From assembly GCF_017876515.1 (NCBI RefSeq), contig NZ_JAGIOC010000001.1:2604001-2668000 (forward strand): a DNA stretch of 64,000 bases, given 5' to 3'. The notes beneath the pieces are model-generated. The model made no database searches. It saw nothing but the letters and a program-made list of their open reading frames with translations, and was not told where the DNA came from. The DNA is from Brachybacterium fresconis. GTDB lineage: Bacteria; Actinomycetota; Actinomycetes; Actinomycetales; Dermabacteraceae. Below are positions 1 through 64,000 of the stretch, in pieces; the first letter of the stretch is position 1; each line of letters opens with the position of its first letter. The translations under genes were made by a program, and so were the position numbers.

Positions 1-1
1 G

Positions 2-213
2 AACAACATCCTCGACGTCGCCGGGGTGCTGGCGGACACCCAGCGGATGTGGGACGCCGCCAGGACGCCGGAGACGGACACCCTCGTGCTCGGCCAGTGG
101 TGCACCGAGGCCGACGCGGACGGCTCGGAGACCGGGGACGCCGTCGCGGCCGTCAACGCCGAGCAGGCCCGCCGCTACGGGGAGCACTTCCTGGACCTCC
201 AGCAGCTGCTGAC
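2..213 (+). pseudogene. SGNH/GDSL-type hydrolase, 5' part (interrupted by IS21; 5' end outside window)
   Basis: This frame is open from the window edge and runs to the IS21 left end. It encodes the middle of a secreted or cell-envelope esterase; the nucleophile Ser block would lie upstream of the window. The 3' part resumes at 2794. Removing the IS (2580 bp) and one copy of the 6-bp target duplication (2586 bp in all, divisible by 3) joins ...LDLQQLLT to GEEGLRCSPL in one frame, so the gene was intact before insertion. The SGNH call rests on the DGIHLNGWGN block in the 3' part, which matches the catalytic DxxH block of the family. The split gene is probably non-functional because that His is separated from the rest. 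Confidence 0.75.
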
Positions 214-326
214 TGAATATTCGCGTCACTGGGGTCCGTCGGTAGCGCGTCTCGGGGCCGGTGCGCGAGTCGGGGTGTAGCGCGCTCGGGGGCCACCGAC
301 GGTGTGCTTGGGGGCCACGTCCATAG

Positions 327-367
327 GCTCCTTCCGCCGCGTGTATAGGGCACGTGGCGGAAGGAGC
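327..367 (+). promoter_or_regulatory. Hairpin that buries the istA ribosome-binding site
   Basis: Two 17-nt arms (327-343 and 351-367) pair at 16 of 17 positions, with a G-U at the mismatch, around a 7-nt loop. The right arm contains AAGGAGC, the only Shine-Dalgarno-like sequence before the istA ATG at 376. A stem of this strength would block translation from transcripts reading in from the host gene, as known for some other IS elements. The role is inferred. Confidence 0.6.
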
Positions 368-375
368 AATCGGAA

Positions 376-1938
376 ATGGTACGGAAGATTAGAGCGAAGC
401 TCGTGCTGCAGCTGCGGGCGGAGGGCTTGTCCGGGCGGGCGATCGCGGCGTCGCAGGGCATGTCGCGCAAGAGCATCACGGCAGTACTGGAAGCTGCAGA
501 CGCGGCCGAGATCAGCTGGGACGATGTCGCCGACTTCCCTGACGGGGAGGTGTATGCCTGGTTGTTCCCGGGCCGGGGTGAGCATGAGAGCGTGTTCGCC
601 CAGCCGGACTGGGAACGCGCCCACCGCGAGATGGCCCGGGTGGGGGTGACGCTGAAGCTGCTGCACGGTGAGTACGTCGATGCCTGCGCTGCTGCGGGAG
701 ATCCGGCGATGGGCTATGACCGGTTCTGCAAGACCTACCAGCGTCATGTCCTGGTCACCGGGGCCGCCTCCCGGGTCGGGCACAAGGCTGCCGCGAGCGT
801 GGAGGTCGACTGGTCCGGCCCCACGATGACGCTGAGCGACCCGGTCACCGGGAAGGAGACCAGGGTCTACCTGTTCGTGGGGTGCCTGCCGTTTAGCCGC
901 TACGCGTTCGCCTGGCCGGCGCTGGATATGCGTCAGGACACCTGGCAGCGCGCGCATGTGGCGATGTTCGAGGCCTTCGGCGGGTCGACGCCCCGGGTCG
1001 TGCCGGACAACCTCAAGACCGGGGTGATCAAGCATCCCCGCGAGGGCGAGGTCGTCCTCAACGACGCCTACCGGGAGATGGCCGCGCACTACTCCGCGGC
1101 AGTCCTTCCCGGCCGGATCAAGAAGCCCAAGGACAAGGCCAGCGTGGAGAACACGGTCGCGCACGTGGCGACCTGGATCATCGCGGGACTGCGGGATCGA
1201 CGATTCACCTCGCTGCCGGAGTTGACAGCAGCGGTCGCCGAGCGGATGGACGAGTACAACGCCGAGCCGTTCCAGAAGCGGCCCGGGTCTCGGGCCAGCG
1301 TCTTCACCGCGGAGGAGAAGCCGTTGCTGACCGTGCTGCCGGCGGTGGGCTATGAGATCTCGCGGTGGGTCTATGCCCGCCGGGTCGGACGCAACGCGCA
1401 CGTGGTCTGGGAACGGAACTACTACTCGGTGCCGTTCGCTCATATCGGGGAGCGGGTGGATCTGCGGATCACCGACCGGGCGTTGGAGGTCTATCGCGGC
1501 ACCGAGCGGCTGACCAGCCACCTGCTGCTGCCGGAGACTGCGGCCAATGAGTACCGCACCAACGAGGCTGACCTTCCCGGTGGGGAGCGTTACCAGCCCT
1601 GGGACGCTGCACGAGTGAGGGCGTGGGCCGAGCGGATCGGCCCCGCAGCCGTGACCGTGATCGACCGGATCTTCGAGTCCGTGCCCATCGATGAGCAGGG
1701 CCTGGACGCCGCGCTGGCGGTGCTGCGCCTATCGCGCCGCTACTCCAGTGAACGGGTAGAAGCGGCCTGCCAGCTGGCGCTGGCCGGGAGGGTGAGGTCG
1801 CCGCGTTATGCGCACCTGCACCCCATTTTGGCGACCGGCCAGGACCGGATGGCCGCGTTGCGGCCACCACGAGAAGAGAACGCTGAGCAGGGCGGTTACG
1901 TCCGTGGCGGCGACTACTACGCCGGAGGTGTGAAGTGA
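376..1938 (+). CDS. istA: IS21 transposase IstA
   Basis: This 520-aa DDE transposase cuts and joins the IS21 ends. It has an N-terminal helix-turn-helix (about residues 5-45, with LSGRAIAASQGMSRKSI) and an rve-type integrase core from about 125 to 260. Core landmarks are VEVDWSGPTM (first Asp), VPDNLKTGV (second Asp) and KPKDKASVENTV (Glu); the C-terminal region includes VWERNYYSVPF. The length is normal for the family. It overlaps istB by 4 bp (GTGA), so the two are translationally coupled. The ATG at 376 lies 8 nt after a Shine-Dalgarno buried in the upstream hairpin. Confidence 0.95.
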   Translation: MVRKIRAKLVLQLRAEGLSGRAIAASQGMSRKSITAVLEAADAAEISWDDVADFPDGEVYAWLFPGRGEHESVFAQPDWERAHREMARVGVTLKLLHGEYVDACAAAGDPAMGYDRFCKTYQRHVLVTGAASRVGHKAAASVEVDWSGPTMTLSDPVTGKETRVYLFVGCLPFSRYAFAWPALDMRQDTWQRAHVAMFEAFGGSTPRVVPDNLKTGVIKHPREGEVVLNDAYREMAAHYSAAVLPGRIKKPKDKASVENTVAHVATWIIAGLRDRRFTSLPELTAAVAERMDEYNAEPFQKRPGSRASVFTAEEKPLLTVLPAVGYEISRWVYARRVGRNAHVVWERNYYSVPFAHIGERVDLRITDRALEVYRGTERLTSHLLLPETAANEYRTNEADLPGGERYQPWDAARVRAWAERIGPAAVTVIDRIFESVPIDEQGLDAALAVLRLSRRYSSERVEAACQLALAGRVRSPRYAHLHPILATGQDRMAALRPPREENAEQGGYVRGGDYYAGGVK

Positions 1939-2681
1939 GCGTCATCGATATCGAGACCAAGCGCAAGCTGCGCGAGATGGGCGCGGCACCGCTGCTGGAA
2001 GCGTTCGAGACCCAGGATGAGAACCTCGTGCTGGGGATGGGGTTCGAAGACCGTCTCCAGCTCGCCGTCGACGAGGCCCACTCGATGTTCACCCACGCGA
2101 AGGTCGAAGGACTGATCCGCCGGGCCAGACTGCGTTACCCCGGTGCTGACCTCCGCCGGCTCGACCTGATCGAGCAGCGCGGCCTGGACCGCAACGTGAT
2201 CACCCAGCTCGCGACGTGCTCATTCATCGCCCGCCAGCAGAACGTCGTCTTCCAGGGCTTCACCGGCTCGGGGAAGTCGTATCTGGGATGCGCATTGGCC
2301 AAACAGGCTTGCCAGCACCGAATCCGTGCCCACTACATCCGGATGCCCGACCTCGCCGAGGCCTGGGCCCTGGCCCGCGACAAGCCCCAGGGGAAGAACA
2401 AGTTCCTGCGGAAATACGCAGCGTTCAGCCTGCTGGTGATCGACGAGTGGCTCCTGGACCACCCTGACGCGGACATGCGCTACATGCTGCTGGAGCTCCT
2501 CGAACACCGCTACGACAACGCCTCGACCGTGTTCTGCACCCAGTACGCGAAGAAGGACTGGCACCAACGCCTCGGCTCCGGAGTCCACGCCGACGCGATC
2601 ATGGACCGGATCGTCCACAACACCATCTGGGTCGATACCGGCAGCCACAACATGCGCGAGCACGTCGCCACGCTCAAGTAA
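1935..2681 (+). CDS. istB: IS21 helper ATPase IstB
   Basis: This 248-aa AAA+ ATPase of the DnaC/IstB type activates IstA and selects the target. The Walker A motif is GFTGSGKSYLG at about residues 108-118 and Walker B is LLVIDEW at about 165-171. The length is typical. Its GTG start overlaps the istA stop. The frame is intact, so the element appears able to move. Confidence 0.95.
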   Translation: MSVIDIETKRKLREMGAAPLLEAFETQDENLVLGMGFEDRLQLAVDEAHSMFTHAKVEGLIRRARLRYPGADLRRLDLIEQRGLDRNVITQLATCSFIARQQNVVFQGFTGSGKSYLGCALAKQACQHRIRAHYIRMPDLAEAWALARDKPQGKNKFLRKYAAFSLLVIDEWLLDHPDADMRYMLLELLEHRYDNASTVFCTQYAKKDWHQRLGSGVHADAIMDRIVHNTIWVDTGSHNMREHVATLK

Positions 2682-2793
2682 CCAACCCCGGTGGAGGCCG
2701 GCGGCCCCGACAGCCGCGACCGCTGGCCCCCACCGGCACTACCCCTGGCCCCCAGAGGCAATATCCGGTGGCCTCCACAGCTTCAAATATTCA

Positions 2794-2995
2794 GCTGACC
2801 GGCGAGGAGGGGCTGCGCTGCTCCCCGCTCGCCCCCCTGACGCTGCTGGACCAGGGAAGCACCCAGGCGGCGCTGGAGCGCGGCGTCGTGCCCCCGCTGC
2901 TCGTGGCCACGGACGGCATCCACCTCAACGGCTGGGGGAACCTCGCGGTGAGCTGGGCCCTCGTCCGTCGGATGCAGGAGCTGCGATGGCTATGA
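2794..2995 (+). pseudogene. SGNH/GDSL-type hydrolase, 3' part (after IS21)
   Basis: This is the C-terminal 66 or so residues of the esterase split at 213. It contains DGIHLNGWGN, whose Asp and His match the DxxH catalytic block near the C-terminus of SGNH hydrolases. It ends at TGA 2993-2995, overlapping the start of the next gene by 10 bp, which suggests the two were co-transcribed. The IS21 insertion may therefore also be polar on that gene. Confidence 0.75.
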
Positions 2996-3909
2996 GGCGA
3001 CCCGCGCCGCCCCGCCTGCGCGAGGGCCGGCCCGGCACCCCGACGGCCGTGATGTCGCCGGTTCGCTCCGCCGTCGTCGGCCCCGCTCCCGCTCGTGCCT
3101 CCATCGCCCCCTCCCCGGCCGACGCGTCCCCGTCGACGGGCCCCGCCCCGACCCCCGGATCAGGTCCCGCCGCGGTCCGGCGCGCCCCGTCCCGTCGGGC
3201 CCTGCTGCTGACCGGCACCGCCGCCGCGGTGACCGCCGCTGTCTCCTCCGGAGCGCTGCTCAGCAGGGGTGAGGGCTCCACCCCGACCGCTTCCGCCGGC
3301 GGCGGAGGATCCGGAGACCCCGGCGCGACCAGGACATTCTTCGATGCGGCGACGGACGACGAGGTGCGAACCGCGATGGAATGGGCCGACGCCACCGGCG
3401 TGCAGCCGGCGCAGGAAGGGTCCCACCACGCCCCCGAGGAGCCCGTCACCCGCGCGGACCTCGCCCTCGCGCTGCACCGCTTCGCCGGCTCCCCCGCCGT
3501 CCCGCTGGGGACGACCCCCGCGCTGCTCACGGATCTCGGCGAGGACCCCGACCGCGCCGCGGCCCTGCTCTGGCTGCACGGGCGCGGTGCGCTCTGGGGC
3601 GACGCCTCCTTGCAGGTGCATCCCGGGCGGACGGCGACCCGAGGCTGCACCGCGAGCGTGCTGACCGCCCTGCTGCGCCCCGCCCTGGCCGGGGCCGGTG
3701 CCGTCTGGGACGTCCCGGACGACTCCGCGCTCCCACATCCGGTCGAGCCCTGGAGCGCGCTCGCGGCGGCGCGGTGGCTCGAGGCCACGGGCATCGTCTC
3801 CGGGGTCCCCGCCGGCTTCGACCGGGCCGACGAGGAGAGCACGACCCGCGGCGATCTCGCCCTCTGCCTGCATCGGGCCGACGCCGTCATCGCCGCCGCG
3901 TCGGCCTGA
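2986..3909 (+). CDS. Exported protein with three SLH-like repeats and a Tat signal
   Basis: This is a 307-aa protein. After a long Pro/Ala-rich N-terminal stretch comes a twin-arginine signal (SRRALLLTGTAAAVTAAVSS, about residues 68-87) and then a Gly-rich linker. The mature part shows three divergent S-layer-homology-like modules at about 119-170, 180-235 and 240-302, recognisable by FFDAATDDEVRTAMEWA, the TRADLALALHRF helix and a last TTRGDLALCLHR helix. SLH modules normally hold proteins to the cell wall through secondary polymers; here the repeats seem to be the whole mature protein. The start overlaps the SGNH gene, so the two were probably one operon. Partner and role are unknown. Confidence 0.65.
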   Translation: MAMRRPAPPRLREGRPGTPTAVMSPVRSAVVGPAPARASIAPSPADASPSTGPAPTPGSGPAAVRRAPSRRALLLTGTAAAVTAAVSSGALLSRGEGSTPTASAGGGGSGDPGATRTFFDAATDDEVRTAMEWADATGVQPAQEGSHHAPEEPVTRADLALALHRFAGSPAVPLGTTPALLTDLGEDPDRAAALLWLHGRGALWGDASLQVHPGRTATRGCTASVLTALLRPALAGAGAVWDVPDDSALPHPVEPWSALAAARWLEATGIVSGVPAGFDRADEESTTRGDLALCLHRADAVIAAASA

Positions 3910-3994
3910 CGCCGACCCGGGGCCCGGACCGATCGCGCAAGATCACGCCCGGGAAATCCTTCGACGTGTCGGTGCTCACGCATAGGGTTGAGCC

Positions 3995-6900
3995 ATGCCA
4001 TCGACCCCTGCTCATGCTGCCTACCTCCGCCATCCCGACGTCCGCGGCGACACCGTCGTCTTCACCGCGGCCGACGACGTGTGGCTCGCTCCCCTCGCCG
4101 GCGGCCGCGCCTGGCGCCTGACCGACGAGGGCGCCCCCGTCGCCCACCCCCGGTTCTCCCCCGACGGCGCCCACGTCGCCTACACCTCCCGCACCTCCGG
4201 CGGTCCCGAGGTGTGGGTCATCGCCACCGAGGGCGACACCGCCCCCCGCCGGCTGACCACCTGGGGAAAACCGTCCACGAAGCTCGTCGGCTGGCTGCCG
4301 GACGGCCGTGTCATCGCCTCCACCAGCTACCGCGCTCCCGTCGCCCGGGACGCGCAGCTGTGGGCGATCGACCTCGCCGGCCACGCGGAGCTGCTGCCCC
4401 TGGGCCGGTCCGGCGAAGTCGCGATCCATCCGTCGGGCACCACCGTGGTCGCCACCCCGACGGGTCGGGACCAGGCCTCCTGGAAGCACTACCAGGGCGG
4501 CACCGCCGCGAAGCTCTGGATCTCCCACGAAGACGTGGCGCTGGACGCCCCGCTCGCCGCGCACGCCGCCCGCGACTGGGAGCGCCTGCTCGACGACATC
4601 CTGGCCTCCAAGCGGCGCATCGCCTGGCACGGGGACCGCCTGATCTTCGCCTCCGACACCCCCGGGCCCACCGCCGCCCGCACCGACCGCGCCACCGCGA
4701 ACCTGTGGTCCGTGGCGCTGGACGGCTCCGACCTGCGGGCCCACACCTCGCTGACCTCCGAGCAGGGCTACCTCCGGGAGCCCGCCACCGACGGCAGCAC
4801 CATCGTGTTCACCTCCCGCGGCCGACTGTTCGCGATGGACTCGCTGGACGCCGCCCCGCGCGAGGTCGAGATCCTGGCCTCCGGCGTCGGCGCCGCCCGG
4901 CTGCCGCGCCCGGCCTCCCCGAGAGCGAACCTGCTGGCCATGCGTCCGGTGCACGACGCCCGCGCCAGCGTCGTCGAGTGGCGGGGCGGCGCCCATGCCC
5001 TCACCCACCGCGGCGGCCCGGCGCGGCTGCTCGCAGGCACCTGCGGTCTGCGGCTGCGGGAGGTCCGTCCGCTGGGCCGTTCCCCCTTCGCCCTGTTCGT
5101 CACCGACGCGGAGGCCCTCGCGGACCGCGAGACGGGCGGCGTCGGCTCCGACGTGCTGGGCCTGGCCCGCCTGGACGGGGGCGGCGAAGAGATCCGCTTC
5201 GACCTCGGCGACGTCGGCCGGATCCTGCACGCCATCCCGTCCCCCGATGGGTCCAAGGTCGCGATCTCCACCCACGACAACGTGGTGCGCCTGGTGACGC
5301 TGCGCGGCCTCACCGACCCGGCGAAGACCTCCCCGGCGCCCTCGAGCACCGGCTCCTCCCTGTGGGAGCAGGAGGGCGAGAGCGGCCCGGAGGCGCCCCG
5401 GCTCGATCACGTGCGCGAGGTGGGTCGCTCCACCGGCGGCGAGGTCGCGGACCTGGCCTGGTCCCCGGACGGCCGCTGGCTGGTGTGGTCCGAGCCGAAC
5501 TCCTGGATGCTCAGCCGGCTGATGATCTCCGACTCCGAGGACGCCGAACCGATGGGCCGTGCGCTCACCTCGGGCAAGTACCAGGACGCCGCGCCGGCCT
5601 TCAGCGCGGATGGCAAGCACCTGGCGCTGCTGTCGCTGCGCACCTTCGAGACGGTCTACGACGACATGGTCTTCGACCTCGGCTTCGTCAACGCCGAGCG
5701 ACCCTTCCTGATCCCGCTCGAGCGCTCGACGCCCGATCCCTTCGGGCCGCAGGCCGATGGCTGGGGCGCGAGCACCGAGGACGACGAGGCCGCTCAGAAG
5801 TCCGGCGACACGGACCCCGCCGGGCACGGCGCGGCGGGAGCGCATGCCGCGACCTCCGGCGCCGGCTCGGCCGCGGATCACCCGGCCGGCGTCACCAGTC
5901 CCTCCGGGGCCGACGAGGCGACGAAGCCGCCGGTCACCCGCGTGGACCTGGAGTCCATCGAGGAGCGCCTGGTGCCGTTCCCGGTGCTGTCGGGCTCCTA
6001 CTCGCACCTGACCGCGGTCAGCGGCGGCTTCGTCTGGCTGCGCCACCCGCAGCAGGGCGTGCTGGGCTCCGCCCGCGCGGGCGTGGAGGGCGAGGAGCCC
6101 GGGCCCACGCTCGAGCACTGGGCCCTGGCCGACCGCAAGCTCACCGTGCTCGCGGAGGACGTCTCCGATCTCGCCGTCTCCGGCGATGGGGAGTCCCTGG
6201 TCATCAAGCAGGGCAAGAGCTGGGTGCAGGTCCCCGCCGCCCGGAAGGTCGAGGATGAAGACCCTGCCCGCGTGGTCATCGACACCGGCCGCCTGCGGCT
6301 GTTCGTCGACCCGGTCGAGGAGCGTCGCGGGATGCTCTGGGACAACTACCGGATCATGGCGCAGCAGTACTGGCGTGCGGACATGGACGGCATGGACTGG
6401 CACGCGATGACCTCCTGGTACGACCCGGTGATCGAGCGAGTGGTCACCGAGGACGACTTCCAGGACCTGATGTGGGAGGTCCAGGGCGAGCTCGGCACCT
6501 CCCACGCCTACGTGATGGGCGGCGTGTACCAGGCCGATCCCCCGATGCTGCCGGCCTACCTCGGGGCCGACATCGTCCCTCGCGACGGGCGCTGGGTCAT
6601 CGACCGCATCCTGCCCGGGGACTCCTCCGACCCCGACGCCCGGTCCCCGCTGCTGGCACCGGGCGTGGCCGCCCAGGTGGGCGATGCGATCGTGCGCGTG
6701 GACGGGCGCGAGGTCGGCCCCGACGGCGGCGGCGTGCTGGGCCAGCTGGTCGGCTCCGCGGACACCCCGACGGAGCTGGTGCTCGAGCGGGACGGGGCCG
6801 AGCGCCGCGTCGCCGTCACCCCGCTCGCCGATGACGCCCCGCTGCGCTATCAGGCCTGGGTCGCCTCCCGCCGTGCCCGGGTCGAGGAGCTCTCGGACGG

Positions 6901-7513
6901 CCGCCTCGGCTACCTGCACATCCCCGACATGATCTCCTCCGGCTGGGCGCAGATGCACCGCGACCTGCGGGAGGCCTCCACCAAGGAGGGCATCGTGGTC
7001 GACGTGCGCTACAACAGCGGCGGCCACACCTCGCAGCTGGTCACCGACCGGCTGGCGCGGCGGGTGCTGTCCTGGGACTACCCGCGCCACGAGACGCCGG
7101 GCACCTATCCGCAGTTCGCCCCGCGCGGCGCGGTGGTGCTGGTGACCAACCAGGAGGCCGGCTCCGACGGCGACATCGTGAACGCCGTCTCCCGCGCGAT
7201 GGAGATCGGCCCGATCATCGGCATGCGGACCTGGGGCGGCGTGATCGGCATCGATGGCCGCTACGACCTGGTCGACGGCACCGGCGTCACACAGCCGAAG
7301 TACGCCAGCTGGTTCGAGGGCGAGGACTGGGACATCGAGAACTATGGCGTCGAGCCCGACATCGAGGTGCCGCTGCCGCCGAACGCCTGGGTGAGCGGCG
7401 AGGACCCGCAGCTCCAGCGCGGCGTCACCGAGGCGCTCGCGCTGCTGGCCCGGAAGCCCGCCGCGACGGCTCCCCCGCTGCCCGCGCCGCGCTTCGGCCC
7501 CCGGAAGGGCTGA
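3995..7513 (+). CDS. Tricorn-type protease (S41 family)
   Basis: This 1172-aa homologue of tricorn, a large cytosolic peptidase that trims oligopeptides, is slightly longer than the archaeal enzyme. The order is: N-terminal beta-propeller with WD-like repeats (to about 320), second propeller (about 330-700, with LAWSPDGRWLVWSE), helical C1 domain, PDZ domain (about 850-940) and C2 tail-specific protease core. Likely catalytic residues are His837 in TSHAYVMGG and Ser1057 in EAGSDGD. Residues about 590-648 are a low-complexity Ala/Ser/Gly/Asp insertion inside the second propeller. No signal peptide is visible. Its last 89 nt overlap the convergent MarR gene. Confidence 0.9.
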   Translation: MPSTPAHAAYLRHPDVRGDTVVFTAADDVWLAPLAGGRAWRLTDEGAPVAHPRFSPDGAHVAYTSRTSGGPEVWVIATEGDTAPRRLTTWGKPSTKLVGWLPDGRVIASTSYRAPVARDAQLWAIDLAGHAELLPLGRSGEVAIHPSGTTVVATPTGRDQASWKHYQGGTAAKLWISHEDVALDAPLAAHAARDWERLLDDILASKRRIAWHGDRLIFASDTPGPTAARTDRATANLWSVALDGSDLRAHTSLTSEQGYLREPATDGSTIVFTSRGRLFAMDSLDAAPREVEILASGVGAARLPRPASPRANLLAMRPVHDARASVVEWRGGAHALTHRGGPARLLAGTCGLRLREVRPLGRSPFALFVTDAEALADRETGGVGSDVLGLARLDGGGEEIRFDLGDVGRILHAIPSPDGSKVAISTHDNVVRLVTLRGLTDPAKTSPAPSSTGSSLWEQEGESGPEAPRLDHVREVGRSTGGEVADLAWSPDGRWLVWSEPNSWMLSRLMISDSEDAEPMGRALTSGKYQDAAPAFSADGKHLALLSLRTFETVYDDMVFDLGFVNAERPFLIPLERSTPDPFGPQADGWGASTEDDEAAQKSGDTDPAGHGAAGAHAATSGAGSAADHPAGVTSPSGADEATKPPVTRVDLESIEERLVPFPVLSGSYSHLTAVSGGFVWLRHPQQGVLGSARAGVEGEEPGPTLEHWALADRKLTVLAEDVSDLAVSGDGESLVIKQGKSWVQVPAARKVEDEDPARVVIDTGRLRLFVDPVEERRGMLWDNYRIMAQQYWRADMDGMDWHAMTSWYDPVIERVVTEDDFQDLMWEVQGELGTSHAYVMGGVYQADPPMLPAYLGADIVPRDGRWVIDRILPGDSSDPDARSPLLAPGVAAQVGDAIVRVDGREVGPDGGGVLGQLVGSADTPTELVLERDGAERRVAVTPLADDAPLRYQAWVASRRARVEELSDGRLGYLHIPDMISSGWAQMHRDLREASTKEGIVVDVRYNSGGHTSQLVTDRLARRVLSWDYPRHETPGTYPQFAPRGAVVLVTNQEAGSDGDIVNAVSRAMEIGPIIGMRTWGGVIGIDGRYDLVDGTGVTQPKYASWFEGEDWDIENYGVEPDIEVPLPPNAWVSGEDPQLQRGVTEALALLARKPAATAPPLPAPRFGPRKG

Positions 7514-8000
7514 GCGCGGCTCGCTCGTCGGGCCCCTCGGTGTCGCTGTCCCCGAGGGCCCCGACGAGGTCGGTGAGGTGATGGACCAGCTCGTCCGGGA
7601 TGCCCGGAGCGAGCGGAGAGAGCATGCGCTCCTCGATCCGGCGCACCCGAGCGTCCGCCTCGGCGAGCAGCTCATGACCCGCCGTGGTCAGCTCGGCCGG
7701 CAGCCGCCGTCCGCTCGGCGCCGTCGGGGGCCGGTCGATCAGCCCGCGCTCGCGCAGACCCGCGAGCACGGTGTTCATCGACTGCGGGCTGACGAAGGCC
7801 GCACGGGCGAGATCGGCGTTGGTCAGGCCGGGATTCTGATGCAGCAGCTCCAGGCACGAGTACTGCGAGACCGTCACGCCGAGCGGTCGCAGCTCCTGAT
7901 CCATGCTCGACCGCAGCGCCGACTGCGCCTGCTTCACCAGGTAGCCCACCCGTCGGGCGAGCTCGCCGACGCTCTTCTCGGTCCGCTCCATGTCCTCCAC
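7425..8000 (-). CDS. MarR-family transcriptional regulator
   Basis: This 191-aa winged-helix repressor has its DNA-binding region at about residues 35-110 (VSQYSCLELL, LTNADLARAAFVSPQSMNTVLAGLRERGLI). Residues after about 155 are a Pro/Ser/Ala-rich tail encoded in DNA that overlaps the tricorn 3' end. The start is GTG at 8000, preceded by AGGAGAG; an ATG at 7991 in the same frame is an alternative. It is divergent from the VOC gene, and two matching palindromes fill the gap, so autorepression and control of the neighbour are likely. Confidence 0.88.
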   Translation of the reverse strand: MEDMERTEKSVGELARRVGYLVKQAQSALRSSMDQELRPLGVTVSQYSCLELLHQNPGLTNADLARAAFVSPQSMNTVLAGLRERGLIDRPPTAPSGRRLPAELTTAGHELLAEADARVRRIEERMLSPLAPGIPDELVHHLTDLVGALGDSDTEGPDERAALSPSGGRSAARAAGEPSRRASGPAARAPR

Positions 8001-8018
8001 CCGATCCTCTCCTCGATC

Positions 8019-8038
8019 TATATCAACATCTTGACATA
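8019..8038. promoter_or_regulatory. MarR operator 1
   Basis: TATATCAACATCTTGACATA is a near-palindrome lying 19 bp upstream of the marR-type start. It matches operator 2, whose centre is 38 bp away, at most positions of both half-sites (TATATCA ... TGA(C/T)ATA). The length and dyad are typical of MarR-family sites. The assignment to the adjacent regulator is inferred from position. Confidence 0.7.
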
Positions 8039-8056
8039 GGTCGGCCGAAGGTGTTC

Positions 8057-8076
8057 TATATCAATGTCCTGATATA
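8057..8076. promoter_or_regulatory. MarR operator 2
   Basis: TATATCAATGTCCTGATATA is a strong palindrome upstream of the VOC-family start at 8098. It is the better of the two copies. Its placement would block the VOC promoter, while operator 1 sits on the marR side. Confidence 0.72.
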
Positions 8077-8097
8077 GATCGATCCACAGAGGTCACC

Positions 8098-8472
8098 ATG
8101 ACTGCCACCGGCCCGGATTTCCTCGCCCTGCAGGTCCACGATCCCGAAGTGGCTGCCCGGTTCTTCGAGACGCACCTCGGGCTGCACCGAGCACCGACCT
8201 CCCCACCCGGCGCGGTCGTCTTCCCCACCGAGCCGATCCCCTTCGCGGTGCGTGAGCCGCTGCCCGGCACCGATCCCGCGGCGGCCTCCCCCGGGCCGGG
8301 CCATGGCATCGCGCTCTGGATCGCCGTCGAGGACGCCGACGCCCTCCACACGCGCCTGACGGAGGCCGGCGTCCGGACCCTGCAGGAGCCGACGGATTCG
8401 CCGTTCGGGCGGATGTTCCCCTTCGTCGGCCCCGAGGGCTACGTCCTGACCGCCCACACCGCTGCGGACTGA
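8098..8472 (+). CDS. VOC-superfamily (glyoxalase/bleomycin-resistance-like) protein
   Basis: This 124-aa protein is one VOC domain of paired beta-alpha-beta-beta-beta units (FLALQVHDPEVAARFFETHLGL; later GHGIALWIAVEDADALHTRLTEAGV; end PEGYVLTAH). Such proteins bind or isomerise small ligands, often using a metal. It is divergent from the MarR gene with two operators between them, so it is probably induced by a ligand of that regulator. The substrate cannot be read from the sequence. Confidence 0.8.
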   Translation: MTATGPDFLALQVHDPEVAARFFETHLGLHRAPTSPPGAVVFPTEPIPFAVREPLPGTDPAAASPGPGHGIALWIAVEDADALHTRLTEAGVRTLQEPTDSPFGRMFPFVGPEGYVLTAHTAAD

Positions 8473-8551
8473 CCTGGCTGGTCGGCACCAGCAGACGTCG
8501 GCAGACCCTCCCTGCCGCCCACGCCCTGCAGCATCTCGCGGAACGTCGCAC

Positions 8552-8863
8552 TCACCGCAGGATGGAGGCGGCGATCTCGGGATGGCGCAGCGCCAGATCC
8601 TGGTGCTCGACGGGATGAGGAGCCCGCGCCCCACCCGCCTCCCGCGAGGCGGTGCGGGCGACCGGATGGACGTCGTCGGGCTGCAGGTCGCGGGCGATCG
8701 CCTCGTTCCCGAGGGCGATGCGCTCCCGCGGCGTCAACGGGGCATCGCGCAGCTCGCGCGGGGCGACGATCCGGGTGGCGAGCAGTCGGGTGAGAACCCC
8801 GAGGACGACGGTGACGACGGCGATGAGCAGGATGAGGACGAGGCCGGTGAGTGCGGAAGTCAT
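8552..8863 (-). CDS. Small membrane protein of unknown function
   Basis: This 103-aa protein has one N-terminal hydrophobic segment (LTGLVLILLIAVVTVVLGVL, about residues 5-24) followed by a charged, Arg-rich cytosolic tail. No family is recognised. It is divergent from the LysR gene and shares a gap of about 90 bp with it, so it may be a target of that regulator. It is supported mainly by its membrane segment and isolated position. Confidence 0.5.
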   Translation of the reverse strand: MTSALTGLVLILLIAVVTVVLGVLTRLLATRIVAPRELRDAPLTPRERIALGNEAIARDLQPDDVHPVARTASREAGGARAPHPVEHQDLALRHPEIAASILR

Positions 8864-8952
8864 GCCTCGATCCTGAAACGCCGGACCCGTCAGGACAAGC
8901 GATGATTCGCGCCCCTCTGTTCAGTTCTGCTGAACGGACGTAGGATCCTCGC

Positions 8953-9984
8953 ATGCTCGATCCCGTCAAACTCCGCGTCCTGCGCTCGGTCGTCGAGACC
9001 GGCAGCATCCGTGCCAGCGCCGAGGCGCTCGGCTACACGCCGTCGGCCGTCAGCCAGCATCTGTCCGCGCTGCGGCGGGCGACGGGGCTCGAGCTGGTCG
9101 AACGCACCGGCCGCGGGATCACGGTGACCGCTCATGCCAAGATACTGGCCGACGGAGCCGGCGTCGCCCTGGACGCCCTGAACGCGCTCGAACGGACCGC
9201 GAAGGACCTGCGGTCCGGACGCACCGGCACCCTGCGGCTCGGCTACGCCACCTCGATCGCCTCCAGCTGGATCCCGGAGCTCGCTCGCGACGTCCGGCGG
9301 CGGTATCCCGACCTCGGGCTCGAGCTCGTCCTGCGCGACTGCAGCTGCGAGGACCTGGCCGAAGCGGGGATGGACGTCATCGTGGGGGAGGGCACGGCGG
9401 ACGCCGTCCCCGAGGACTGGGCGGTCCAGGACGTCCTCGAGGAGGGATACGTGGCGCTCGTCGCGCGCGACCACCCGCTCGCGGCGCAGTCGAGCCTGCC
9501 GCTCAAGGACCTGGCCGATCAGTCATGGGCCACGGACGATCCCATCGAGTCCTTCTGGTTCGATCGAATCGGCGCCGCCTGCCGAGCCGCCGGCTTCTCC
9601 CCCTGCGTCGAGGTGAACCCCGATGACTTCGCGACGGTGCTGGGCTTCGTCGCGACGGGCGACTACGTCAGCGTGCAGCCCTCCGTGATCGCCCAGGACC
9701 TGCGCTCGGACATCGTGGCGATCCCCCTGGACCCGCCCGCACCCCGACGCCGCCTGCGGATCCAGGTGCGCCACGCCGTCGCACACAATCCGGCGGCGCA
9801 GTACATCGTCCAGCGCATCCACGCCGCCGCCGAGCGCCGGGCCGCAGAGATCCCGGGCGCCGTCCACCTCGGCACGGGTGCCGTGCGCCCGCCGCGCAGG
9901 ATCGCAGGCGACCAGGCGGAGGCTCCCGCCGCACCGCGGCCCGTCGTGCCCGCGGTACGGCTGCCGGGCGTCTCCGCGGTCTGA
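8953..9984 (+). CDS. LysR-family transcriptional regulator
   Basis: This 343-aa protein has a winged helix-turn-helix at residues 1-60 (LRVLRSVVETGSIRASAEALGYTPSAVSQHLSALRRATG), then a linker helix and a periplasmic-binding-like effector domain from about 85 to 295. It is 30-40 residues longer than usual because of a basic, Pro-rich C-terminal tail. AGGAT precedes the ATG. Targets and ligand are unknown; the divergent small membrane protein is the nearest candidate. Confidence 0.88.
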   Translation: MLDPVKLRVLRSVVETGSIRASAEALGYTPSAVSQHLSALRRATGLELVERTGRGITVTAHAKILADGAGVALDALNALERTAKDLRSGRTGTLRLGYATSIASSWIPELARDVRRRYPDLGLELVLRDCSCEDLAEAGMDVIVGEGTADAVPEDWAVQDVLEEGYVALVARDHPLAAQSSLPLKDLADQSWATDDPIESFWFDRIGAACRAAGFSPCVEVNPDDFATVLGFVATGDYVSVQPSVIAQDLRSDIVAIPLDPPAPRRRLRIQVRHAVAHNPAAQYIVQRIHAAAERRAAEIPGAVHLGTGAVRPPRRIAGDQAEAPAAPRPVVPAVRLPGVSAV

Positions 9985-10129
9985 ACCGGGACCCCACGGC
10001 CGCCTCACCGTCTCGCCCTCCGATCTCGCCGCCGGTGACAGAAGTCCCGCCCGGACCGGGGGAGCAGGTGGACAATGACGGGACATCGCCCTCGCCGCGC
10101 TGCCGCCGCGGCGCCCGGAAGGAGCCCCC

Positions 10130-10654
10130 GTGACCGCATCCGACATCGACCAGCGCATCGCCGATCTCCCGGTCGCGGTGGACCTCACGGAGGATGCCGT
10201 GATCCTGGAGGTCGACCTCTCCGGTACGGCCGAGCAGATCTGGGCGCACGTCACCGACCCGGAGCTCCTGGCCACCTGGTCCCCCATCGTGCCCGAGCGA
10301 CCGCTGACCGAGGTCGGCCCCATGCTGTCCCGGGAGAGCCCGGACGCCGATCCGGTGACCACCGACGTGCTGGCCACGGCGGGCGACCATGCCCTCTCGC
10401 ACCGCTGGGGCGATGACGTGTTGGAGTGGCTGGTCGACGAGGCCCGCCTGACGCTGATGATGAAGGTGGCGGCGCCGCAGTACGCGCCGACCTATCTGGC
10501 CGGCTGGCAGGTGTGCCTGGCGGTGCTCGACGCGCGCCTGGAGGGTCTCGACCAGGCTCGGATCGTCGGCCGGGAGGCGCTCGAGCACGGCTGGGAGGAG
10601 CTGCGCGCCCGCTACGCCGAGGAGCTCGACCTGCCGGACCAGCCCGCCGTGTGA
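10130..10654 (+). CDS. SRPBCC/START-like (AHSA1-type) protein
   Basis: This 174-aa protein fits the helix-grip fold of polyketide-cyclase/AHSA1-like proteins: LEVDLSGTAEQIWAHVTDPELLATWSPIVPERPL at about residues 23-56 is the classic opening of the family. The fold binds hydrophobic ligands or acts as a co-chaperone module; the ligand is unknown. It starts at GTG after AAGGAGCCC. It stands alone and converges with the DUF1905 gene. Confidence 0.72.
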   Translation: MTASDIDQRIADLPVAVDLTEDAVILEVDLSGTAEQIWAHVTDPELLATWSPIVPERPLTEVGPMLSRESPDADPVTTDVLATAGDHALSHRWGDDVLEWLVDEARLTLMMKVAAPQYAPTYLAGWQVCLAVLDARLEGLDQARIVGREALEHGWEELRARYAEELDLPDQPAV

Positions 10655-10660
10655 TCGCGC

Positions 10661-10951
10661 TCAGGCCTCGCCGATCAGCAGCCGGACCTCGATCTCGTCG
10701 CCGACGCCGACCTCCTCGGCACGTTGGACGACGGCCTTGACCGGCACCAGGTAGCCGCCCTCACGCGGGAAGAGGGAGGTCGTGAACCCGGTGTCGCCGA
10801 TGCGGACCGTCGCCGGGATGCAGCCCCAGCCGTAGGTGACCCGGCGGGAGATCGCGCCGATCGCGTCGGCCTCCTCATCGGGCACGGGGGCGAACACGAA
10901 CGGGGCGGGGCCGCGCCACTCGATCGTCGTGGTGGTGAAGAGGAGGTCCAC
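10661..10951 (-). CDS. DUF1905-domain protein
   Basis: This 96-aa protein has the DUF1905 pattern: a beta strand with WRGPAPFVFAPVP, YGWGCIPATVRIG, FTTSLFPREGGYLVPVKAVVQRAE and a GDEIEV end. The domain is a small beta-barrel of unknown function. The frame is open further upstream (to 11194), but similarity begins at GTG 10951, so that start was chosen. It converges with the SRPBCC gene, leaving 6 bp between the stop codons. Confidence 0.75.
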   Translation of the reverse strand: MDLLFTTTTIEWRGPAPFVFAPVPDEEADAIGAISRRVTYGWGCIPATVRIGDTGFTTSLFPREGGYLVPVKAVVQRAEEVGVGDEIEVRLLIGEA

Positions 10952-11159
10952 ACCCCGAGCGTAGACCTCCGCGGGATTCGCGCCCGCCCCACGGACGCCG
11001 CACCGGCCCGAGACCTCCGCGACGGCCTGCGGGCTCCCCGACTTCCCGGGACCTCTGCCGCTCCGGTGACCGGATCGGTCGCTACCATGGAGACATCGGC
11101 GGCGGCCGAGCACGGGGGCACCGTCGTCGGATATCGAGCGCCCCCGGCAGGAGGCTGTG

Positions 11160-12164
11160 ATGAACGACGACATCCGCGCCTCGGACTCGCCCATCCCCTA
11201 CGACCCCGCCGCCCGCGAGCTCGGTGTCCTCGTCGGCTTCGACGGCTCCGACCAGGCGGTCCTGGCCCTGCACTACGCGGCGCGCGCCGCGCAGCGCCTC
11301 GAGGCCCGCCTCAGCGTCGTCACCGCCTACACGGTCCCGCCGATGGTCTACGCCAACATCGCCTCCATGCCCGCGGAGACCGAGGGCGACGCACGCAAGG
11401 CGGCCGCCCACGAGCTGCTGGAGGAGGCCCGCGTCCACCTGCGCGGCTACCCGGGTGAGGTCTCCATGGCGATCGAGGAGGGCGACGCCGCCGGAGTCCT
11501 CGTGCGCCTCTCGGTCGACGCCCAGCTGGCCGTGGTCGGAGCGCGCGGCCGCGGCGGCTTCCTCGGTCGACTCCTGGGCTCGGTCTCCTCGGCGCTGCCC
11601 GCGCACGCCCACTGCCCCACCGTCGTCGTCCCGCGGCACTACAAGATCGGGGTCGGGGACGGCGCGGAGCGCTTCGCCCCTGTCGAGGACGACGCCCCCG
11701 TGGTGGTCGGCGCGGACCGCTCGCCGCGCAGCCACGTCGCCGTCCTCCTGGCGGCCGAGGCGGCGCAGAGCCGCAACGCGCCGCTGCACCTGGTGATGGC
11801 GATGCCTCCGCCGGACAACTGGGGCGGCGGATACGGGATGTCCGTCCCGGACCCCGGGATGATCGAGAAGCACCGCCAGGAGCTCGCCGAGGAGCTGACC
11901 CGCTACGCCGGCACGCTGCGCGAGCAGTACCCATATCTGACGGTGACCAGCGAGGTCGAGCTGGCGGATCCGGCGACGCAGCTGGTGGCCCACTCCTCCC
12001 GCGCGCAGCTGGTCGTGGTCGGCACCCGCGGTCACGGCCGGGTCGCCAGCGTCCTGCTGGGCTCGGTCTCCCGCTCCGTGCTCCATCAGGCCTCGGGACC
12101 GGTGCTGGTGGTGCCCGAGCTGGACCCGTCCCGCATCGAGGCCGACCCGCGCCGTCCGCGCTGA
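11160..12164 (+). CDS. Universal stress protein, two UspA domains
   Basis: This 334-aa protein has two tandem Usp domains (about 20-160 and 180-325). Each has a nucleotide-binding signature: GARGRGGFLGRLLGSVSSAL in the first and GTRGHGRVASVLLGSVSRSV in the second, both of the G-2x-G-9x-G-S type that binds ATP. Such proteins support survival in stress or dormancy. The ATG at 11160 follows GGAGG by 5 nt; an in-frame GTG at 11157 is the alternative. Confidence 0.92.
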   Translation: MNDDIRASDSPIPYDPAARELGVLVGFDGSDQAVLALHYAARAAQRLEARLSVVTAYTVPPMVYANIASMPAETEGDARKAAAHELLEEARVHLRGYPGEVSMAIEEGDAAGVLVRLSVDAQLAVVGARGRGGFLGRLLGSVSSALPAHAHCPTVVVPRHYKIGVGDGAERFAPVEDDAPVVVGADRSPRSHVAVLLAAEAAQSRNAPLHLVMAMPPPDNWGGGYGMSVPDPGMIEKHRQELAEELTRYAGTLREQYPYLTVTSEVELADPATQLVAHSSRAQLVVVGTRGHGRVASVLLGSVSRSVLHQASGPVLVVPELDPSRIEADPRRPR

Positions 12165-12201
12165 CCGGTCCCCGGCCCGCGCGTCCGTCGGGAGGAGCAC
12201 A

Positions 12202-12900
12202 ATGGAGGTCGTGCCCCCGAGCCGCTCTCCCCTGCGCCTGCTGCGCGGGACCGTCGCCGCGACGCTGGCCACCTCGGTCGCCCTGGGCGGCCACCTGGTG
12301 GGCGGCGGCGCGATGCCGTCCTGGCTCGGCGTGGCGCTGCCGTGGTGGTTCTCGGTCGCGGCGTGCACCGTGCTGGCCGGCTCGCGCTTCTCCCTGGCGC
12401 GCATGAGCATCGCCGTCGTCGCCAGCCAGGCCCTGTTCCACGGACTGTTCATGGCCGGCACCCCTGGGGACCCCCGCGTCCAGCTCGTCGCCCCACCCGG
12501 GTCGCACCTCGACCACGCCGCGCACCTCGCCGGTTCCGGTTCCGGGTCCGGGCAGTCCGTTCCTGCGACCCACGCGGGGCGCTCGGGGGTCGCCTCGGCG
12601 ACCGAGCACGCCCTGCACGGCGCTCATGCCGATCTGCGGATGCTGCTGTGGCATCTCGTCGCCGCCCTGGTCACGGCGTTTCTGCTGCATCGTGGCGAGG
12701 CCATGCTGTGGCGATCCTTCTCCCTGATCGGGCGGCTCCTGGCCGTCCTGGGGACACCGCGCACCCTCGCCCTCCCGCCGACGTCCCCGCTGCCGGCCCC
12801 GGCGCGGGTGGGGCTCGAGACCGCCCACGTGCGCCCTGCTCGGCGCGCCGTCCTCACTCCTCAGCTGCGGCGGGGCCCGCCGTGGGTCCTGGCCGCCTGA
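12202..12900 (+). CDS. Multi-pass membrane protein upstream of the copper-chaperone gene
   Basis: This 232-aa protein has hydrophobic segments near residues 15-35, 42-58, 65-85 and 148-165. A His-rich loop (HLDHAAHLAG and HALHGAHAD, about residues 98-145) lies between the third and fourth. It starts at ATG 12202 after GGGAGGAG. The downstream neighbours are a PCuAC-type periplasmic copper chaperone and a DyP peroxidase on the same strand, so the His-rich loop could bind copper. That is inference; no named family is recognised. Confidence 0.6.
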   Translation: MEVVPPSRSPLRLLRGTVAATLATSVALGGHLVGGGAMPSWLGVALPWWFSVAACTVLAGSRFSLARMSIAVVASQALFHGLFMAGTPGDPRVQLVAPPGSHLDHAAHLAGSGSGSGQSVPATHAGRSGVASATEHALHGAHADLRMLLWHLVAALVTAFLLHRGEAMLWRSFSLIGRLLAVLGTPRTLALPPTSPLPAPARVGLETAHVRPARRAVLTPQLRRGPPWVLAA

Positions 12901-13048
12901 GCCGCGTCGGCGCGCTGCGCCGCCCCTCAGGTCGCCCTCCCGGAAGATCACCCCGCCCCGGCCCCGTGCCCCGGCGGTTCCCTCACGCTCCCCGCCGCCT
13001 GCGCCCTGCTGCCCGGCGGTTCTCGGGAGCCCCCTGGAAGGACCCCTG

Positions 13049-13717
13049 ATGCCCCGTACCGTTCCCACCCGTCCCCTCCGTCCCACCCCTCCCGTCCATC
13101 CGGCCCGCACGCGTTCCGCCGGCGGGCTCTCCCGTAGGACCGCGCTGGCCTCCCTGGTGCTGCTGCCCCTGGCGGCCTGCGGCGCCGGTGATGCGGGGAA
13201 GCCAGCTCCTGACGAGGATTCCGCAGGCTCCGACGGAGGCGGGGTCGACGCCACCGCTTCCGGCACGATCACCGTCACCGATCCCTGGGTCAAGGCCGCT
13301 GAGGACGGCATGACCGCCGCCTTCGGCACCGTCGCCAACGGCACGTCCGGGGATCTCGTCCTGACCGGCGTGACCACGTCGGCCTCGAGCGAGGTGCAGC
13401 TGCACGAGACCTCCCCCGACGGCTCCGGCGGCATGAGCATGCAGGAGAAGGAGGGCGGCTTCGAGCTTCCCGCCGGCGAGGAGCTCGTGCTCGAGCCCGG
13501 CGGACACCACCTCATGCTCATGGACCTCACCGAGCCCCTGCGGCCCGGAGACCAGGTGGAGCTGACGCTGGTGTTCTCCGAGGGCACCGAGCACCCGTTC
13601 ACCGCCACCGTCAAGGACTTCTCCGGTGCTCAGGAGCATTACTCCCCCGACGACGAGGAGGGGGCGGAGCCCTCGGACGGCGGCCGGGAGCACGCCGAGC
13701 ATGGGGAGGATTCATGA
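13049..13717 (+). CDS. PCuAC-family copper chaperone lipoprotein
   Basis: This 222-aa exported lipoprotein has a long n-region, a Tat-like SRRTALASLVLLPL segment and a lipobox LAAC (about residues 42-45). The mature domain (about 75-190) has the copper site of the PCuAC family: LHETSPDGSGGMSM and GGHHLMLMDL, the His/Met pairs that bind Cu(I). It would hand copper to an outer-face cuproprotein. A His/Glu/Asp-rich tail (EHAEHGEDS) may add metal affinity. ATGA overlap with the DyP gene shows one operon. GGAAGGA precedes the ATG. Confidence 0.87.
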   Translation: MPRTVPTRPLRPTPPVHPARTRSAGGLSRRTALASLVLLPLAACGAGDAGKPAPDEDSAGSDGGGVDATASGTITVTDPWVKAAEDGMTAAFGTVANGTSGDLVLTGVTTSASSEVQLHETSPDGSGGMSMQEKEGGFELPAGEELVLEPGGHHLMLMDLTEPLRPGDQVELTLVFSEGTEHPFTATVKDFSGAQEHYSPDDEEGAEPSDGGREHAEHGEDS

Positions 13718-15078
13718 CCCGGCCGGACGAGCACGGTCCCGGTCACGACGATCCCGCTCGGCCACGTCCCGCTGAGTCGACGTCCTCCCCTCCGCCCCCC
13801 GCACGGCACCCGGGCGAGCCGGGCCGGCCGGGCGCCCCGGAGGAGACCTCCCCGCACCGGCCCGGTCGCCGGCAGCTGCTGCGCGCCGGGACCGTCGGCG
13901 CCGGCACGCTCGGAGTCGGAGCCGCCGCCATCGGCCTGGACCGTGCCCTGCGGGATCCGGCGGCATCCGCGGCACCGGCAGAGCAGGCCGGACCGACGCT
14001 GCACGGCGAGGAGACCGTCCCCTTCCACGGCGCCCACCAGGCCGGGATCGAGACCGCGCCGACCGCGTCCGCGACGTTCCTGGCACTGGACCTGCACCAG
14101 GAGGTGGACCGCGAGGGCGTGCTGCGGATGCTGCGGCTGCTGACCGACGACGCCGCGCGCCTCACCCAGGGCAGGCCGGCTCTGGCGGACACCGAGCCGG
14201 AGCTCGCCGGCAGACCGTCGCGTCTCACGATCACCGCCGGCTTCGGGCCGGGTCTGATGGAGCGCGCCGACCGGGAGGCCCCGCACTGGCTCGCTCCCCT
14301 GCCGGCCTTCTCGATCGACGCCCTCGAGGATCGCTTCACCGGTGGGGATCTGCTGCTGCAGGTCGCCGCCGAGGATCCGTTGACCGTCTCCCATGCGGCG
14401 CGGATGCTGCTCAAGGACGCCCGGGCCTTCGCCTCGGTGCGCTGGGTGCAGCGGGGCTTCCGCCGCGCCCAGGGCACGCAGGCACCCGGCTCCACGATGC
14501 GGAACCTGTTCGGACAGCTCGACGGCAGTGCGAACCCACAGCGGGGCAGCGAGCACTTCGCCCAGGTCGTCTGGATCGACGACGGACCCTTCACCGGCGG
14601 CACCTCGATGGTGCTGCGCCGGATCCGGATGGACCTCGACGGCTGGGACGAGGCCGACCGGATCGCCCGGGAGAAGTCCACCGGCAGGTCCTTGGACGAC
14701 GGGGCGCCGCTGAGCGGCGGCACCGAGACCTCGCAGGCCGACTTCGAGGCCGTCTCCGACAACGGCTTCGCGGTGATCCCGGAGTTCGCCCACATGCGTC
14801 GGGCCCGCGGCGTCGACGAGGGTGAGCACCAGGAGATCTACCGTCGGCCGTACAACTACGACGTGCCTCCGCCGGCGGATTCCACGGCGCTGTCGGAGTC
14901 CGGCCAGCTGTTCGCCGCCTTCCAGGCGGATCTGACCGGTCAGTTCCTGCCGATCCAGCAGCGCCTGGCGGACCTGGACCTGCTGAACCAGTGGACCACC
15001 CCGATCGGATCAGCGGTGTTCGCGATCCCCCCGGGCTGCACCGAGGGCGAGTACCTGGGGCAGTCGGTGCTGGCGTAG
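13714..15078 (+). CDS. DyP-type haem peroxidase, Tat-exported
   Basis: This 454-aa protein has a twin-arginine signal (RRQLLRAGTVGAGTLGVGAAA, about residues 50-70). The DyP GxxDG motif is GQLDG with catalytic Asp270; the proximal haem ligand is probably His360 in EFAHMRRAR. Size and layout resemble EfeB/DyP enzymes, which oxidise dyes or free haem iron. The neighbours here are copper-related, not the efeUO iron genes. It is translationally coupled to the PCuAC gene by a 4-bp overlap. Confidence 0.92.
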   Translation: MTRPDEHGPGHDDPARPRPAESTSSPPPPARHPGEPGRPGAPEETSPHRPGRRQLLRAGTVGAGTLGVGAAAIGLDRALRDPAASAAPAEQAGPTLHGEETVPFHGAHQAGIETAPTASATFLALDLHQEVDREGVLRMLRLLTDDAARLTQGRPALADTEPELAGRPSRLTITAGFGPGLMERADREAPHWLAPLPAFSIDALEDRFTGGDLLLQVAAEDPLTVSHAARMLLKDARAFASVRWVQRGFRRAQGTQAPGSTMRNLFGQLDGSANPQRGSEHFAQVVWIDDGPFTGGTSMVLRRIRMDLDGWDEADRIAREKSTGRSLDDGAPLSGGTETSQADFEAVSDNGFAVIPEFAHMRRARGVDEGEHQEIYRRPYNYDVPPPADSTALSESGQLFAAFQADLTGQFLPIQQRLADLDLLNQWTTPIGSAVFAIPPGCTEGEYLGQSVLA

Positions 15079-15407
15079 GCAGGGCCCGTCTTCGGCCGGG
15101 CCGGGCCCGCGGGTCAAGGCCGGGCCGGGCGCGCGGGTCAGGGCCAGGCGCGCGGGCTCCTCACAGGCGGGTCAGCACCTGCGGGACGTCAGCGGCACGC
15201 GCTGCGCCATATCGACAGCGCGTGCCACCGGCGTCCGCTTCCTGCCGACCGGACGAGACGGCCGGGCAGATCGCGTCTCGCCCGTGGCAACCGACGGCGC
15301 AGTGCTCGCGCTCGCGCGGGCCCCTCGTATGCTGGCCCGACGCCGCGCGCTCACGCATCGGTGCTCGACGGGGCGCAGGCGACTCATCCGATCCGCAGGA
15401 GACAGCC
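15079..15407. other. Intergenic region with imperfect GC-rich tandem repeat
   Basis: This is a 329-bp gap. The first 80 bp hold about three imperfect copies of a 22-26-bp unit rich in GGCCGGGC and GCGCGGGTCA. The remainder should contain the promoter of the FGGY kinase gene; no clear operator stands out. No coding region is supported. Confidence 0.6.
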
Positions 15408-16895
15408 ATGCCTCGCTTCAACATTTCCGCCGACGACGCCCACGGGCCCCTGGTCGTCGGGATCGACATCGGCTCCGGCGGCACCCGTGCCGCCGTCTAC
15501 GACGTCAGCGGGCGTGAGGTCGACAAGCTGGCCCACAAGGAGTCCCACGAGTTCACCGTCGGCGACGACGGGGCCAGCACGATCGACGCCGACCAGGTCG
15601 TCGAGGAGATCCGCACCGCCCTCGGCGTGGTGCTCGGCGGCGAGCTGCCCGGCACCGTCCGCGGCATCGGCTTCGACACCTTCGCCTCCTCGCTGGTCGC
15701 GGTCGACGCCGACGGCCGCGCGATCACCCCCTGCATCACCTACGCGGACACCCGCTGCCACGCGCAGGTCACCGACCTGGCCGCACGGCTCGACATCGAC
15801 GAGCTGCACGAGCGCACCGGAGCCCGCCTGCACTCCTCCTACACCGCGCCCCGCCTCGCCTGGCTGCGCGAGGAGCACCCCGAGGTCTTCACCCGCACCG
15901 AGCGCTTCATGGCGCTGGGCGAGTACGTCGCCTTCCGACTGCTGGGCACGGCGGCGCTGGGCACTGCCTCCGCCGCATGGTCGGGGATGATCGACCGCCG
16001 CACCGGTCAGTACGTGCCCGAGGTGCTCGAGGCCATCGGGGTCCAGGCGTCGGCGCTGGGCGAGGCCCTGGATCCCGACGACGCACTGCCGGTGGCCGAC
16101 ACCCCGCTGGCCGAGGAGTTCCCGCAGCTCACCGAGGCGGTGTGGCTGCCGGTGATCGGCGACGGCCTGGCCGCGAATCTGGGCATCGGGGCGCTCGGAG
16201 CCGGCACCTGGGGCATCTCCACCGCCACCTCCGGCGCGATCCGCCAGCTGCTGGACACCGAGATCTCCTCCCTGCCCAGCGGCCTGTGGGCCTACCGGGT
16301 CGACCAGCGCCGCACCCTGGTCGGCTCCGCCATGAGCGACTGCGGGCGGGTGCTGGACTGGGCCCGCTTCCAGCTCGGCATTCCCGAGGACATCTCCGAG
16401 ACGGATACCGAGACCCTGTTCTCGGCACCGCCGTCGAACGGGACCCCGCTGGTGATCCCGTTCTTCTCCGGGGAGCGCGGCACCAAGTGGCGGGGCTCCT
16501 CCCGGGCGCTGTTCGCGAACGTCGGCGCCTCCACCACCGCCGAGGACATGCTGCGTGGGGCGATGGAGGGCGTGGCCCTGTCATTCCTGCGCATCGCCGA
16601 CCAGATGCGCGAGGCCGGCGGCGAGCCGGAGCGGATCGTGCTCTCCGGCGGGATGACCGAGGCGATCCCGGCCTGGCTGCACCTGCTGGCCGACGCGCTC
16701 GGTGCTCCCATCGATCACGTCGCGGTCTCCCGCTCGACCATGCGCGGCTCCGCCGTGATGGCCCTCGAGCAGGCCTCCCCCGGCACCGCCGTGGCCGAGG
16801 CGCCCGTGCTGCGCCGCGTCGAACCGGTCGCCGAGAACGCCGCGCACTACCGCGAGCGCCTGGAGCGCTTCGAGAAGCTCGCCGACCTCGCCTGA
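15408..16895 (+). CDS. FGGY-family carbohydrate kinase (gluconokinase/xylulokinase-like)
   Basis: This 495-aa sugar kinase phosphorylates an open-chain sugar or sugar acid with ATP. The first ATP-binding motif is VVGIDIGSGGTRAAVYD at about residues 13-29 and the substrate region is CITYADTRC. The second domain has WGISTATSGAIR, the DCGRVLDWA segment, the ERGTKWRG loop and IVLSGGMTEA. The ATG at 15408 follows AGGAGACAGCC; the open frame extends upstream without homology. The loop IPFFSGERGTKWRG resembles gluconokinases more than xylulokinases, but the substrate is unproved. It is monocistronic. Confidence 0.85.
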   Translation: MPRFNISADDAHGPLVVGIDIGSGGTRAAVYDVSGREVDKLAHKESHEFTVGDDGASTIDADQVVEEIRTALGVVLGGELPGTVRGIGFDTFASSLVAVDADGRAITPCITYADTRCHAQVTDLAARLDIDELHERTGARLHSSYTAPRLAWLREEHPEVFTRTERFMALGEYVAFRLLGTAALGTASAAWSGMIDRRTGQYVPEVLEAIGVQASALGEALDPDDALPVADTPLAEEFPQLTEAVWLPVIGDGLAANLGIGALGAGTWGISTATSGAIRQLLDTEISSLPSGLWAYRVDQRRTLVGSAMSDCGRVLDWARFQLGIPEDISETDTETLFSAPPSNGTPLVIPFFSGERGTKWRGSSRALFANVGASTTAEDMLRGAMEGVALSFLRIADQMREAGGEPERIVLSGGMTEAIPAWLHLLADALGAPIDHVAVSRSTMRGSAVMALEQASPGTAVAEAPVLRRVEPVAENAAHYRERLERFEKLADLA

Positions 16896-17297
16896 CAGGG
16901 CACGACGTCAGCCCGAGCGACCCCGAAGACGCACCACCCTCAGCCCGCACCACCCCCAGGCGCACCACCTCAGCCCGCACCACCCCCGGGCGCACCACCC
17001 TCAGCCCGCGGTTGCGCGCTGTGCTTCCACTATGGGAAGCACAGCGCGCAATCGCGCGTAGTGGACCGGGCCGCGGCACGTGGACCGGGCCGGCCCCGGC
17101 CCCGGCCTCGCCTCGGTCCCGGTCTCGGTCTCGGTCTCGGTCTCGGCTCCGGCGTGTCCGCCACCGGCGTCGGCCGTTTGCACCTTTCGGAGGAGGCCAC
17201 CGGATTCATCCCTCCTGATCTCGCTCTCACCTGCGTAGATGCCTAGCTTTGAGACGTGCCCATCACCTGGGCATCGACGACGACGAAGGGATCTCCC
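16896..17297. repeat. Intergenic repeat region: 30-bp tandem repeat and GGTCTC microsatellite
   Basis: This is a 402-bp gap. 16930-17010 hold about 2.6 copies of a 30/31-bp unit (CGCACCACC...TCAGCCCGCACC). One copy of the dispersed palindrome (17008-17056) follows. 17101-17150 carry four or more GGTCTC hexamers with variants. The promoter of the CAAX-protease gene must lie near 17220-17290. Confidence 0.8.
17008..17056. repeat. Dispersed palindrome, copy 1
   Basis: A perfect 17-bp inverted repeat (TTGCGCGCTGTGCTTCC, 17012-17028, and its complement at 17035-17051) surrounds a 6-nt loop, with CGCG on both outer flanks. It lies just 3' of the FGGY kinase gene. Four relatives occur near 20.4, 21.65, 21.8 and 21.9 kb. 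Confidence 0.85.
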
Positions 17298-18262
17298 GTG
17301 ACCACCACCGACCGCCCACCAGCCCTCTCCCGTCGGCCCCCGACGGCTCCCGGGCACGACGGCGTGCTCGCCGCCGTCCGGAGCCATCCCCTGCTGACCT
17401 TCTTCCTGCTGGCCAACGGGCTGAGCTGGCTGGCCTGGCTGCCGTACATCCTGTCGTTGAACGGCCTCGGGGTGTGGGGCATCGCGTTCCCCGCGCTTCT
17501 GGGCAGCAGCCAGCTGCTCGGTGTCCTGCCCGGTGCCTACCTCGGCCCGATCGGCTCCGCGCTGCTGGTCACCGCGATCGTCGACGGTCGCGCGGGGCTG
17601 CGCCGCTGGGTCGGCAGGCTGCTGCGCTGGCGCGTGAACTGGCGCTGGTACGCCGTCACCCTGTTCACGGTGCCCGCCGCCGCACTGCTGGCCGGGCTGG
17701 TGTTCTCCGGTGGCGAGGTGCATGCGCCCTCGACCGCCGTGCTCGTGGCGTACGTGCCGCTGCTGATGTTCCAGATGGTCGCCACGGGGCTGGCTGAGGA
17801 ACCGGGCTGGCGCGACTTCGCCCTGGCTCGTATGCAGTATCGCTTCGGCCCGCTGCGCTCCGCGTTCCTGCTGGGGCCGCTGTGGGGCATGTGGCACCTG
17901 CCGCTGTTCCTGACCGAATGGGGAGGCTGGCCGGACTCGAGCTGGACCCGACCGATCGTGTTCGTGGTCTTCTGCATCTCCTTCAACATCGTGATGAGCT
18001 GGGTGTTCAACCGGACCGGGGAGTCGCTGCCGCTGTCGATGCTGATGCACGCCGGGGTGAACACCTTCGCCTCCACCCTCGCGGTCGACATGTTCCCGAC
18101 CCTCGACGCCGAGCGCTCCCTGCTCGCCTTCACCGTGGCCGCGGTCATCGCCGCAGCGATCCTGCTGGTCAGCACCCGTGGCCGGCTCGGCTTCCCGGGG
18201 ACCGCCCCGACAGCACGCGGCGGGGCGGGGGCCCCGGCCGAACCCGCACTAGGCTCTCGTCC

Positions 18263-18266
<4 letters not shown>
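17298..18266 (+). CDS. CPBP-family intramembrane metalloprotease (CAAX/Abi)
   Basis: This 322-aa multi-pass membrane protein has the CPBP motifs EEPGWRDFALARMQYRFG (motif 1, paired Glu), LLGPLWGMWHLPLFL (motif 2, His) and MLMHAGVNTF (motif 3, His and Asn). Hydrophobic segments begin near residues 30, 55, 85, 125, 165, 200 and 270. Such proteases act in prenyl-protein processing, bacteriocin self-immunity or signalling. The GTG at 17298 follows GAAGGGA; an upstream GTG at 17256 has no ribosome site. Its stop overlaps the histidine-kinase ATG (ATGA), so it may act in the same signalling pathway. Confidence 0.85.
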
Positions 18267-19647
<1,381 letters not shown>

Positions 19648-19651
<4 letters not shown>

Positions 19652-20313
19652 TCCGGGTTCTGCTCGCCGATGACCAGCCGCTGGTGCGCGCCGGACTGTC
19701 CGGCCTGCTCGCGGCCGAGGAGGACCTCGAGGTGGTCGGTGCCGCCGCCGACGGGCAGGAGGCGCTGACCCTGGCTCGGGAGCTGCAACCCGACATCGCC
19801 TGCCTGGACATCCGCATGCCCGGTCTGGACGGCATCGAAGCCACCCGCGCCCTCACCGCGGCGGAGCCCCCGATCCCGGTGCTCATCCTGACCACCTTCG
19901 ACCTCGACGACTACGTGTTCGGCGCCCTCGAGGCCGGAGCGGCAGGATTCCTGCTCAAGGACGCCGAGCCCGAGGTGATCATCGAGTCCGTGCGCCACGT
20001 CGCCGCCGGTCAAGGCACCCTCGACCAGTCGCTGACCCGGCGCATCCTGACCGAGTTTGTCCAGCGGCGCAGTCTGCAACCGGTCACCGCGCGGGGCGCC
20101 GAGGGGCTGCTCACCGCCCGCGAGCTCGAGATCCTGGGGCTGCTCGCGCGGGGCATGTCCAACGAGGAGATCGCCCGGGAGCTGGTCGTGGAGATCACCA
20201 CGGTCAAGTCGCACGTGGCGCGCATGCTGCCCAAGCTCGGCGTGCGCTCCCGCCTGCAGGCCGTGGTGTGGGCCTACCAGAACCGCATCGTCACCGTGCC
20301 CGACGGGTCCTGA
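19648..20313 (+). CDS. NarL/LuxR-family response regulator
   Basis: This 221-aa regulator has a receiver domain at residues 1-120, with phosphorylated Asp54 in CLDIRMPGLDG, Thr in ILTTFD and Lys in FLLKDAEP. A LuxR-type helix-turn-helix lies at about 150-210 (LTARELEILGLLARGMSNEEIARELVVEITTVKSHVARML). It is translationally coupled to the kinase. Targets are unknown; the co-transcribed membrane protease is the obvious candidate partner. Confidence 0.95.
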
Positions 20314-20598
20314 GGCACGCCTCCAGGGTCGCGACACCGCGACACCGCGACACCGCAACACCGCGGCACCGCGATTGTGCGCTCCACTTCCAGTCTTGGA
20401 AGCACAGCGCGCAATCGCGCCGTGGACGGAGTGGGCACGATCGCACCGGGCCGCACAGCGCGCAATCGCGCCGTGGACGGAGTGGGCACGATCGCACCGG
20501 GCGCAGGCCGGTCCGGGATCGTTCCTCCCCAAGCCCTATCCGTCCACAGCCGGGACGATGACAACCCGCGGGGACCGGCATCTCCCTACCGTCGCACC
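20314..20598. repeat. Intergenic tandem repeats: GCGACACC array and 51-bp duplication
   Basis: 20331-20372 hold five near-perfect copies of the 8-mer GCGACACC. They run into palindrome copy 2. The right arm of the palindrome starts a tandem duplication with period 51 bp (49-bp matches from 20403 and 20454), so half of the palindrome is itself duplicated. No gene is supported. Confidence 0.85.
20370..20420. repeat. Dispersed palindrome, copy 2
   Basis: The arms are GCGATTGTGCGCTCCACTTC and its imperfect complement, ending GCGCGCAATCGCGC, around CTTCCA-GTCT-TGGAAG. It lies 57 bp 3' of the response-regulator stop. The left arm carries a small insertion compared with copy 1. Confidence 0.8.
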
Positions 20599-21522
20599 AT
20601 GACGCCCCGTTGGTCCCCGAACCCCCGCAGCCTTCTGCGCCGACAGGAGCTCCTGACGCGTGGCGTCCATCCCCGTCGCCTCGCCTCGGAGGAGTTCACG
20701 GAGGTCATTCCCGGCTTCTGCACCCCGACCGATGCGCCGGCCGACCTTCAGGTGATCGCCCGGGTGCTGCAGCGAGAGGTCAGCCCCGACGCGGTGATCA
20801 GCCACGTCACCGCCGCGGAGCTCCTGCGGCTCCCCCTCCCCTTCTCGCAACGACACGACGAGCTGAACCGGATCCACTGCACCGTTGCGCCCGAGAAGCG
20901 TCGGAGGCTTGGCCCACGCGTCACGGTCCATGCCCGGCGCCCGGCACCGACCCGACGATGGCGGGGACTGACGATGAGCGCGCCCGTCGAGCTGCTGAGC
21001 GATCTCGCCGGCGAGCTCACCACGCTCGAGCTCGTCCAGGCGTGCGACAAGCTCGTCGGACCGCAGGCCGAGCGTCCCCGCGTCTCCCTGCGCGAGTTGC
21101 AGGAGCTCGTTGACCATGCTTCGGGAATCCCCGGCATCAACCAGGTCCGGCAGGCCGTGACCGAGGCACGGGAGCTGGTGGATTCGCCGAAGGAGACCGA
21201 GCTGCGGCTTCTCCTGACGGAAGAGAACTACGTCGAGCCCGAGATCAATGTCTGGGTCCGAGCTCCGAAGACCGGCGAGAACTTCCGTCTGGACCTGTCC
21301 TACCCCTGGCTGAAGATCGCCATCGAGTACGACGGGGACTGGCATCGCACCGACAGGGCGCGCCATCGACGGGACCGTCGCAAGGACGATGTGCTGCATG
21401 AGCTGGGGTGGCGGGTCGTGCGCGCCACGGACGAGGATCTGTCGTCACCCAGCAACTTCTTGGGCAGGCTGGCCCACCTCGGTGCTCCGCAGCTCCGCGC
21501 CGCGCAGATGCTCGTGGGGTGA
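20599..21522 (+). CDS. DUF559-type protein with endonuclease-like C-terminal domain
   Basis: This 307-aa protein has an N-terminal AbiEi-like region, a winged-helix-like part (RRQELLTRGVHPRRLASEEFTEVIPGFC) plus a middle domain. The C-terminal domain (about 195-300) fits the PD-(D/E)XK/Vsr-like DUF559 fold: LDLSYPWLKIAIEYDGDWH, then RRDRRKDDVLHELGWRVVRAT. The EYDGDWH acidic cluster could bind metal. Such proteins are common orphans in actinobacteria; the substrate is unknown. The ATG at 20599 has no clear ribosome site, so the transcript may be leaderless. Confidence 0.7.
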   Translation: MTPRWSPNPRSLLRRQELLTRGVHPRRLASEEFTEVIPGFCTPTDAPADLQVIARVLQREVSPDAVISHVTAAELLRLPLPFSQRHDELNRIHCTVAPEKRRRLGPRVTVHARRPAPTRRWRGLTMSAPVELLSDLAGELTTLELVQACDKLVGPQAERPRVSLRELQELVDHASGIPGINQVRQAVTEARELVDSPKETELRLLLTEENYVEPEINVWVRAPKTGENFRLDLSYPWLKIAIEYDGDWHRTDRARHRRDRRKDDVLHELGWRVVRATDEDLSSPSNFLGRLAHLGAPQLRAAQMLVG

Positions 21523-21645
21523 GGTGCGGCAGGGGCATCGGGTCACGGAACGGCGGCCACGGAAGGGCGGTCACGGAAGGGGGGTCACGGGCACTGCGGA
21601 GTCGTGGAACTCGTCGGCATGAGCTGCCCATTCGTTACTCTGCTC

Positions 21646-21697
21646 ACGCCATTGCGCTCTGAGCTTCCAAGAGCGGAAGCACAGCGCACAACCGCGT
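21646..21697. repeat. Dispersed palindrome, copy 3
   Basis: This is the most degenerate copy: CGCCATTGCGCTCTGAGCTTCC, loop AAGAGC, then GGAAGCACAGCGCACAACCGCG. The core CTTCC/GGAAG and the GCGC arms are kept. Confidence 0.75.
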
Positions 21698-21755
21698 CAC
21701 CGAGCCGGCCGCCATCGCCCTCGCACGGCCGTGCCTGCACTTCCGTTCCCGAAAA

Positions 21756-21813
21756 CTCACGCCATTGCGCGCTGGGCTTCCAGTATCGGAAGCACAACGC
21801 GCAATGGCGTGAG
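21756..21813. repeat. Dispersed palindrome, copy 4
   Basis: This is the longest copy. The outer arms CTCACGCCATTGCGCG and CGCGCAATGGCGTGAG are exact complements, followed inward by CTGGGCTTCC / GGAAGCACAA with a few mismatches around a short loop. Confidence 0.88.
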
Positions 21814-21880
21814 CGTGCCTCGAGGCGGGGGCGAGCCGTGTCGGAGACCCCGACCAGCACCATCGGATCCAAGACCACCC

Positions 21881-21924
21881 CATTGCGCGCTGGGCTTCCA
21901 AGAGTGGAAGCAGGGCGCGCAATG
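21881..21924. repeat. Dispersed palindrome, copy 5
   Basis: CATTGCGCGCTGGGCTTCCA, loop AGAG, then TGGAAGCAGGGCGCGCAATG. The sequence is nearly that of copy 4 but without the outer CTCACG arm. Its right end runs into the 23-bp tandem array. Confidence 0.85.
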
Positions 21925-22041
21925 GCGTCAGGGTCACGCCAGGCGCGCCGTCAAGGTCACGCCAGGCGCGCCGTCAAGGTCACGCCAGGCGCGCCGTCAG
22001 GGTCACGCACGACGGGCGCGAGAGCCGCCCGAGGCGCGGCC

Positions 22042-23313
22042 TCAGGGGCGCGGGAGGCGCTTCTCCTCGGCGATGACGGCATCGACCAGGGGATCGACGG
22101 CGGGGACGTCGAGCAGGTCCAGCAGCGCGCTGATCCGGTCGGTGGTGTTCTCCAGGACCGCAGCAGCAGCGATGGCCTCTGCCTGCGGATCCTTGACCTC
22201 GTGCCCGGCACGCACGCGCTCGGTGACCCAGGCGGTCCAGGCGGCGACGGCGGCGACTTCGCCGGGGGCCTTCTCGGGGCCGCCGAGCTCGGCGATCACC
22301 GGCAGCGCGCGCACGGGCAGCTTGGCGCTGCCGTCGGCGGCGATGCGGATCAGGTTGTCCGCCAGGCGCGGATTGCGGAAGCGCTCCTCGAGGGCCGCGG
22401 TGTAGGCATCGAGGTCGGCGGCGGGCAGGTCCAGCGTGGAGCGGGCCTCGGACCACAGCTGCTCGACCAGGGCGCGCACCTCGCGGTGCCTGATCGCCTC
22501 GTCGACGCGCTCGAGGCCGGCGACCTGCCCGGCGTAGGCCATGAGGGTGTGGGCGCCGTTGAGCAGGCGCAGCTTGCGCAGCTCGTGGAGCTCGAGATCG
22601 TCGGTCAGCTGCACCCCGGCCTTCTCCCACTCGGGGCGACGGCCGCGGAAGCTGTCCTGGACGACCCACTCGGTGAAGGGCTCGGTGACCACCGGGACGG
22701 TATCGGCCAGGCCCGTGCGCTCGGTGACCAGCGCGGCAGCGCCCTCGTCGGCCGAGGGGGTGATGCGGTCGACCATGGTGGAGATGACGTCGACGTGGCC
22801 GGCGAACCAGGTGCGGGTCTCCTCGTCGGCCGCGGCGAGCACGGCCTCGCGCAGCACGTCGCCGTTGCCAGTGAGGTTGTCGCAGGAGACCAGGGCGATC
22901 GGGTCGGTGACCCCGGCTTCGCGGCGGGCCTTCAGGCCCAGCGCCAGGCGCGCGGGAGCGGAGGTCGCGGGATCGTTGCCGGCGGCGTAGCCCTTCTCGG
23001 TGATGGTCAGGGTGACCACGGCGGTGAAGGGATCGGCGACCAGACGCACCAGAGCGTCGACGTCATCGGCCGGGTGCACCTCGTCGATCACGTCGACGAT
23101 GCTGACCTCGTCGTCCTCGGCGCCGCGCACGATCAGGCCGTACTGGCCGTCCTGGGCGTTCAGCGCGTCGGCCATCGCGGCGGTGCGGCCGGTGAAGGCG
23201 CTGACGGACCAGCCGCCGGCCCGCTGCGTGGCGACCAGGGTGTGGGCGCGGGCGAAGTTGCCGATGCCGAGGTGGACCAGGCGGCCCACGTCGGAGGGTG
23301 CGGGAGTGTTCAT
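22042..23313 (-). CDS. Mannitol-dehydrogenase-family oxidoreductase, probably fructuronate/tagaturonate reductase
   Basis: This 423-aa NAD(P)-dependent reductase begins with a Rossmann motif HLGIGNFARAHT; GRTAAMADALNAQDGQYGLI and the VVTLTITEKGY block are typical of the family, and VSCDNLTGNG is the conserved dinucleotide-side motif. Because it overlaps uxaC by ATGA, it most likely reduces fructuronate or tagaturonate made by that isomerase (UxuB/UxaB role). It is shorter than the usual 480 or so residues, chiefly in the C-terminal half. A family-level call is safe; the exact substrate is inferred. Confidence 0.82.
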   Translation of the reverse strand: MNTPAPSDVGRLVHLGIGNFARAHTLVATQRAGGWSVSAFTGRTAAMADALNAQDGQYGLIVRGAEDDEVSIVDVIDEVHPADDVDALVRLVADPFTAVVTLTITEKGYAAGNDPATSAPARLALGLKARREAGVTDPIALVSCDNLTGNGDVLREAVLAAADEETRTWFAGHVDVISTMVDRITPSADEGAAALVTERTGLADTVPVVTEPFTEWVVQDSFRGRRPEWEKAGVQLTDDLELHELRKLRLLNGAHTLMAYAGQVAGLERVDEAIRHREVRALVEQLWSEARSTLDLPAADLDAYTAALEERFRNPRLADNLIRIAADGSAKLPVRALPVIAELGGPEKAPGEVAAVAAWTAWVTERVRAGHEVKDPQAEAIAAAAVLENTTDRISALLDLLDVPAVDPLVDAVIAEEKRLPRP

Positions 23314-24752
23314 CAGTTCTTCTCTCCTGCAGCGTCGCCGAGGCGGAAGACCTCGCGGGGCTGCTGATCGGGCAGGGTGGTGGCGATCTCCCGGGCGTCC
23401 TCGAGACGCATCCGGTGCTCGGCGACCAGGCCTGCGAGGTGCGTCGCGTCGAGGCGGCGGGACATGTCGTGGCGCGCCGGGATCGAGCAGAACGCCCGGG
23501 TGTCGTCGATGAAGCCGCTGGTGCGCGAGTAGCCGATGGTCTCGGAGACGGCGCGGCGGTAGCGCAGGATCGCATCCGGCGCGTCGATGAACCACCACGG
23601 GGCGCCCGCGTACACGGAGGGGTACACGCCGGCCAGCGGGGCGATCTCGCGAGAGAAGACGGTCTCGTCGATCGTGAACAGCACGGTGCGGAAGTTCGCC
23701 TCGTGGCCGACGTCGTTCAGCATCGGTGCGATGTGGTGGACGTAGTCGACGGCGACGGGGATGTCGAAGCCGACGTCGGGCCCGAAATTCTGGAACATCG
23801 ACTCGCTGTGGTTGCGGTACACGGCGGGATGGATGGTCATGACCAGGCCGTCCTCGGCCGCCAGGCGCGCCTGGTCGGCGAGCAGGTGGCGACGCAGCGC
23901 CACGGCATCGTCGGCGCCGATCGTGCCGGAGCGGGCGGCGCCGTACAGGCGGCGGGCGTCCTCGTCGGCGAGGCGTGCGGTGCCCGGGTCGATGTGGGCA
24001 TGATCCGAGGAGGCGGCGCCGTGGTCGCGGAAGTACAGGCGGCGGGCGCGCATGGCCTCGTGGTAGCCGTCGTAGGTGCCGACGTCGACGCCGGCGGCCT
24101 CCCCGAGGGCATCGGTGAGCACGGGGAAGTCGGGACGGCCGGCCTCGAGGTACTTGTCCGGACGGAAGGTGGGGATGACGCGCCCGGTGAAGTCCGCATC
24201 GGCCGCGAGCGCGTCGTGCGGGGCGAGATCGTCGACGGGGTCATCGGTGGTCGCCATGACCTGGATGCCGAAGCGCTCGAAGAGGGCACGGGGGCGGAAC
24301 TCGGGCTGGGCGAGTTTCTCGGCGAGCGCGTCGTACATCGCGTCGGCCGTGCGCGGGTTCAGCACGGTCTCCAGGCCGAAGACCTCGTAGAACTCGTGCT
24401 CCATCCAATAGCGCGAGGGGGTGCCGGCGTAGGCGTGCCAGTGCTCGGCGAGCAGGCGCCAGGCCGCCCGGGAGTCCTTCTCGTCCAGCGGGCCGCGGCC
24501 GACGCCGAGGTCGGCGAGGTCGACGCCGCGGGCGTGCATCAGCCGGTTGACGTAGTGATCCGGGGTGATGAACAGCGAGGTCGGGTCGCGGAAGGGCTCG
24601 TCGTCCAGCAGCAGCCGGGGGTCGACGTGGCCATGCGGCGAGACGATGGGCTGGTCCTTTATCCCGTCGTAGAGGTCGCGCGCGATGTCCCGGACAGCGG
24701 GGTCCGCGGGCAGCAGTCGGTCGGGGTGGGGCACGTAGGCGTCGTCGCTCAT
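23313..24752 (-). CDS. uxaC: Glucuronate isomerase (uronate isomerase)
   Basis: This 479-aa TIM-barrel enzyme of the amidohydrolase superfamily converts D-glucuronate to D-fructuronate (and galacturonate to tagaturonate). The metal-site start is SPHGHVDPRLLLDDEPF (HxH near residue 41), followed by FITPDHYVNRLMHARGV; later VMATTDDPVDDLAPH, IHPAVYRNHS and NVGHEAN-like blocks are conserved. The length is normal. It is the first gene of a two-gene operon with the reductase, preceded by GGGAGGAT. A LacI-type dyad lies 74 bp upstream and the LacI gene follows on the same strand upstream. Confidence 0.94.
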   Translation of the reverse strand: MSDDAYVPHPDRLLPADPAVRDIARDLYDGIKDQPIVSPHGHVDPRLLLDDEPFRDPTSLFITPDHYVNRLMHARGVDLADLGVGRGPLDEKDSRAAWRLLAEHWHAYAGTPSRYWMEHEFYEVFGLETVLNPRTADAMYDALAEKLAQPEFRPRALFERFGIQVMATTDDPVDDLAPHDALAADADFTGRVIPTFRPDKYLEAGRPDFPVLTDALGEAAGVDVGTYDGYHEAMRARRLYFRDHGAASSDHAHIDPGTARLADEDARRLYGAARSGTIGADDAVALRRHLLADQARLAAEDGLVMTIHPAVYRNHSESMFQNFGPDVGFDIPVAVDYVHHIAPMLNDVGHEANFRTVLFTIDETVFSREIAPLAGVYPSVYAGAPWWFIDAPDAILRYRRAVSETIGYSRTSGFIDDTRAFCSIPARHDMSRRLDATHLAGLVAEHRMRLEDAREIATTLPDQQPREVFRLGDAAGEKN

Positions 24753-24825
24753 GGAGCCATCCTCCCGCGAGGGGCCGCTCCGGGTCCCCCGGTTGTCATC
24801 GGTTGCCGACCAGGTCAGGGCCGAA

Positions 24826-24839
24826 CAGAGCGCTTTCCC
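24826..24839. promoter_or_regulatory. Possible LacI-type operator upstream of uxaC
   Basis: CAGAGCGCTTTCCC contains the AGCGCT core of many LacI-family operators (GAAAGCGCTTTC-like), with one mismatch in the flanking half-sites. It is 74 bp upstream of the uxaC start and between uxaC and the LacI gene. The match is short, so confidence is low. Confidence 0.4.
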
Positions 24840-24963
24840 AGGTCATGGGCACCCAGCGTACCGGTGGGCTCGGGCCGACGGGGCGAGCTCAAGCACCGCC
24901 GGCGACGGCGCGGGTCGCAGAGCCGTCGTGCCGCCAGGCCGTCGGGCCGTCGGGCCGTCGGGC

Positions 24964-25965
24964 TCAGCCCTTGCCCCGCGGGCCGGTCGTGCCGCGCGGC
25001 ACCAGGCGCACGGGCAGGGAGCCCTCGACCGGGGTGCGATGGGCCGAGGGGTTCTCGATCCGTCGCACGAGGCGTTCGACGGCCGCGCGGCCCTGAGCCC
25101 GTTTCGGGGTGACGACGGTGGTGAGCCCGCCGCCGATGAAGCGCGACAGCAGGATGTCGTCGTGACCCATGACCGACAGCTCGGAGGGCACCTTCACCCC
25201 CGCCCGCAGCGCCGAGACCAGGAACCCGAAGGCGACCAGGTCGTTGTAGCAGACCACGGCGTGCGGCAGGGAGTCGCGCAGCTCCTCGAAGGCCTGCTCC
25301 CCGCCGACGGTGGTCGGGGCGAAGGGGCCGTGGCGCTGCACCACCAGGCCGTTCGCCCGGGCAGCGGCGCGGGCGGCACGCCACCGCTCGCTGTCGGACC
25401 AGGAGTTCACGGGGCCGGCGACGTAGGTGACAGTGCGGATGCCGTTCTCGGCGAGGTGCGCCATCGCCTGCTGCATCCCGTGCTCGTAGTCCGGCGTCAC
25501 GGAGTCCAGGCCCGCGACGCGGCGGTTGAGGACAACGACGGGGATCCGCTTGGTGAGGTGGTTCAGCGTCGCGTCCGACAGCCGGGTGCCGGACAGCACG
25601 ATCCCGTCGACGACGTTGATCGCGCTCTCGAGGCTCGAGCGCTCCCGCACCTCGTCCTCCACGGTGTCGAGCAGGAGCATCAGGAAGTCCTGTTCATGGG
25701 CGGATTCCTGCATGCCCGAGACGAGCTCGGCGAAGTAGGGGTTGGTGAGGTCGGCGATCTCGATGCCGAGCCGGTGGTGACGCTCGTCGCGCTCCTGCGC
25801 ATCGGGGGCGGCCGTGCGGTAGTTCAGCTGCTTGGCCGCGGCCATCACCGTGGCGTGCGTGGCAGCGCTGACGCGGCCGGGCCGGGAGAAGGCCCGGGAG
25901 ACGGTCGACGGCGCGACCCCGGCGGTCTTGGCGACGTCGTAGATCGTCACGCGCTTGTCCGCCAC
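24964..25965 (-). CDS. LacI-family transcriptional regulator of the hexuronate operon
   Basis: This 333-aa regulator has a LacI helix-turn-helix at residues 4-50 (VTIYDVAKTAGVAPSTVSRAFSRPGRVSAATHATV) and hinge AAKQLNYR, followed by a type-1 periplasmic-binding effector domain (LGIEIADLTNPYFAELVSGMQESA). The GTG at 25965 has GGAG 7 nt upstream; the frame is open for another 40 codons without homology. Its position directly upstream of uxaC suggests it senses an uronate or uronide. Confidence 0.9.
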   Translation of the reverse strand: MADKRVTIYDVAKTAGVAPSTVSRAFSRPGRVSAATHATVMAAAKQLNYRTAAPDAQERDERHHRLGIEIADLTNPYFAELVSGMQESAHEQDFLMLLLDTVEDEVRERSSLESAINVVDGIVLSGTRLSDATLNHLTKRIPVVVLNRRVAGLDSVTPDYEHGMQQAMAHLAENGIRTVTYVAGPVNSWSDSERWRAARAAARANGLVVQRHGPFAPTTVGGEQAFEELRDSLPHAVVCYNDLVAFGFLVSALRAGVKVPSELSVMGHDDILLSRFIGGGLTTVVTPKRAQGRAAVERLVRRIENPSAHRTPVEGSLPVRLVPRGTTGPRGKG

Positions 25966-26306
25966 CTGGTCGCTCCGTCCTCGCCTGCGCGGCGATGCTC
26001 TTCCGTGCGGCGCGGTCCGATGCTGCCGGGGTACGGTGGAACACGCCTGGTCCTGAGGATGAACTCTACCCCGCCGACGCGGCAACCAGCGGCAACCCCG
26101 AGAGGTCCGGGGCTCGCGGTCTGCCGGACGCGGTGCGGCGACGGCGGCTGCCGGCGGCCCGGATCACCCAGCTGGGGCAGGCGGCGGCCTTCGGCGGCGC
26201 ACTCCCGCGCACGCTGCGTCCACGGTGAACTGCCGAGCGAACGGCCGGCTGACAGAGCTGGGGTGCCGAGACGTCACCGACAGTCGACTATGCACAATAG
26301 TCGTCG
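25966..26306. other. Intergenic region between divergent lacI-type and redox genes
   Basis: This 341-bp gap serves two divergent transcripts. The only clear element is the ACTAT-N5-ATAGT operator at its right end. Short open frames here (for example 25995-26228) show no recognisable family and were not called. Confidence 0.5.
26285..26303. promoter_or_regulatory. BlaI-type operator 1, overlapping a leaderless promoter
   Basis: CGACTAT-GCACA-ATAGTCG is a perfect 7+5+7 palindrome. It sits 3 bp before the ATG at 26307, and CACAAT inside it resembles a -10 box ending about 8 nt before that ATG. The same ACTAT-N5-ATAGT pattern occurs twice before the DsbA-like gene at 31.37 kb. Assignment to the BlaI-family regulator in this operon is inferred. 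Confidence 0.72.
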
Positions 26307-26948
26307 ATGTCGCATAGTGGCGTCATGGAACGTTCCGGGGAGTGGATGAGACGAGCGCGGGAGACGCTGGCTCTGGCCGGCACGGCACTGCGCGCCTGGG
26401 GGCCGCGCCAGGTGTCCGTGGCGATCGCCGCGGGGACGGCCGTCGCCCTGGTGATCGGTCTGGCGACCGTGCTCATCCCCAATCCGGTCTTCGCGCGCGA
26501 GATCCCGACCGTGCCGTGGAACTACCCGGTATGGATCCTCACCTCCGTTCTGATGGGGGTGCTCGTCGCGACCTACGTCCAGCCGGACGCTGAACCCTCC
26601 GGCGCGACCGCCCGGGATGCCGCCGAGGCCGGGCGGGATGTCGAGGCGACCGCACAGCCGGCCACCTCGGACACCAGCGTGCCGGTCGACGCCTCGGAGC
26701 GGCGCAGCGCCCGCGCCGGCGGAGCGGCCGGGATCCTGGCCTGGTTCGCCGTCGGCTGCCCGGTGTGCAACAAGATCGCGCTCATCGCGCTCGGCTACAC
26801 CGGGGCGCTGACCTGGTTCGCCCCGCTGCAGCCGTTCCTGGCGGCGGTCGCCCTGGTGCTCGCGACCCTCGCCGTGGTGTGGCGCTTGCGCGGACAGGTC
26901 GCCTGTCCGCTGCCCACCGTCGGCCGACGGGCGGTGACCTCGCCGTGA
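26307..26948 (+). CDS. Membrane protein with a CPVC cysteine pair
   Basis: This 213-aa protein has four hydrophobic segments: about 35-55, 72-90, 140-165 and 172-192. The third begins GILAWFAVGCPVCNKIALIALGYTGAL, with Cys151 and Cys154 as a CxxC pair at the membrane. The variable middle loop is Ala/Glu-rich. Homologues are known in actinobacteria without an assigned function. The CxxC, the BlaI/M56 genes downstream and the operator shared with a DsbA/CcdA operon point to thiol-redox work in the envelope. There is no ribosome site; an ATG at 26325 is the alternative start. GTGA overlap links it to the blaI-like gene. Confidence 0.72.
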   Translation: MSHSGVMERSGEWMRRARETLALAGTALRAWGPRQVSVAIAAGTAVALVIGLATVLIPNPVFAREIPTVPWNYPVWILTSVLMGVLVATYVQPDAEPSGATARDAAEAGRDVEATAQPATSDTSVPVDASERRSARAGGAAGILAWFAVGCPVCNKIALIALGYTGALTWFAPLQPFLAAVALVLATLAVVWRLRGQVACPLPTVGRRAVTSP

Positions 26949-27349
26949 CCGCCGCCGACCCTTCCCCCGACCGTTTCGAGCCCGTGCCCCTCGGCGCCCT
27001 CGAGCAGCAGGTCATGGATGCCCTCTGGGACGCCGGCGAGCTGACGGTCCGTGAGGTGATCACGGCGCTCGGCGACGTGCACGCCTACACGACCATCGCC
27101 ACCGTGCTGACCAATCTCGACCGCAAGGGCATGATCCGCTCGCGGCGCCAGGGCCGCTCCGTGCACTACTCCGCCCGGCGCAGCCGCTCCGAGCATGCCG
27201 CGCTGGTCATGGAGCACGCGCTGTCGGCCAGCAGGGACCGTCGGGCCTCGATCGTGCACTTCGTGGAGACCATGGACCCCGGCGAGGTCGACCTGCTGCG
27301 CTCGTACCTCGATCAGCACCCCGGATCTGCGGGGAGGGACGGCGGATGA
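26945..27349 (+). CDS. BlaI/MecI-family (CopY-type) repressor
   Basis: This 134-aa winged-helix repressor has the family core LGALEQQVMDALWDAGELTVREVITALG...AYTTIATVLTNLDRKGMIRSRRQGRSVHY. It dimerises through the C-terminal helices. The next gene encodes an M56 peptidase, the usual partner that cleaves BlaI on signal. The GTG start overlaps the upstream stop. No beta-lactamase is nearby, so the regulon is probably the redox genes on both sides. Confidence 0.9.
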   Translation: MTAADPSPDRFEPVPLGALEQQVMDALWDAGELTVREVITALGDVHAYTTIATVLTNLDRKGMIRSRRQGRSVHYSARRSRSEHAALVMEHALSASRDRRASIVHFVETMDPGEVDLLRSYLDQHPGSAGRDGG

Positions 27350-28377
27350 GCGTGCTGACCCCTCCCCTGATCATCGCGCTCCTGCTGGTCACGAGCGCCG
27401 TGGCGGGCCCGGCGCTGCTGCGCGCGGGGGCTCCGCTGCTCATGCGGGTCCCTCGCGCCGCCGTCGCGGTGCTGCTGACGTCCCTGGGCACCTGGCTGCT
27501 TGCGGCCGCATCGCTCAGCCTGCTCCTGGCCTGGACGCTCACGGGACCCGATCTGCTGCCCGGGGCCGTCGGCGAGGTGTGTCAGCGCTGCCTGGACGCC
27601 TCCACACCCTTCACCCCCGACCAGACCGTCGAGACGGCTCTGCCGATCGCGGTCCTCGTGGCCCTGCCGGTCCTCGGCGCTGCCGCGGTGCTCGTCCTCG
27701 GGGCGCGGCGCGCGGTTCGGGCCCGCTCCGCCGCTCGGGACGCGGCCCGGGACATCACTGCCGGTGCCCGCGCTGTCCGCCTCGCCGGTCACGACGTCTG
27801 GCTGGTCCCCGACGAGGAGCCCGCGGCCTTCGCGCTGCCCGCCGGCCTCGGCGGGATCGTGGTCTCCGCAGGGCTGCGACGGGCCCTCAGCGACGCGGAG
27901 CTGAGGGCCGTCCTCGCCCATGAGGGCGCTCATCTGCGCCAGCGTCATCATCTGGTGCTGTCGGCGACGCGCTCCCTCGCGGAGCCGCTGCGCTGGATCC
28001 CGCTCGCGGCGGCGATCGCCGACGCGGTCCCGCGCTATCTCGAGATCGCCGCCGACGAGAGCGCCCGCCGGTGTTCCGGAACCCGTTCGCTGGCCAGTGC
28101 TCTGTTGAAGATCGGTGCCCCTGTCCGCCCCGCGACCTCGGCGGCCGCTGCCCCCGCGACGGCCGCTGCGCCGGCAGGTCCGCTGCTGCATGCGGGGCTG
28201 CTGCACGCGGGTGGTCCGGATCGCATCCGCCATCTGGTCGCGCCGGCCGGGACGGGATCGGCTCTGCTGCCGACGGCACTGCTGTCCGGGCTGATGCTCG
28301 CCCTGACCGCCGTCATCGTCGCCGTGCACGGCCCGTACCTGCAGGTGCTGCTCGCGGGGTGCGCGATCACCGGCTGA
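27346..28377 (+). CDS. M56-family (BlaR1/MecR1-like) membrane metallopeptidase
   Basis: This 343-aa protein has transmembrane segments near residues 5-25, 35-62, 98-120 and 305-325 around a cytosolic zinc-peptidase domain. The zinc motif is HEGAH (His192-Glu193, His196) in RAVLAHEGAHLRQRHH. It lacks the extracellular penicillin-binding sensor of BlaR1, so the signal must be sensed otherwise. It overlaps the blaI-like gene (ATGA) and presumably inactivates that repressor. Confidence 0.88.
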   Translation: MSVLTPPLIIALLLVTSAVAGPALLRAGAPLLMRVPRAAVAVLLTSLGTWLLAAASLSLLLAWTLTGPDLLPGAVGEVCQRCLDASTPFTPDQTVETALPIAVLVALPVLGAAAVLVLGARRAVRARSAARDAARDITAGARAVRLAGHDVWLVPDEEPAAFALPAGLGGIVVSAGLRRALSDAELRAVLAHEGAHLRQRHHLVLSATRSLAEPLRWIPLAAAIADAVPRYLEIAADESARRCSGTRSLASALLKIGAPVRPATSAAAAPATAAAPAGPLLHAGLLHAGGPDRIRHLVAPAGTGSALLPTALLSGLMLALTAVIVAVHGPYLQVLLAGCAITG

Positions 28378-28391
28378 GGCCGCCGACGTCG

Positions 28392-28461
28392 GTCAGCGCT
28401 GAGACTCCTCGCGGTGCCGGTCAGCGCTGAGACTCCTCGCGGTGCCGGTCAGCGCGTGCCG
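28392..28461. repeat. 28-bp tandem duplication at a gene 3' end
   Basis: Two exact 28-bp copies (28392-28419, 28420-28447) starting GGTCAGCGCTGAGACTCCTC are followed by a third partial start at 28448. The third copy contains the stop codon of the beta-propeller lipoprotein gene, so the duplicated unit came from that gene's end. It lies between two convergent genes. Confidence 0.85.
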
Positions 28462-29669
28462 TAGTCCTCGTCGAAGGTCGTGGTGACCAGGTAGCGGGCC
28501 CCGTCGACGTCCACTGCCGCCGCCGAGTCGGCGGAGAAGATCTCGGGGACGGCGAGCGCACCCGTCTGGTCGACGTCATAGGGCTGGACCATGCGTCCAT
28601 GCGAGGTGTCCAGCACCACCAGGGTGCCCTCCTCCTGCCGCTGGGCGTAGGCCAGGCGCTCGCCCGCGGTGATGAACCGCAGCTGCTCGGCGTCCTCGTG
28701 CCGCCAGCTCTCCGAGCCATCGGGATCGAGACCTCGCACCGTGGTCCCGGCGGCGAGGACGGTGACGTCCAGGACGTGGTCGTGGGCCACCTGATCGGCG
28801 TCGCGGGCGATCACCTGTCCGTCGGCGAGGTCGATCACGGTCCCGGCTCCGCTGCCGTCGCCGAGGACCGCGTACCCGGTGTTCGGGTCGATGCGCGGGC
28901 CGATGGCGCTCCGCTCGGGCTCGAGCCCCTCGGGCAGCGCGATCCGCCATCGCTGTTCGCCGTCGGCCGCCTCGAGCGCGACCAGCTCGTCGCCGTCGAT
29001 CATGACGACGACGCCGCCGTGCTCGGCCAGGATCCTGCCGCCGTCGAGCTCCTCCTCGGTCAGCGCGATCTCGCCGGTTCCTGCGACCAGGGCCGTGCGC
29101 GTCTGCGCCGAGCCCATCGGGGCCTCCTCCGTCGCGGAGTACACCATCCCCTGCGCGGCCTGCGGGCCCGGCACCTCGACCGGGCCCCAGCGCACCTCGG
29201 CGGTGCGCAGGTCGTAGCCGGTCAGGCTCGTGGCCAGTGGGGCACCGCCTTCCGATGCCGTATCGGCCAGCACCGCGATGGCGGTCCCGTCGGGGTCGGC
29301 CGAGAGGCCGTACCCGGTGCAGCTGAGCGGTCGCTGCGCCTGCCACAGCAGCGTGCCGTCCTGGGCGACGGCCCGGAAGCGCAGCCGGTCACCGGCGTCG
29401 GAGTACCCCAGGAAGATCCCGTCCCGCTCCAGGGGCGTCGCGGTCCATCCCGGGTCCACCACGATCATCGGGGTCATCTCCAGCGGCAGGCGCAGCTCGT
29501 TGGCGTCGACCGTGTCGGCGCGTTCCTCGACCACCGTCGGAGCGGGGTCGACATCGACGTCCGACGGTGCGCCGGTCCCCTTCGAAGGGTTCGCGGGCTC
29601 GTCGGAGTCGCAGGCGGCGAGCGCGAGCAGCCCCAGCGGCAGCGTGAGCGCAAGGGTGCGGCGCCTCAT
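28449..29669 (-). CDS. PQQ-like beta-propeller lipoprotein
   Basis: This 406-aa exported lipoprotein has signal MRRRTLALTLPLGLLALAAC with the lipobox Cys at residue 20. The mature part has repeated propeller blades with Trp-containing turns (LLWQAQRPLSC, EQRWRIALPEG, ESWRHEDAEQ). The start overlaps the CcdA-like gene stop by 4 bp, making it the last gene of a dsbA-ccdA-propeller operon. Such propellers often scaffold or sense in the envelope; no enzyme activity is implied. Confidence 0.8.
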   Translation of the reverse strand: MRRRTLALTLPLGLLALAACDSDEPANPSKGTGAPSDVDVDPAPTVVEERADTVDANELRLPLEMTPMIVVDPGWTATPLERDGIFLGYSDAGDRLRFRAVAQDGTLLWQAQRPLSCTGYGLSADPDGTAIAVLADTASEGGAPLATSLTGYDLRTAEVRWGPVEVPGPQAAQGMVYSATEEAPMGSAQTRTALVAGTGEIALTEEELDGGRILAEHGGVVVMIDGDELVALEAADGEQRWRIALPEGLEPERSAIGPRIDPNTGYAVLGDGSGAGTVIDLADGQVIARDADQVAHDHVLDVTVLAAGTTVRGLDPDGSESWRHEDAEQLRFITAGERLAYAQRQEEGTLVVLDTSHGRMVQPYDVDQTGALAVPEIFSADSAAAVDVDGARYLVTTTFDEDYGTR

Positions 29670-30538
29670 CGCCGATCCATCCGCGGCAGAACGGGCCCGA
29701 CCTCGACGCGTCGGCGGCGCCGTCGATCATGGCGCCACCACAGGGCCAGGGCGAGCAGCCCGAGCGCGGCGATCACCGCGATCTGGGCGCCGGTGCCGGT
29801 CAGCACGCTGCTGCTGGACTGCCAGCTCGCCAGCACGCTGGTGGGGATCAAGGAGGGCATGGTGACCAGGCCGTTGGTGGTCCAGAACAGGATGCCCAGG
29901 GCGATGATCACCGCGCCGGTGAGCACGGTGGTGGTGTGCAGCGTCCGACCCAGCACGGTGAACTCCCGGCCTCGCAGCAGGGAGCGGGTCCGGGCGCTGA
30001 GACGGTCCCACACGGCGGCGAGCGCCATCAGGGGCACCACCATGCCGGCACCGTAGACGGCCAGCAGGATCGCGGCGAGGACCATGCTCCCCTGCCCCAT
30101 GGCGAGGGTGAGCACGGCGCCCAGGATGGGGCCGGCGCAGAAACCGGCCACCCCGCCCACGGCACCGAGCAGGAACGTGCGCGGCAGTCCGCTGCCGCGC
30201 GAGGAGGCCTGCTGGGCACGATCGATGCCGGGCAGCGCCCGGGAGAGGTCGAAGCCGAGGCCGAGCGCGTGCATCGCCCCGAGCACGATCAGGATCACGG
30301 AGGTGACGATGACCAGAACGGTGCGGTGCTGCGCGAACATCGTCCCGAGTGCACCGGCGCCGATGCCGAGCGGGACGAGGGTCAGCACCAGGCCGAGGTA
30401 GAACGCCAGGGCGTGCGGGACCAGTCGGGCGCGGCTAATGACGGTGGCGGCGAAGAAGCCGGGCAGCAGGAACGCCCCGCACGGGCTCAGGAGGGCGAGG
30501 GCGCCGCCCAGGAAGGCGGTCAGGATCCCGATCTCCAT
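29666..30538 (-). CDS. CcdA-family thiol-disulfide electron-transport membrane protein
   Basis: This 290-aa protein has six or more membrane segments and the DsbD/CcdA pattern: start GILTAFLGGALALLSPCGAFLLPGFF with Cys in SPCGAF, and GGVAGFCAGPILGAVLTLA with the second Cys. These membrane cysteines carry electrons from thioredoxin to the outer face. Its ATG follows the DsbA-like stop by 1 bp. Together with the DsbA-like protein it forms an extracytoplasmic thiol pathway. Confidence 0.88.
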   Translation of the reverse strand: MEIGILTAFLGGALALLSPCGAFLLPGFFAATVISRARLVPHALAFYLGLVLTLVPLGIGAGALGTMFAQHRTVLVIVTSVILIVLGAMHALGLGFDLSRALPGIDRAQQASSRGSGLPRTFLLGAVGGVAGFCAGPILGAVLTLAMGQGSMVLAAILLAVYGAGMVVPLMALAAVWDRLSARTRSLLRGREFTVLGRTLHTTTVLTGAVIIALGILFWTTNGLVTMPSLIPTSVLASWQSSSSVLTGTGAQIAVIAALGLLALALWWRHDRRRRRRVEVGPVLPRMDRR

Positions 30539-30539
30539 C

Positions 30540-31319
30540 TCAGCCCTCCTTCTCGGCCAGGGCCGTATCGAGCGCGTCGGTGAACACCTCGGTGGGCTGG
30601 GCGCCGGCCATGGGCGTGCCGTCGAGGAGGAAGGCGGGGGTGGACATGGCGCCCAGCTCGATGCCCTGCTGGGCGTTGGCGTCGATGGTCGCCGCGACCT
30701 CCTCGGAATTCAGGTCCGCGGTGAACTGCTCGGTGTCCAGGCCGAGTTCCCCGGCCAGATCGACCAGCGAGTCCTCGTCGAGATCCTGCGGTGAGCGGAT
30801 CTCGCCGCCGGAGAAGAGGGCGTCGTGGTAATCCTGGAATCGGTCCTGCTTCGCGGCTGCGAGGACCGCACGGGCTGCTCGCTCGGACTCTTCCCCGTAG
30901 ATGTTCACGTCGCGGTATTCGATGCGCAGCTCTCCGCGCTCGACGTATTCGCGCAGGACGGGCAGGGTCTCGTGCGACCACTGGGCGCAGTAGGGGCACT
31001 GGAAGTCGGAGAACATCACCAGCACCACCGGGGCATCGACCGGGCCCTCGGCCAGGAGGTCGTCGGGATCACGGGCCTCCTCCTCGCTGAGGTCCGGCTG
31101 CGCCACCTGGTCGGGGTGCTCGACCGCGCCGGGCTGCTCGGTGGGCTCGCCCGTGGCGGCGGTGCCGGCCGCCTGCTCGGCATCGTCGTCGCCCCCCATC
31201 CAGATCGCGGCCACGATCAGCGCGGCCACCACGGCGAGGATCACCAGCGGAGCCAGCCAGCGGCTGCGGCGGCCGGGAGGCTGTTCGGTCGCGCTCCCGG
31301 TCGTCTGCGGGTCAGGCAT
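30540..31319 (-). CDS. DsbA-like thioredoxin-fold membrane-anchored protein
   Basis: This 259-aa protein has one N-terminal membrane anchor (LAPLVILAVVAALIVAAIW, about residues 22-40), an acidic linker and a thioredoxin domain of the DsbA type. The active site is SDFQCPYCAQWSHE (CPYC). The cis-Pro loop is probably near GAMSTPAFLLDGTPM. It would oxidise or isomerise thiols outside the membrane. The ATG at 31319 follows GGAGAACGG; the upstream GTG at 31334 is less likely. Two BlaI-type operators lie 45-75 bp upstream. Confidence 0.9.
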   Translation of the reverse strand: MPDPQTTGSATEQPPGRRSRWLAPLVILAVVAALIVAAIWMGGDDDAEQAAGTAATGEPTEQPGAVEHPDQVAQPDLSEEEARDPDDLLAEGPVDAPVVLVMFSDFQCPYCAQWSHETLPVLREYVERGELRIEYRDVNIYGEESERAARAVLAAAKQDRFQDYHDALFSGGEIRSPQDLDEDSLVDLAGELGLDTEQFTADLNSEEVAATIDANAQQGIELGAMSTPAFLLDGTPMAGAQPTEVFTDALDTALAEKEG

Positions 31320-31363
31320 CCGTTCTCCGATCACGCGGGGGAACGGCGCACCGCGGCGCCATT

Positions 31364-31396
31364 CGACTATCCGTCATAGTAACTATGGTCGATAGT
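31364..31396. promoter_or_regulatory. Pair of BlaI-type operators upstream of the dsbA-like operon
   Basis: Two adjacent dyads: CGACTAT-CCGTC-ATAGTAA (31364-31382) and ACTAT-GGTCG-ATAGT (31382-31396). Both share the ACTAT-N5-ATAGT spacing of the palindrome before the CPVC/blaI operon at 26285. The arrangement predicts co-repression of both operons by the BlaI-family protein. Confidence 0.7.
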
Positions 31397-31439
31397 ACGC
31401 AGATCGACGCGCTCGACTCAACCTCGGGTGATCGGCCGC

Positions 31440-31760
31440 TCAGTGCGTGCCGCCGAGCTCGATGAGCAGCACGCCGACGACGATCAGCCCCATGCCCCCG
31501 AGCATCGTCGGCGTCAGCGCCTCGCGGAACAGGACGCGGGAGAGCAGGGCGGTCAGCACGATGCCGGCGGCGGCCCAGACGCCGTAGGCGATGCCCAGCG
31601 GCATGCCCGTGGCGAGGGAGCCGGACAGGAAGGTGAAGGCGACGACATAGCCGAGCACCACCAGCAGGTAGGCGGCGCGACGACCGCCGGCGGCGACCCG
31701 CAGCGACAGGGTGGCGCCGACCTCGCTGATCACCGCAACGGTCAGCAGGATCCAGCTCAT
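31440..31760 (-). CDS. SMR-family multidrug efflux subunit (second of a pair)
   Basis: This 106-aa protein has four membrane helices and the conserved membrane Glu14 (VAVISEVGATLSLR) that couples protons and cationic drugs. GIAYGVWAAAGIVLTALLSRVLF is the helix-3 signature. It overlaps the upstream SMR gene by 4 bp. Paired SMR genes usually form an antiparallel heterodimer such as EbrAB or YkkCD. Confidence 0.9.
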   Translation of the reverse strand: MSWILLTVAVISEVGATLSLRVAAGGRRAAYLLVVLGYVVAFTFLSGSLATGMPLGIAYGVWAAAGIVLTALLSRVLFREALTPTMLGGMGLIVVGVLLIELGGTH

Positions 31761-32152
31761 GGCGCCCCCGTCCCGCTCGCAGCCGGGAGATCGCGGGCCG
31801 GCACGGGCTCCTCGCGCTGCCCGCGCCGACGGGCCCGGTGGGAGCCGACCTCGACCACCGCGACGCCGACGGCGATGAGCACGACGCCGCTGATCTTCAT
31901 CGCGGTGAAGGGCTCACCGAACAGCACCGCCGACAGCGCGGCGGTGAGCACCACGCCGCAGGCCGCCCAGATGCCGTAGGCGACACCGAGCGGCACCCCC
32001 CGGCGCAGCACGAGGGCGAGGAAGCCGAAGGAGAGGGCGTAGCCGATCACGACCACGACGTAGAGCGCGGGGTGATCGAGCGCTCCGCGCAGGGAGAGCG
32101 TCGCGCTGACCTCGCTGAGGATCGCGCCCACCAGCAGCAGCCAGGCGATCAC
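31757..32152 (-). CDS. SMR-family multidrug efflux subunit (first of a pair)
   Basis: This 131-aa protein has four helices with the conserved Glu in GAILSEVSATLSLR and the signature GVAYGIWAACGVVLTAALSAVLF. An extra 25-residue basic C-terminal tail (HRARRRGQREEPV) sets it apart from its partner and may fix membrane orientation. It overlaps both the TetR gene and the second SMR gene by ATGA. Confidence 0.9.
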   Translation of the reverse strand: MIAWLLLVGAILSEVSATLSLRGALDHPALYVVVVIGYALSFGFLALVLRRGVPLGVAYGIWAACGVVLTAALSAVLFGEPFTAMKISGVVLIAVGVAVVEVGSHRARRRGQREEPVPARDLPAASGTGAP

Positions 32153-32736
32153 CCCTCACCCCCGAGCAGGTCCAGGGCGAGGGCGTGGACAGCGTGCGCA
32201 TCCTCGGAGGGCAGCTCGAGCTGGCCCGTGGCGCGGTCGAACCAGAGCCCGTCGGCCATCAGGCGCACGGCGAGCAGTCGCTGCCGCTCCGCGACAGGGG
32301 TGCCGGCGGGGACGGAGAGCCAGCCGGCCAGCTGCTCCTGCCAGCGCGCGGTCAGGCTCACCCGCAGCTTCGGATCCGCGAAGATCACCAGATCCGCCGG
32401 GGAGAGCTGCGCGTGGCAGGCCCAGTCGAGATAGGCGAGGAAGCGCCGGTGGGCGGGCACGGCGGCGAGGTCCTGGACGCCCGTGCCATGGACGGCCTCG
32501 ATCTGGGCGAGCACCTCGCGCTCGTAACGGTCGGCGATGTGGTCCAGCACGGCCCGCAGCAGGGCCTCTTTGGTGGCGAAGTGGTACATCAGCCCGGTCT
32601 TGGTGACGCCGGCGGCGCGGGCCGCCGAGTCGAGGGTCAGGGTGCCGTCCACGCCGAGATGGGCTTCGGCGGCATCCAGCATCGCCACCCGGGCCGACGG
32701 GCGGTGGGCGGGACGGGGCGAGGGATCGGGCGCCAT
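32149..32736 (-). CDS. TetR-family repressor of the SMR operon
   Basis: This 195-aa regulator has an N-terminal TetR helix-turn-helix (AMLDAAEAHLGVDGTLTLDSAARAAGVTKTGLMYHFATKEALLRAVL). The C-terminal ligand domain is about residues 70-195. The ATG at 32736 follows GGAGGAG. It is the first gene of the operon with both SMR subunits, and a palindrome just upstream predicts autoregulation and drug induction. Confidence 0.92.
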   Translation of the reverse strand: MAPDPSPRPAHRPSARVAMLDAAEAHLGVDGTLTLDSAARAAGVTKTGLMYHFATKEALLRAVLDHIADRYEREVLAQIEAVHGTGVQDLAAVPAHRRFLAYLDWACHAQLSPADLVIFADPKLRVSLTARWQEQLAGWLSVPAGTPVAERQRLLAVRLMADGLWFDRATGQLELPSEDAHAVHALALDLLGGEG

Positions 32737-32765
32737 GAGGGCTCCTCCGGGACGACGGACCCTCG

Positions 32766-32793
32766 TTACTTTACTGCCCGTGCGGTCAAGTAA
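32766..32793. promoter_or_regulatory. TetR operator
   Basis: The left half TTACTTTACTGC and right half GCGGTCAAGTAA are inverted repeats matching at 10 of 12 positions with a 4-bp centre. It is 30 bp upstream of the TetR start. Size and half-site spacing are usual for TetR dimers. Confidence 0.68.
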
Positions 32794-32827
32794 GCAATGG
32801 GGTGCACTCACGACCCTGAGGCCCTCC

Positions 32828-32854
32828 GGTATCACAGTGATACCATGTAGGTAT
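32828..32854. promoter_or_regulatory. Overlapping palindromes at the toxin-antitoxin promoter
   Basis: GGTATCAC-A-GTGATACC (32828-32844) is a perfect 8+1+8 palindrome. It overlaps a second, ATACC-ATGTA-GGTAT (32840-32854), which ends on the antitoxin ATG at 32853. Nested GGTAT/ATACC half-sites suit a ribbon-helix-helix antitoxin that binds cooperatively to its own promoter. The transcript may be leaderless. Confidence 0.7.
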
Positions 32855-33056
32855 GGCTATGACACTGCGACTGAGTGAAGCGGACGAGAAGACCCTTTCG
32901 GACCTCGCCCGCCAGGAAGGGATCAGCCGCCAGGAGGCCACGGTACGAGCGATCCGGGAGACGGCGGCCCGGCGCGGCCATCAGCAGGCCGTCAGCGAGA
33001 TGTCGGAGCGGGCGCGAACTCGTTACGCGGAGCTGCTGGATCGCCTCGCACAGTGA
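32853..33056 (+). CDS. Ribbon-helix-helix antitoxin
   Basis: This 67-aa protein begins with the RHH strand MAMTLRLSEADEKTLSDLARQEGISRQEATVRAI, typical of CopG-like DNA-binding antitoxins. The basic C-terminal tail would wrap the toxin. It overlaps the Doc gene by GTGA. An ATG at 32859 is also possible. Palindromes at the start suggest autorepression, strengthened by the toxin. Confidence 0.85.
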   Translation: MAMTLRLSEADEKTLSDLARQEGISRQEATVRAIRETAARRGHQQAVSEMSERARTRYAELLDRLAQ

Positions 33057-33421
33057 ACTCGACGAACCACCTCGGTCTCGAGGATCTCCTGGCGCTCATC
33101 GACGATCTTCGCATCGGGCCGGTGCGTGATCTCGGGTTGCTCGAATCTGCTGCCCACCGGCCGACGACGACGCTCTGGGGCACCGAGGCCTACGACGGTC
33201 TTGACCGCAAAGCGGCCGCTCTGCTGGAGTCGATCGTCCGCAATCATGCCCTGCCCGATGGGAACAAGCGACTCAGCTGGCTGGCTGTGGTCGTGTTCTA
33301 TGGTCTCAACGACATCGATCTCGATGCCCCGGATGACGAGGCCTATGACCTGGTCATCGCCGTGGAGACGCGCGATGTGAGCCTCGAGGAGATCGCCGCA
33401 GCTCTTTCCGGCTGGCGATGA
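33053..33421 (+). CDS. Doc-type Fic-family toxin
   Basis: This 122-aa protein belongs to the Doc group of the Fic fold, which phosphorylates EF-Tu in the known case. The motif is NHALPDGNKRLSW (catalytic His65), compared with the family HxFx(D/N)(A/G)NKR; the usual Phe is Leu here. The helix ESAAHRPTTTLWG matches the Doc N-terminal region. It has a GTG start inside the antitoxin stop. It is complete, so probably active. Confidence 0.88.
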   Translation: MNSTNHLGLEDLLALIDDLRIGPVRDLGLLESAAHRPTTTLWGTEAYDGLDRKAAALLESIVRNHALPDGNKRLSWLAVVVFYGLNDIDLDAPDDEAYDLVIAVETRDVSLEEIAAALSGWR

Positions 33422-33449
33422 GGCTCCCACCCCGGGGCGGTGCGATGCG

Positions 33450-34217
33450 TCAGCCGACGCTCTCCCCCGGCCCCGGCGCCCAGCGGGCGATCTGGGCGGC
33501 GAGGTGCCCGGCGCCGTAGCCGTTGTCGATGTTGACCACGCCGATGCCGGGCGCGCAGGCCGAGAGCATCGTCAGGACGGCGGCGCGACCGCCCTCGGCG
33601 ACGCCGTAGCCGACGGAGGTGGGCAGGGCGACGACGGGGGCGCTGATCTGCCCGGCGACCACGGTGGGCAGGGCCCCGTCCATGCCGGCGGCGACCACCA
33701 CGCAGGCGGCCTCACGCAGCTCGGGCAGGCGGGCGAGCAGGCGATGGAGCCCGGCGATGCCGATGTCCGCGATCAGCCGGGTGGGACGGCCGAGATAGCG
33801 GGCGGTGAGCTCGGCCTCGCGGGCCACGGGCAGGTCGCTGGTGCCGGCGCAGGCGATGATCACCTCTCCCCCGCTCTCATCGGGCGGGGCCGCCGGCCAG
33901 GCCAGCAGGCGGGCGTCGGGGTCGTGGAAGGCGCCGGGCAGCATGTCGAGGATCGCGGCGGCCCGGGCCTCGTCGGCGCGGGTGAACAGCACAGGGCCGA
34001 GACCCTCGTGGCCGGCGGCGTGCAGCCGTGCGTACTCTGCGGCGATGGTGGCCACCTGGTCGACGCTCTTGGCGTCGCACAGCACGGCCTCGGGGGCGCC
34101 GCGGCGGCGCGAGCGGTCCAGGTCGAGCTCGAGGACGCCGTCGATCCGCCCGTCGGCCTTCCGTGCGCCGGGACCGGGGGCGACCTCGGAGCCGGGCTCG
34201 CCGGTGGCGTCAACCAC
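33450..34217 (-). CDS. larB: Nickel-pincer cofactor biosynthesis protein LarB
   Basis: This 255-aa protein carboxylates and hydrolyses nicotinic acid adenine dinucleotide to start the nickel-pincer nucleotide. The C-terminal two-thirds resemble PurE: VIIACAGTSDLPVAREAELTARYLG, then CVVVAAGMDGALPTVVAGQISAPVVALPTSVGYG, and a final NIDNGYGAGHLAAQIA. The start overlaps the larE stop by 8 bp. It is the last gene of larA-larE-larB. Confidence 0.93.
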   Translation of the reverse strand: MVDATGEPGSEVAPGPGARKADGRIDGVLELDLDRSRRRGAPEAVLCDAKSVDQVATIAAEYARLHAAGHEGLGPVLFTRADEARAAAILDMLPGAFHDPDARLLAWPAAPPDESGGEVIIACAGTSDLPVAREAELTARYLGRPTRLIADIGIAGLHRLLARLPELREAACVVVAAGMDGALPTVVAGQISAPVVALPTSVGYGVAEGGRAAVLTMLSACAPGIGVVNIDNGYGAGHLAAQIARWAPGPGESVG

Positions 34218-35241
34218 GGGGCTTGGAGCTGAGGATCTGCAGGGAGAACAGGCCGGAGCGGATGCCGTCGAGGTCGATCGTGACGTGCGCGAACCCGGTC
34301 TCCTTGCCGGCGGCGACCAGCGCGGTGCGGATCTCCGGGTCCATGGCGCGCGGCAGCTCGTCGGTGGGCAGCTCGATGCGGCCGACGTCGCCGTGGTGTC
34401 GCACCCGGCAGTCGCTGAAGCCCTGCTCGTACACGGCGTCCTCGAGGTCGTCGATCTGACGCAGCTTCTCGGGAGTGACGGACTGCCCGAAGGGCACCCG
34501 GGAGGCCAGGCACGGCGCGGCGGGCTTGTCCGCGACCGGCAGCGAGAGGGCGCCGGCGACGTCGCGGACCTGCTGCTTGGTCATCCCGGCGCTCGACAGC
34601 GGGCGCAGCACGCGGTGGCGGGTGGCGGCCCCGGCACCGGGGCGGTCGCGGCGCTGAGCGTCGTCGGCGTTCTCCCCGTAGGCGACGGCGTCGAGCCGGT
34701 GCGCGTCGACGATGTCCTCGCCGATGCGGGTGAACAGCTCGTCCTTGCAGTGGAAGCACCGAGCACCGTCGTTCTTCTGGTACTCGGGGTTCTCGCCCTC
34801 GTGGGTGGGGACCTCGACCACGTCGATGCCGATCACGGCGGCGACCCGGTGGGCCAATCGGCGCTCGCGGCGGGCGAGCGAGGGCGAGACGCCGAGCAGG
34901 GCGACGACGTTCTCGGTGCCGAGGGCGCGCACGGCCAGCGCCAGCAGGGTCGCGGAGTCGACGCCGCCGGAGTAGGCGACGCCGAGGCGCTGGACGGTGC
35001 TGAGCTGGGCGGAGACCTCGTCGGCGAGGGCGAGGGGCTCTCCCTGCAGGGCCTCGGGGGTCATGGCCTCGACGTCGAACCCGGTGCCGCCGGGGTGGAA
35101 CAGCGATGTGGGGGCAGGTGGCGTCGCGCTGGCGGCAGGAGTCGACGGGGCGATGCCTTCGTGGACGGCCGACGGGTCGGCGCTCGCGACGCGGGCCGAC
35201 GGGTCGGGCGGGCGGGTGGTGTGCTGGGGGTTCGCGGTCAC
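34210..35241 (-). CDS. larE: Nickel-pincer sulfur-insertion enzyme LarE
   Basis: This ATP-dependent PP-loop enzyme adds sulfur to the pincer precursor. Motifs are LGVAYSGGVDSATLLALAVRAL (PP-loop), GENADD, and DKPAAPCLASRVPFG with the Cys used for sulfur donation or cluster binding. ARCFHCKDELF adds a CxxC, so the protein has the three cysteines expected of [4Fe-4S]-type LarE, not the single sacrificial Cys; this is inference. The GTG at 35241 overlaps the larA stop (343 aa) but gives a 55-60-residue Pro-rich leader; an ATG further in (MTPEALQGEP) may be the real start. Confidence 0.9.
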   Translation of the reverse strand: MTANPQHTTRPPDPSARVASADPSAVHEGIAPSTPAASATPPAPTSLFHPGGTGFDVEAMTPEALQGEPLALADEVSAQLSTVQRLGVAYSGGVDSATLLALAVRALGTENVVALLGVSPSLARRERRLAHRVAAVIGIDVVEVPTHEGENPEYQKNDGARCFHCKDELFTRIGEDIVDAHRLDAVAYGENADDAQRRDRPGAGAATRHRVLRPLSSAGMTKQQVRDVAGALSLPVADKPAAPCLASRVPFGQSVTPEKLRQIDDLEDAVYEQGFSDCRVRHHGDVGRIELPTDELPRAMDPEIRTALVAAGKETGFAHVTIDLDGIRSGLFSLQILSSKPRG

Positions 35242-36572
35242 AGGGACTGGCGCTCCTCGGCGAGACGGAACAGGACTTCTCCGGCGTGGTCGATCACGAG
35301 GGTGTCGGGATCGTCGCGCAGCGCCTCGATGTCCAGGGCGGTGGGGTCCTGGTACAGGACGTTGTACTCCTCGCACTCCTGCTTCGAGATCGACGTGGCG
35401 AAGTAGCGGTTCACGCGCTGCTTCTCCTCGCCGGTGGCGGGGTCGTAGGTGCCCAGGCCGGTGACGTGCGTGGAGTGGGCGAGCTCGCCCCAGGGGTGGT
35501 CCTTGAACCGCTCCCACTGCTTCGTGAAGTACTCGATGTTGTGGTACCCGATGTCGCGCAGGCCGGGGTGCATGGCGGCGACCTCGGTGATGTGCGGGGC
35601 GTAGATGATGACGTCGCCTCCGTCGGCGCAGACGGGCTCGGACTTGTAGAAGCCCTTGGCGCCGGTCCACATGTCGTCGTACATCTCCGGCACCAGCGCC
35701 ACGATGCGTCGGTACGGCTTGTCGACGTAGGTGATGTGGGTCTGCGCGGAGATCTTCGCGCTGGCGGCCCAGGCGGCCTGCGGGTCGCCGTAGGCGACAG
35801 CGCCGAGGTCCGCCCCGCCCTCCTTGACATCCATGGTGAAGCAGTACTTCTCGGTGGTGACGAGCTCGCTGGCGGCGTCGATGAGCTGGCGCACCGGGGT
35901 GATGCCGAGGGTGCCGATGATGCGGCTCGCGGTGATCAGCGCGCCGACCCAGTGGGAGATGTCGATGACGTCGTGCACCGAGCAGCCGGGGAAGAAGTAC
36001 TTGTTGCCGCCGGAGAAGCCGACCACCTCGTGCGGGAACACCGGGCCGACGATGAGGTTCACATCGGACTCGACGCACAGGCGGTTGATCTGCACGCGCA
36101 TGGGGACGTCGGTGAGCAGACCGCCGGTGAGCTCGCCGATGCGCTCGGCGGAGATCTCGCCGAGGTCCGCGATCTGGTCCGGGTCGTCCCAGGCGTGGTT
36201 GACGACGGTCCACTCGGGGTAGGTGGCCTGCGCGCCGCGCTCGGTGGAGCCCAGCAGCGTGTCGATCGCGTCGGCGTCCATCGCGGCGTGGGTGCCCAGC
36301 GCGATCAGCACGGTCACGGAGGCGGCGCGGCCGGCGAGGGCATCATGGATGGCGGGCAGCACCTTGGGCAGCGGGACCGAGCGAGTGCCGTCGGGGACGA
36401 TCAGGCAGACGCTCTTGCCGTCGTAGTCGGTGGCGGCGAGCTGCTCGGTGACGAAGTCGCGGATCTGCTCGTCGGTGAGCGTTCCCTCCGGGCCGCCGAG
36501 CAGGGCGGCGCGTTCGGCCAGGCCGTCCGGGATCGGGTCGATGGTCGGCGTCGTCGCAGTCGGCTCGCTCAT
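35238..36572 (-). CDS. larA: Lactate racemase-type LarA
   Basis: This 444-aa nickel-pincer-dependent racemase or epimerase has an N-terminal domain with LIVPDGTRSVPLPKVLPAIHDAL and LIALGTHAAMDADAID. HEVVGFSGGNKYFFPGCSV carries the His and the Lys that holds the cofactor. The ATG at 36572 is followed by an unconserved Thr/Pro start. It is first in an operon with larE and larB. LarA homologues also act on 2-hydroxyacids and sugar acids other than lactate, so the substrate is open. Confidence 0.92.
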   Translation of the reverse strand: MSEPTATTPTIDPIPDGLAERAALLGGPEGTLTDEQIRDFVTEQLAATDYDGKSVCLIVPDGTRSVPLPKVLPAIHDALAGRAASVTVLIALGTHAAMDADAIDTLLGSTERGAQATYPEWTVVNHAWDDPDQIADLGEISAERIGELTGGLLTDVPMRVQINRLCVESDVNLIVGPVFPHEVVGFSGGNKYFFPGCSVHDVIDISHWVGALITASRIIGTLGITPVRQLIDAASELVTTEKYCFTMDVKEGGADLGAVAYGDPQAAWAASAKISAQTHITYVDKPYRRIVALVPEMYDDMWTGAKGFYKSEPVCADGGDVIIYAPHITEVAAMHPGLRDIGYHNIEYFTKQWERFKDHPWGELAHSTHVTGLGTYDPATGEEKQRVNRYFATSISKQECEEYNVLYQDPTALDIEALRDDPDTLVIDHAGEVLFRLAEERQSL

Positions 36573-36975
36573 CACTCCATGATGCGCCGCCTGACCAGGG
36601 AAAGCCAAGGATGGTCAACTGTTGCCATCGGGCGGTCGCCCCGAGCACGATTTCCCGTCGGACGCTTCGCGGGCATCGGGGGCGTGCGAACAGCGGCCGG
36701 CGCTCATGCTGAAGGTGTCGCGATAGGGCCCTTCGTTCGGGGGGCTGCACAGATCTGTCACGAAACTGCCGACACGGACCCTATTCGCAACCGCGGCAGG
36801 GCGAGGAGCGGGGTGTCGCGCTGGGGTATACCCCAACGGGCCACCCCGGGGCGTATGACCCCCTGGAGGGTCATAATGTACTGTTCGCGCTTCAACGGTG
36901 GGCATTACTGCGGCCCTGGACGCCGGCATCGGAGCCGTGAAGGAACGCGACCACGGGCGCGTACTTGACCGCGCC
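36573..36975. other. Non-coding segment with palindromes, upstream of decayed genes
   Basis: No intact gene is seen. Contents: a block (about 36755-36787) almost identical to one near 61000; GGGGTATACCCC (about 36825-36836), also near 61030; and a perfect 22-bp palindrome at 36854-36875 with arms TATGACCC and GGGTCATA, just before ATG 36877 of a reading frame of about 30 codons. The palindromes look like regulator sites left beside lost genes. Confidence 0.6.
36854..36875. promoter_or_regulatory. Perfect 22-bp palindrome (orphan operator)
   Basis: The arms TATGACCC and GGGTCATA flank CCTGGA. It directly precedes an ATG whose frame stops after about 30 codons. It resembles C-rich, G-rich operators of CsoR/RcnR- or GntR-type regulators, but no such gene is in the window. 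Confidence 0.5.
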
Positions 36976-37144
36976 GATGCCGCTCAAGTATGGCTACATC
37001 AACTACCGTCAGGCGATCCGTCGGGCCCTTGCGCTCGGCTACAGCGGTCCCATCTGCTGCGAGCACTACGGTTCGGACTCCTTGGGAGTCATCGCGGAGA
37101 ATGTGCACTACGTCCGGCAGGTGCTGACCTCCGCTCTGGCCTGA
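36970..37144 (+). pseudogene. Sugar isomerase/epimerase remnant (C-terminal part)
   Basis: One frame encodes KYGYINYRQAIRRALALGYSG followed by PICCEHYGSDSLGVIAENVHYVRQVL and ends at TGA 37142-37144. This fits the last 55 or so residues of a xylose-isomerase-like TIM-barrel sugar-phosphate isomerase (the ICCEHYGSD strand with its metal-ligand Glu). The N-terminal 200 or more residues are missing and no start site fits, so it is a deletion remnant. Confidence 0.65.
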
Positions 37145-37174
37145 ACCGCTTGCCCGCTGACGAGGAGAGCCACC

Positions 37175-37636
37175 ATGAGAGCTGGGCACCGTCTGTCGAT
37201 CTTCGACGACGACCCCACGGGCTCGCAGTGCGTGGCTGGGATCGATGTCGCCTTCGCCGACGATCCGTTGATTCCGGTCGCAGCGCTGGCCGAGCCGGAC
37301 TCCGCATGCTTCGTCCTGACCAACGGTCGGGCCCTCGACGAGGATCGTGCGATCGCCGTGAACCGCCGGTTGGTCCGGGGAGATGCTGCGAGCGGGCATC
37401 CCACCGAGCGGGATGCATGTGGTCTCCCGCTCGGACTCACCCGACGCTCGATGGGGCGGGTGATCGGAGGGCAAAGGGTCCGCGGCGTTCTTCGACGTCG
37501 CCGGCCACGTTATCGCCCTGGGCGGGTACGTTCCGCGCGACGTCGACCCGTTCGCGATCGGACTACCCCGGCAGTCGACGCGCCATCCGCCGCGAGCCCG
37601 CGCTACGCCACTCCGGAGGCCTCCGCCCCGTCGTAG
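37175..37636 (+). pseudogene. Four-carbon acid sugar kinase remnant (DUF1537/OtnK-like N-terminus)
   Basis: From ATG 37175 the frame encodes RLSIFDDDPTGSQCVAGIDV, then FVLTNGRALDEDRAIAVNRRLV. The DDDPTGSQ block is the substrate-binding start of OtnK/DtnK-type kinases. After about 75 codons similarity moves to another frame (MHVVSRSDS, expected SRSDSTLRG), showing a frameshift, and the remaining 300 residues are absent. The frame then runs by chance to 37636. With the isomerase remnant it marks a decayed acid-sugar catabolic operon. Confidence 0.65.
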
Positions 37637-40600
37637 GCGATTGCGAAGACGTGCAGGTTCTCGTTGCTCGGGAAGGTCACGGCGGCGATCTGCGTCCCGT
37701 CGGGCGCCGACCAGGCGTCGGTAGCGTAGACATAGGTGGTGCTCGCCTCGCCGGAGTTGTGATCCATCGTCGCCACCACGGTGTTGCCGTCGATCGGGGA
37801 GCCGTCCTCGCTCGGCAGCACCCAGTCCCCGAAGGAGATCGGCACGTCCTCCGTCGTGCCGTCTGTGAGCTCGACGGACACCGTGTCATCGACGGTGCCG
37901 TGGGTGCCGAGGCCAATGAAGGAGATCGACCCTGCCGGACCGGGCGGCTCGACCCGTTGTCCGTCGGCGGTTATGGTGTTCGGACTGCCCGGGGCCACGT
38001 CGGGCCACTGGAATGCCAGGCCGTGCACGTCGTGCTCGGACCCCGGCACGAGGCCCGTAGCGGCGAGCGCCTCCTCCGACAGGCTGTTCCCCGAGCCGTC
38101 GAGGTCTCCCGGTGAGGAACCATCGTCCGGGGAGCTGCCGACGGTGTTGAAGGACGCCATCATCGACCCGGGCGGGGCGACGCGAAGCCGGACCGGCAGC
38201 GTCCTGACCTCGTCGGACCCCTTGCGACCTACCGTGAGCCGCACGTTGTGGTCCCCGATGGCGACCTCGTCCGAGACGGTAAGGGCGATATCGGCGACCA
38301 CCTGCCCGGAGCTGTCCGGGCGCAGGGGCCGTGCCGTGGCCGAGATGTCCTCGGGCGCGTCGATGTCGACGGCCACCGGCCGGTGGTTTCCACCGAACGC
38401 CTGCACGGTGGTGGTGAGGACGGCGGACTCTCCCGGCGCGACGGTCTGGAAGGACGGCGTCGCCGTCGCGACGAGCTCGGATTCGCCGTCACGGAACGAC
38501 GGCGGGGCCGCATCCTCCCCGGTGCCCCAGTCCTGGTCCGGTGAGTCGGACATCGTCAGGTCGATGACGCCGCCCTCGGCGATCAGCTGCTCGGGCAGGT
38601 AGGTCCGATCCCACGGCTCCCCGTCGACCTTCATGCCAGCGATGTATCTGCCGCCGTCAGCAGCGCCCGGGGCCAGGATCTCCAGCTGCTGTCCCTCGCC
38701 CAGGTCGACCTCGACCCGTTCGAAGCGCGGGGCGTTGAGCGTCAGCACATCGGTGCCGGGCGTGGAGGGGTACAGCCCCATCGCGGCCCACACGTACCAC
38801 CCGGCCTGTGCGCCGAGGTCGTCATTGCCAGGCTTGCCGTCCGGCGTGGGCTGGAACAGCTCGGCGATGACGTCGTCGACGAGCTCCGAGGTCCGCACTG
38901 GCTGGCCGACGTAGTTGTACAGCCAGGGCACGCCGAAGTTCGGCTCATTGCCGATCCACAGCTTCGGTGCGCCGTCCCCGGCGTTGTACTCGGTGGTGAA
39001 CTCGTCGAGCCGCGCGATCGTAGCCTCCCTCCCGCCGAGCGCCTCGACCAGGCCCTCGACGTTCTGGGGGACGAGCCAAGTGTACTGGTGATCGTTGCCC
39101 TCGTCGAAGCCCTCCTGTCCGAAGCCGGGTCCGGATCTCGGCTCGATGAACGCCCCGGACTCGGAGCGCGCGGACATCAGGTCGGTGGCCGGGTCGTAAA
39201 TGTTCTGCCAGTACTGTCCGCGTTCCTGGAACTCGGTCGCGACCTCGTCCCGGCCGGTGGCGGTGGCCAGCTGCCCGATCGCGAAGTCGGCGATCGACCA
39301 CTCCAGGGTCACCGAGGCGCCGACGATCCCGTGGTCGCCGCGGAACTCCTCCGTCTGGGGGCCGTACCCGAGCTCGAGGTAGCTCTCGAGCCCGGGTCGC
39401 TGCACGTACCCGTCTGTGTCCGCGGGGGTTTGCGTGGCGCCCTTGATCATGTAGTCCAGGGCGGACTCCACGTCGAAGTCACGGGCCCCGAAGGCATACA
39501 TGGACGCGATCAGCGGGACGGAGGAGTCCCCCGTCATCTGCCCGGTCGGCTGGTTCGCCACCGGCCATCGGGGGAGCCACCCGTACTGCACGGCGTCGTT
39601 TACCAGGGACTGCGCCATGTCAGAGGCGCGCTCCGGCACGAGGATCGCGTGCAGTGCGGCGAGTGAGCGGTAGGTGTCCCAGTCGGAGAAGTTGGCGTAC
39701 TGGGTGTGGCCGGGGGCGACCTCGTGGATCTCGCCGTCGAAGCCGACGTAGCGCCCGTCGACGTCGTTGAAGGTGTTCGGGTGCATCAGCGAGTGGTACA
39801 GCGAGGTGTAGAACATCGTGGTGTCGGAGTCGGCCCCTCCGGAGACCTCGATCCTGCCGAGCATCTCGGCCCAAGCGTCGCGATTGGCCTGCTGGAGGGA
39901 ATCGACATCCCACGCGGGAATCTCGGCGGCGAGGTTCGCTGCGGCCCCGGCCGCGTCCACGTAGGAGATGGACGACTTGACGGTGATCTCGGATCCGGCC
40001 GGGAACGTGAGCCAGGCGCCGGCCGTCTGTCCGTCGGCCGTCGCCTCGCCCGGACGGAGCTCGCCGTCCTGCCAGGTGCCGAAGTCCTCGACGGCGGTGT
40101 CGAACTCCATGACGAAGTGGGTGGTGTGCTGGTTGTCCTTACCGCAGAACCCGCCGGTGGTCACGGCGCCGGTCACGGTGCTCCCCTCGACCTGCAGGTC
40201 GACGTCGTAGACGCTGGCCTTCGAGCCGCCGGCGTCGAGGATCACTTGGGCCGGCTCGGACTCCGGGAAGTCGAAGGTCATGCCGGCGGAACGGGTGGCC
40301 GCGAACAGCTCGACGTCGATGTCCGAGGACTCCAGCGTGACGGCGTACCTCCCGACCTCGGCGGATTCGACGTCGTGCGAGAACTGCTCGGTGCGGTCCC
40401 ACGGCGTCTCGCCGACCTCCCCGGTGACCGGGAGCAGCGGGAGGTCGCCGAACACGTTGCAGCCTGCGGCCGCGTGGGTCAGGCTGAAGCCGCTGATCTC
40501 GGAGTCGGAGTGCCGGTAGCCTGCGTAGGAGCTCGGGGTGTCGGGCGAGACCTGCACCATCCCGAAGGGCATCGACGGACCGGGGAAGTTGTTGATCTCC

Positions 40601-40797
40601 CCGACCACGGCTCCCGTCGCCGCACCTGTGCCCACCATCGGGTTGACGTGGTCGAGGGGATCGTGCACCGCCGCCTCGCCGCTTCCGTTCGCGGGTGGGG
40701 CCGCCGCTGCGCCGACCGTCCCGCCGACGCTCAGTGCCAGTGCCGTCAGTAGTGCCGCGGCACCGCGTGCAGTTCGTGCTCTGGTCAAGGGTCTCAT
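37603..40797 (-). CDS. Secreted GH92 alpha-mannosidase (first of three)
   Basis: This 1064-aa exo-alpha-mannosidase has signal peptide residues 1-33 ending AAAAPPANG. The GH92 domain runs from about 48 to 770: VNPMVGTG, PSMPFGMVQVSPDT, GFSLTHAAAGCN, WLYNYVGQP and GNDDLGAQAGWYVWAAMGLYP. An Ig-like linker and a C-terminal beta-sandwich follow (FNTVGSSPDDG to GDWVLPS and VFAIAYDG), as in other actinobacterial GH92 and GH38-type enzymes. GH92 enzymes need calcium and trim mannan or N-glycan mannose. A LacI operator lies 113 bp upstream. Its 3' end overlaps the kinase remnant. Confidence 0.94.
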   Translation of the reverse strand: MRPLTRARTARGAAALLTALALSVGGTVGAAAAPPANGSGEAAVHDPLDHVNPMVGTGAATGAVVGEINNFPGPSMPFGMVQVSPDTPSSYAGYRHSDSEISGFSLTHAAAGCNVFGDLPLLPVTGEVGETPWDRTEQFSHDVESAEVGRYAVTLESSDIDVELFAATRSAGMTFDFPESEPAQVILDAGGSKASVYDVDLQVEGSTVTGAVTTGGFCGKDNQHTTHFVMEFDTAVEDFGTWQDGELRPGEATADGQTAGAWLTFPAGSEITVKSSISYVDAAGAAANLAAEIPAWDVDSLQQANRDAWAEMLGRIEVSGGADSDTTMFYTSLYHSLMHPNTFNDVDGRYVGFDGEIHEVAPGHTQYANFSDWDTYRSLAALHAILVPERASDMAQSLVNDAVQYGWLPRWPVANQPTGQMTGDSSVPLIASMYAFGARDFDVESALDYMIKGATQTPADTDGYVQRPGLESYLELGYGPQTEEFRGDHGIVGASVTLEWSIADFAIGQLATATGRDEVATEFQERGQYWQNIYDPATDLMSARSESGAFIEPRSGPGFGQEGFDEGNDHQYTWLVPQNVEGLVEALGGREATIARLDEFTTEYNAGDGAPKLWIGNEPNFGVPWLYNYVGQPVRTSELVDDVIAELFQPTPDGKPGNDDLGAQAGWYVWAAMGLYPSTPGTDVLTLNAPRFERVEVDLGEGQQLEILAPGAADGGRYIAGMKVDGEPWDRTYLPEQLIAEGGVIDLTMSDSPDQDWGTGEDAAPPSFRDGESELVATATPSFQTVAPGESAVLTTTVQAFGGNHRPVAVDIDAPEDISATARPLRPDSSGQVVADIALTVSDEVAIGDHNVRLTVGRKGSDEVRTLPVRLRVAPPGSMMASFNTVGSSPDDGSSPGDLDGSGNSLSEEALAATGLVPGSEHDVHGLAFQWPDVAPGSPNTITADGQRVEPPGPAGSISFIGLGTHGTVDDTVSVELTDGTTEDVPISFGDWVLPSEDGSPIDGNTVVATMDHNSGEASTTYVYATDAWSAPDGTQIAAVTFPSNENLHVFAIAYDGAEASGVA

Positions 40798-41108
40798 CGC
40801 GAATCATCCGCTCAGTTCGTGCCGAGCCGCTGCGCCCGAGCCACTGCGGGCCCGCGTCGTCGCGGGCCTCCGGGTGACACCACCACACCCAGGAGTAGGG
40901 TTCCAGCCTTATGACAACCTTGTCAACAGGGCGGAAAAGATGTTGACTATGTCGCGTCCGAGGAACTCCGAGCCGAGTGCACGCAGCAGATCGACCAAGG
41001 GCTGCGACGTCTCGCGGCGACCGTCGGACGTCCCGCATTCGCCCGACGGGTGGGGTGAACGACGCTCCAGCCCGTGCCTCACGATCACGTGACGACGAAA
41101 GGACCGCC
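40798..41108. other. Divergent intergenic region with a LacI operator
   Basis: This 311-bp gap lies between the first GH92 gene (minus) and the exported repeat protein (plus). It holds the operator at 40910-40923; no other gene or repeat is seen. Confidence 0.6.
40910..40923. promoter_or_regulatory. LacI-type operator 1 of the mannoside regulon
   Basis: TGACAACCTTGTCA has perfect TGACA/TGTCA half-sites with a 4-bp centre. It is placed to control the first GH92 gene and perhaps the divergent exported protein. The half-sites match the operators at 42235 and 50778. Confidence 0.75.
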
Positions 41109-42077
41109 ATGCGCTGGCGCACCGCACTCTCCACCACTGCCGCCGTAGGACTGATCTCGATGGGCGCCGCCCTGCCCGCCCACGCGGGACTGACGACGTA
41201 CTGCCAGGGCACCGCCGCCGACGTGACCGTCCCCGGGGACCTGGTCGTCCGCGCCGACCAGGCCTGTGACCTGTCCGGCGTGACCGTGACCGGGAACGTC
41301 ACCGTACGTGCGGGGGCAAATCTCCTCGCCGAGGATTCCACGTTCGAGGGCAGACTCCGCGTGCAGGACAACGCCTATCTCGACGCGAAGGGGTCGACCA
41401 TCGCGGGCAACCTGGTCCTGCGCTCGGCCTACGGCGCCTACGTCGAGGACGGCGCCGTCGATGGCCGGACCAACGCGCAGGAGTCAGGATTCCTCTACAG
41501 CCTGGACTCTGAGCACAGCGCCAGGGTCGTCGCCGCGAGCGGGGAGACCTACCTCGATGGGTCCGTGGTCCGGGGCAGCGTCACTACCACCGACGAGCAC
41601 CTCACGGACGTCTACGACAGCTGGATCACCGGCGATCTGAGCGTGACCGGCGCCGCCGAGGGCGGCCTGCTGTGCACCAGCGAGGTCGACGGCGACCTCA
41701 GCTACACGGGCAACGGGGGACTGGTGCAGATCAGCGCCAGCGCACCGGTCGGGCCCTGCGGCGTCAGCTATGTCGGCGGTGACGTCGCGCTCGTGGACAA
41801 CACGGCCGACGTGATCATCAGCAACACGATCGTACGCGGCGACCTGCGCTGCGACGAGAACGACACGGCCCCGACCGGCGAGGATAACCGCGTGCGAGGG
41901 ACGTCCGAGGGCCAGTGCGCCGAGCTCGCGCCGACGGCGGACACCTCCGGCCGCGCCCGGATCGCGCCGCAGCAGGTCGACGACCGACGGGAGGGCGTCC
42001 TGGAGAAGGCCGGGGCCCGCACCGCCGAGGGGGAGCGGGAGGCCGCTGCGGCGGGCAGCGCCGGGATCGGCGACTGA
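41109..42077 (+). CDS. Exported protein with beta-helix-like repeats
   Basis: This 322-aa protein has a Sec signal ending LPAHA (residues 1-26). The mature part shows 20-25-residue repeats of short strands: VTVPGDLVVRADQACDLSGV, VTGNVTVRAGANLLAEDS, FEGRLRVQDNAYLDAKGS, IAGNLVLRSAYGAYVED and so on. The pattern suggests a right-handed parallel beta-helix like bactofilin or pectate-lyase-type surfaces, with no obvious catalytic site. The C-terminal 55 residues are charged. It sits between GH92 genes and may bind or present polysaccharide. A strong terminator follows. Confidence 0.72.
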   Translation: MRWRTALSTTAAVGLISMGAALPAHAGLTTYCQGTAADVTVPGDLVVRADQACDLSGVTVTGNVTVRAGANLLAEDSTFEGRLRVQDNAYLDAKGSTIAGNLVLRSAYGAYVEDGAVDGRTNAQESGFLYSLDSEHSARVVAASGETYLDGSVVRGSVTTTDEHLTDVYDSWITGDLSVTGAAEGGLLCTSEVDGDLSYTGNGGLVQISASAPVGPCGVSYVGGDVALVDNTADVIISNTIVRGDLRCDENDTAPTGEDNRVRGTSEGQCAELAPTADTSGRARIAPQQVDDRREGVLEKAGARTAEGEREAAAAGSAGIGD

Positions 42078-42093
42078 CAACCCAGCGACCTTC

Positions 42094-42140
42094 ACGCAGC
42101 ACGGAGCCCTCCCCTGCTCGGGGCGGGCTCCGTGCTGCGT
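42094..42140 (+). terminator. Strong intrinsic hairpin terminator
   Basis: The 16-bp perfect arms ACGCAGCACGGAGCCC (42094-42109) and GGGCTCCGTGCTGCGT (42125-42140) surround a 15-nt loop. It is 17 bp after the stop of the exported repeat protein. There is no U-tract, as is common in high-GC actinobacteria. Confidence 0.8.
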
Positions 42141-42234
42141 AGCGGGGAGTTCCGGTCGGCGATCGGTTCCTGGCGCACCGGACAACTTCCGCCGCAGGGT
42201 TGTCCGGTGTGACACAGGACGCTACTCTTGCCCG

Positions 42235-42248
42235 TGACATCGTTGTCA
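42235..42248. promoter_or_regulatory. LacI-type operator 2
   Basis: TGACATCGTTGTCA is a perfect TGACA-N4-TGTCA site, 154 bp upstream of the second GH92 start. The core GACATCGTTGTCA is identical to the operator before the ABC-transporter operon at 50778, part of a longer stretch of promoter similarity. Confidence 0.78.
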
Positions 42249-42339
42249 ACATGATGACCACGATCCACCGAATCTGCGTCGATCTACGGTATCGCCCCAG
42301 TCGCTCAGAAGAGGCGCTGGGCGCTGTCGACAGTGCGCA

Positions 42340-42530
42340 GGAGCGGCCTTGCGCTACCGGATCGTCGGGTCGTTCGAAGGAGAACTACATGCGACGCAGA
42401 AATTTCCTGGTCCTCGCCGGAAGTGGCCTCACCGCGGCCGGGCTGGCTCGGACTCCGGCGGGGTCGGCTCAGGCGGCGAGGCCAGCAGCGGGACCGGCGG
42501 CGACGCTGAGGCCTTCACCTGGTGCCCCCT
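42340..42530 (+). repeat. Copy of the binding-protein gene 5' end fused to a GH92 gene
   Basis: This segment matches 50885-51058: ACCGGATCGT, TTCGAAGGAGAAC, then ATGCGACGCAG and the signal-peptide codons. Beyond codon 25 the similarity continues in a shifted frame: frame +1 reads EAFTWC, where the binding protein has EVFTWW. The GH92 protein therefore starts with a borrowed signal region whose lipobox LAAC has become LART. Confidence 0.75.
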
Positions 42531-45500
42531 CTCCGCGCTTCCTGACGTCTTACGAGGACGGGGACCCCGCGCTCGACTGGACCGGCGAGGTCGAGACCCG
42601 TCCCGACGGAAGTTCGTGGTCGGGGAGCGTCGTCACCTCGGCGCTCCCCGGCGACCTGACGCCTAGCGTCATCACCGTGACCGGGAGCGCCGAGAACCCG
42701 CCGACGGAGACAGCAGCAAAGGCCGTCGACGGCAGCACCGCGACGAAATGGCTGGCCTTCAAGTCCGAGGCCTGGTTACAGATCGAGCTCGAGGAGCCAC
42801 TCGTCGTCGCTGACTACGTTCTCACCTCCGCCGATGACTCGCCGGAGCGCGACCCGAAGGACTGGACCCTTCAGGGGTCGACCGACGGCGCCACCTGGGC
42901 AACCTTCGACACACAGACCAGTCAGACCTTCGAGGGCAGGGGCACCGCCAACACCTACGAGACCGACAACGAGACCGCCTACGCCTTCTACCGGCTCGAC
43001 ATCTCTGCCGTCGGCAGTGGCGACACCGTTCAGCTCGCGGAGCTGACCCTGTCCGACGGCTCCGAGGAGGCGGCACCCGGAATGCTGATCACTACCGGAA
43101 GCGGTCCGGCTGCTGCCTACGCCTCGAAGACCAACGTCGGATTCACCGGCGTAAACGCCCTGAAGTACTCGGGACAGACGACGAGCGAGAACGGCGGCCA
43201 CCACTGGCAAAAGTTGCACGACGTCGACATCTCGGTCACGCCGGACACTGAGCTCACCTACCGGATTTTTCCCGAGTTCACTGACGACCTGAGCTACCCG
43301 TCGACGTTCACTGCGATCGACCTCGCCTTCACCGACGGCACCTATCTCAGCGAGCTGGACGCAGAGGACCAGTACCGGTTCGGCGCGTCACCCGCCGCGC
43401 AGGGAGATTCCAAGGCCCTCTTCACCAACCAGTGGAACCACCGCGCGCTGCGCGTGGGCGATGTCGCCGCGGGCAAGACCATCGACCGCGTGCTGATCGG
43501 CTACGACGCCCCCGTGGGACCGAAGAGCTTCTCCGGCTGGGTCGACGACATCGAGGTCGCTGACCGGCCGCTCGAGACCCACGAGCGCCCCTCAGACTGG
43601 GTCGACACCCGCCGGGGCACCCACTCGAGCGGCGCCTATTCGCGCGGCAACAATCTACCCGCCACCGTCATGCCCCACGGTTTCAACTTCTGGATCCCGG
43701 TCACCGACGCCGGGGTCCTGAACTGGCCGTACGCCTATCACCAGGACAACGACGCGCAGAACCGTCCGCGTCTCGAGGCATTCGCCGTGAGTCATGCGCC
43801 CAGCCCCTGGATGGGGGACCGGCAGACCTTCCAGTTCATGCCCTCGCTGGCCGAGGGTGCCCCGGAGACCGGCCGCGACGGCCGGGCGATGACGTTCTCC
43901 CACGACAACGAGAAGGCCACCGCCCATCACTACCGTGTCGAGTTCGACAACGGCACGGTCACCGAGATGGCACCGACGGACCACGCCGCCATCGTTCGCT
44001 TCGATTTTCCCGGCGACGACGCCTCCGTCGTCTTCGACAACGTCAACGACGACTCCGGTCTGACGCTCCACGACGACGGCGCCGTGACCGCTTACTCCGA
44101 CGTTCGCAGCGGACTGTCCGCCGGCGCCACGCGACTGTTCGTCTACGTCCAGTTCGACCAGGAGGTCGTCGACCAGGGGGCCGAGGACGGCAACACCGGG
44201 TGGGTGCGCCTCGTCGCCGAGGACAACGGCACCGCCACGATGCGCATCGCCACCTCGCTGATCAGCGTGGATCAGGCCCAGAAGAACCTACAGCAGGAGA
44301 TCACCCCGGACGACACCTTCGACACCATCCGCGACCGCGCACAGACCGCCTGGGACCAGAAGCTGTCCATCATCGAGGTCGAGGGCGCCACCCCCAACGA
44401 GCTCACGACCCTCTACTCCAACCTCTACCGCCTCAACGCCTACCCGAACTCCGGGTTCGAGAACACCGGCACCCCCGAGGACCCGCATTTCCAGTATGCC
44501 TCTCCGGTGTCGGAGCCGACGGGGGAACCTACGGAGACCGCCACTGGTGCGGAAATTTTGGACGGGAAGATCTACGTCAACAACGGCTTCTGGGACACAT
44601 ACCGGACCGCCTGGCCGGCCTACAGCCTGCTCGCGCCCGACGACGCGGGAGAGCTGGTCAACGGGTTCGTGCAGCAATACCGCGACGGCGGGTGGGTGTC
44701 CCGATGGTCGTCTCCCGGCTACGCGAACCTGATGACCGGCACCAGCTCCGACGTCGCCTTCGCCGACGCCTACACGAAGGGCGTCGACCTCCCCGATCCC
44801 ATGGGGACGTACAAGGCCGGACTGAAGAACGCGACCGTGACTCCACCCGGCAGCGCGACCGACTCGGACGTCGGCCGCAAGGGACTGAACACCTCGATCT
44901 TCCGCGGCTGGACCGACACATCGGTCGGCGAGGGCACCTCGTGGGCTCTCGAGGGCGCCATCAACGACTTCGCACTGGCCCGCCAAGCCGAGAAGCTCGC
45001 CGAGGCCTCCGACGTCAGTGATGACGAGGCGGAGCGACTCACCACCGAGGCCGCATACCTAGACGCCCGCTCGAAGAACTACGTCAACCACTTCGACCCG
45101 GAAGTCGGCTTCTTCCAGGGCCGGAACGATGATGGGAGCTTCCGCCACGGACCTGACGAGTACGACCCGCGGATCTGGGGACAGCACGACTACACCGAGA
45201 CCAACGGGTGGAACTTCGCCTTCCACGCACCGTTCGACGGGCAGGGGCTCGCGAACCTGTACGGTGGACGCGACGGCCTGGCCGCCAAGCTCGACGAGTT
45301 CTATGCGACACCGGAGACCGCCGAGTTCCCCGGCACCTACGGCGGCACGATCCACGAGATGGTGGAGGCCCGCGACGTCCGGATGGGAATGTGGGGCTTC
45401 TCGAACCAGGTCTCCCACCACATCCCGTTCACGTATATCCATGCGGGGCAGCCCTGGAGGACGCAAGAAATTACCCGCGAGGTCCAGTCCCGTCACTACG

Positions 45501-46318
45501 TCGGCAGCGACATCGGCCAGGGTTACGCAGGCGACGAGGATAACGGCGAGACCTCGGCCTGGTGGCTGTTCACGATGCTCGGCCTCTACCCGTTGCAGCT
45601 CGGGGACGGCAATTACGCGTTGACATCGCCTCTGTTCACCAAGGCGACGGCGCACCTGCCGAACGGCGAGGACATCGTCGTCAACGCTCCCGACAACAGC
45701 GACGAGAACGTCTACGTCCAGTCCTTGCTGGTCGATGGAAAGGACCGGAACAAGGCGTGGATCGAGCACGCGTCCCTCGCCAAGGGCGCCGTCCTTGACT
45801 TCACGATGGGTCCCGAGCCGTCCGACTGGGGGTCCGCGCCGGAGAACGCCCCGCCGTCGCCGACGACGGGCGACGAACCCCCTGAGCCGCTCACCGATCT
45901 CCTGGCCGACCCGGCGCAGGTAGGAGGGGTCGAGGGCGTGCAGCAGGTGGTCGACGACGACTCGTCGACCCAGCTCGTCCTCGCCCCTGAGGATGCCATC
46001 ACCTATCAGTCGGACACCCCCCGGAATGAGGTCACGATGTACACGCTGACCTCGGGCGACGACTCCGTCGGGCACCCGACCGCGTGGGTCGTGGAGGGCT
46101 CCCGCGACGGTGAGCGGTGGTTCGAGATCGACAGCCGTGAGGACGAGACCTTCGAATGGGAGCATCAGACCCGGCCATTCAAGGCAACCGGGACTAGGGG
46201 GCCGGGCACCTACACCCATTACCGGCTGCAGGTGCTCGAAGGGTCCTCCGACGAGGTCGGGCTCGCCGAGCTCGAGTTCTTCGACATTGACGTCGGCCAG
46301 TCCACCCCCGAGAAGTAG
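42389..46318 (+). CDS. Secreted GH92 alpha-mannosidase with two discoidin-like domains (second of three)
   Basis: This 1309-aa protein has a Tat-like start MRRRNFLVLAGSGLTAAGLA; an F5/8-type C domain at about 80-225 (AVDGSTATKWLAF, WTLQGSTDGATWATFDTQ); a jelly-roll region at about 230-395; GH92 at about 403-1148 (TVMPHGFNFWIPVT, WDTYRTAWPAYSLL, GNDDxG replaced by GYAGDEDNGETSAWWLFTMLGLYP); and a second F5/8 domain at about 1175-1305. The opening GH92 segment differs from classical members, so substrate preference may differ. The ATG at 42389 follows AAGGAGAAC. No lipobox Cys remains. The next GH92 gene starts 9 bp after its stop. Confidence 0.9.
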   Translation: MRRRNFLVLAGSGLTAAGLARTPAGSAQAARPAAGPAATLRPSPGAPSPRFLTSYEDGDPALDWTGEVETRPDGSSWSGSVVTSALPGDLTPSVITVTGSAENPPTETAAKAVDGSTATKWLAFKSEAWLQIELEEPLVVADYVLTSADDSPERDPKDWTLQGSTDGATWATFDTQTSQTFEGRGTANTYETDNETAYAFYRLDISAVGSGDTVQLAELTLSDGSEEAAPGMLITTGSGPAAAYASKTNVGFTGVNALKYSGQTTSENGGHHWQKLHDVDISVTPDTELTYRIFPEFTDDLSYPSTFTAIDLAFTDGTYLSELDAEDQYRFGASPAAQGDSKALFTNQWNHRALRVGDVAAGKTIDRVLIGYDAPVGPKSFSGWVDDIEVADRPLETHERPSDWVDTRRGTHSSGAYSRGNNLPATVMPHGFNFWIPVTDAGVLNWPYAYHQDNDAQNRPRLEAFAVSHAPSPWMGDRQTFQFMPSLAEGAPETGRDGRAMTFSHDNEKATAHHYRVEFDNGTVTEMAPTDHAAIVRFDFPGDDASVVFDNVNDDSGLTLHDDGAVTAYSDVRSGLSAGATRLFVYVQFDQEVVDQGAEDGNTGWVRLVAEDNGTATMRIATSLISVDQAQKNLQQEITPDDTFDTIRDRAQTAWDQKLSIIEVEGATPNELTTLYSNLYRLNAYPNSGFENTGTPEDPHFQYASPVSEPTGEPTETATGAEILDGKIYVNNGFWDTYRTAWPAYSLLAPDDAGELVNGFVQQYRDGGWVSRWSSPGYANLMTGTSSDVAFADAYTKGVDLPDPMGTYKAGLKNATVTPPGSATDSDVGRKGLNTSIFRGWTDTSVGEGTSWALEGAINDFALARQAEKLAEASDVSDDEAERLTTEAAYLDARSKNYVNHFDPEVGFFQGRNDDGSFRHGPDEYDPRIWGQHDYTETNGWNFAFHAPFDGQGLANLYGGRDGLAAKLDEFYATPETAEFPGTYGGTIHEMVEARDVRMGMWGFSNQVSHHIPFTYIHAGQPWRTQEITREVQSRHYVGSDIGQGYAGDEDNGETSAWWLFTMLGLYPLQLGDGNYALTSPLFTKATAHLPNGEDIVVNAPDNSDENVYVQSLLVDGKDRNKAWIEHASLAKGAVLDFTMGPEPSDWGSAPENAPPSPTTGDEPPEPLTDLLADPAQVGGVEGVQQVVDDDSSTQLVLAPEDAITYQSDTPRNEVTMYTLTSGDDSVGHPTAWVVEGSRDGERWFEIDSREDETFEWEHQTRPFKATGTRGPGTYTHYRLQVLEGSSDEVGLAELEFFDIDVGQSTPEK

Positions 46319-46327
46319 GAGCAGACG

Positions 46328-49300
46328 ATGTCACGTCGCCTCCTCACCCCGTTCATCGCGTTCGCGGCCGTGCTGAGCCTGGCCGCTCCGCTCGCCTCCG
46401 CGGCATCGGCGGAAGAAGTGTCCTCGGTCGACTCGGTCGACCTCGTGAACCCCTTCATCGGCACTCAGGCCGAGGGGAACACCTTCCCAGGAGCGAGCCT
46501 GCCCTTCGGGATGGTGCAGCTGTCCCCAGACACCGGGCACTACTCCGGCTACAGCTACACTCACGACCGCATCCGGGGCTTCTCGATGACCCATGTCTCC
46601 GGCGTGGGCTGCGGGCTAGGCGGTGAGCTGCCCATGACCCCGATGACCGGGCGACCCGATACCACCGACTACGCCCAGTACGCCCAGCCGTTCCGGCACG
46701 AGACCGAAACGGCTTCCCCGGGGTCCTACCAGGTAACCCTCGACGATCCCGACGGGGCGGTGACCGCAGAGCTCACCGCGACCACCCGCACCGGCTGGCA
46801 GCGCCTGACCTACGAGGGCTCCGAGGAGTCGGGCCTGATGCTGAACGCCGGGCAGGCGCTGCACGGTGTGCGCTCGTCCCGGGTCGAGGTCCTCGACGCC
46901 CGGACGGTCCGCACGACGGTCGAGGGCTCCGGCTTCTGCCAGGAGACCGAGCCGTATACATTGCACTTCCTGACCACCTTCGATCGCGACATCGAGCGTG
47001 TCGACCTGTTCGACGGTGACGAGTTCACCGAGGCGGTCCCCGACGGCTCCGCGGCCACCGAGGGAGAAGCACGGCAGGGGGCCTGGATCGGTTTCGACAC
47101 CACCGAGGACGAGGACGTCGTCGTCACCACCTCGCTTTCCTGGGTCGATGCCGACGGCGCGGCCGCGAATCTCGCCGAGGAGGGCGCAAGCACCTTCGAC
47201 GAGGTGCGTGACAATGCACGCGCCGTCTGGCAAGACCGACTCGACAGCATCCAGGTCGAGGGTGGCATCGACGAGCAACGCGCCACCTTCTACTCGTCGC
47301 TCTACCGCAGCCTGCTGGGGCCGCACCGCGCAGACGATGTCGACGGCCGCTACCGCGGCTGGGACGATGAGGTCCACACCGCCGACGGCCACGGCTACTA
47401 CCAGACATCCTCGCTGTGGGACACCTACCGGACGCAGATCCAGCTACTAGCGCTCATCGCGCCGCAGGAAGCGCGGGATCAGTCGATCTCGCTGATCCTT
47501 CAGGGCGAGCAGAGCGGATGGCTGCCACGCTGGGGCTGGGGAACGGTGGAGACCAACATCATGACCGGAGACCCTGTCACCCCCCAGCTCGTCACGGCAC
47601 AGCAGTACGGGCTCCTCGAGGGCTGGGAGGACCGCCTGTGGGACCAGCTCGTCCGCAATGCCGACGGCGTCCCGCCCGCCGACCACCCCGCGAACGGGCG
47701 CGCAGGCAACGAGCACTACCTCGAGCACGGCTACGTGCCCGCCGAGACCGGGGCGCAGTGCAAGCCCGGCGACTGCGACCTGGACCACGCCGGGTCGGCG
47801 ACGATGGAGTACGCGGTCGCCGACGCCGCGATGTCGGTACTCGCCGAGGACCTCGGACACGATGACGACGCGCTCCGCTACGCAGAGCGCTCCCGGTCCT
47901 GGGAGAGCATCATCAATCCGGACACTGGGTTCCCGCAACCCCGCAATGCCGACGGGGTCTTCGTCGGCGACCCCGACCCCGCCTACACCGAGGGGTTCCA
48001 CGAGGGCACCGCCTGGCAGTACCAGTGGCTGGTCCCCCAGGACGTGCCAGGTCTGATCGCGAAGATCGGCGGTACGGAGGCTACCAACGAGCGGCTCGAC
48101 CACTTCTTCGCCTACGACCAGCTGCTCACGGACCCTGAGGGAACCGCCCGCGACGTCTGGGTCAACAGCGCCTATGGGTACTACGGGACCTCCCGCTACA
48201 ACCCGCAGAACGAGCCCGACCTGCACGCCCCCTACCTCTACCTGTGGACGGGGCAGCCTTGGAAGAGCGCGGACGTGGTGCGGGCAGCGCTCACCCTGTT
48301 CACGGATAGTTCGTCCGGCATCACGGGCAACGACGACGTCGGCACCATGTCGGCCTGGCACGTTCTGTCCTCGCTGGGGATCTACCCGGCGATCGCCGGC
48401 ACCGACGTTCTGACGATCGGGTCCCCGGTCTTCGATCGCGCCGTGATCGACCTCCCGGAGCCGTTTTACGACGGCGACCTGGTGATCGAGGCGCCCGACA
48501 CCTCGCAGGACGCCCGCTACGTCCAGCAGGTGGAGCTCGACGGCCGGAAGCACCGTCACTCCTGGCTCGCCGCCAGCGACTTGCGCCACGGCGCCGACCT
48601 CGAAATCTCGCTCGGCGAGGAGCCCTCGGACTGGGGCACCCGCCGCGGCGAGCAGCCTCCGGCTCCGGTCCCCGGACGCGGAGAAGGGCAGCGGGAGGAC
48701 CTCGGTGCCGCGCTCACCACCGACGCGCCGCTGACGGTGACTACGGGTCAGGAGACCACATTCGACGCCACACTGTCGGCTGTGCTGACCGGGCGGGGCG
48801 AGACCACGGCCGACGTCGAACTCACCTCCGATGGTGCGGTGTCGGTGACTCCTGAGCACGGCGAGCTGCGCGTGCAGGGAGACGGCGCACCGCAGGTCGC
48901 CGAGCTACCCGTGACGCTGACCATTCCGGCCGATGCTCCCGCGGGCGAGCACACCGTCACCGCGACGGTGACCTCCCGCGTCGGCACTGCGGAGTCCGAG
49001 CTGGTGGTGCGGGTGCTGGATGCCGGCTGCGAGTCGGCCGGTTCTCAATGCATCGTGCCGCTGGATAGTGTCCTCACCCTAGATGGCGTCGCGACGCTCG
49101 ACGACACCACGGCGGGTGACTTCGACGAGAAGGGATGGGCGTTCGCGGGCGATGAGCTGCCGACGCCCGGCGATGCGCCGGTCGATGACGTGGTGATGCG
49201 GATTCCCTCGACCGCGGGCACGGATCCGAACTTCGCGGTCGGTCCCTTCACCGTCGAGGTCGGGCTGCCGGCGGAGCAGCTGACCTTCCTCGCCACCGCC

Positions 49301-49588
49301 CGCAACGGGGACGCGGCCGACGTGCCGCTGACGCTCGCCTACGCCGACGGGAGCACCGAGGAGACCACGGTCTCGGTCGGGGACTGGGCGGGCGGGTCAC
49401 CGCAGTTCGACAACCGGCCGGGCCTCCACCAGGGGTATCGGATCGAGAACGGGGTTGGTCGGGTGGGGCCCGAGACCGATCTGTGGCTTCTTGACGTGCC
49501 GGCCGACCCGGCCCGGGAGCTGGCCTCGATCACGGTTGGCGACGACCCCGACCTCGCCGTGATGGCGGTGACAGCGCACCGCTCCTGA
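46328..49588 (+). CDS. Secreted GH92 alpha-mannosidase (third of three)
   Basis: This 1086-aa protein has Sec signal residues 1-28 (ending ASAASAEE). GH92 spans about 35-780: VNPFIGTQAEGNTFPGASLPFGMVQLSPDTG, GFSMTHVSGVGC, WDTYRTQIQLLALI, LYLWTGQPWKSADVVR and GNDDVGTMSAWHVLSSLGIYP. An NEW3-like domain (about 795-905) and a C-terminal beta-sandwich (LDSVLTLDGVATLDD to SVGDWAGG) follow. AGGAGCAG precedes the ATG. It is transcribed with the second GH92 gene under operator 2. Its last 59 nt overlap the convergent LacI gene. Confidence 0.94.
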   Translation: MSRRLLTPFIAFAAVLSLAAPLASAASAEEVSSVDSVDLVNPFIGTQAEGNTFPGASLPFGMVQLSPDTGHYSGYSYTHDRIRGFSMTHVSGVGCGLGGELPMTPMTGRPDTTDYAQYAQPFRHETETASPGSYQVTLDDPDGAVTAELTATTRTGWQRLTYEGSEESGLMLNAGQALHGVRSSRVEVLDARTVRTTVEGSGFCQETEPYTLHFLTTFDRDIERVDLFDGDEFTEAVPDGSAATEGEARQGAWIGFDTTEDEDVVVTTSLSWVDADGAAANLAEEGASTFDEVRDNARAVWQDRLDSIQVEGGIDEQRATFYSSLYRSLLGPHRADDVDGRYRGWDDEVHTADGHGYYQTSSLWDTYRTQIQLLALIAPQEARDQSISLILQGEQSGWLPRWGWGTVETNIMTGDPVTPQLVTAQQYGLLEGWEDRLWDQLVRNADGVPPADHPANGRAGNEHYLEHGYVPAETGAQCKPGDCDLDHAGSATMEYAVADAAMSVLAEDLGHDDDALRYAERSRSWESIINPDTGFPQPRNADGVFVGDPDPAYTEGFHEGTAWQYQWLVPQDVPGLIAKIGGTEATNERLDHFFAYDQLLTDPEGTARDVWVNSAYGYYGTSRYNPQNEPDLHAPYLYLWTGQPWKSADVVRAALTLFTDSSSGITGNDDVGTMSAWHVLSSLGIYPAIAGTDVLTIGSPVFDRAVIDLPEPFYDGDLVIEAPDTSQDARYVQQVELDGRKHRHSWLAASDLRHGADLEISLGEEPSDWGTRRGEQPPAPVPGRGEGQREDLGAALTTDAPLTVTTGQETTFDATLSAVLTGRGETTADVELTSDGAVSVTPEHGELRVQGDGAPQVAELPVTLTIPADAPAGEHTVTATVTSRVGTAESELVVRVLDAGCESAGSQCIVPLDSVLTLDGVATLDDTTAGDFDEKGWAFAGDELPTPGDAPVDDVVMRIPSTAGTDPNFAVGPFTVEVGLPAEQLTFLATARNGDAADVPLTLAYADGSTEETTVSVGDWAGGSPQFDNRPGLHQGYRIENGVGRVGPETDLWLLDVPADPARELASITVGDDPDLAVMAVTAHRS

Positions 49589-50684
49589 CCCGCACCACCG
49601 GAGGTTCCGGACGGGGCGCGTCGGGAGAGCGTCGGCCCGTCACCGCCGCCCGGTCATCGCCGCCTGATCGCTCAAGCGGCGTCACCGTGGAGCGGCGCAC
49701 GACCAGCTCGGTCGCCAGCCGCACCCGCCGAGACGGGCCGCTGCCGCCGCGGACCCTCTCCAACAGCATGCGCGCGCCGCGTTCGCCCATCTCGGCGGGA
49801 GAGTTCGAGACGACGCTCATCCCAAGCACCTCCGCGAGCTCGAAGTCGTCGAATCCGATCAGCGCGGGCAGGTCGTCGCGGCGGGACACCGCGCGCAGGG
49901 CACCGACCGCCATCCGGTTGTTCGTCGTGAACACGGCAGTGGGTGGGGCGGAGAGGGTCAGGAGCCCTCGCATCGCGGCCTCGGCACCGTCGGCGTCGTG
50001 GACGTCGGTGACGAAAAGGTCCTCGCGGACCGGGACCCCGGCCTCGGTCAGCGCACGCCGCACGCCGGCGATCCGCTCGTGGTGGGTCGGCAGGGAGCCG
50101 AGGTCTCCGATCACCCCGATCCGCCGGTGCCCCTGCTCCAACAGATGGTCGACCGCCGCGCGAGCTCCCTCGAGGTTGTCGAACAGGACCTCGTCGACTG
50201 CTAGGTCACGCGCCGGGCGGTCGAGGAAAACGGTCGGCACTCCGCGCTCGGCCTCGCTCCGAAGCTGCGGATGGTCCTCGCGCGAGGAGACCACGAGTAA
50301 GCCGGCGACGCGCCGTTCGAGGAAGCCACTGATGATGCGCTCCTCCGACGCGGGGTCCTTGTCGCTGACCCCTATGAACAGGAGCAGGCCCTGCTCACCC
50401 AGCACCGCCCCGGCGGCCAGGGCAATGTCCGCGTAGAACGGGTTCGCGGCATCGGCGATAACCATTCCGACGACGTCCGCACCCGCGTGGGCGCGGAGGT
50501 CCCGCGCCAGGAGGTTCCGCCGGTATCCGAGCGCCGACGCCGCCTCCTTCACCCGGTCCGAGGTAGCTGGCGCGACGTGGGCCTCCCCATTGAGCGCGCG
50601 GGAGGCCGTCTTGATGCTCACCCCGGCGGCTGCGGCAACCTGCCGCAGCGTGGGGAGCTCGCGCGCCACCTTCTCACTTACCAT
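49530..50684 (-). CDS. LacI-family regulator of the mannoside locus
   Basis: This 384-aa regulator has a LacI helix-turn-helix at about residues 8-55 (LPTLRQVAAAAGVSIKTASRALNGEAHVAPATSDRV) and a type-1 sugar-binding effector domain (VGMVIADAANPFYADIALAAGAVL; LIGFDDFELAEVLGMSVVSNS). ATG 50684 has GGGAG 6 nt upstream; an upstream ATG at 50696 and a longer open frame to 50792 are less likely. About 45 C-terminal residues past VRRSTVTPL are an unconserved Arg/Pro tail over the GH92 3' end. It is divergent from the ABC operon with operator 3 between them. Confidence 0.9.
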   Translation of the reverse strand: MVSEKVARELPTLRQVAAAAGVSIKTASRALNGEAHVAPATSDRVKEAASALGYRRNLLARDLRAHAGADVVGMVIADAANPFYADIALAAGAVLGEQGLLLFIGVSDKDPASEERIISGFLERRVAGLLVVSSREDHPQLRSEAERGVPTVFLDRPARDLAVDEVLFDNLEGARAAVDHLLEQGHRRIGVIGDLGSLPTHHERIAGVRRALTEAGVPVREDLFVTDVHDADGAEAAMRGLLTLSAPPTAVFTTNNRMAVGALRAVSRRDDLPALIGFDDFELAEVLGMSVVSNSPAEMGERGARMLLERVRGGSGPSRRVRLATELVVRRSTVTPLERSGGDDRAAVTGRRSPDAPRPEPPVVRVRSGALSPPSRRGRGRRQP

Positions 50685-50777
50685 CAGTGCTCCCATCGCT
50701 CGAGGATGTTCGGCTGCCACGGCGAAGCCCGGTGAACTCATCCTCGAGCTCCCGGAACTGTACCGCGCCCGGCAGTC

Positions 50778-50791
50778 CGACATCGTTGTCA
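50778..50791. promoter_or_regulatory. LacI-type operator 3
   Basis: CGACATCGTTGTCA matches operator 2 except for the first base. It lies between the LacI gene and the ABC operon, 141 bp before the binding-protein ATG. The following TAACGTTA (50792-50799) is a second small palindrome. Confidence 0.75.
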
Positions 50792-50918
50792 TAACGTTAG
50801 CGATGATTCATCGAAACGCCTTGGACCTGCTGTAGTGTCCTCGTGAGACGAGGTATCAGCGCAAGCGCTGCTGCGCGAGTGCAGCCTCGCACAACCGGAT
50901 CGTTCGAAGGAGAACACG

Positions 50919-52208
50919 ATGCGACGCAGGAATCTTCTCATCCTTGCTGGGAGCGGAGTTACCGCGGCCGGTCTCGCGGCCTGCAGCGGGGGCTCCGGCT
51001 CCGGCGGCGGGACCGGGGGCTCCGCCGGGAGTGAGGTCGAGGTCTTCACCTGGTGGGCCCAGGGCTCCGAGAAAGCGGGCCTCGACGCGCTCGTCGCCCA
51101 GTTCGAAGAGGACTACCCCGACTTCACGTTCGTCAACGGCTCGGTCGCCGGAGGCGCGGGCAGCGCGGCGAAAGATATGTTGCAGTCCCGTCTGCAGGCG
51201 GGCGACCCGCCGGACACCTTCCAGGCGCACGCCGGCGAGGAGCTGGCGGACTACATCGCCTCTGCCCAGATCGAGGACGTCTCGGGCCTCTACGACGAGT
51301 ACGGCTTGAACGACGCGTTCCCGCAGGACCTGCTGGAGCTGCTGACGGTCGATGACATGATCTACTCCGTCCCGTCGAACATCCACCGTTCGAACATGGT
51401 CTGGACGAACAACCAGCTGCTGGAAGACGCCGGGATCGACCCGAGCGCCATCCCGGCCGATGTCGACGCGTTCACCGCCGACGTCGAGACAGCCGCGGCC
51501 TCGGGCGTCACCGGGCTGTCGATCGGGATGGCCTGGACCCAGGTGAACCTGCTCGAGGCGATCCTCATGGCGGACCTCGGCTCAGAGGCCTACAACGGGC
51601 TCTGGACCGGCGACACCGACTGGAACGGCGCCGACGTCACCACCGCGATCGAGCACTTCGAGACTCTGATGTCCTTCACCAACAGCGACCGCGACGGCTT
51701 GGACTGGACCGATGCCACCCAGATGCAGATCGACGGCACCGCCGCCTACAACGTGATGGGCGACTGGGCCGTGGCCTCGTTCCAGCAGGCCGACATGGTG
51801 GCCAACGAGGACTTCGGCTTCTACCCGCTCAGCGGTGGCGAGGCGATCTTCGGGTTCCTGGCGGACTCGTTCACCCTTCCGGTCGGCGCTCCCAATCCCG
51901 ACGGCACAAAGGCGTGGCTCGACACCATCAGCTCGGAGGCCGGCCAGCTCGGCTTCTCCCTGGCCAAGGGGTCCATCCCGGCGCGCACCGACGTCGACAC
52001 CGTCGAGTTCCCGACCTACCAGCAGACGGCGATCGAGTCCTACGCCAACGACACCATCTGCCCATCGCTCGCCCACGGCGCCGCGACCCCGGTGCGGTGG
52101 CTGAACGAAATCACGGACGCCACCAGCCAGTTCACCACCGGCGCGAACGCCGCCGCCGGCTACCAGGAGCAGCTGGCCTCGATCGCGGAGTCCAACCTCT
52201 CCGCCTGA
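50919..52208 (+). CDS. Carbohydrate ABC transporter substrate-binding lipoprotein
   Basis: This 429-aa protein has a Tat/lipoprotein signal RRRNLLILAGSGVTAAGLAAC with the lipid Cys at residue 22, then a Gly/Ser linker. The extracellular solute-binding fold (family 1) begins EVEVFTWWAQGSEKAGLDALVAQFEEDYPDFTF; later YSVPSNIHRSNMVWTNNQLLEDAGI and the NVMGDWAVASFQ hinge are typical. Linked to GH92 enzymes, it probably binds mannose or manno-oligosaccharides. AAGGAGAACACG precedes the ATG. It is first in a three-gene operon with two permeases. Confidence 0.93.
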   Translation: MRRRNLLILAGSGVTAAGLAACSGGSGSGGGTGGSAGSEVEVFTWWAQGSEKAGLDALVAQFEEDYPDFTFVNGSVAGGAGSAAKDMLQSRLQAGDPPDTFQAHAGEELADYIASAQIEDVSGLYDEYGLNDAFPQDLLELLTVDDMIYSVPSNIHRSNMVWTNNQLLEDAGIDPSAIPADVDAFTADVETAAASGVTGLSIGMAWTQVNLLEAILMADLGSEAYNGLWTGDTDWNGADVTTAIEHFETLMSFTNSDRDGLDWTDATQMQIDGTAAYNVMGDWAVASFQQADMVANEDFGFYPLSGGEAIFGFLADSFTLPVGAPNPDGTKAWLDTISSEAGQLGFSLAKGSIPARTDVDTVEFPTYQQTAIESYANDTICPSLAHGAATPVRWLNEITDATSQFTTGANAAAGYQEQLASIAESNLSA

Positions 52209-52314
52209 TCCAGTCCCCGACGGCGGGAGCGAACCGGAATCCCCGCGTCCCGGGCCCGCGCCCGCCGCCGAGTGCCGACGCGCCCGGGGGAAAGCCCGGG
52301 AGAAAGGAGAGGGT

Positions 52315-53217
52315 ATGAAGGGCTTCGTCTCGCGCTACGGCGCACCGGTGCTCATGATCCTCCCGTCGATCCTCCTGATCGGCATCTTCGTCTACGCCCT
52401 GCTCGGTGTGAACTTCTGGACGTCAATGACCGACAACCACACCGCCGCCCAGCAGGCCGGCCAGGAACCCGTCGCCTTCGTGGGGCTGACCAACTACATC
52501 GACCTGCTGATGACCGAGCAGTTCCGGCACTCACTGGCGAACCTGGTGCTGTTCACCCTCGCCTTCCTGGTGGGTGCGATGGCAACGGGATTCGTCTGGG
52601 CGTGGCTGCTGGAGCGGCCGCTGAAGGGCGGACGGTTCTTCCAGACCGTCTACCTGTTCCCCATGGCCGTGAGCTTCGTCGCCTCCGGGGTCGTGTGGCG
52701 CTGGCTGCTGAACTCTAGCCAGGGCGAGGGCGCCAGTGGCCTGAACCGGCTGTTCCAGTTGATCGGGCTGGACTTCCTGCAGAATCCCTGGTGGAACAAC
52801 GTCACGTTCGGCATCCTCGCGATCGCCCTGCCAGCGATCTGGCAGCTCTCGGGCTACGTGATGGCCCTGTTCCTGGCCGGGTTCCGCGGCGTGCCCGAGG
52901 AACTGCGCGAGGCTGCCCGCATGGACGGCGCCAACGAGTGGCAGATCTACCGCCGCGTGATCTTCCCGCAGCTCACGCCGATGCTGATGAGCGCGATCGT
53001 GATCATCGCCCACATGTCCCTGAAGTCCTTCGACCTGATCATGTCGATCTCCGGCGCGTCGGCCTACCAGACCAAGGTGCCCGCGATCGACATGTTCGTC
53101 TTCAAGTCGGGCTTCGACTACGCGAACTCCGCGGCGGTCGGTGCCTTCCTGCTGATCATCGTCGCGTTTCTGATCGTCCCCTACCTCGTCAACCAGCACC
53201 GGGAGCGCACCCGATGA
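52315..53217 (+). CDS. Sugar ABC transporter permease (MalF/UgpA type)
   Basis: This 300-aa protein has six membrane segments. The EAA loop, which contacts the ATPase, is EELREAARMDGANEWQIYRRVIFPQLTPM at about residues 198-226. The start MKGFVSRYGAPVLMILPSILLIGIF is usual for this class. AAGGAGAGG precedes the ATG. It overlaps the second permease gene by ATGA. Confidence 0.93.
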   Translation: MKGFVSRYGAPVLMILPSILLIGIFVYALLGVNFWTSMTDNHTAAQQAGQEPVAFVGLTNYIDLLMTEQFRHSLANLVLFTLAFLVGAMATGFVWAWLLERPLKGGRFFQTVYLFPMAVSFVASGVVWRWLLNSSQGEGASGLNRLFQLIGLDFLQNPWWNNVTFGILAIALPAIWQLSGYVMALFLAGFRGVPEELREAARMDGANEWQIYRRVIFPQLTPMLMSAIVIIAHMSLKSFDLIMSISGASAYQTKVPAIDMFVFKSGFDYANSAAVGAFLLIIVAFLIVPYLVNQHRERTR

Positions 53218-54107
53218 GCACCCCCATCACTCCCACCCCGGTCGCCCCCGACGACGTCGAGATCCACCCCGCTTCCCGCACTCGGGGGCGAACGCGGTGG
53301 GCGCAGCTCGTCCGCTACTCGCTGATCCTGTTCGGCATCGTCGTCGTGCTGATCCCCGTCTACGTCCTACTGATCACCAGCTTCAAGGGCATCGGCGACG
53401 CCTCGCCGACCCGAGCCTGGTTCCTTCCGCAGGACTGGACCACCGAGAACTGGACCCGGGCCTGGGACGCGCTCGCCCCCTCCATCTGGCGCAGCGTTCA
53501 GATGGTCGTCCCGGCGACGATCATCTCAGCCGTCCTCGGCTGCATGAACGGATTCGTCCTGTCGCGCTGGCGCTTCCCCGGCGCCGACCTAGTCTTCACG
53601 CTGATCCTTTTCGGCATGTTCCTGCCGTACCAGGCCGTCATGATCCCGCTGATGGAAATGCTGCTGGCCGTCGGCGTCCCGAACGGCATCCCGTCGCTGA
53701 TCCTGCTGCACGTCGTCTTCGGAATCCCGATCACGACCCTGATCTTCCGGAACTACTTCGAGTCCGTCCCGCACGAGCTCATCGAGTCCGCGAAGGTCGA
53801 CGGCGCTGGCATGTTCCGCACGTTCGTCAGCGTCGCGCTGCCGCTGGCGATTCCGGGCTTCGTCGTCGTCCTGATCTGGCAGTTCACCAACGCCTGGAAC
53901 GACTTCCTGTTCGCCGTGTTCTTCTCGTCCCCGGCCAACGGTCCCGTCACCCTGGCGCTGAACAACCTCGCCAACGGCGCCCTGCTGACGAACTACGGCG
54001 TCTCCATGGCGGGCGCACTCCTGGCGTCGCTGCCGACGCTGCTGGTCTATATCCTGCTCAGCAAATACTTCCTGTCGGGACTTATGTCCGGCTCGCTCAA
54101 GGGATGA
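53214..54107 (+). CDS. Sugar ABC transporter permease (MalG/UgpE type)
   Basis: This 297-aa protein has six membrane segments and the EAA loop PHELIESAKVDGAGMFRTFVSVALPLAIPG at about residues 184-213; the C-terminus YILLSKYFLSGLMSGSLKG is a hallmark of the MalG group. No ATPase gene follows, so the importer must use a shared MsmK/MalK-type ATPase encoded elsewhere, as is common in actinobacteria. The mobile-element region begins 150 bp downstream. Confidence 0.93.
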   Translation: MSTPITPTPVAPDDVEIHPASRTRGRTRWAQLVRYSLILFGIVVVLIPVYVLLITSFKGIGDASPTRAWFLPQDWTTENWTRAWDALAPSIWRSVQMVVPATIISAVLGCMNGFVLSRWRFPGADLVFTLILFGMFLPYQAVMIPLMEMLLAVGVPNGIPSLILLHVVFGIPITTLIFRNYFESVPHELIESAKVDGAGMFRTFVSVALPLAIPGFVVVLIWQFTNAWNDFLFAVFFSSPANGPVTLALNNLANGALLTNYGVSMAGALLASLPTLLVYILLSKYFLSGLMSGSLKG

Positions 54108-54362
54108 GCTCGCGCAGTAGTCTCGAATCATGTCGCCCAATTTCTCCGACTCGAGGGCTCCGCACTCCTATCTCTCCTTGTGAATCAATACCAGATTTAA
54201 CACCTGTGGGCGTTCGCACTTCTTGGTCGACTTGATCCGCCGCTCATAGTGGGCACCGGGTGCGGTTCGATCTGAGTCTCTACGGCGTGCTGGCGTGCCC
54301 TGTCCTCTCCGATCTGTCATTGATGGAAGTGGCAGATTGGAGAGGCATGAGATCATCACGAC
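54108..54362. other. Intergenic edge of the mobile-element region
   Basis: This 255-bp gap shows no gene or clear terminator. Base composition falls (AT-rich patches near 54160-54200), marking the change from the chromosomal locus to acquired DNA. A TGGAGAGG sequence near 54338 precedes the next broken gene. Confidence 0.4.
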
Positions 54363-54649
54363 GTGAGCAAGGCAGACAACGCGAGCCCGACGCCGCCGGT
54401 GGTGCGCGGGACACCGATCACGATGCGCCGCCGGTGCGGCAAGATGACGTGCCGATGCGCGAGCGGGGCCCAGCACGAGAGCCCGGCGCTGTCGACGAGC
54501 CGGGCGGGCCGGTGACGAGCAACGTGCGTCCGGCCGATGTCCCGGCGGCCCAGGCGGCACTGGACCGATACCAGAGCGCTCGCGAGGATCTCGAGGCGCA
54601 GGCAACGCAGGGCGTGGAGGCACTGCGGGCCCGGCGCAGACGGCGCTGA
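54363..54649 (+). pseudogene. Frameshifted small transposon accessory gene (CGKxxCRC, DUF6788-like)
   Basis: From GTG 54363 the frame encodes GTPITMRRRCGKMTCRCASG, the Cys-rich start of DUF6788-like proteins found next to some transposases. That frame stops near 54512; the expected continuation (NVRPADVPAAQAALDRYQSAREDLEAQA) lies in another frame and ends at TGA 54647-54649. A single indel near 54490-54510 would explain it. The DUF number is from memory of the motif; the frameshift is seen directly. Confidence 0.55.
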
Positions 54650-54745
54650 GGTCCTGGGAGCAGCTGCTCGCGCTCACTGCAATGGTGTTCACCGCGCCGG
54701 GCTTCGCGCTCTTCACCGACCTGGTCACCGGCTGGGTGTGCCCCG
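54635..54745 (+). pseudogene. Truncated transposase N-terminus, cut by IS110
   Basis: One frame reads RSWEQLLALTAMVFTAPGFALFTDLVTGWV and then loses similarity near TGTGCCCCG (about 54738-54746). The motif resembles the N-terminus of DDE transposases that begin with a similar F-x-FxxLVTGWVL block. It overlaps the end of the CGK gene, as expected for a two-gene transposon module. The rest of the transposase is absent, so the IS110 insertion was followed by loss of its right flank. Confidence 0.5.
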
Positions 54746-54798
54746 TTACCTTCTTCGTATCCCCGGTTCCACACGGGATCGGGGTGGCTGGCCTGTCG

Positions 54799-54923
54799 GG
54801 CCCGGCATGGCTCTTACCCCCAGTCGTTGATGATCCGGGGGGTGTTGCCACCGGGCCTCGATAGGCGTCAGAGGATCGCTGATAGGGACCAGGCCAAGCC
54901 GCGTAGCGATGCGACGGCAGGCC
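54799..54923 (+). ncRNA. Candidate IS110 bridge RNA: two consecutive stem-loops
   Basis: Stem-loop 1 (54799-54857): GGCCCGG pairs CCGGGCC, then TGGC pairs GCCA, an internal loop, then ACCCCC pairs GGGGGT around an apical loop. Stem-loop 2 (54892-54923): GGCC and GCCG pair CGGC and GGCC around a 13-nt loop. IS110 bridge RNAs carry a target-binding and a donor-binding loop of this general form upstream of the transposase. Pairing is seen in the sequence; function is inferred. Confidence 0.45.
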
Positions 54924-55004
54924 GGGCGTAACGTGGATGCCGAGCTCTGAGGCCGCAGGACAAGCCAGCCGTTCCACCCGTCCGACCTCGCCTTGGAGGA
55001 GCTC

Positions 55005-56222
55005 ATGTTTCCCGAACACGACACGGTCGATGTGTTCATCGGCATCGACGTCGGCAAGACCGACCACCACGCCGTCGCGATCGACCGCACCGGCAAGAAG
55101 CTGCTGGACAAGCCCCTGCCGCAGGACGAGGCGAAACTCCGCGCACTGATCAACAAAGTCACCGGCCACGGACGGATTCTCGTGGTTGTGGACCAGCCCG
55201 CGACCATCGGCGCACTGCCCTTGGCGGTCGCTCGGGACATGGGCGTCATGGTCGGCTACCTTCCCGGTCTGGCCATGCGCCGCATCGCCGATCTCCACCC
55301 CGGTGAAGCGAAGACTGACGCCCGCGACGCCGCGATCATCGCCGATGCCGCCCGCACCATGCCCCACACGCTGCGTTCAATCGTGCTGGCCGATGAGCAG
55401 GCCGCGCAGTTGAGCATGCTCTGCGGTTTCGACGACGACCTCGCCAAGCAGGCCACCGCCACATCGAACCGGATCCGGGGGCTGCTGACCCAGATCCATC
55501 CGGCACTCGAGCGCACCATCGGCAAGCACCTCGACCACCCCGTCATGCCTGCCCTGCTGGAGAAGTATCCGGGCCCGGCGGAGCTCCGGAGGGCGGGGCA
55601 GAAGCGCGTTGCGACTTTCATGCGCAAGTACGCTCCCCGAGGCGGGAACGCCTGGGCCGCAGACATCTTCGAAGCGCTGGACCAGCAGAGCGTCACCGTC
55701 GCCGGCACCGACGCGGCCGGCCTCGTGCTGCGCCAACTCGCCACACAGCTCGCCCAGTTGCGCACCTCCCGCGAGGAGGTCTTCGAGCAGGTCGAGAAGT
55801 TGGTGGCCGACCACCCTCTTTGCGACCTTCTGATGTCCATGCCGGCGGTCGGCGTCAGGACCGCTGCCAGGATCATCACCGAGGTGACCGGCAAGCACTT
55901 CGAGACCGCAGGCCACCTCGCCTCCTACGCTGGCCTCACCCCGGTGACCTGGCGTTCTGGCACCTCGATCCGCGGGGACCACCCCTCGAGGAAGGGCAAC
56001 AAGGTCCTGAAACGGGCCTTGTTCCTCTCTGCGTTCGCAGCGCTGAAAGATCCAGTCTCCCGGGCTTACTACGACCGGAAGCGGGCCGAGAAGAAGAAGC
56101 ACAACCAGGCGCTCATCGCCCTCGCCCGACGCCGCTGCGACGTGCTATTCGCGATGCTCCGCGACGGCACGTTCTACACCACACCGACCACCCCCGAGGC
56201 GCCCATCGCGACCGCCGCCTGA
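55005..56222 (+). CDS. IS110-family transposase
   Basis: This 405-aa DEDD/serine recombinase has an N-terminal RuvC-like domain DVFIGIDVGKTDHHAVAID (first Asp), with EAKTDARDAAIIADAAR carrying further acidic residues. The C-terminal Tnp domain (about 275-370) has LLMSMPAVGVRTAARIITEV and ASYAGLTPVTWRSGTSIRGDHPSRKGNKVLK; a Ser in the last block is the likely nucleophile. ATG 55005 follows GGAGGAGCTC; a TTG at 54993 is possible. The frame is intact. Confidence 0.94.
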   Translation: MFPEHDTVDVFIGIDVGKTDHHAVAIDRTGKKLLDKPLPQDEAKLRALINKVTGHGRILVVVDQPATIGALPLAVARDMGVMVGYLPGLAMRRIADLHPGEAKTDARDAAIIADAARTMPHTLRSIVLADEQAAQLSMLCGFDDDLAKQATATSNRIRGLLTQIHPALERTIGKHLDHPVMPALLEKYPGPAELRRAGQKRVATFMRKYAPRGGNAWAADIFEALDQQSVTVAGTDAAGLVLRQLATQLAQLRTSREEVFEQVEKLVADHPLCDLLMSMPAVGVRTAARIITEVTGKHFETAGHLASYAGLTPVTWRSGTSIRGDHPSRKGNKVLKRALFLSAFAALKDPVSRAYYDRKRAEKKKHNQALIALARRRCDVLFAMLRDGTFYTTPTTPEAPIATAA

Positions 56223-56343
56223 CACCTCGCACGCACCCACGAACCGGCAGCAACGCCACCCTGCCGGCCACTCCCTCACGCCCCAGTCCCAGCGCCACGA
56301 ACCCAAACAAGTAGCCCTGATCCTCTTGACGAGGAACATAGGG

Positions 56344-57788
56344 GGCTCTTCCCGGTTCGTGGTGATGGGGAGCGTCGCGTCGTTGGCGTAGAACGGCTCG
56401 TGGTCCTGCTGTGATGGGTGTTGTCAAGACATCCACATTCCAGAGGACCACGAGCCTGTGCACGAGAATACTGGTTCGCAGCGGGATGCTGCGAGCACGA
56501 TCTTCAACCTGCCCAACTACCGCGTCATCGATGCCGTCGACCTGCCCGATGGCAGCCGGCGGGTGGTGATCGCCTCGACCGTCCCGCCGGGCTGTCCGTC
56601 CTGCGGGGCGCTCGCGACGCAGGTCCACTCCCGCCGGATGCAGCAAGTCAGGGACGTTCCCGTCGCCGGGGCGACGGTGGTGGTGTGGGCCAAGCGGCGC
56701 TGGTTCTGTCTCGAGCCGGCCTGCGCCCGGGGCACGTTCGCTGAGGCCACCGAGCAGATCCCCCGATACGCCCGCTCGACCACCAGGCTGCGCGATCAAG
56801 TCGTCTCGGCCGTGATCACCTCCGGCCGGGCAGCTTCCGAGGTCGCCCGGGCCCACGGCGTCTCGTGGTGGCTGGTCCAGGCCGCCCTCAGCGCCGCTGC
56901 CGTGGTCCTGACCGACGTCGAGAAGACGTGCGTGACCCGGCTGGGCATCGATGAGCACCGCTACCGGTCAGTGCGCTGGTTCCGCACCGATCAGGGCTCC
57001 TGGAGGCGGTTCGAGCCGTGGATGACGACACTGGTCGACCTGGCCACCGGGCAGGTCCTGGGCATCGTCGACGGCCGCGACAGCGCCACCGTCGGGGACT
57101 GGCTCGCCCAGCGCTCCGAGGCCTGGCGGGAGCGGATCGAGATCGTCGCGATCGACCCCTCGGCCGCGTTCCGCAAAGCACTACGGACCTACCTGCCCCG
57201 CGCCGCGGTCTCGGTCGACAAGTTCCACCTCGTAAAGCTCGGCAACAACATGGTCACCACCATCAGGCAGCGCCTGGCCCGCACCCACCGCGGTCGCCGG
57301 GGCCGCAAGGACGACCCGGCCTGGGCCCACCGGATGCTGCTGCTACGCGGCGGCGACACCCTCACCCCGCGAGCCTGGGAGCGGCTCGAGGACGTGTTCC
57401 GCACCGATGACCCCACCGACGAGCTCTCCGCCGCCTGGGGCATCAAGGAGCAACTCCGCCGCCTGCTGGCCACCGACACCCTCGCCCAGGCCTGGGACGA
57501 ACGGATGCGGATGGGCTACTTCGCCCAGATCGCGAACATGCCCGAGGCGACAAAGCTCTACGACACCGTCGTGGCCTGGTGGGACGCGATCGAGGTCCTC
57601 ATCGTCACCGGCGCGACCACCGCCCGCGTCGAGGCCGCGAACACCGGCATCAAGAACATCAAACGCACCGGCCGCGGATTCCGCAACGCGGAGAACTACC
57701 GGATGCGTATCCTGCTGACCAGCGCCGCGAGAACCGTAGCGTGAACACCCTCCACAGCAGGGTCATTCACCACGAACCGCGAAGAGCC
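56344..57788 (+). mobile_element. ISL3-family insertion sequence
   Basis: This 1445-bp element has 22-bp terminal inverted repeats matching at 21 positions (GGCTCTTCCCGGTTCGTGG... left; inverse of GGCTCTTCGCGGTTCGTGG... right). The 8-bp target duplication expected of ISL3 is absent: the left flank is ACATAGGG and the right flank GGTATACC. The right flank is half of a GGGGTATACCCC-type palindrome. Deletion or recombination with the adjacent IS110 probably removed the original left flank. Confidence 0.9.
56458..57744 (+). CDS. ISL3-family transposase
   Basis: This 428-aa protein has an N-terminal zinc finger CPSCGALATQVHSRR...CLEPAC, a helix-turn-helix (SGRAASEVARAHGVSWWLVQ) and a DDE core (LGIDEHRYRS first Asp; EIVAIDPSAAFRKALRTYLPRAAVSVDKFHLVKL second Asp; TTARVEAANTGIKNIKRTGRGFRNAENYRMRI with the Glu). 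GTG 56458 is the first start after the IR. It is full length for the family, so probably active. Confidence 0.94.
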   Translation: MHENTGSQRDAASTIFNLPNYRVIDAVDLPDGSRRVVIASTVPPGCPSCGALATQVHSRRMQQVRDVPVAGATVVVWAKRRWFCLEPACARGTFAEATEQIPRYARSTTRLRDQVVSAVITSGRAASEVARAHGVSWWLVQAALSAAAVVLTDVEKTCVTRLGIDEHRYRSVRWFRTDQGSWRRFEPWMTTLVDLATGQVLGIVDGRDSATVGDWLAQRSEAWRERIEIVAIDPSAAFRKALRTYLPRAAVSVDKFHLVKLGNNMVTTIRQRLARTHRGRRGRKDDPAWAHRMLLLRGGDTLTPRAWERLEDVFRTDDPTDELSAAWGIKEQLRRLLATDTLAQAWDERMRMGYFAQIANMPEATKLYDTVVAWWDAIEVLIVTGATTARVEAANTGIKNIKRTGRGFRNAENYRMRILLTSAARTVA

Positions 57789-57985
57789 GGTATACCCCAG
57801 AGTGACGCCGCGGTTGGCTCCTGTTGGCGCAGCGGCCCCAGTCGCACTCGCCCGCTCCAGAGGTGACGTGCGGTGCTCACTCCTGGCGCGAGTGGGTGCC
57901 CAGTGCTACCCTCGTAGACGCGAGGCCCTATGTGGCCTGTTGGTCACCCAAAGGGTCTCGCATCTCGCGAACCCCTGGCCTTTGG
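57789..57985. other. Gap between ISL3 and the DUF3800 3' end
   Basis: No gene is seen. It starts with GGTATACCCCAG, a partial copy of the motif at 36825 and 61027. A hairpin (AACCCCTG...CAGGGGTT, about 57969-57990) next to the DUF3800 stop at 57986 could terminate that gene. Confidence 0.5.
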
Positions 57986-58482
57986 TCAGGGGTTCTTGCG
58001 TTCGTCCACCCAGATGATGCCGTTGTCAGAGCCGGGTAGCCAGCGATTCTTGGTCCTGTAGTAAGCCCGGATCGCTGCCGGCACAGGCTTGTTCTTCTGG
58101 CCCCACACCTCGGGGTGGTTCTGCAGGTGTAGGTGGTACGCGCCGTATGCGACGAGATCAGCGGCCTGGATGAGCTGGTTGTACTTGCTGTCCTGCATGA
58201 CGACGTCTTCGATGACTCGCCGCGTGCCAAGGTCCAGTGCTCGATGGGTGTTGCGGTACGGCGCTGCCGAACGGAGCGCCTGTTCCCAGTCTGCTCGGAT
58301 CTCTTCAGGACTGCGGTCCGCGTGCGGCTCACCGTAACCCTGCTGGCCGTCGTAGAAGATCATTACCGTGGTCTGTTCCTTCTCTGCCCACTGATCCAGC
58401 CAGTTCACGAGCACGGCGTATGCCTGGGCTGATGAGTTGGTGGGTGTCGCGATTGTGACGATCAGCAGGCCCTCGGCCTTAG
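57986..58482 (-). pseudogene. DUF3800 protein, C-terminal part (interrupted by IS1380)
   Basis: This encodes KAEGLLIVTIATPTNSSAQA, then MIFYDGQQGYGEPH and IQAADLVAYGAYHLHLQNH. The DGQ and AADLVAYG blocks carry acidic residues of the RNase-H-like DUF3800 fold. The N-terminal part is at 60193-60469. Removing the IS and one TTAG restores a 257-aa frame (774 nt), joining IMLSWLS to KAEGLLIV. DUF3800 proteins are often seen in defence islands; their role is not established. Confidence 0.8.
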
Positions 58483-60188
58483 CCTCGGGATTTCATGGGG
58501 GCGTGGTCCCGACCGGCGGACGGCATGGAGAAAGGTGCTCCTGACCTGGAATGATACGGGGTGTTGAAGCTCGTATCGATCCACCGGAAGGAGCACCTTT
58601 CAGGTGTCCCAGCCTACCTTGTTCTTCTACCCCCGTCCGCGCGTGGACATCGCTGAGGTCCCGGCGGTCTCGCAGGCGGGTGCGGTGCTGCTGACCGACA
58701 CGCTCCATGCCACTGGCCTGGCCGCTTCGCTGCGCGAAGCGCTGGGTCCCTGGACGAAACCGCTGGCCGAGCATCACGCCGCGAAAGTCCTGCTGGACCT
58801 CGCGATGACTCTCGCGATCGGCGGGGAAGTCGCCCGCGACACTGACCTGCTGCGGTGCGAGCCGGGACTGTTCGGGTCCGTCGCCTCTGCGCCGACGATC
58901 TCCCGCACACTCACTACCTTGGCCCAGGACGCCCCGGCGGTGGTCGAGGCGATCTCGAGGGCTCGCCGTGCCGCGCGCGAACGAGCCTGGACCATGGCCG
59001 GTGACCACGCCCCTGGCCACGGGGTCAGCGCGAAGAACCCGCTGGTCATCGACCTTGATGCCACACTGATCAACGTTCACAGTGAGAAGGAGCAGGCCTC
59101 ACCGACGTTCAAACGCGGGTTCGGCTATCACCCTCTATGCGCGTTCCTCGATCACGGACAGGCCGGCACCGGGGAACCCCTCGCCATCGCCCTGCGCCCG
59201 GGCAACGCGGGATCGAACACCGCCGCCGATCACATCGCCGTCACGCGCGAGGCTCTCGCCCAGCTCCCGCCAGCCCTGCTGGGCCGGGGCGGGCGGGGGT
59301 CGAAGAAGATCCTGATCCGCACCGACGGAGCCGGCGGCACCAAGGACTACATCCAGTGGCTGACCACGCGGCGTCTGGCCTACTCGGTCGGGTTCACCCT
59401 CCCCGCACATACTCCTGACCTGCTGAAACGAGTTGACGAAGCAGACGCGTGGACGCCGGCCTATGACAGCGACGATGACGGGATTCGAGACGGGGCCTGG
59501 GTCGCAGACCTCACCGGGCTGCTGGACCTCGCAGGCTGGCCCGACGGGATGCGCGTCATCGTGCGGAAAGAACGACCGCACCCCGGGGCACAGCTGCGAA
59601 TCACTGACCACGACGGGATGCGGATCACCGCGTTCGCGACCAACACCAGCCGCGGACAGCTCCCCGTTCTCGAGCTGCGTCACCGTCGCCGCGCGCGCTG
59701 CGAGGACCGGATTCGCAACGCGAAGGACATGGGCCTTGAGAAGTTCCCGCTGCAGGGATTCGCGCAGAACCAGATCTGGTGCCAGATCGTCCAGCTCGCC
59801 TCTGAGCTTGTCGCCTGGATGCAGACCATCGCCTTCACCAGCGGCGACGCAAGGAGATGGGAGCCCAAACGACTCCGCGCGCGGTTGTTCGAGATCCCCG
59901 CGACGCTCGTGCGGCGCTGCCGACACAAGGTCCTCCACCTCGCCCGGCACGCCCCGGAAGCCTCCACCGTCCTGACCGGCGTCAACCGGCTCCGCACCGC
60001 CGTCGCCCAGACCTGACCAGACGACTCAGCCGTCCCTACGATCTCCAGCTGCACGACCTCGGGCGTGGAACCCGACCGCCCGCAACGGACACTGCGACAG
60101 ATCGTCACACCCAGATGCCAGAATCAGCAGCTGAACACCGGCAACGACGCCGGCCCACCCCACTCACGGGCGTCATGAAATTTCGAGG
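58483..60188 (+). mobile_element. IS1380-family insertion sequence
   Basis: This 1706-bp element has inverted ends CCTCG(GG/AA)ATTTCATG and 4-bp target duplication TTAG (58479-58482 and 60189-60192). Family size, CC-starting ends and 4-bp duplication all agree. It lies opposite in orientation to the DUF3800 gene it splits. Confidence 0.92.
58604..60016 (+). CDS. IS1380-family transposase
   Basis: This 470-aa DDE transposase of the IS4/IS1380 superfamily has LDLAMTLAIGGEVARDTDLLR near residue 65, the first Asp in PLVIDLDATLINVHSEKEQ, the second in LIRTDGAGGTKDYIQWL and the Glu in RARCEDRIRNAKDMGLEKFPL, with the YRREK-like segment after it. It is full length and intact. The start lies about 120 bp inside the left end. 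Confidence 0.94.
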   Translation: MSQPTLFFYPRPRVDIAEVPAVSQAGAVLLTDTLHATGLAASLREALGPWTKPLAEHHAAKVLLDLAMTLAIGGEVARDTDLLRCEPGLFGSVASAPTISRTLTTLAQDAPAVVEAISRARRAARERAWTMAGDHAPGHGVSAKNPLVIDLDATLINVHSEKEQASPTFKRGFGYHPLCAFLDHGQAGTGEPLAIALRPGNAGSNTAADHIAVTREALAQLPPALLGRGGRGSKKILIRTDGAGGTKDYIQWLTTRRLAYSVGFTLPAHTPDLLKRVDEADAWTPAYDSDDDGIRDGAWVADLTGLLDLAGWPDGMRVIVRKERPHPGAQLRITDHDGMRITAFATNTSRGQLPVLELRHRRRARCEDRIRNAKDMGLEKFPLQGFAQNQIWCQIVQLASELVAWMQTIAFTSGDARRWEPKRLRARLFEIPATLVRRCRHKVLHLARHAPEASTVLTGVNRLRTAVAQT

Positions 60189-60192
60189 TTAG

Positions 60193-60469
60193 ACAGCCAC
60201 GAGAGCATGATGCGACCCGTCGCTTCACGTCGCGGCGTCGAGAACAGCTCGTCGTCAGCGGTGGTCTCGCAGTACCTTCCCCGGCCTTTGTAAAGCTCGT
60301 TGGCATGAAGCTCCTTGGTCTTGGGGACCCCAAACTCTCGGTGGATCTGGCGCCGGCCCTCGAGCCATGCCGCCAACACGTCGTTCCAGCGATGATCAGG
60401 CACCAGCAGAGCGGTGAGGATGGTGCCGCTCCTGGAGTCGCCGGAGTCATCGACGTAGACCAAGTGCAT
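60193..60469 (-). pseudogene. DUF3800 protein, N-terminal part (interrupted by IS1380)
   Basis: It starts at ATG 60469 with GGAGGAACT upstream and encodes MHLVYVDDSGDSRSGTILTA, the conserved YVDDSGD opening of DUF3800. It continues to IMLSWLS, where IS1380 interrupts. Read-through into the IS gives a stop after three codons (EIS). See the C-terminal part at 57986-58482. Confidence 0.82.
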
Positions 60470-60658
60470 AGTTCCTCCGACTTCCTAGGCGCCTTCCCAG
60501 TATGCCGCGCTGACCTCGTTTCACACCGTGGAGAGTTCGTGGTGATCAGCCGCTCGACGGCAGCGCACGCGCAGGGACAGCTACGCATCCGGTTGCAGCC
60601 GCGCAACACCGTCGCGGCGCGTCTCCCTCGCACTCACGACTCAACCGGCGACCAGACG
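60470..60658. other. Unassigned 189-bp segment
   Basis: This segment lies between the DUF3800 start and the HIT fragment. It must hold the DUF3800 promoter on the minus strand. Open frames here show no recognisable protein. Confidence 0.4.
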
Positions 60659-60877
60659 TCAGGACGGCGAGGCAGCTATGCCAGTCCGGACGGATTCAGC
60701 TGCTTCGTCAAGCTCGGCGCGTGGCCGTTGTCGCCAGCCGGCGTCGATGCGGAAGCCGTCGCCGGTTGTTCGGGGGAAGACGTGAAGGTGGACGTGAAAG
60801 ACCTCCTGGAACGCGACTTCGCCGTCGGCCAGAAAGAAGTTCACCCCCTCGCACGGAAGCCCCGAGGTGGCGCTCAT
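60659..60877 (-). pseudogene. HIT-family protein fragment (C-terminal half)
   Basis: This encodes GLPCEGVNFFLADGEVAFQ then VFHVHLHVFPRTTGDGFRIDAGW. HVHLHV is the histidine triad that hydrolyses nucleoside phosphoramidates and dinucleoside phosphates. Intact HIT proteins have about 60 more residues before this point; upstream, the frame reaches a stop after about 14 codons (SRPSGSGTVESM), so the gene is 5' truncated. It starts, if translated at all, at ATG 60877. Confidence 0.7.
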
Positions 60878-61116
60878 GGACTCTACTGTGCCCGATCCGG
60901 AGGGCGAGGTACCTCAACTGAGCGCATCCGTCCGGTTAGGCATCACCCTGCGTGACAGCTACAGCACCGTAGGCTTCCCCGTCCCGCAGGGTCCGAATCG
61001 GCAGTTTCCTGACAGATCTGCAGGTTGGGGTATACCCCAGCGCAACACTTGCCCGGTGACGATCGAGACAGGTGGAGTGGAGATAATGTCTTCACCCCGA
61101 CAGAGAGCAGGCGAGA
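60878..61116. repeat. Non-coding segment sharing two blocks with the 36.8-kb region
   Basis: Block B (about 60983-61015, minus strand, GTCAGGAAACTGCCG...) and block A (GGGGTATACCCC with flanks, about 61024-61048) match the 36.75-36.85-kb region, but in the opposite orientation and permuted order. The start site of the next gene is at its right end. Confidence 0.7.
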
Positions 61117-61995
61117 ATGCCCCGAAGAGTTTCAGCCATCACCGTCCTCATCGCGTCCCCGAGCGACACGGGCGAGGCCCGGGAGCAGGTGCGCGACGAG
61201 GTCTTTCAGTGGACCCTCAACACGGGCATGCGCCGTGGTGTTGTAGCCCTACCCTGGCTCTACGAGCGCAACGCAGTCCCCCTATCGGGCGATCGGCCTC
61301 AAGCCCTGATCAATGAGCAGGCAGTGGACGACGCCGACGTGGTCGTGGCCTTCTTCAACAGTCGCCTCGGTAGCGATACGGGGATGGACGTATCCGGCAC
61401 AGCCGAGGAGATCCGCCATGCCCAAGAGCGCGGCCGCCCCGTTCATGTTTACTTTTCTGACGAGGATCGCCCGCGCAAGCTCGATCTCGACCAGGCAGCG
61501 GCACTCGAGAAGTTCCGAGCCGAACTCCAGAAAACCGTCCTTACCGGGTCGTATAGTTCTGCAGTTGATATCGCGCACCAGGTAACGAGAGCCCTTGAAC
61601 TAGACGTCCAGAACAACGAGTGGGCAACCGGCATCGCAGATTCAGGCGTATCTGGCCTGCACGGGAGCCCCGGGCTCAAGTGGCGACACGTCCATGAAAC
61701 GAGCGTCAATGGGCGAGGCAAGACGGTCACGACCCGCAACGAGCTAGTGGTGAGTAACCCCTCCCCCGTGGATGCCGAAGGGCTTACATTCCAGTTGTCG
61801 GGCGCCCCCTTGGACTCCCAAGGGGAACCGGCAATGAGGTTCGAGGGACCCGACGGCCCCGTCACGGTCCACGGAGAGTCGGAGAGGTCCTGGCGCCTTA
61901 TCCCCTTGGTCTCCTTCGAGGCCACCGTTGAAGCGAAGTGGACTCAGAACGGCAAGCCTCAGCAGCAGACAAGAACCTTCCGCGTCGGGCGCTAG
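61117..61995 (+). CDS. TIR-like (DUF4062-type) protein with C-terminal beta-rich domain
   Basis: This 292-aa protein has N-terminal residues 6-165 with a TIR/deoxyribosyltransferase-like pattern: ITVLIASPSDTGEAREQVRDEV, VALPWLYERNAVPL, RPQALINEQAVDDADVVVAFFNSRLGS and SGTAEEIRHAQERGRPVHVYFSD. The Glu in GTAEEI is where such folds carry an active-site Glu. Residues about 185-292 form a beta-rich domain of unknown type (ELVVSNPSPVDAEGLTFQLSG). No signal peptide or membrane segment is seen. The family occurs in phage-defence and NAD-hydrolysing systems. It is a single gene here, flanked by mobile DNA. Confidence 0.65.
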   Translation: MPRRVSAITVLIASPSDTGEAREQVRDEVFQWTLNTGMRRGVVALPWLYERNAVPLSGDRPQALINEQAVDDADVVVAFFNSRLGSDTGMDVSGTAEEIRHAQERGRPVHVYFSDEDRPRKLDLDQAAALEKFRAELQKTVLTGSYSSAVDIAHQVTRALELDVQNNEWATGIADSGVSGLHGSPGLKWRHVHETSVNGRGKTVTTRNELVVSNPSPVDAEGLTFQLSGAPLDSQGEPAMRFEGPDGPVTVHGESERSWRLIPLVSFEATVEAKWTQNGKPQQQTRTFRVGR

Positions 61996-62074
61996 CCTTA
62001 GATTAGATGCGATGAGCCATGAAAGGAGGCGGCCAGGGTCGGCGCAAGGTTCCACTTGATGGCAGACTCGGCTC

Positions 62075-62611
62075 ATGAGTGACGACAGCGGCATTGCGAA
62101 CGGCACGCGGTATGGAATCACCGAGGCAGCCCACCACGGGGATGAACGCACGACGCTGCTGGGCGTGCTGCAGCGTCAACGGGACCTTGTCGCGTGGAAG
62201 CTCGGCGGCACCACGGATCAGGTTCTGAACTCAGCCGCCACACCGAGCGGGATGAGCCTGCACGGACTGGTACGCCACCTAACCAACGTGGAACGGTCAT
62301 GGCTGCGGGGTGTCTTCGCCGGCCAGCGTGATCTTTGCTATGACTGGACCGAGGAAGATCCGGAAGCCGAGTGGCGGGTGGCGGCGGACACGACCATGAC
62401 CGACCTGCTCGCGGGCTACGCCGAGGAGTCCCGTCGCTGCGATGCCGTAGTCACTGCTGCGCCCTCACTCGACGTCACCTCTGCCTCCCGCGACGTATCG
62501 ATGCGCTGGATCCTGCTGCACCTGGTCGAGGAGACCGCACGCCACCTCGGGCACCTTGACCTGTTACGTGAGCGGGCTGACGGAAGCACCGGCGAGGAAC
62601 CGACGACGTAA
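62075..62611 (+). CDS. DinB-superfamily (DUF664) protein
   Basis: This 178-aa four-helix-bundle protein has ERTTLLGVLQRQRDLVAWKL, GMSLHGLVRHLTNVERSWLRGVF (metal-ligand His in VRHL) and RWILLHLVEETARHLGHLDLLRE (His residues in the last helix). The family includes mycothiol- or bacillithiol-dependent transferases. The substrate is unknown. Confidence 0.85.
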   Translation: MSDDSGIANGTRYGITEAAHHGDERTTLLGVLQRQRDLVAWKLGGTTDQVLNSAATPSGMSLHGLVRHLTNVERSWLRGVFAGQRDLCYDWTEEDPEAEWRVAADTTMTDLLAGYAEESRRCDAVVTAAPSLDVTSASRDVSMRWILLHLVEETARHLGHLDLLRERADGSTGEEPTT

Positions 62612-62812
62612 CCGACCCCAGCAACGGCATCGTCTCGACCCCAGGACGAAGCGCCGTCCGTTGTACCGCAAGGGGATCCGCTTGCGGGAACGCTCGGCCG
62701 TGGTCGTGACGGAGCTCGACACGTGTGGCACCGACTCCTCGGTCATACTCTTGCGGACGGCCACGAGTGCAGATGCTTCCCCTTCGCCGGTCGTGCGCCT
62801 ATCGTCGATCAC
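62612..62812. other. Intergenic segment before the acetyltransferase gene
   Basis: 201 bp without a supported gene. The open frame of the next gene extends back to 62723 without homology. No repeat or hairpin stands out. Confidence 0.35.
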
Positions 62813-63412
62813 ATGAGCAGCTACAGTAATTGGGGTGAGGGCGCCGGAGTGTCGCCGGTAGTTTCCTGGCGCGAGGAGTTGCGCGTCGAACCATGCAGTC
62901 AGTCCGACCTGGAACACCTCTTGTCTCAAGATCTCACGCTGCAGGTTGCAGCGCATCATCGCGAGCGCTTTGCGCTGCAACGTTCTGGGGTTGCATCCTA
63001 CCTTCTGGCATGGCGAGGACCGCAGAATGTCGGACGAGCGACGATCTACAACGAATCGAAGTACAAGCCAGTTCGTGCGGCTCACCCCGGCGTGGCCGAG
63101 ATCAATGCCCTGGAGGCAGAGCCTCGACGGCAGGGGATCGGGACGGCAATCATAACCGCAGCCGAATTGGTCGCGGCACGGCAGGGCCGCGCTTCGATGG
63201 GGCTTGCTGTCGAACCAAGCAATCCGGAGGCGCGTCGGCTGTACGAACGCCTCGGCTACGTGCTGTGGGGACGCGGAGAAGTGACCGATGAGTGGGTTGA
63301 ATCGGGAACTCGCGGCGAAGTCGTTCATCAGAACTCGTGCGACTACATGATCAAGTCGCTAAGCAGCGTTGCCTCAGGACCCGCGCTCGATCAAGATGAC
63401 CGGGATGGGTGA
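62813..63412 (+). CDS. GNAT-family N-acetyltransferase
   Basis: This 199-aa acetyl-CoA-dependent acetyltransferase has strand/helix AEINALEAEPRRQGIGTAIITAAELVAARQG, with the acetyl-CoA loop RRQGIGTA, then GLAVEPSNPEARRLYERLGYVLWGRG, the classic last motif. The substrate is unknown. ATG 62813 was chosen because similarity begins after it; no good ribosome site is visible. Confidence 0.85.
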   Translation: MSSYSNWGEGAGVSPVVSWREELRVEPCSQSDLEHLLSQDLTLQVAAHHRERFALQRSGVASYLLAWRGPQNVGRATIYNESKYKPVRAAHPGVAEINALEAEPRRQGIGTAIITAAELVAARQGRASMGLAVEPSNPEARRLYERLGYVLWGRGEVTDEWVESGTRGEVVHQNSCDYMIKSLSSVASGPALDQDDRDG

Positions 63413-63519
63413 TCTTTGGGTCCGTCCTTGATCGATGACAATGCCAATCTGATGCTCACCACTTCGCTGTCTGCCCGGTCAGCGATAGATCACCGAAACG
63501 CGCGTCTATCCTCGTGAGC

Positions 63520-64000
63520 ATGACTGATGGCCAGGTCCGCGACGCCTACGCTGCGCGCGCAACGGAGTACACCCGGGCGCTCGGTTCCCTCGAGGAGATG
63601 CACGACCTGGACCGGCGACGGATCCAACGATGGGCCGAAGACATCCCTGGTCGGGTGCTCGACGGCGGGTGCGGTCCCGGGCATTGGGCGGCATTCCTGC
63701 ATGAGCAAGGCGTGGACGTGGAGGGAGTCGACTTGGTGCCCGCATTCATCAAGAGCGCACGCACCCGCTTCCCCGACGTGCCGTTCCGGGTCGGCGCGCT
63801 CGACCGTCTCGACGTGCCCGATAGATCGCTGCACGGAGTCCTCGCTTGGTACTCGCTCATCCACGTTCCCCCGGAGGAGCTGCCGGCGACGCTCTCCGCG
63901 ATCGCCCGGGCTCTGGTGCCGCGCGGGCGAGTGCTCATCGGATTCTTCGAGAGCGCCACGGCGGAGCCCTTCCCACATGCGATCACAACGGCCTACTACT
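63520..64000 (+). CDS. Class I SAM-dependent methyltransferase (3' end outside window)
   Basis: The 160 visible residues contain motif I VLDGGCGPGHWAAFLHEQG, motif II VEGVDLVPAFIKSARTRFP, an LDRLDVPDRSLHGVLAWYSLIHVPPEEL segment (motif III/IV) and VPRGRVLIGFFE. These bind S-adenosylmethionine. The start could also be the in-frame GTG at 63514. The frame is open at the window end. Confidence 0.88.
   Translation, partial: MTDGQVRDAYAARATEYTRALGSLEEMHDLDRRRIQRWAEDIPGRVLDGGCGPGHWAAFLHEQGVDVEGVDLVPAFIKSARTRFPDVPFRVGALDRLDVPDRSLHGVLAWYSLIHVPPEELPATLSAIARALVPRGRVLIGFFESATAEPFPHAITTAYY

Follow-up and report, generated by a model that had tools for sequence, protein, structure and literature searches.

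In the 64,000-nt stretch of the Brachybacterium fresconis genome that was analysed here (the window), the sequence indicates that one BlaI-type repressor very probably controls two operons through candidate operator sites of the form ACTAT-N5-ATAGT. The regulated genes are thiol-redox genes, encoding a DsbA-like CPYC protein and CcdA. Taken as a whole, the system is best explained as a BlaR1/BlaI-type proteolytic circuit rewired so as to serve the thiol chemistry of the envelope, and we consider this explanation fairly probable. It builds on the sites, their exclusivity, their coupling to this type of BlaI and M56 and a set of conserved cysteines, all read from sequence, and on a predicted BlaR1-like model; from these we infer binding, repression, proteolysis, cysteine topology and inducing chemistry.

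Candidate operators and their repressor

A pattern scan of the window gave three exact copies of ACTAT-N5-ATAGT, located before the two operons as the earlier note had claimed (Table 1), while 100 shuffles of the window with dinucleotides preserved gave none. The earlier note had also pointed to a genome scan for further sites; no exact copy lies outside the window, so that the total in the 4.63-Mb genome is 3, and a reversed-pattern control is found 0 times as an exact match in the same genome. When up to two mismatches are allowed, there are 47 forward matches genome-wide (3 exact, 0 with one mismatch and 44 with two, among them the degenerate copy next to site 1), compared to 222 for the reversed-pattern control. 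Tandem sites are also seen in relatives, where a spacing of 17 bp is the commonest (33 of 47 close pairs) and 16 bp occurs in 10 of 47. The classical BlaI operator is TACA-N2-TGTA, a feature of the studied members and not of the Pfam family PF03965; it occurs 0 times in the window, and in 0 of 80 loci searched over the interval -400 to +100 relative to the CPVC start.

Table 1. Candidate sites and genes in the window (window positions)
Feature	Position	Strand	Remarks
Candidate operator site 1, ACTAT-N5-ATAGT, ACTATGCACAATAGT	26287-26301		upstream of CPVC-blaI-M56; conserved in relatives
Candidate operator site 2, ACTATCCGTCATAGT	31366-31380		upstream of dsbA-ccdA-propeller
Candidate operator site 3, ACTATGGTCGATAGT	31382-31396		16 bp after site 2
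Candidate degenerate second operator, 8/10 fixed bases	26304-26318 (G000:C1:2630304-2630318)		17 bp after site 1, 2 mismatches
CPVC protein, small membrane protein, CPVC + C200 invariant	26325-26948	+	no Pfam family; longest ORF from 26307
BlaI-family repressor	26945-27349	+	PF03965 E=2.3e-25; GTG start overlaps CPVC stop
M56/M48-type membrane zinc peptidase	27346-28377	+	HExxH; ATG start overlaps blaI stop
PQQ_2 (PQQ-type) beta-propeller	28449-29669	-	PF13360; lipoprotein-like N-terminus, LAAC by eye
CcdA (DsbD_TM) transmembrane thiol relay	29666-30538	-	DsbD_TM/DsbD_2 domains
DsbA-like membrane-anchored thioredoxin-fold protein, CPYC (C108/C111)	30540-31319	-	PF13462/PF01323

The two units had been described as lying back to back. 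This is wrong for the window, where the operons converge tail to tail and the sites therefore lie at the outer ends; in relatives, dsbA is divergent from CPVC at a distance of up to 1 kb in 54 of the 67 loci with blaI, and the propeller gene is present in 38 of these 67. The CPVC start is probably the ATG at 26325, since this Met is invariant in 28 aligned CPVC sequences (window plus 27) and since the gap between site end and start codon, 24 bp in the window, matches that of relatives (43 of the 49 loci measured have a gap of 7, 24 or 41 bp, give or take 2 bp). An alternative GTG start of the DsbA-like gene is possible at 31334. CcdA (290 aa) has C20 and C134 as its sole cysteines and, according to Pfam, consists of DsbD_TM/DsbD_2 only, with flanking soluble thioredoxin-like domains absent.

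The window contains the only BlaI-family gene of the genome, with a Penicillinase_R match (PF03965) of 89.6 bits versus a cut-off of 22.6 and a translation that is free of cysteine. For the counts in related loci, 80 of 132 confirmed loci were used. An exact site is found within 6 kb of blaI in 62 of the 67 loci with blaI, and the remaining 5 have a one-mismatch site; the 13 loci lacking blaI have an exact site in one case. Across 47 genomes of the family, the site is present in 11 of 11 with this BlaI type, versus 0 of 36 without it, and no site accompanies other BlaI types in the loci retrieved. The sites precede CPVC and/or dsbA in 115 of 128 cases. This co-occurrence of site and BlaI supports the earlier proposal that a single BlaI-type repressor serves both operons, which is very probably correct; the DsbA-like CPYC protein and CcdA likewise uphold the description of the regulated set as thiol-redox genes, and the stated lack of a beta-lactamase is borne out in so far as the ten proteins scanned near the sites include none.

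A phylum-wide pattern scan (296 genomes) is little informative by itself, since in many genomes control matches are as numerous as sites; here, 23 genomes have a CPVC match, 6 of these have an exact site (G000, G049, G164, G174, G261, G290), and the site adjoins CPVC solely in G000, G049 and G261. An [HQR]-F motif is present in 61 of 70 M56-linked BlaIs and in 0 of 5 other BlaIs, but as this zero is partly an artefact of the flanking letters required by the regular expression, we draw no contrast between the groups; R-F or N-F is present in the BlaIs of L061, L252, L253 and L067. Among the targets, f34 (L059:14900-15484; L045:4230-4826) is the third to recur; Pfam gives no match for it, and it looks sortase-like by eye.

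M56 as candidate sensor, CPVC as likely effector

The best candidate for the sensor is M56. With HExxH at 192-196 it is a membrane gluzincin, and its predicted model aligns to BlaR1; Pfam detects no penicillin-binding sensor domain in the protein, which ends at residue 343, shortly after a last helix at 304-336. A CxxC (C79/C82) lies in a predicted extracellular loop equivalent to the BlaR1 signalling loop EL1, and C339 is near the C-terminus. The loop CxxC together with a C-terminal third cysteine recurs in 64 of 67 M56 entries, while none of 27 other M56 proteins has the CxxC. These cysteines provide a concrete basis for the release of BlaI by the M56 protease on envelope thiol-type stress, which we find plausible. 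Some other actinobacterial M56 proteins have a loop Cys and a tail Cys, a pair that co-varies in short M56 proteins. We tentatively propose, as a possibility short of an even chance, that in this clade M56 acts as a thiol-switch protease outside the cytoplasm, with disulfide exchange between its cysteines (the loop CxxC and the tail Cys) and the thiols of the envelope, either via the regulated DsbA or directly with persulfides; in such a feedback, reduced or persulfidated DsbA would tune BlaI cleavage.

The CPVC protein had been suggested as the redox-active sensor or partner, and a role as sensor is not supported. Two congeneric genomes (G318 and G332) have a truncated CPVC gene and yet retain blaI, M56, dsbA-ccdA and the sites, and CPVC also occurs in other genomes without blaI or sites; on a Streptomyces plasmid it lies beside DsbA-CcdA and a CsoR-family regulator, with no BlaI among the genes listed. 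Because the circuit persists with a truncated CPVC and CPVC occurs without blaI, we reject CPVC as the sensor; it is likely an effector. Its cysteines C151/C154 (numbered from 26307) and C200 are invariant. No family in Pfam or NCBIfam matches up to E 0.1, and Foldseek gave nothing better than E 4.1 for a weak AF2 query model (pLDDT 70.5, pTM 0.52). MerT (PF02411) is matched by 7 of 28 CPVC members at E up to 1 (best E 0.0064), and the alignment examined reaches 11.5 bits, below the cut-off of 32.9; this likeness is confined to the last two CPVC helices and is a weak lead.

We suggest that BlaI dimers occupy the ACTAT-N5-ATAGT sites, often in tandem at 16-17 bp, and would thereby repress both CPVC-blaI-M56 and dsbA-ccdA-propeller. 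The sensor would be the membrane zinc protease M56, which lacks a penicillin-binding domain and in which the extracellular-loop CxxC (the EL1 equivalent) and the extracellular-tail Cys may form a three-thiol switch; extracytoplasmic thiol-reactive conditions, such as disulfide stress, reactive sulfur species or soft metals (e.g. Cu+), would alter its state. M56 would then cut within the C-terminal part of BlaI, possibly at a common H/Q/R-F bond, and the operons would be induced, so that the DsbA-like protein, the CcdA electron relay, the CPVC protein and the propeller could repair or buffer extracytoplasmic thiols.

The inducing signal

The gene neighbourhoods, with persulfide/rhodanese genes, thioredoxin and copper ATPases, suggest thiophilic stress. 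It is possible, if rather doubtful, that reactive sulfur species in particular (persulfide, polysulfide or products of H2S) induce the cluster, which would then serve a CstR-type sulfide response as its arm outside the cytoplasm. MBL-rhodanese genes occur in 11 of 80 loci (~8 independent groups), whereas ~0.2 would be expected at the density seen across the order, where 59 genomes (205 Mb) contain 30 copies; the Streptomyces plasmid carries the CsoR-family regulator, which lacks the copper-site His, together with CPVC, DsbA, CcdA, rhodaneses, TauE and DUF302, and Arthrobacter plasmids combine CPVC-BlaI with DsbA-CcdA-DsrE and MBL-rhodanese-TauE. However, most of the 80 loci are without MBL-rhodanese in the stretch examined, the nearer of two such genes in the window's genome is ~55 kb from CPVC, and mobile islands collect unrelated resistance genes.

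In a variant of the same circuit that we consider unlikely, the M56 cysteines would bind a soft metal, Cu(I) in the first place or else Hg/Ag, and this metal would be the signal; DsbA-CcdA would then play the part of the Scs copper-tolerance proteins, and CPVC would carry metal in the manner of MerT. Copper/heavy-metal ATPases are near the clusters in 4 of 80 loci (L016, where adjacent, L022, L044 and L061), in G309 (L221) and in 6 of 13 plasmid regions read out of 61 records with a match; the weak MerT matches of CPVC also favour a metal, as do the names of some of the 33 PDB sequences matching the DsbA-like protein (copper resistance/suppression of copper sensitivity). Yet sulfur genes are at least equally frequent, given the MBL-rhodanese loci and 6 of the 13 plasmid regions, the sole MerT alignment shown is far under the Pfam cut-off, and the window BlaI is cysteine-free.

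A circuit for beta-lactam or cell-wall stress, on the model of BlaR1/MecR1 and with the thiol genes as incidental targets, is very improbable: BlaI and M56 are homologous to BlaI/BlaR1, and excerpts of two papers tie mycobacterial BlaI to the beta-lactam response (PMC12565901, PMC8265638), but M56 ends without a penicillin-binding domain, the proteins scanned include no beta-lactamase, and the sites overwhelmingly precede CPVC and/or dsbA. Marginally less probable still is that the sites belong to another regulator and are tied to BlaI through genetic linkage alone, as might be argued given that BlaI binding is a prediction from sequence and that, in the stretches examined, L067 and L082 show sites but not this BlaI; against it stand the siteless other BlaI types, the joint absence of site and this BlaI from 36 of 47 genomes, and G309, where a dsbA-operon site and BlaI are ~8 kb apart on one contig while CPVC, on a separate contig without blaI, has no site.

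Known systems and significance

The rewired circuit that we favour shares with BlaR1/BlaI and MecR1/MecI of Staphylococcus a Penicillinase_R repressor and a membrane zinc protease with HExxH that aligns to BlaR1, encoded by overlapping, operon-like genes. It differs in having a predicted extracellular CxxC and tail Cys instead of a penicillin-binding sensor domain, in its predicted operator (ACTAT-N5-ATAGT, not TACA-N2-TGTA) and in its thiol-redox targets. According to an excerpt, S. aureus BlaI is cleaved at Asn101-Phe102 (PMC9834060), and the window BlaI has an x-F bond in the cleavage region that may be equivalent.

ScsABCD and DsbD-DsbC relays likewise pair a DsbA/ScsC-like protein with a DsbD_TM-type transmembrane relay, whereas here CcdA stands alone without the DsbD soluble domains and is under predicted BlaI/M56 control. 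CopY belongs to the same repressor superfamily (CopY_TcrY, 34.9 bits for the window BlaI, under the cut-off of 122) and has a C-terminal cysteine metal motif; the window BlaI has a protease partner and, with zero cysteines, no such motif. Rhodanese, MBL-rhodanese, TauE and CsoR-family genes that co-locate with CPVC-DsbA-CcdA in some loci recall CstR persulfide operons, but CstR is a cytoplasmic thiol sensor, while control here would be by BlaI and a membrane protease. The closest solved structure to the window BlaI is 2g9w (E 6.6e-13), which we take to be the M. tuberculosis BlaI (Rv1846c), also actinobacterial, whose neighbour Rv1845c is presumably an M56. The targets reported for it in an excerpt include an ATP-synthase-linked gene and cell-division genes and, in that excerpt, no dsbA-ccdA regulon (PMC12565901).

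A search of open-licence PMC text found no literature on BlaI/M56 control of dsbA-ccdA. Sensor-less BlaR1-like proteases are frequent in Actinobacteria, with an M56-like match in 106 of 148 genomes of the class. It appears that in many actinobacteria BlaI/M56 controls envelope thiol-handling genes and that three conserved cysteines replace the antibiotic sensor. This offers the M56 family a compact candidate answer to how such proteases sense, a defined predicted operator and a small regulon, in which natural gene losses separate sensor from effector. If true, the envelope thiol response would act through regulated proteolysis of a repressor, the loop-Cys/tail-Cys pair could be how sensor-less BlaR-like proteins of Actinobacteria sense in general, and a BlaI/M56 annotation should not be taken by default to mean beta-lactam resistance.

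Sites and operon layout in the window

The motif ACTAT-N5-ATAGT, the candidate operator of the window's BlaI-family repressor, does occur three times in exact form, as the earlier note had claimed and as a pattern search now confirms. These are also the only exact copies in the genome (reversed control 0; 4,628,988 bases scanned); the genome scan that had been proposed for finding more sites was run, and neither an exact nor a one-mismatch site turned up beyond these three. When up to two mismatches were allowed, there were 47 forward matches vs 222 for the reversed control. The genome holds a single BlaI-family (PF03965) gene, that of the window, and a single gene for CPVC, the small membrane protein named after its motif.

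The plus-strand operon comprises CPVC, blaI and the gene of the sensor-less membrane zinc protease M56, with overlapping start and stop codons, while the minus-strand operon comprises dsbA, ccdA and a PQQ-type beta-propeller gene; sites lie upstream of the lead gene in each. The two operons had been described as back to back, but are instead convergent.

Sites and other features of the window
Feature	Position	Remark
exact site	26287-26301	before CPVC-blaI-M56 operon
degenerate site copy	26304-26318	17 bp after first site
exact sites	31366-31380 and 31382-31396	before dsbA-ccdA-propeller operon
28-bp-unit tandem repeat	28390-28445	between the M56 and propeller genes, which converge here
two small multidrug resistance (SMR) genes, TetR-type regulator gene	31440-32835	immediately upstream of dsbA; same order in G309 (L171), judged on sequence resemblance
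Fic/DOC-family gene, preceded by small frame	32854-33421	by eye, frame resembles a ribbon-helix-helix protein; the two may form a toxin-antitoxin pair
70-nt repeat, four copies; perfect 50-nt direct repeat; 23-bp tandem array	20368-21994	70-nt repeat comes with an inverted repeat, by eye
glycosyl hydrolase family 92 gene	37603-40797	

Coupling of the site to blaI

GTDB genomes were scanned with a CPVC alignment, and 80 of 132 confirmed loci were kept. They do not all count as independent: L053, L054, L059, L060, L062 and L254 (on a plasmid) appear to represent a single island, and there are several closely related Nocardia loci. In 67 of the 80, blaI lies within 3.5 kb of CPVC (in L067 it is of a different type, 33% identity). 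All but five of these 67 have an exact site within 6 kb (62 loci), and the five (L051, L056, L061, L063, L064) carry a one-mismatch site close to the CPVC start. Among the 13 loci lacking blaI, a site occurs only in L082, on a contig of 4.6 kb (Fisher p = 1.2e-9). Over 1.34 Mb of related loci, 128 exact sites compare with 0 for the reversed pattern.

Close site pairs in the relatives (47) are spaced by 17 bp in 33 cases, 16 bp in 10, 34 bp in three and 32 bp in one, and the nearest upstream site lies 7, 24 or 41 bp (+/-2 bp) from the CPVC start codon in 43 of 49 loci measured, which is one 17-bp register. This register, together with a Met7 that is invariant in 28 aligned sequences, points to 26325 as the probable CPVC start.

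Within the family, 11 of 47 genomes carry the exact site, and precisely these 11 encode a BlaI sharing 59-99% identity with that of the window, adjoining an M56 with CxxC in its predicted extracellular loop (11/0 against 0/36, Fisher p = 5.7e-11). Other BlaI matches in the family either did not align or do not exceed 44% identity; the loci fetched for them had no site, and CxxC was found in none of the six whose M56-like frame was readable.

M56 of this type was not detected near BlaI in Arthrobacter loci L061, L252 and L253, where BlaI has a common cysteine pair (..TGCQF.. and ..CLxRF..); in this one lineage, to judge from the sequences, protease loss may have left BlaI itself as thiol sensor. 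L063, likewise without M56, has a BlaI with other cysteines.

Targets and neighbouring genes

Most of the 128 sites (82) stand before both CPVC and dsbA; 20 precede dsbA, nine CPVC, eight the further target f34, two dsbA and f34, two dsbA and propeller, one propeller, one blaI and propeller, and two a CsoR-like gene, while one (L067:2823) precedes none of the genes tested. The 67 blaI loci contain M56 in 65, dsbA in 63, ccdA in 62 and propeller in 38. A dsbA divergent from CPVC and at most 1 kb away is present in 54 of these loci; nine more have dsbA placed otherwise within 6 kb, and in four it was not seen. Other arrangements also hold CPVC, DsbA and CcdA together in the same orientation. The DsbA-like protein is membrane-anchored and carries CPYC, CcdA contains exactly two cysteines, and six loci (L037, L039, L043, L045, L047, L088) have thioredoxin genes no more than 1 kb from CPVC.

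The f34 product (L059:14900-15484; L045:4230-4826) is a membrane-anchored protein of ~195 aa with several cysteines, found at 8 to 10 of the 128 sites, mostly in one island plus L045; it had no Pfam match and by eye looks sortase-like. On Rhodococcus plasmids, exact sites (L257:1659, L264:1671, L262:11972) lie between apolipoprotein N-acyltransferase and MMPL transporter genes, a region that is possibly a further regulon member.

The neighbours form a sulfur and a metal group. To the sulfur group belong MBL-rhodanese, in 11/80 loci (~8 independent) where a background of 30 copies per 205 Mb (59 genomes) would predict ~0.2, TauE, in 10/80, and CsoR-family regulators without the His of the copper-site motif; of four such regulators read, three lack this His and the one on Rhodococcus pRB29 carries it. 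The metal group is a CopB-type ATPase in 4/80. Of 61 plasmid records with a match, 13 regions were read: six have sulfur genes, six a P-type ATPase (two have both) and three neither. Sulfur and metal neighbours alike fit thiol-reactive stress, and neither group decides the inducer.

The role of CPVC and the nature of the circuit

CPVC tracks the sites less closely, being complete in 9 of the 11 site-bearing family genomes, and of these nine G309 has it on a separate contig that carries neither blaI nor site. Only truncated frames of 54 and 62 residues are left in G318 and G332, with blaI, M56, dsbA, ccdA, propeller and sites retained; G330 has CPVC but neither a BlaI-family gene nor a site. 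The truncations, with the cases of G309 and G330, indicate that CPVC is dispensable for the circuit and argue against its proposed role as redox sensor; on these comparisons it is best seen as a target. Its relatives without blaI spread far into the phylum, GCP[VTI]CNK and a C-terminal Cys being kept in the 16 translated of 18 such loci. A diverged CPVC-BlaI-M56 operon is present twice in G290 (L173, L174), its M56 having one loop Cys plus a tail Cys.

The thiol-redox regulon proposed in the earlier note thus stands in part: as read from sequence, the regulon itself, with CPVC-blaI-M56 and dsbA-ccdA-propeller under one BlaI-type repressor, is well supported, and a thiol-type stimulus is likely. 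The circuit shares its repressor and protease families with BlaR1/BlaI signalling, but differs from it in sensor, operator and targets.
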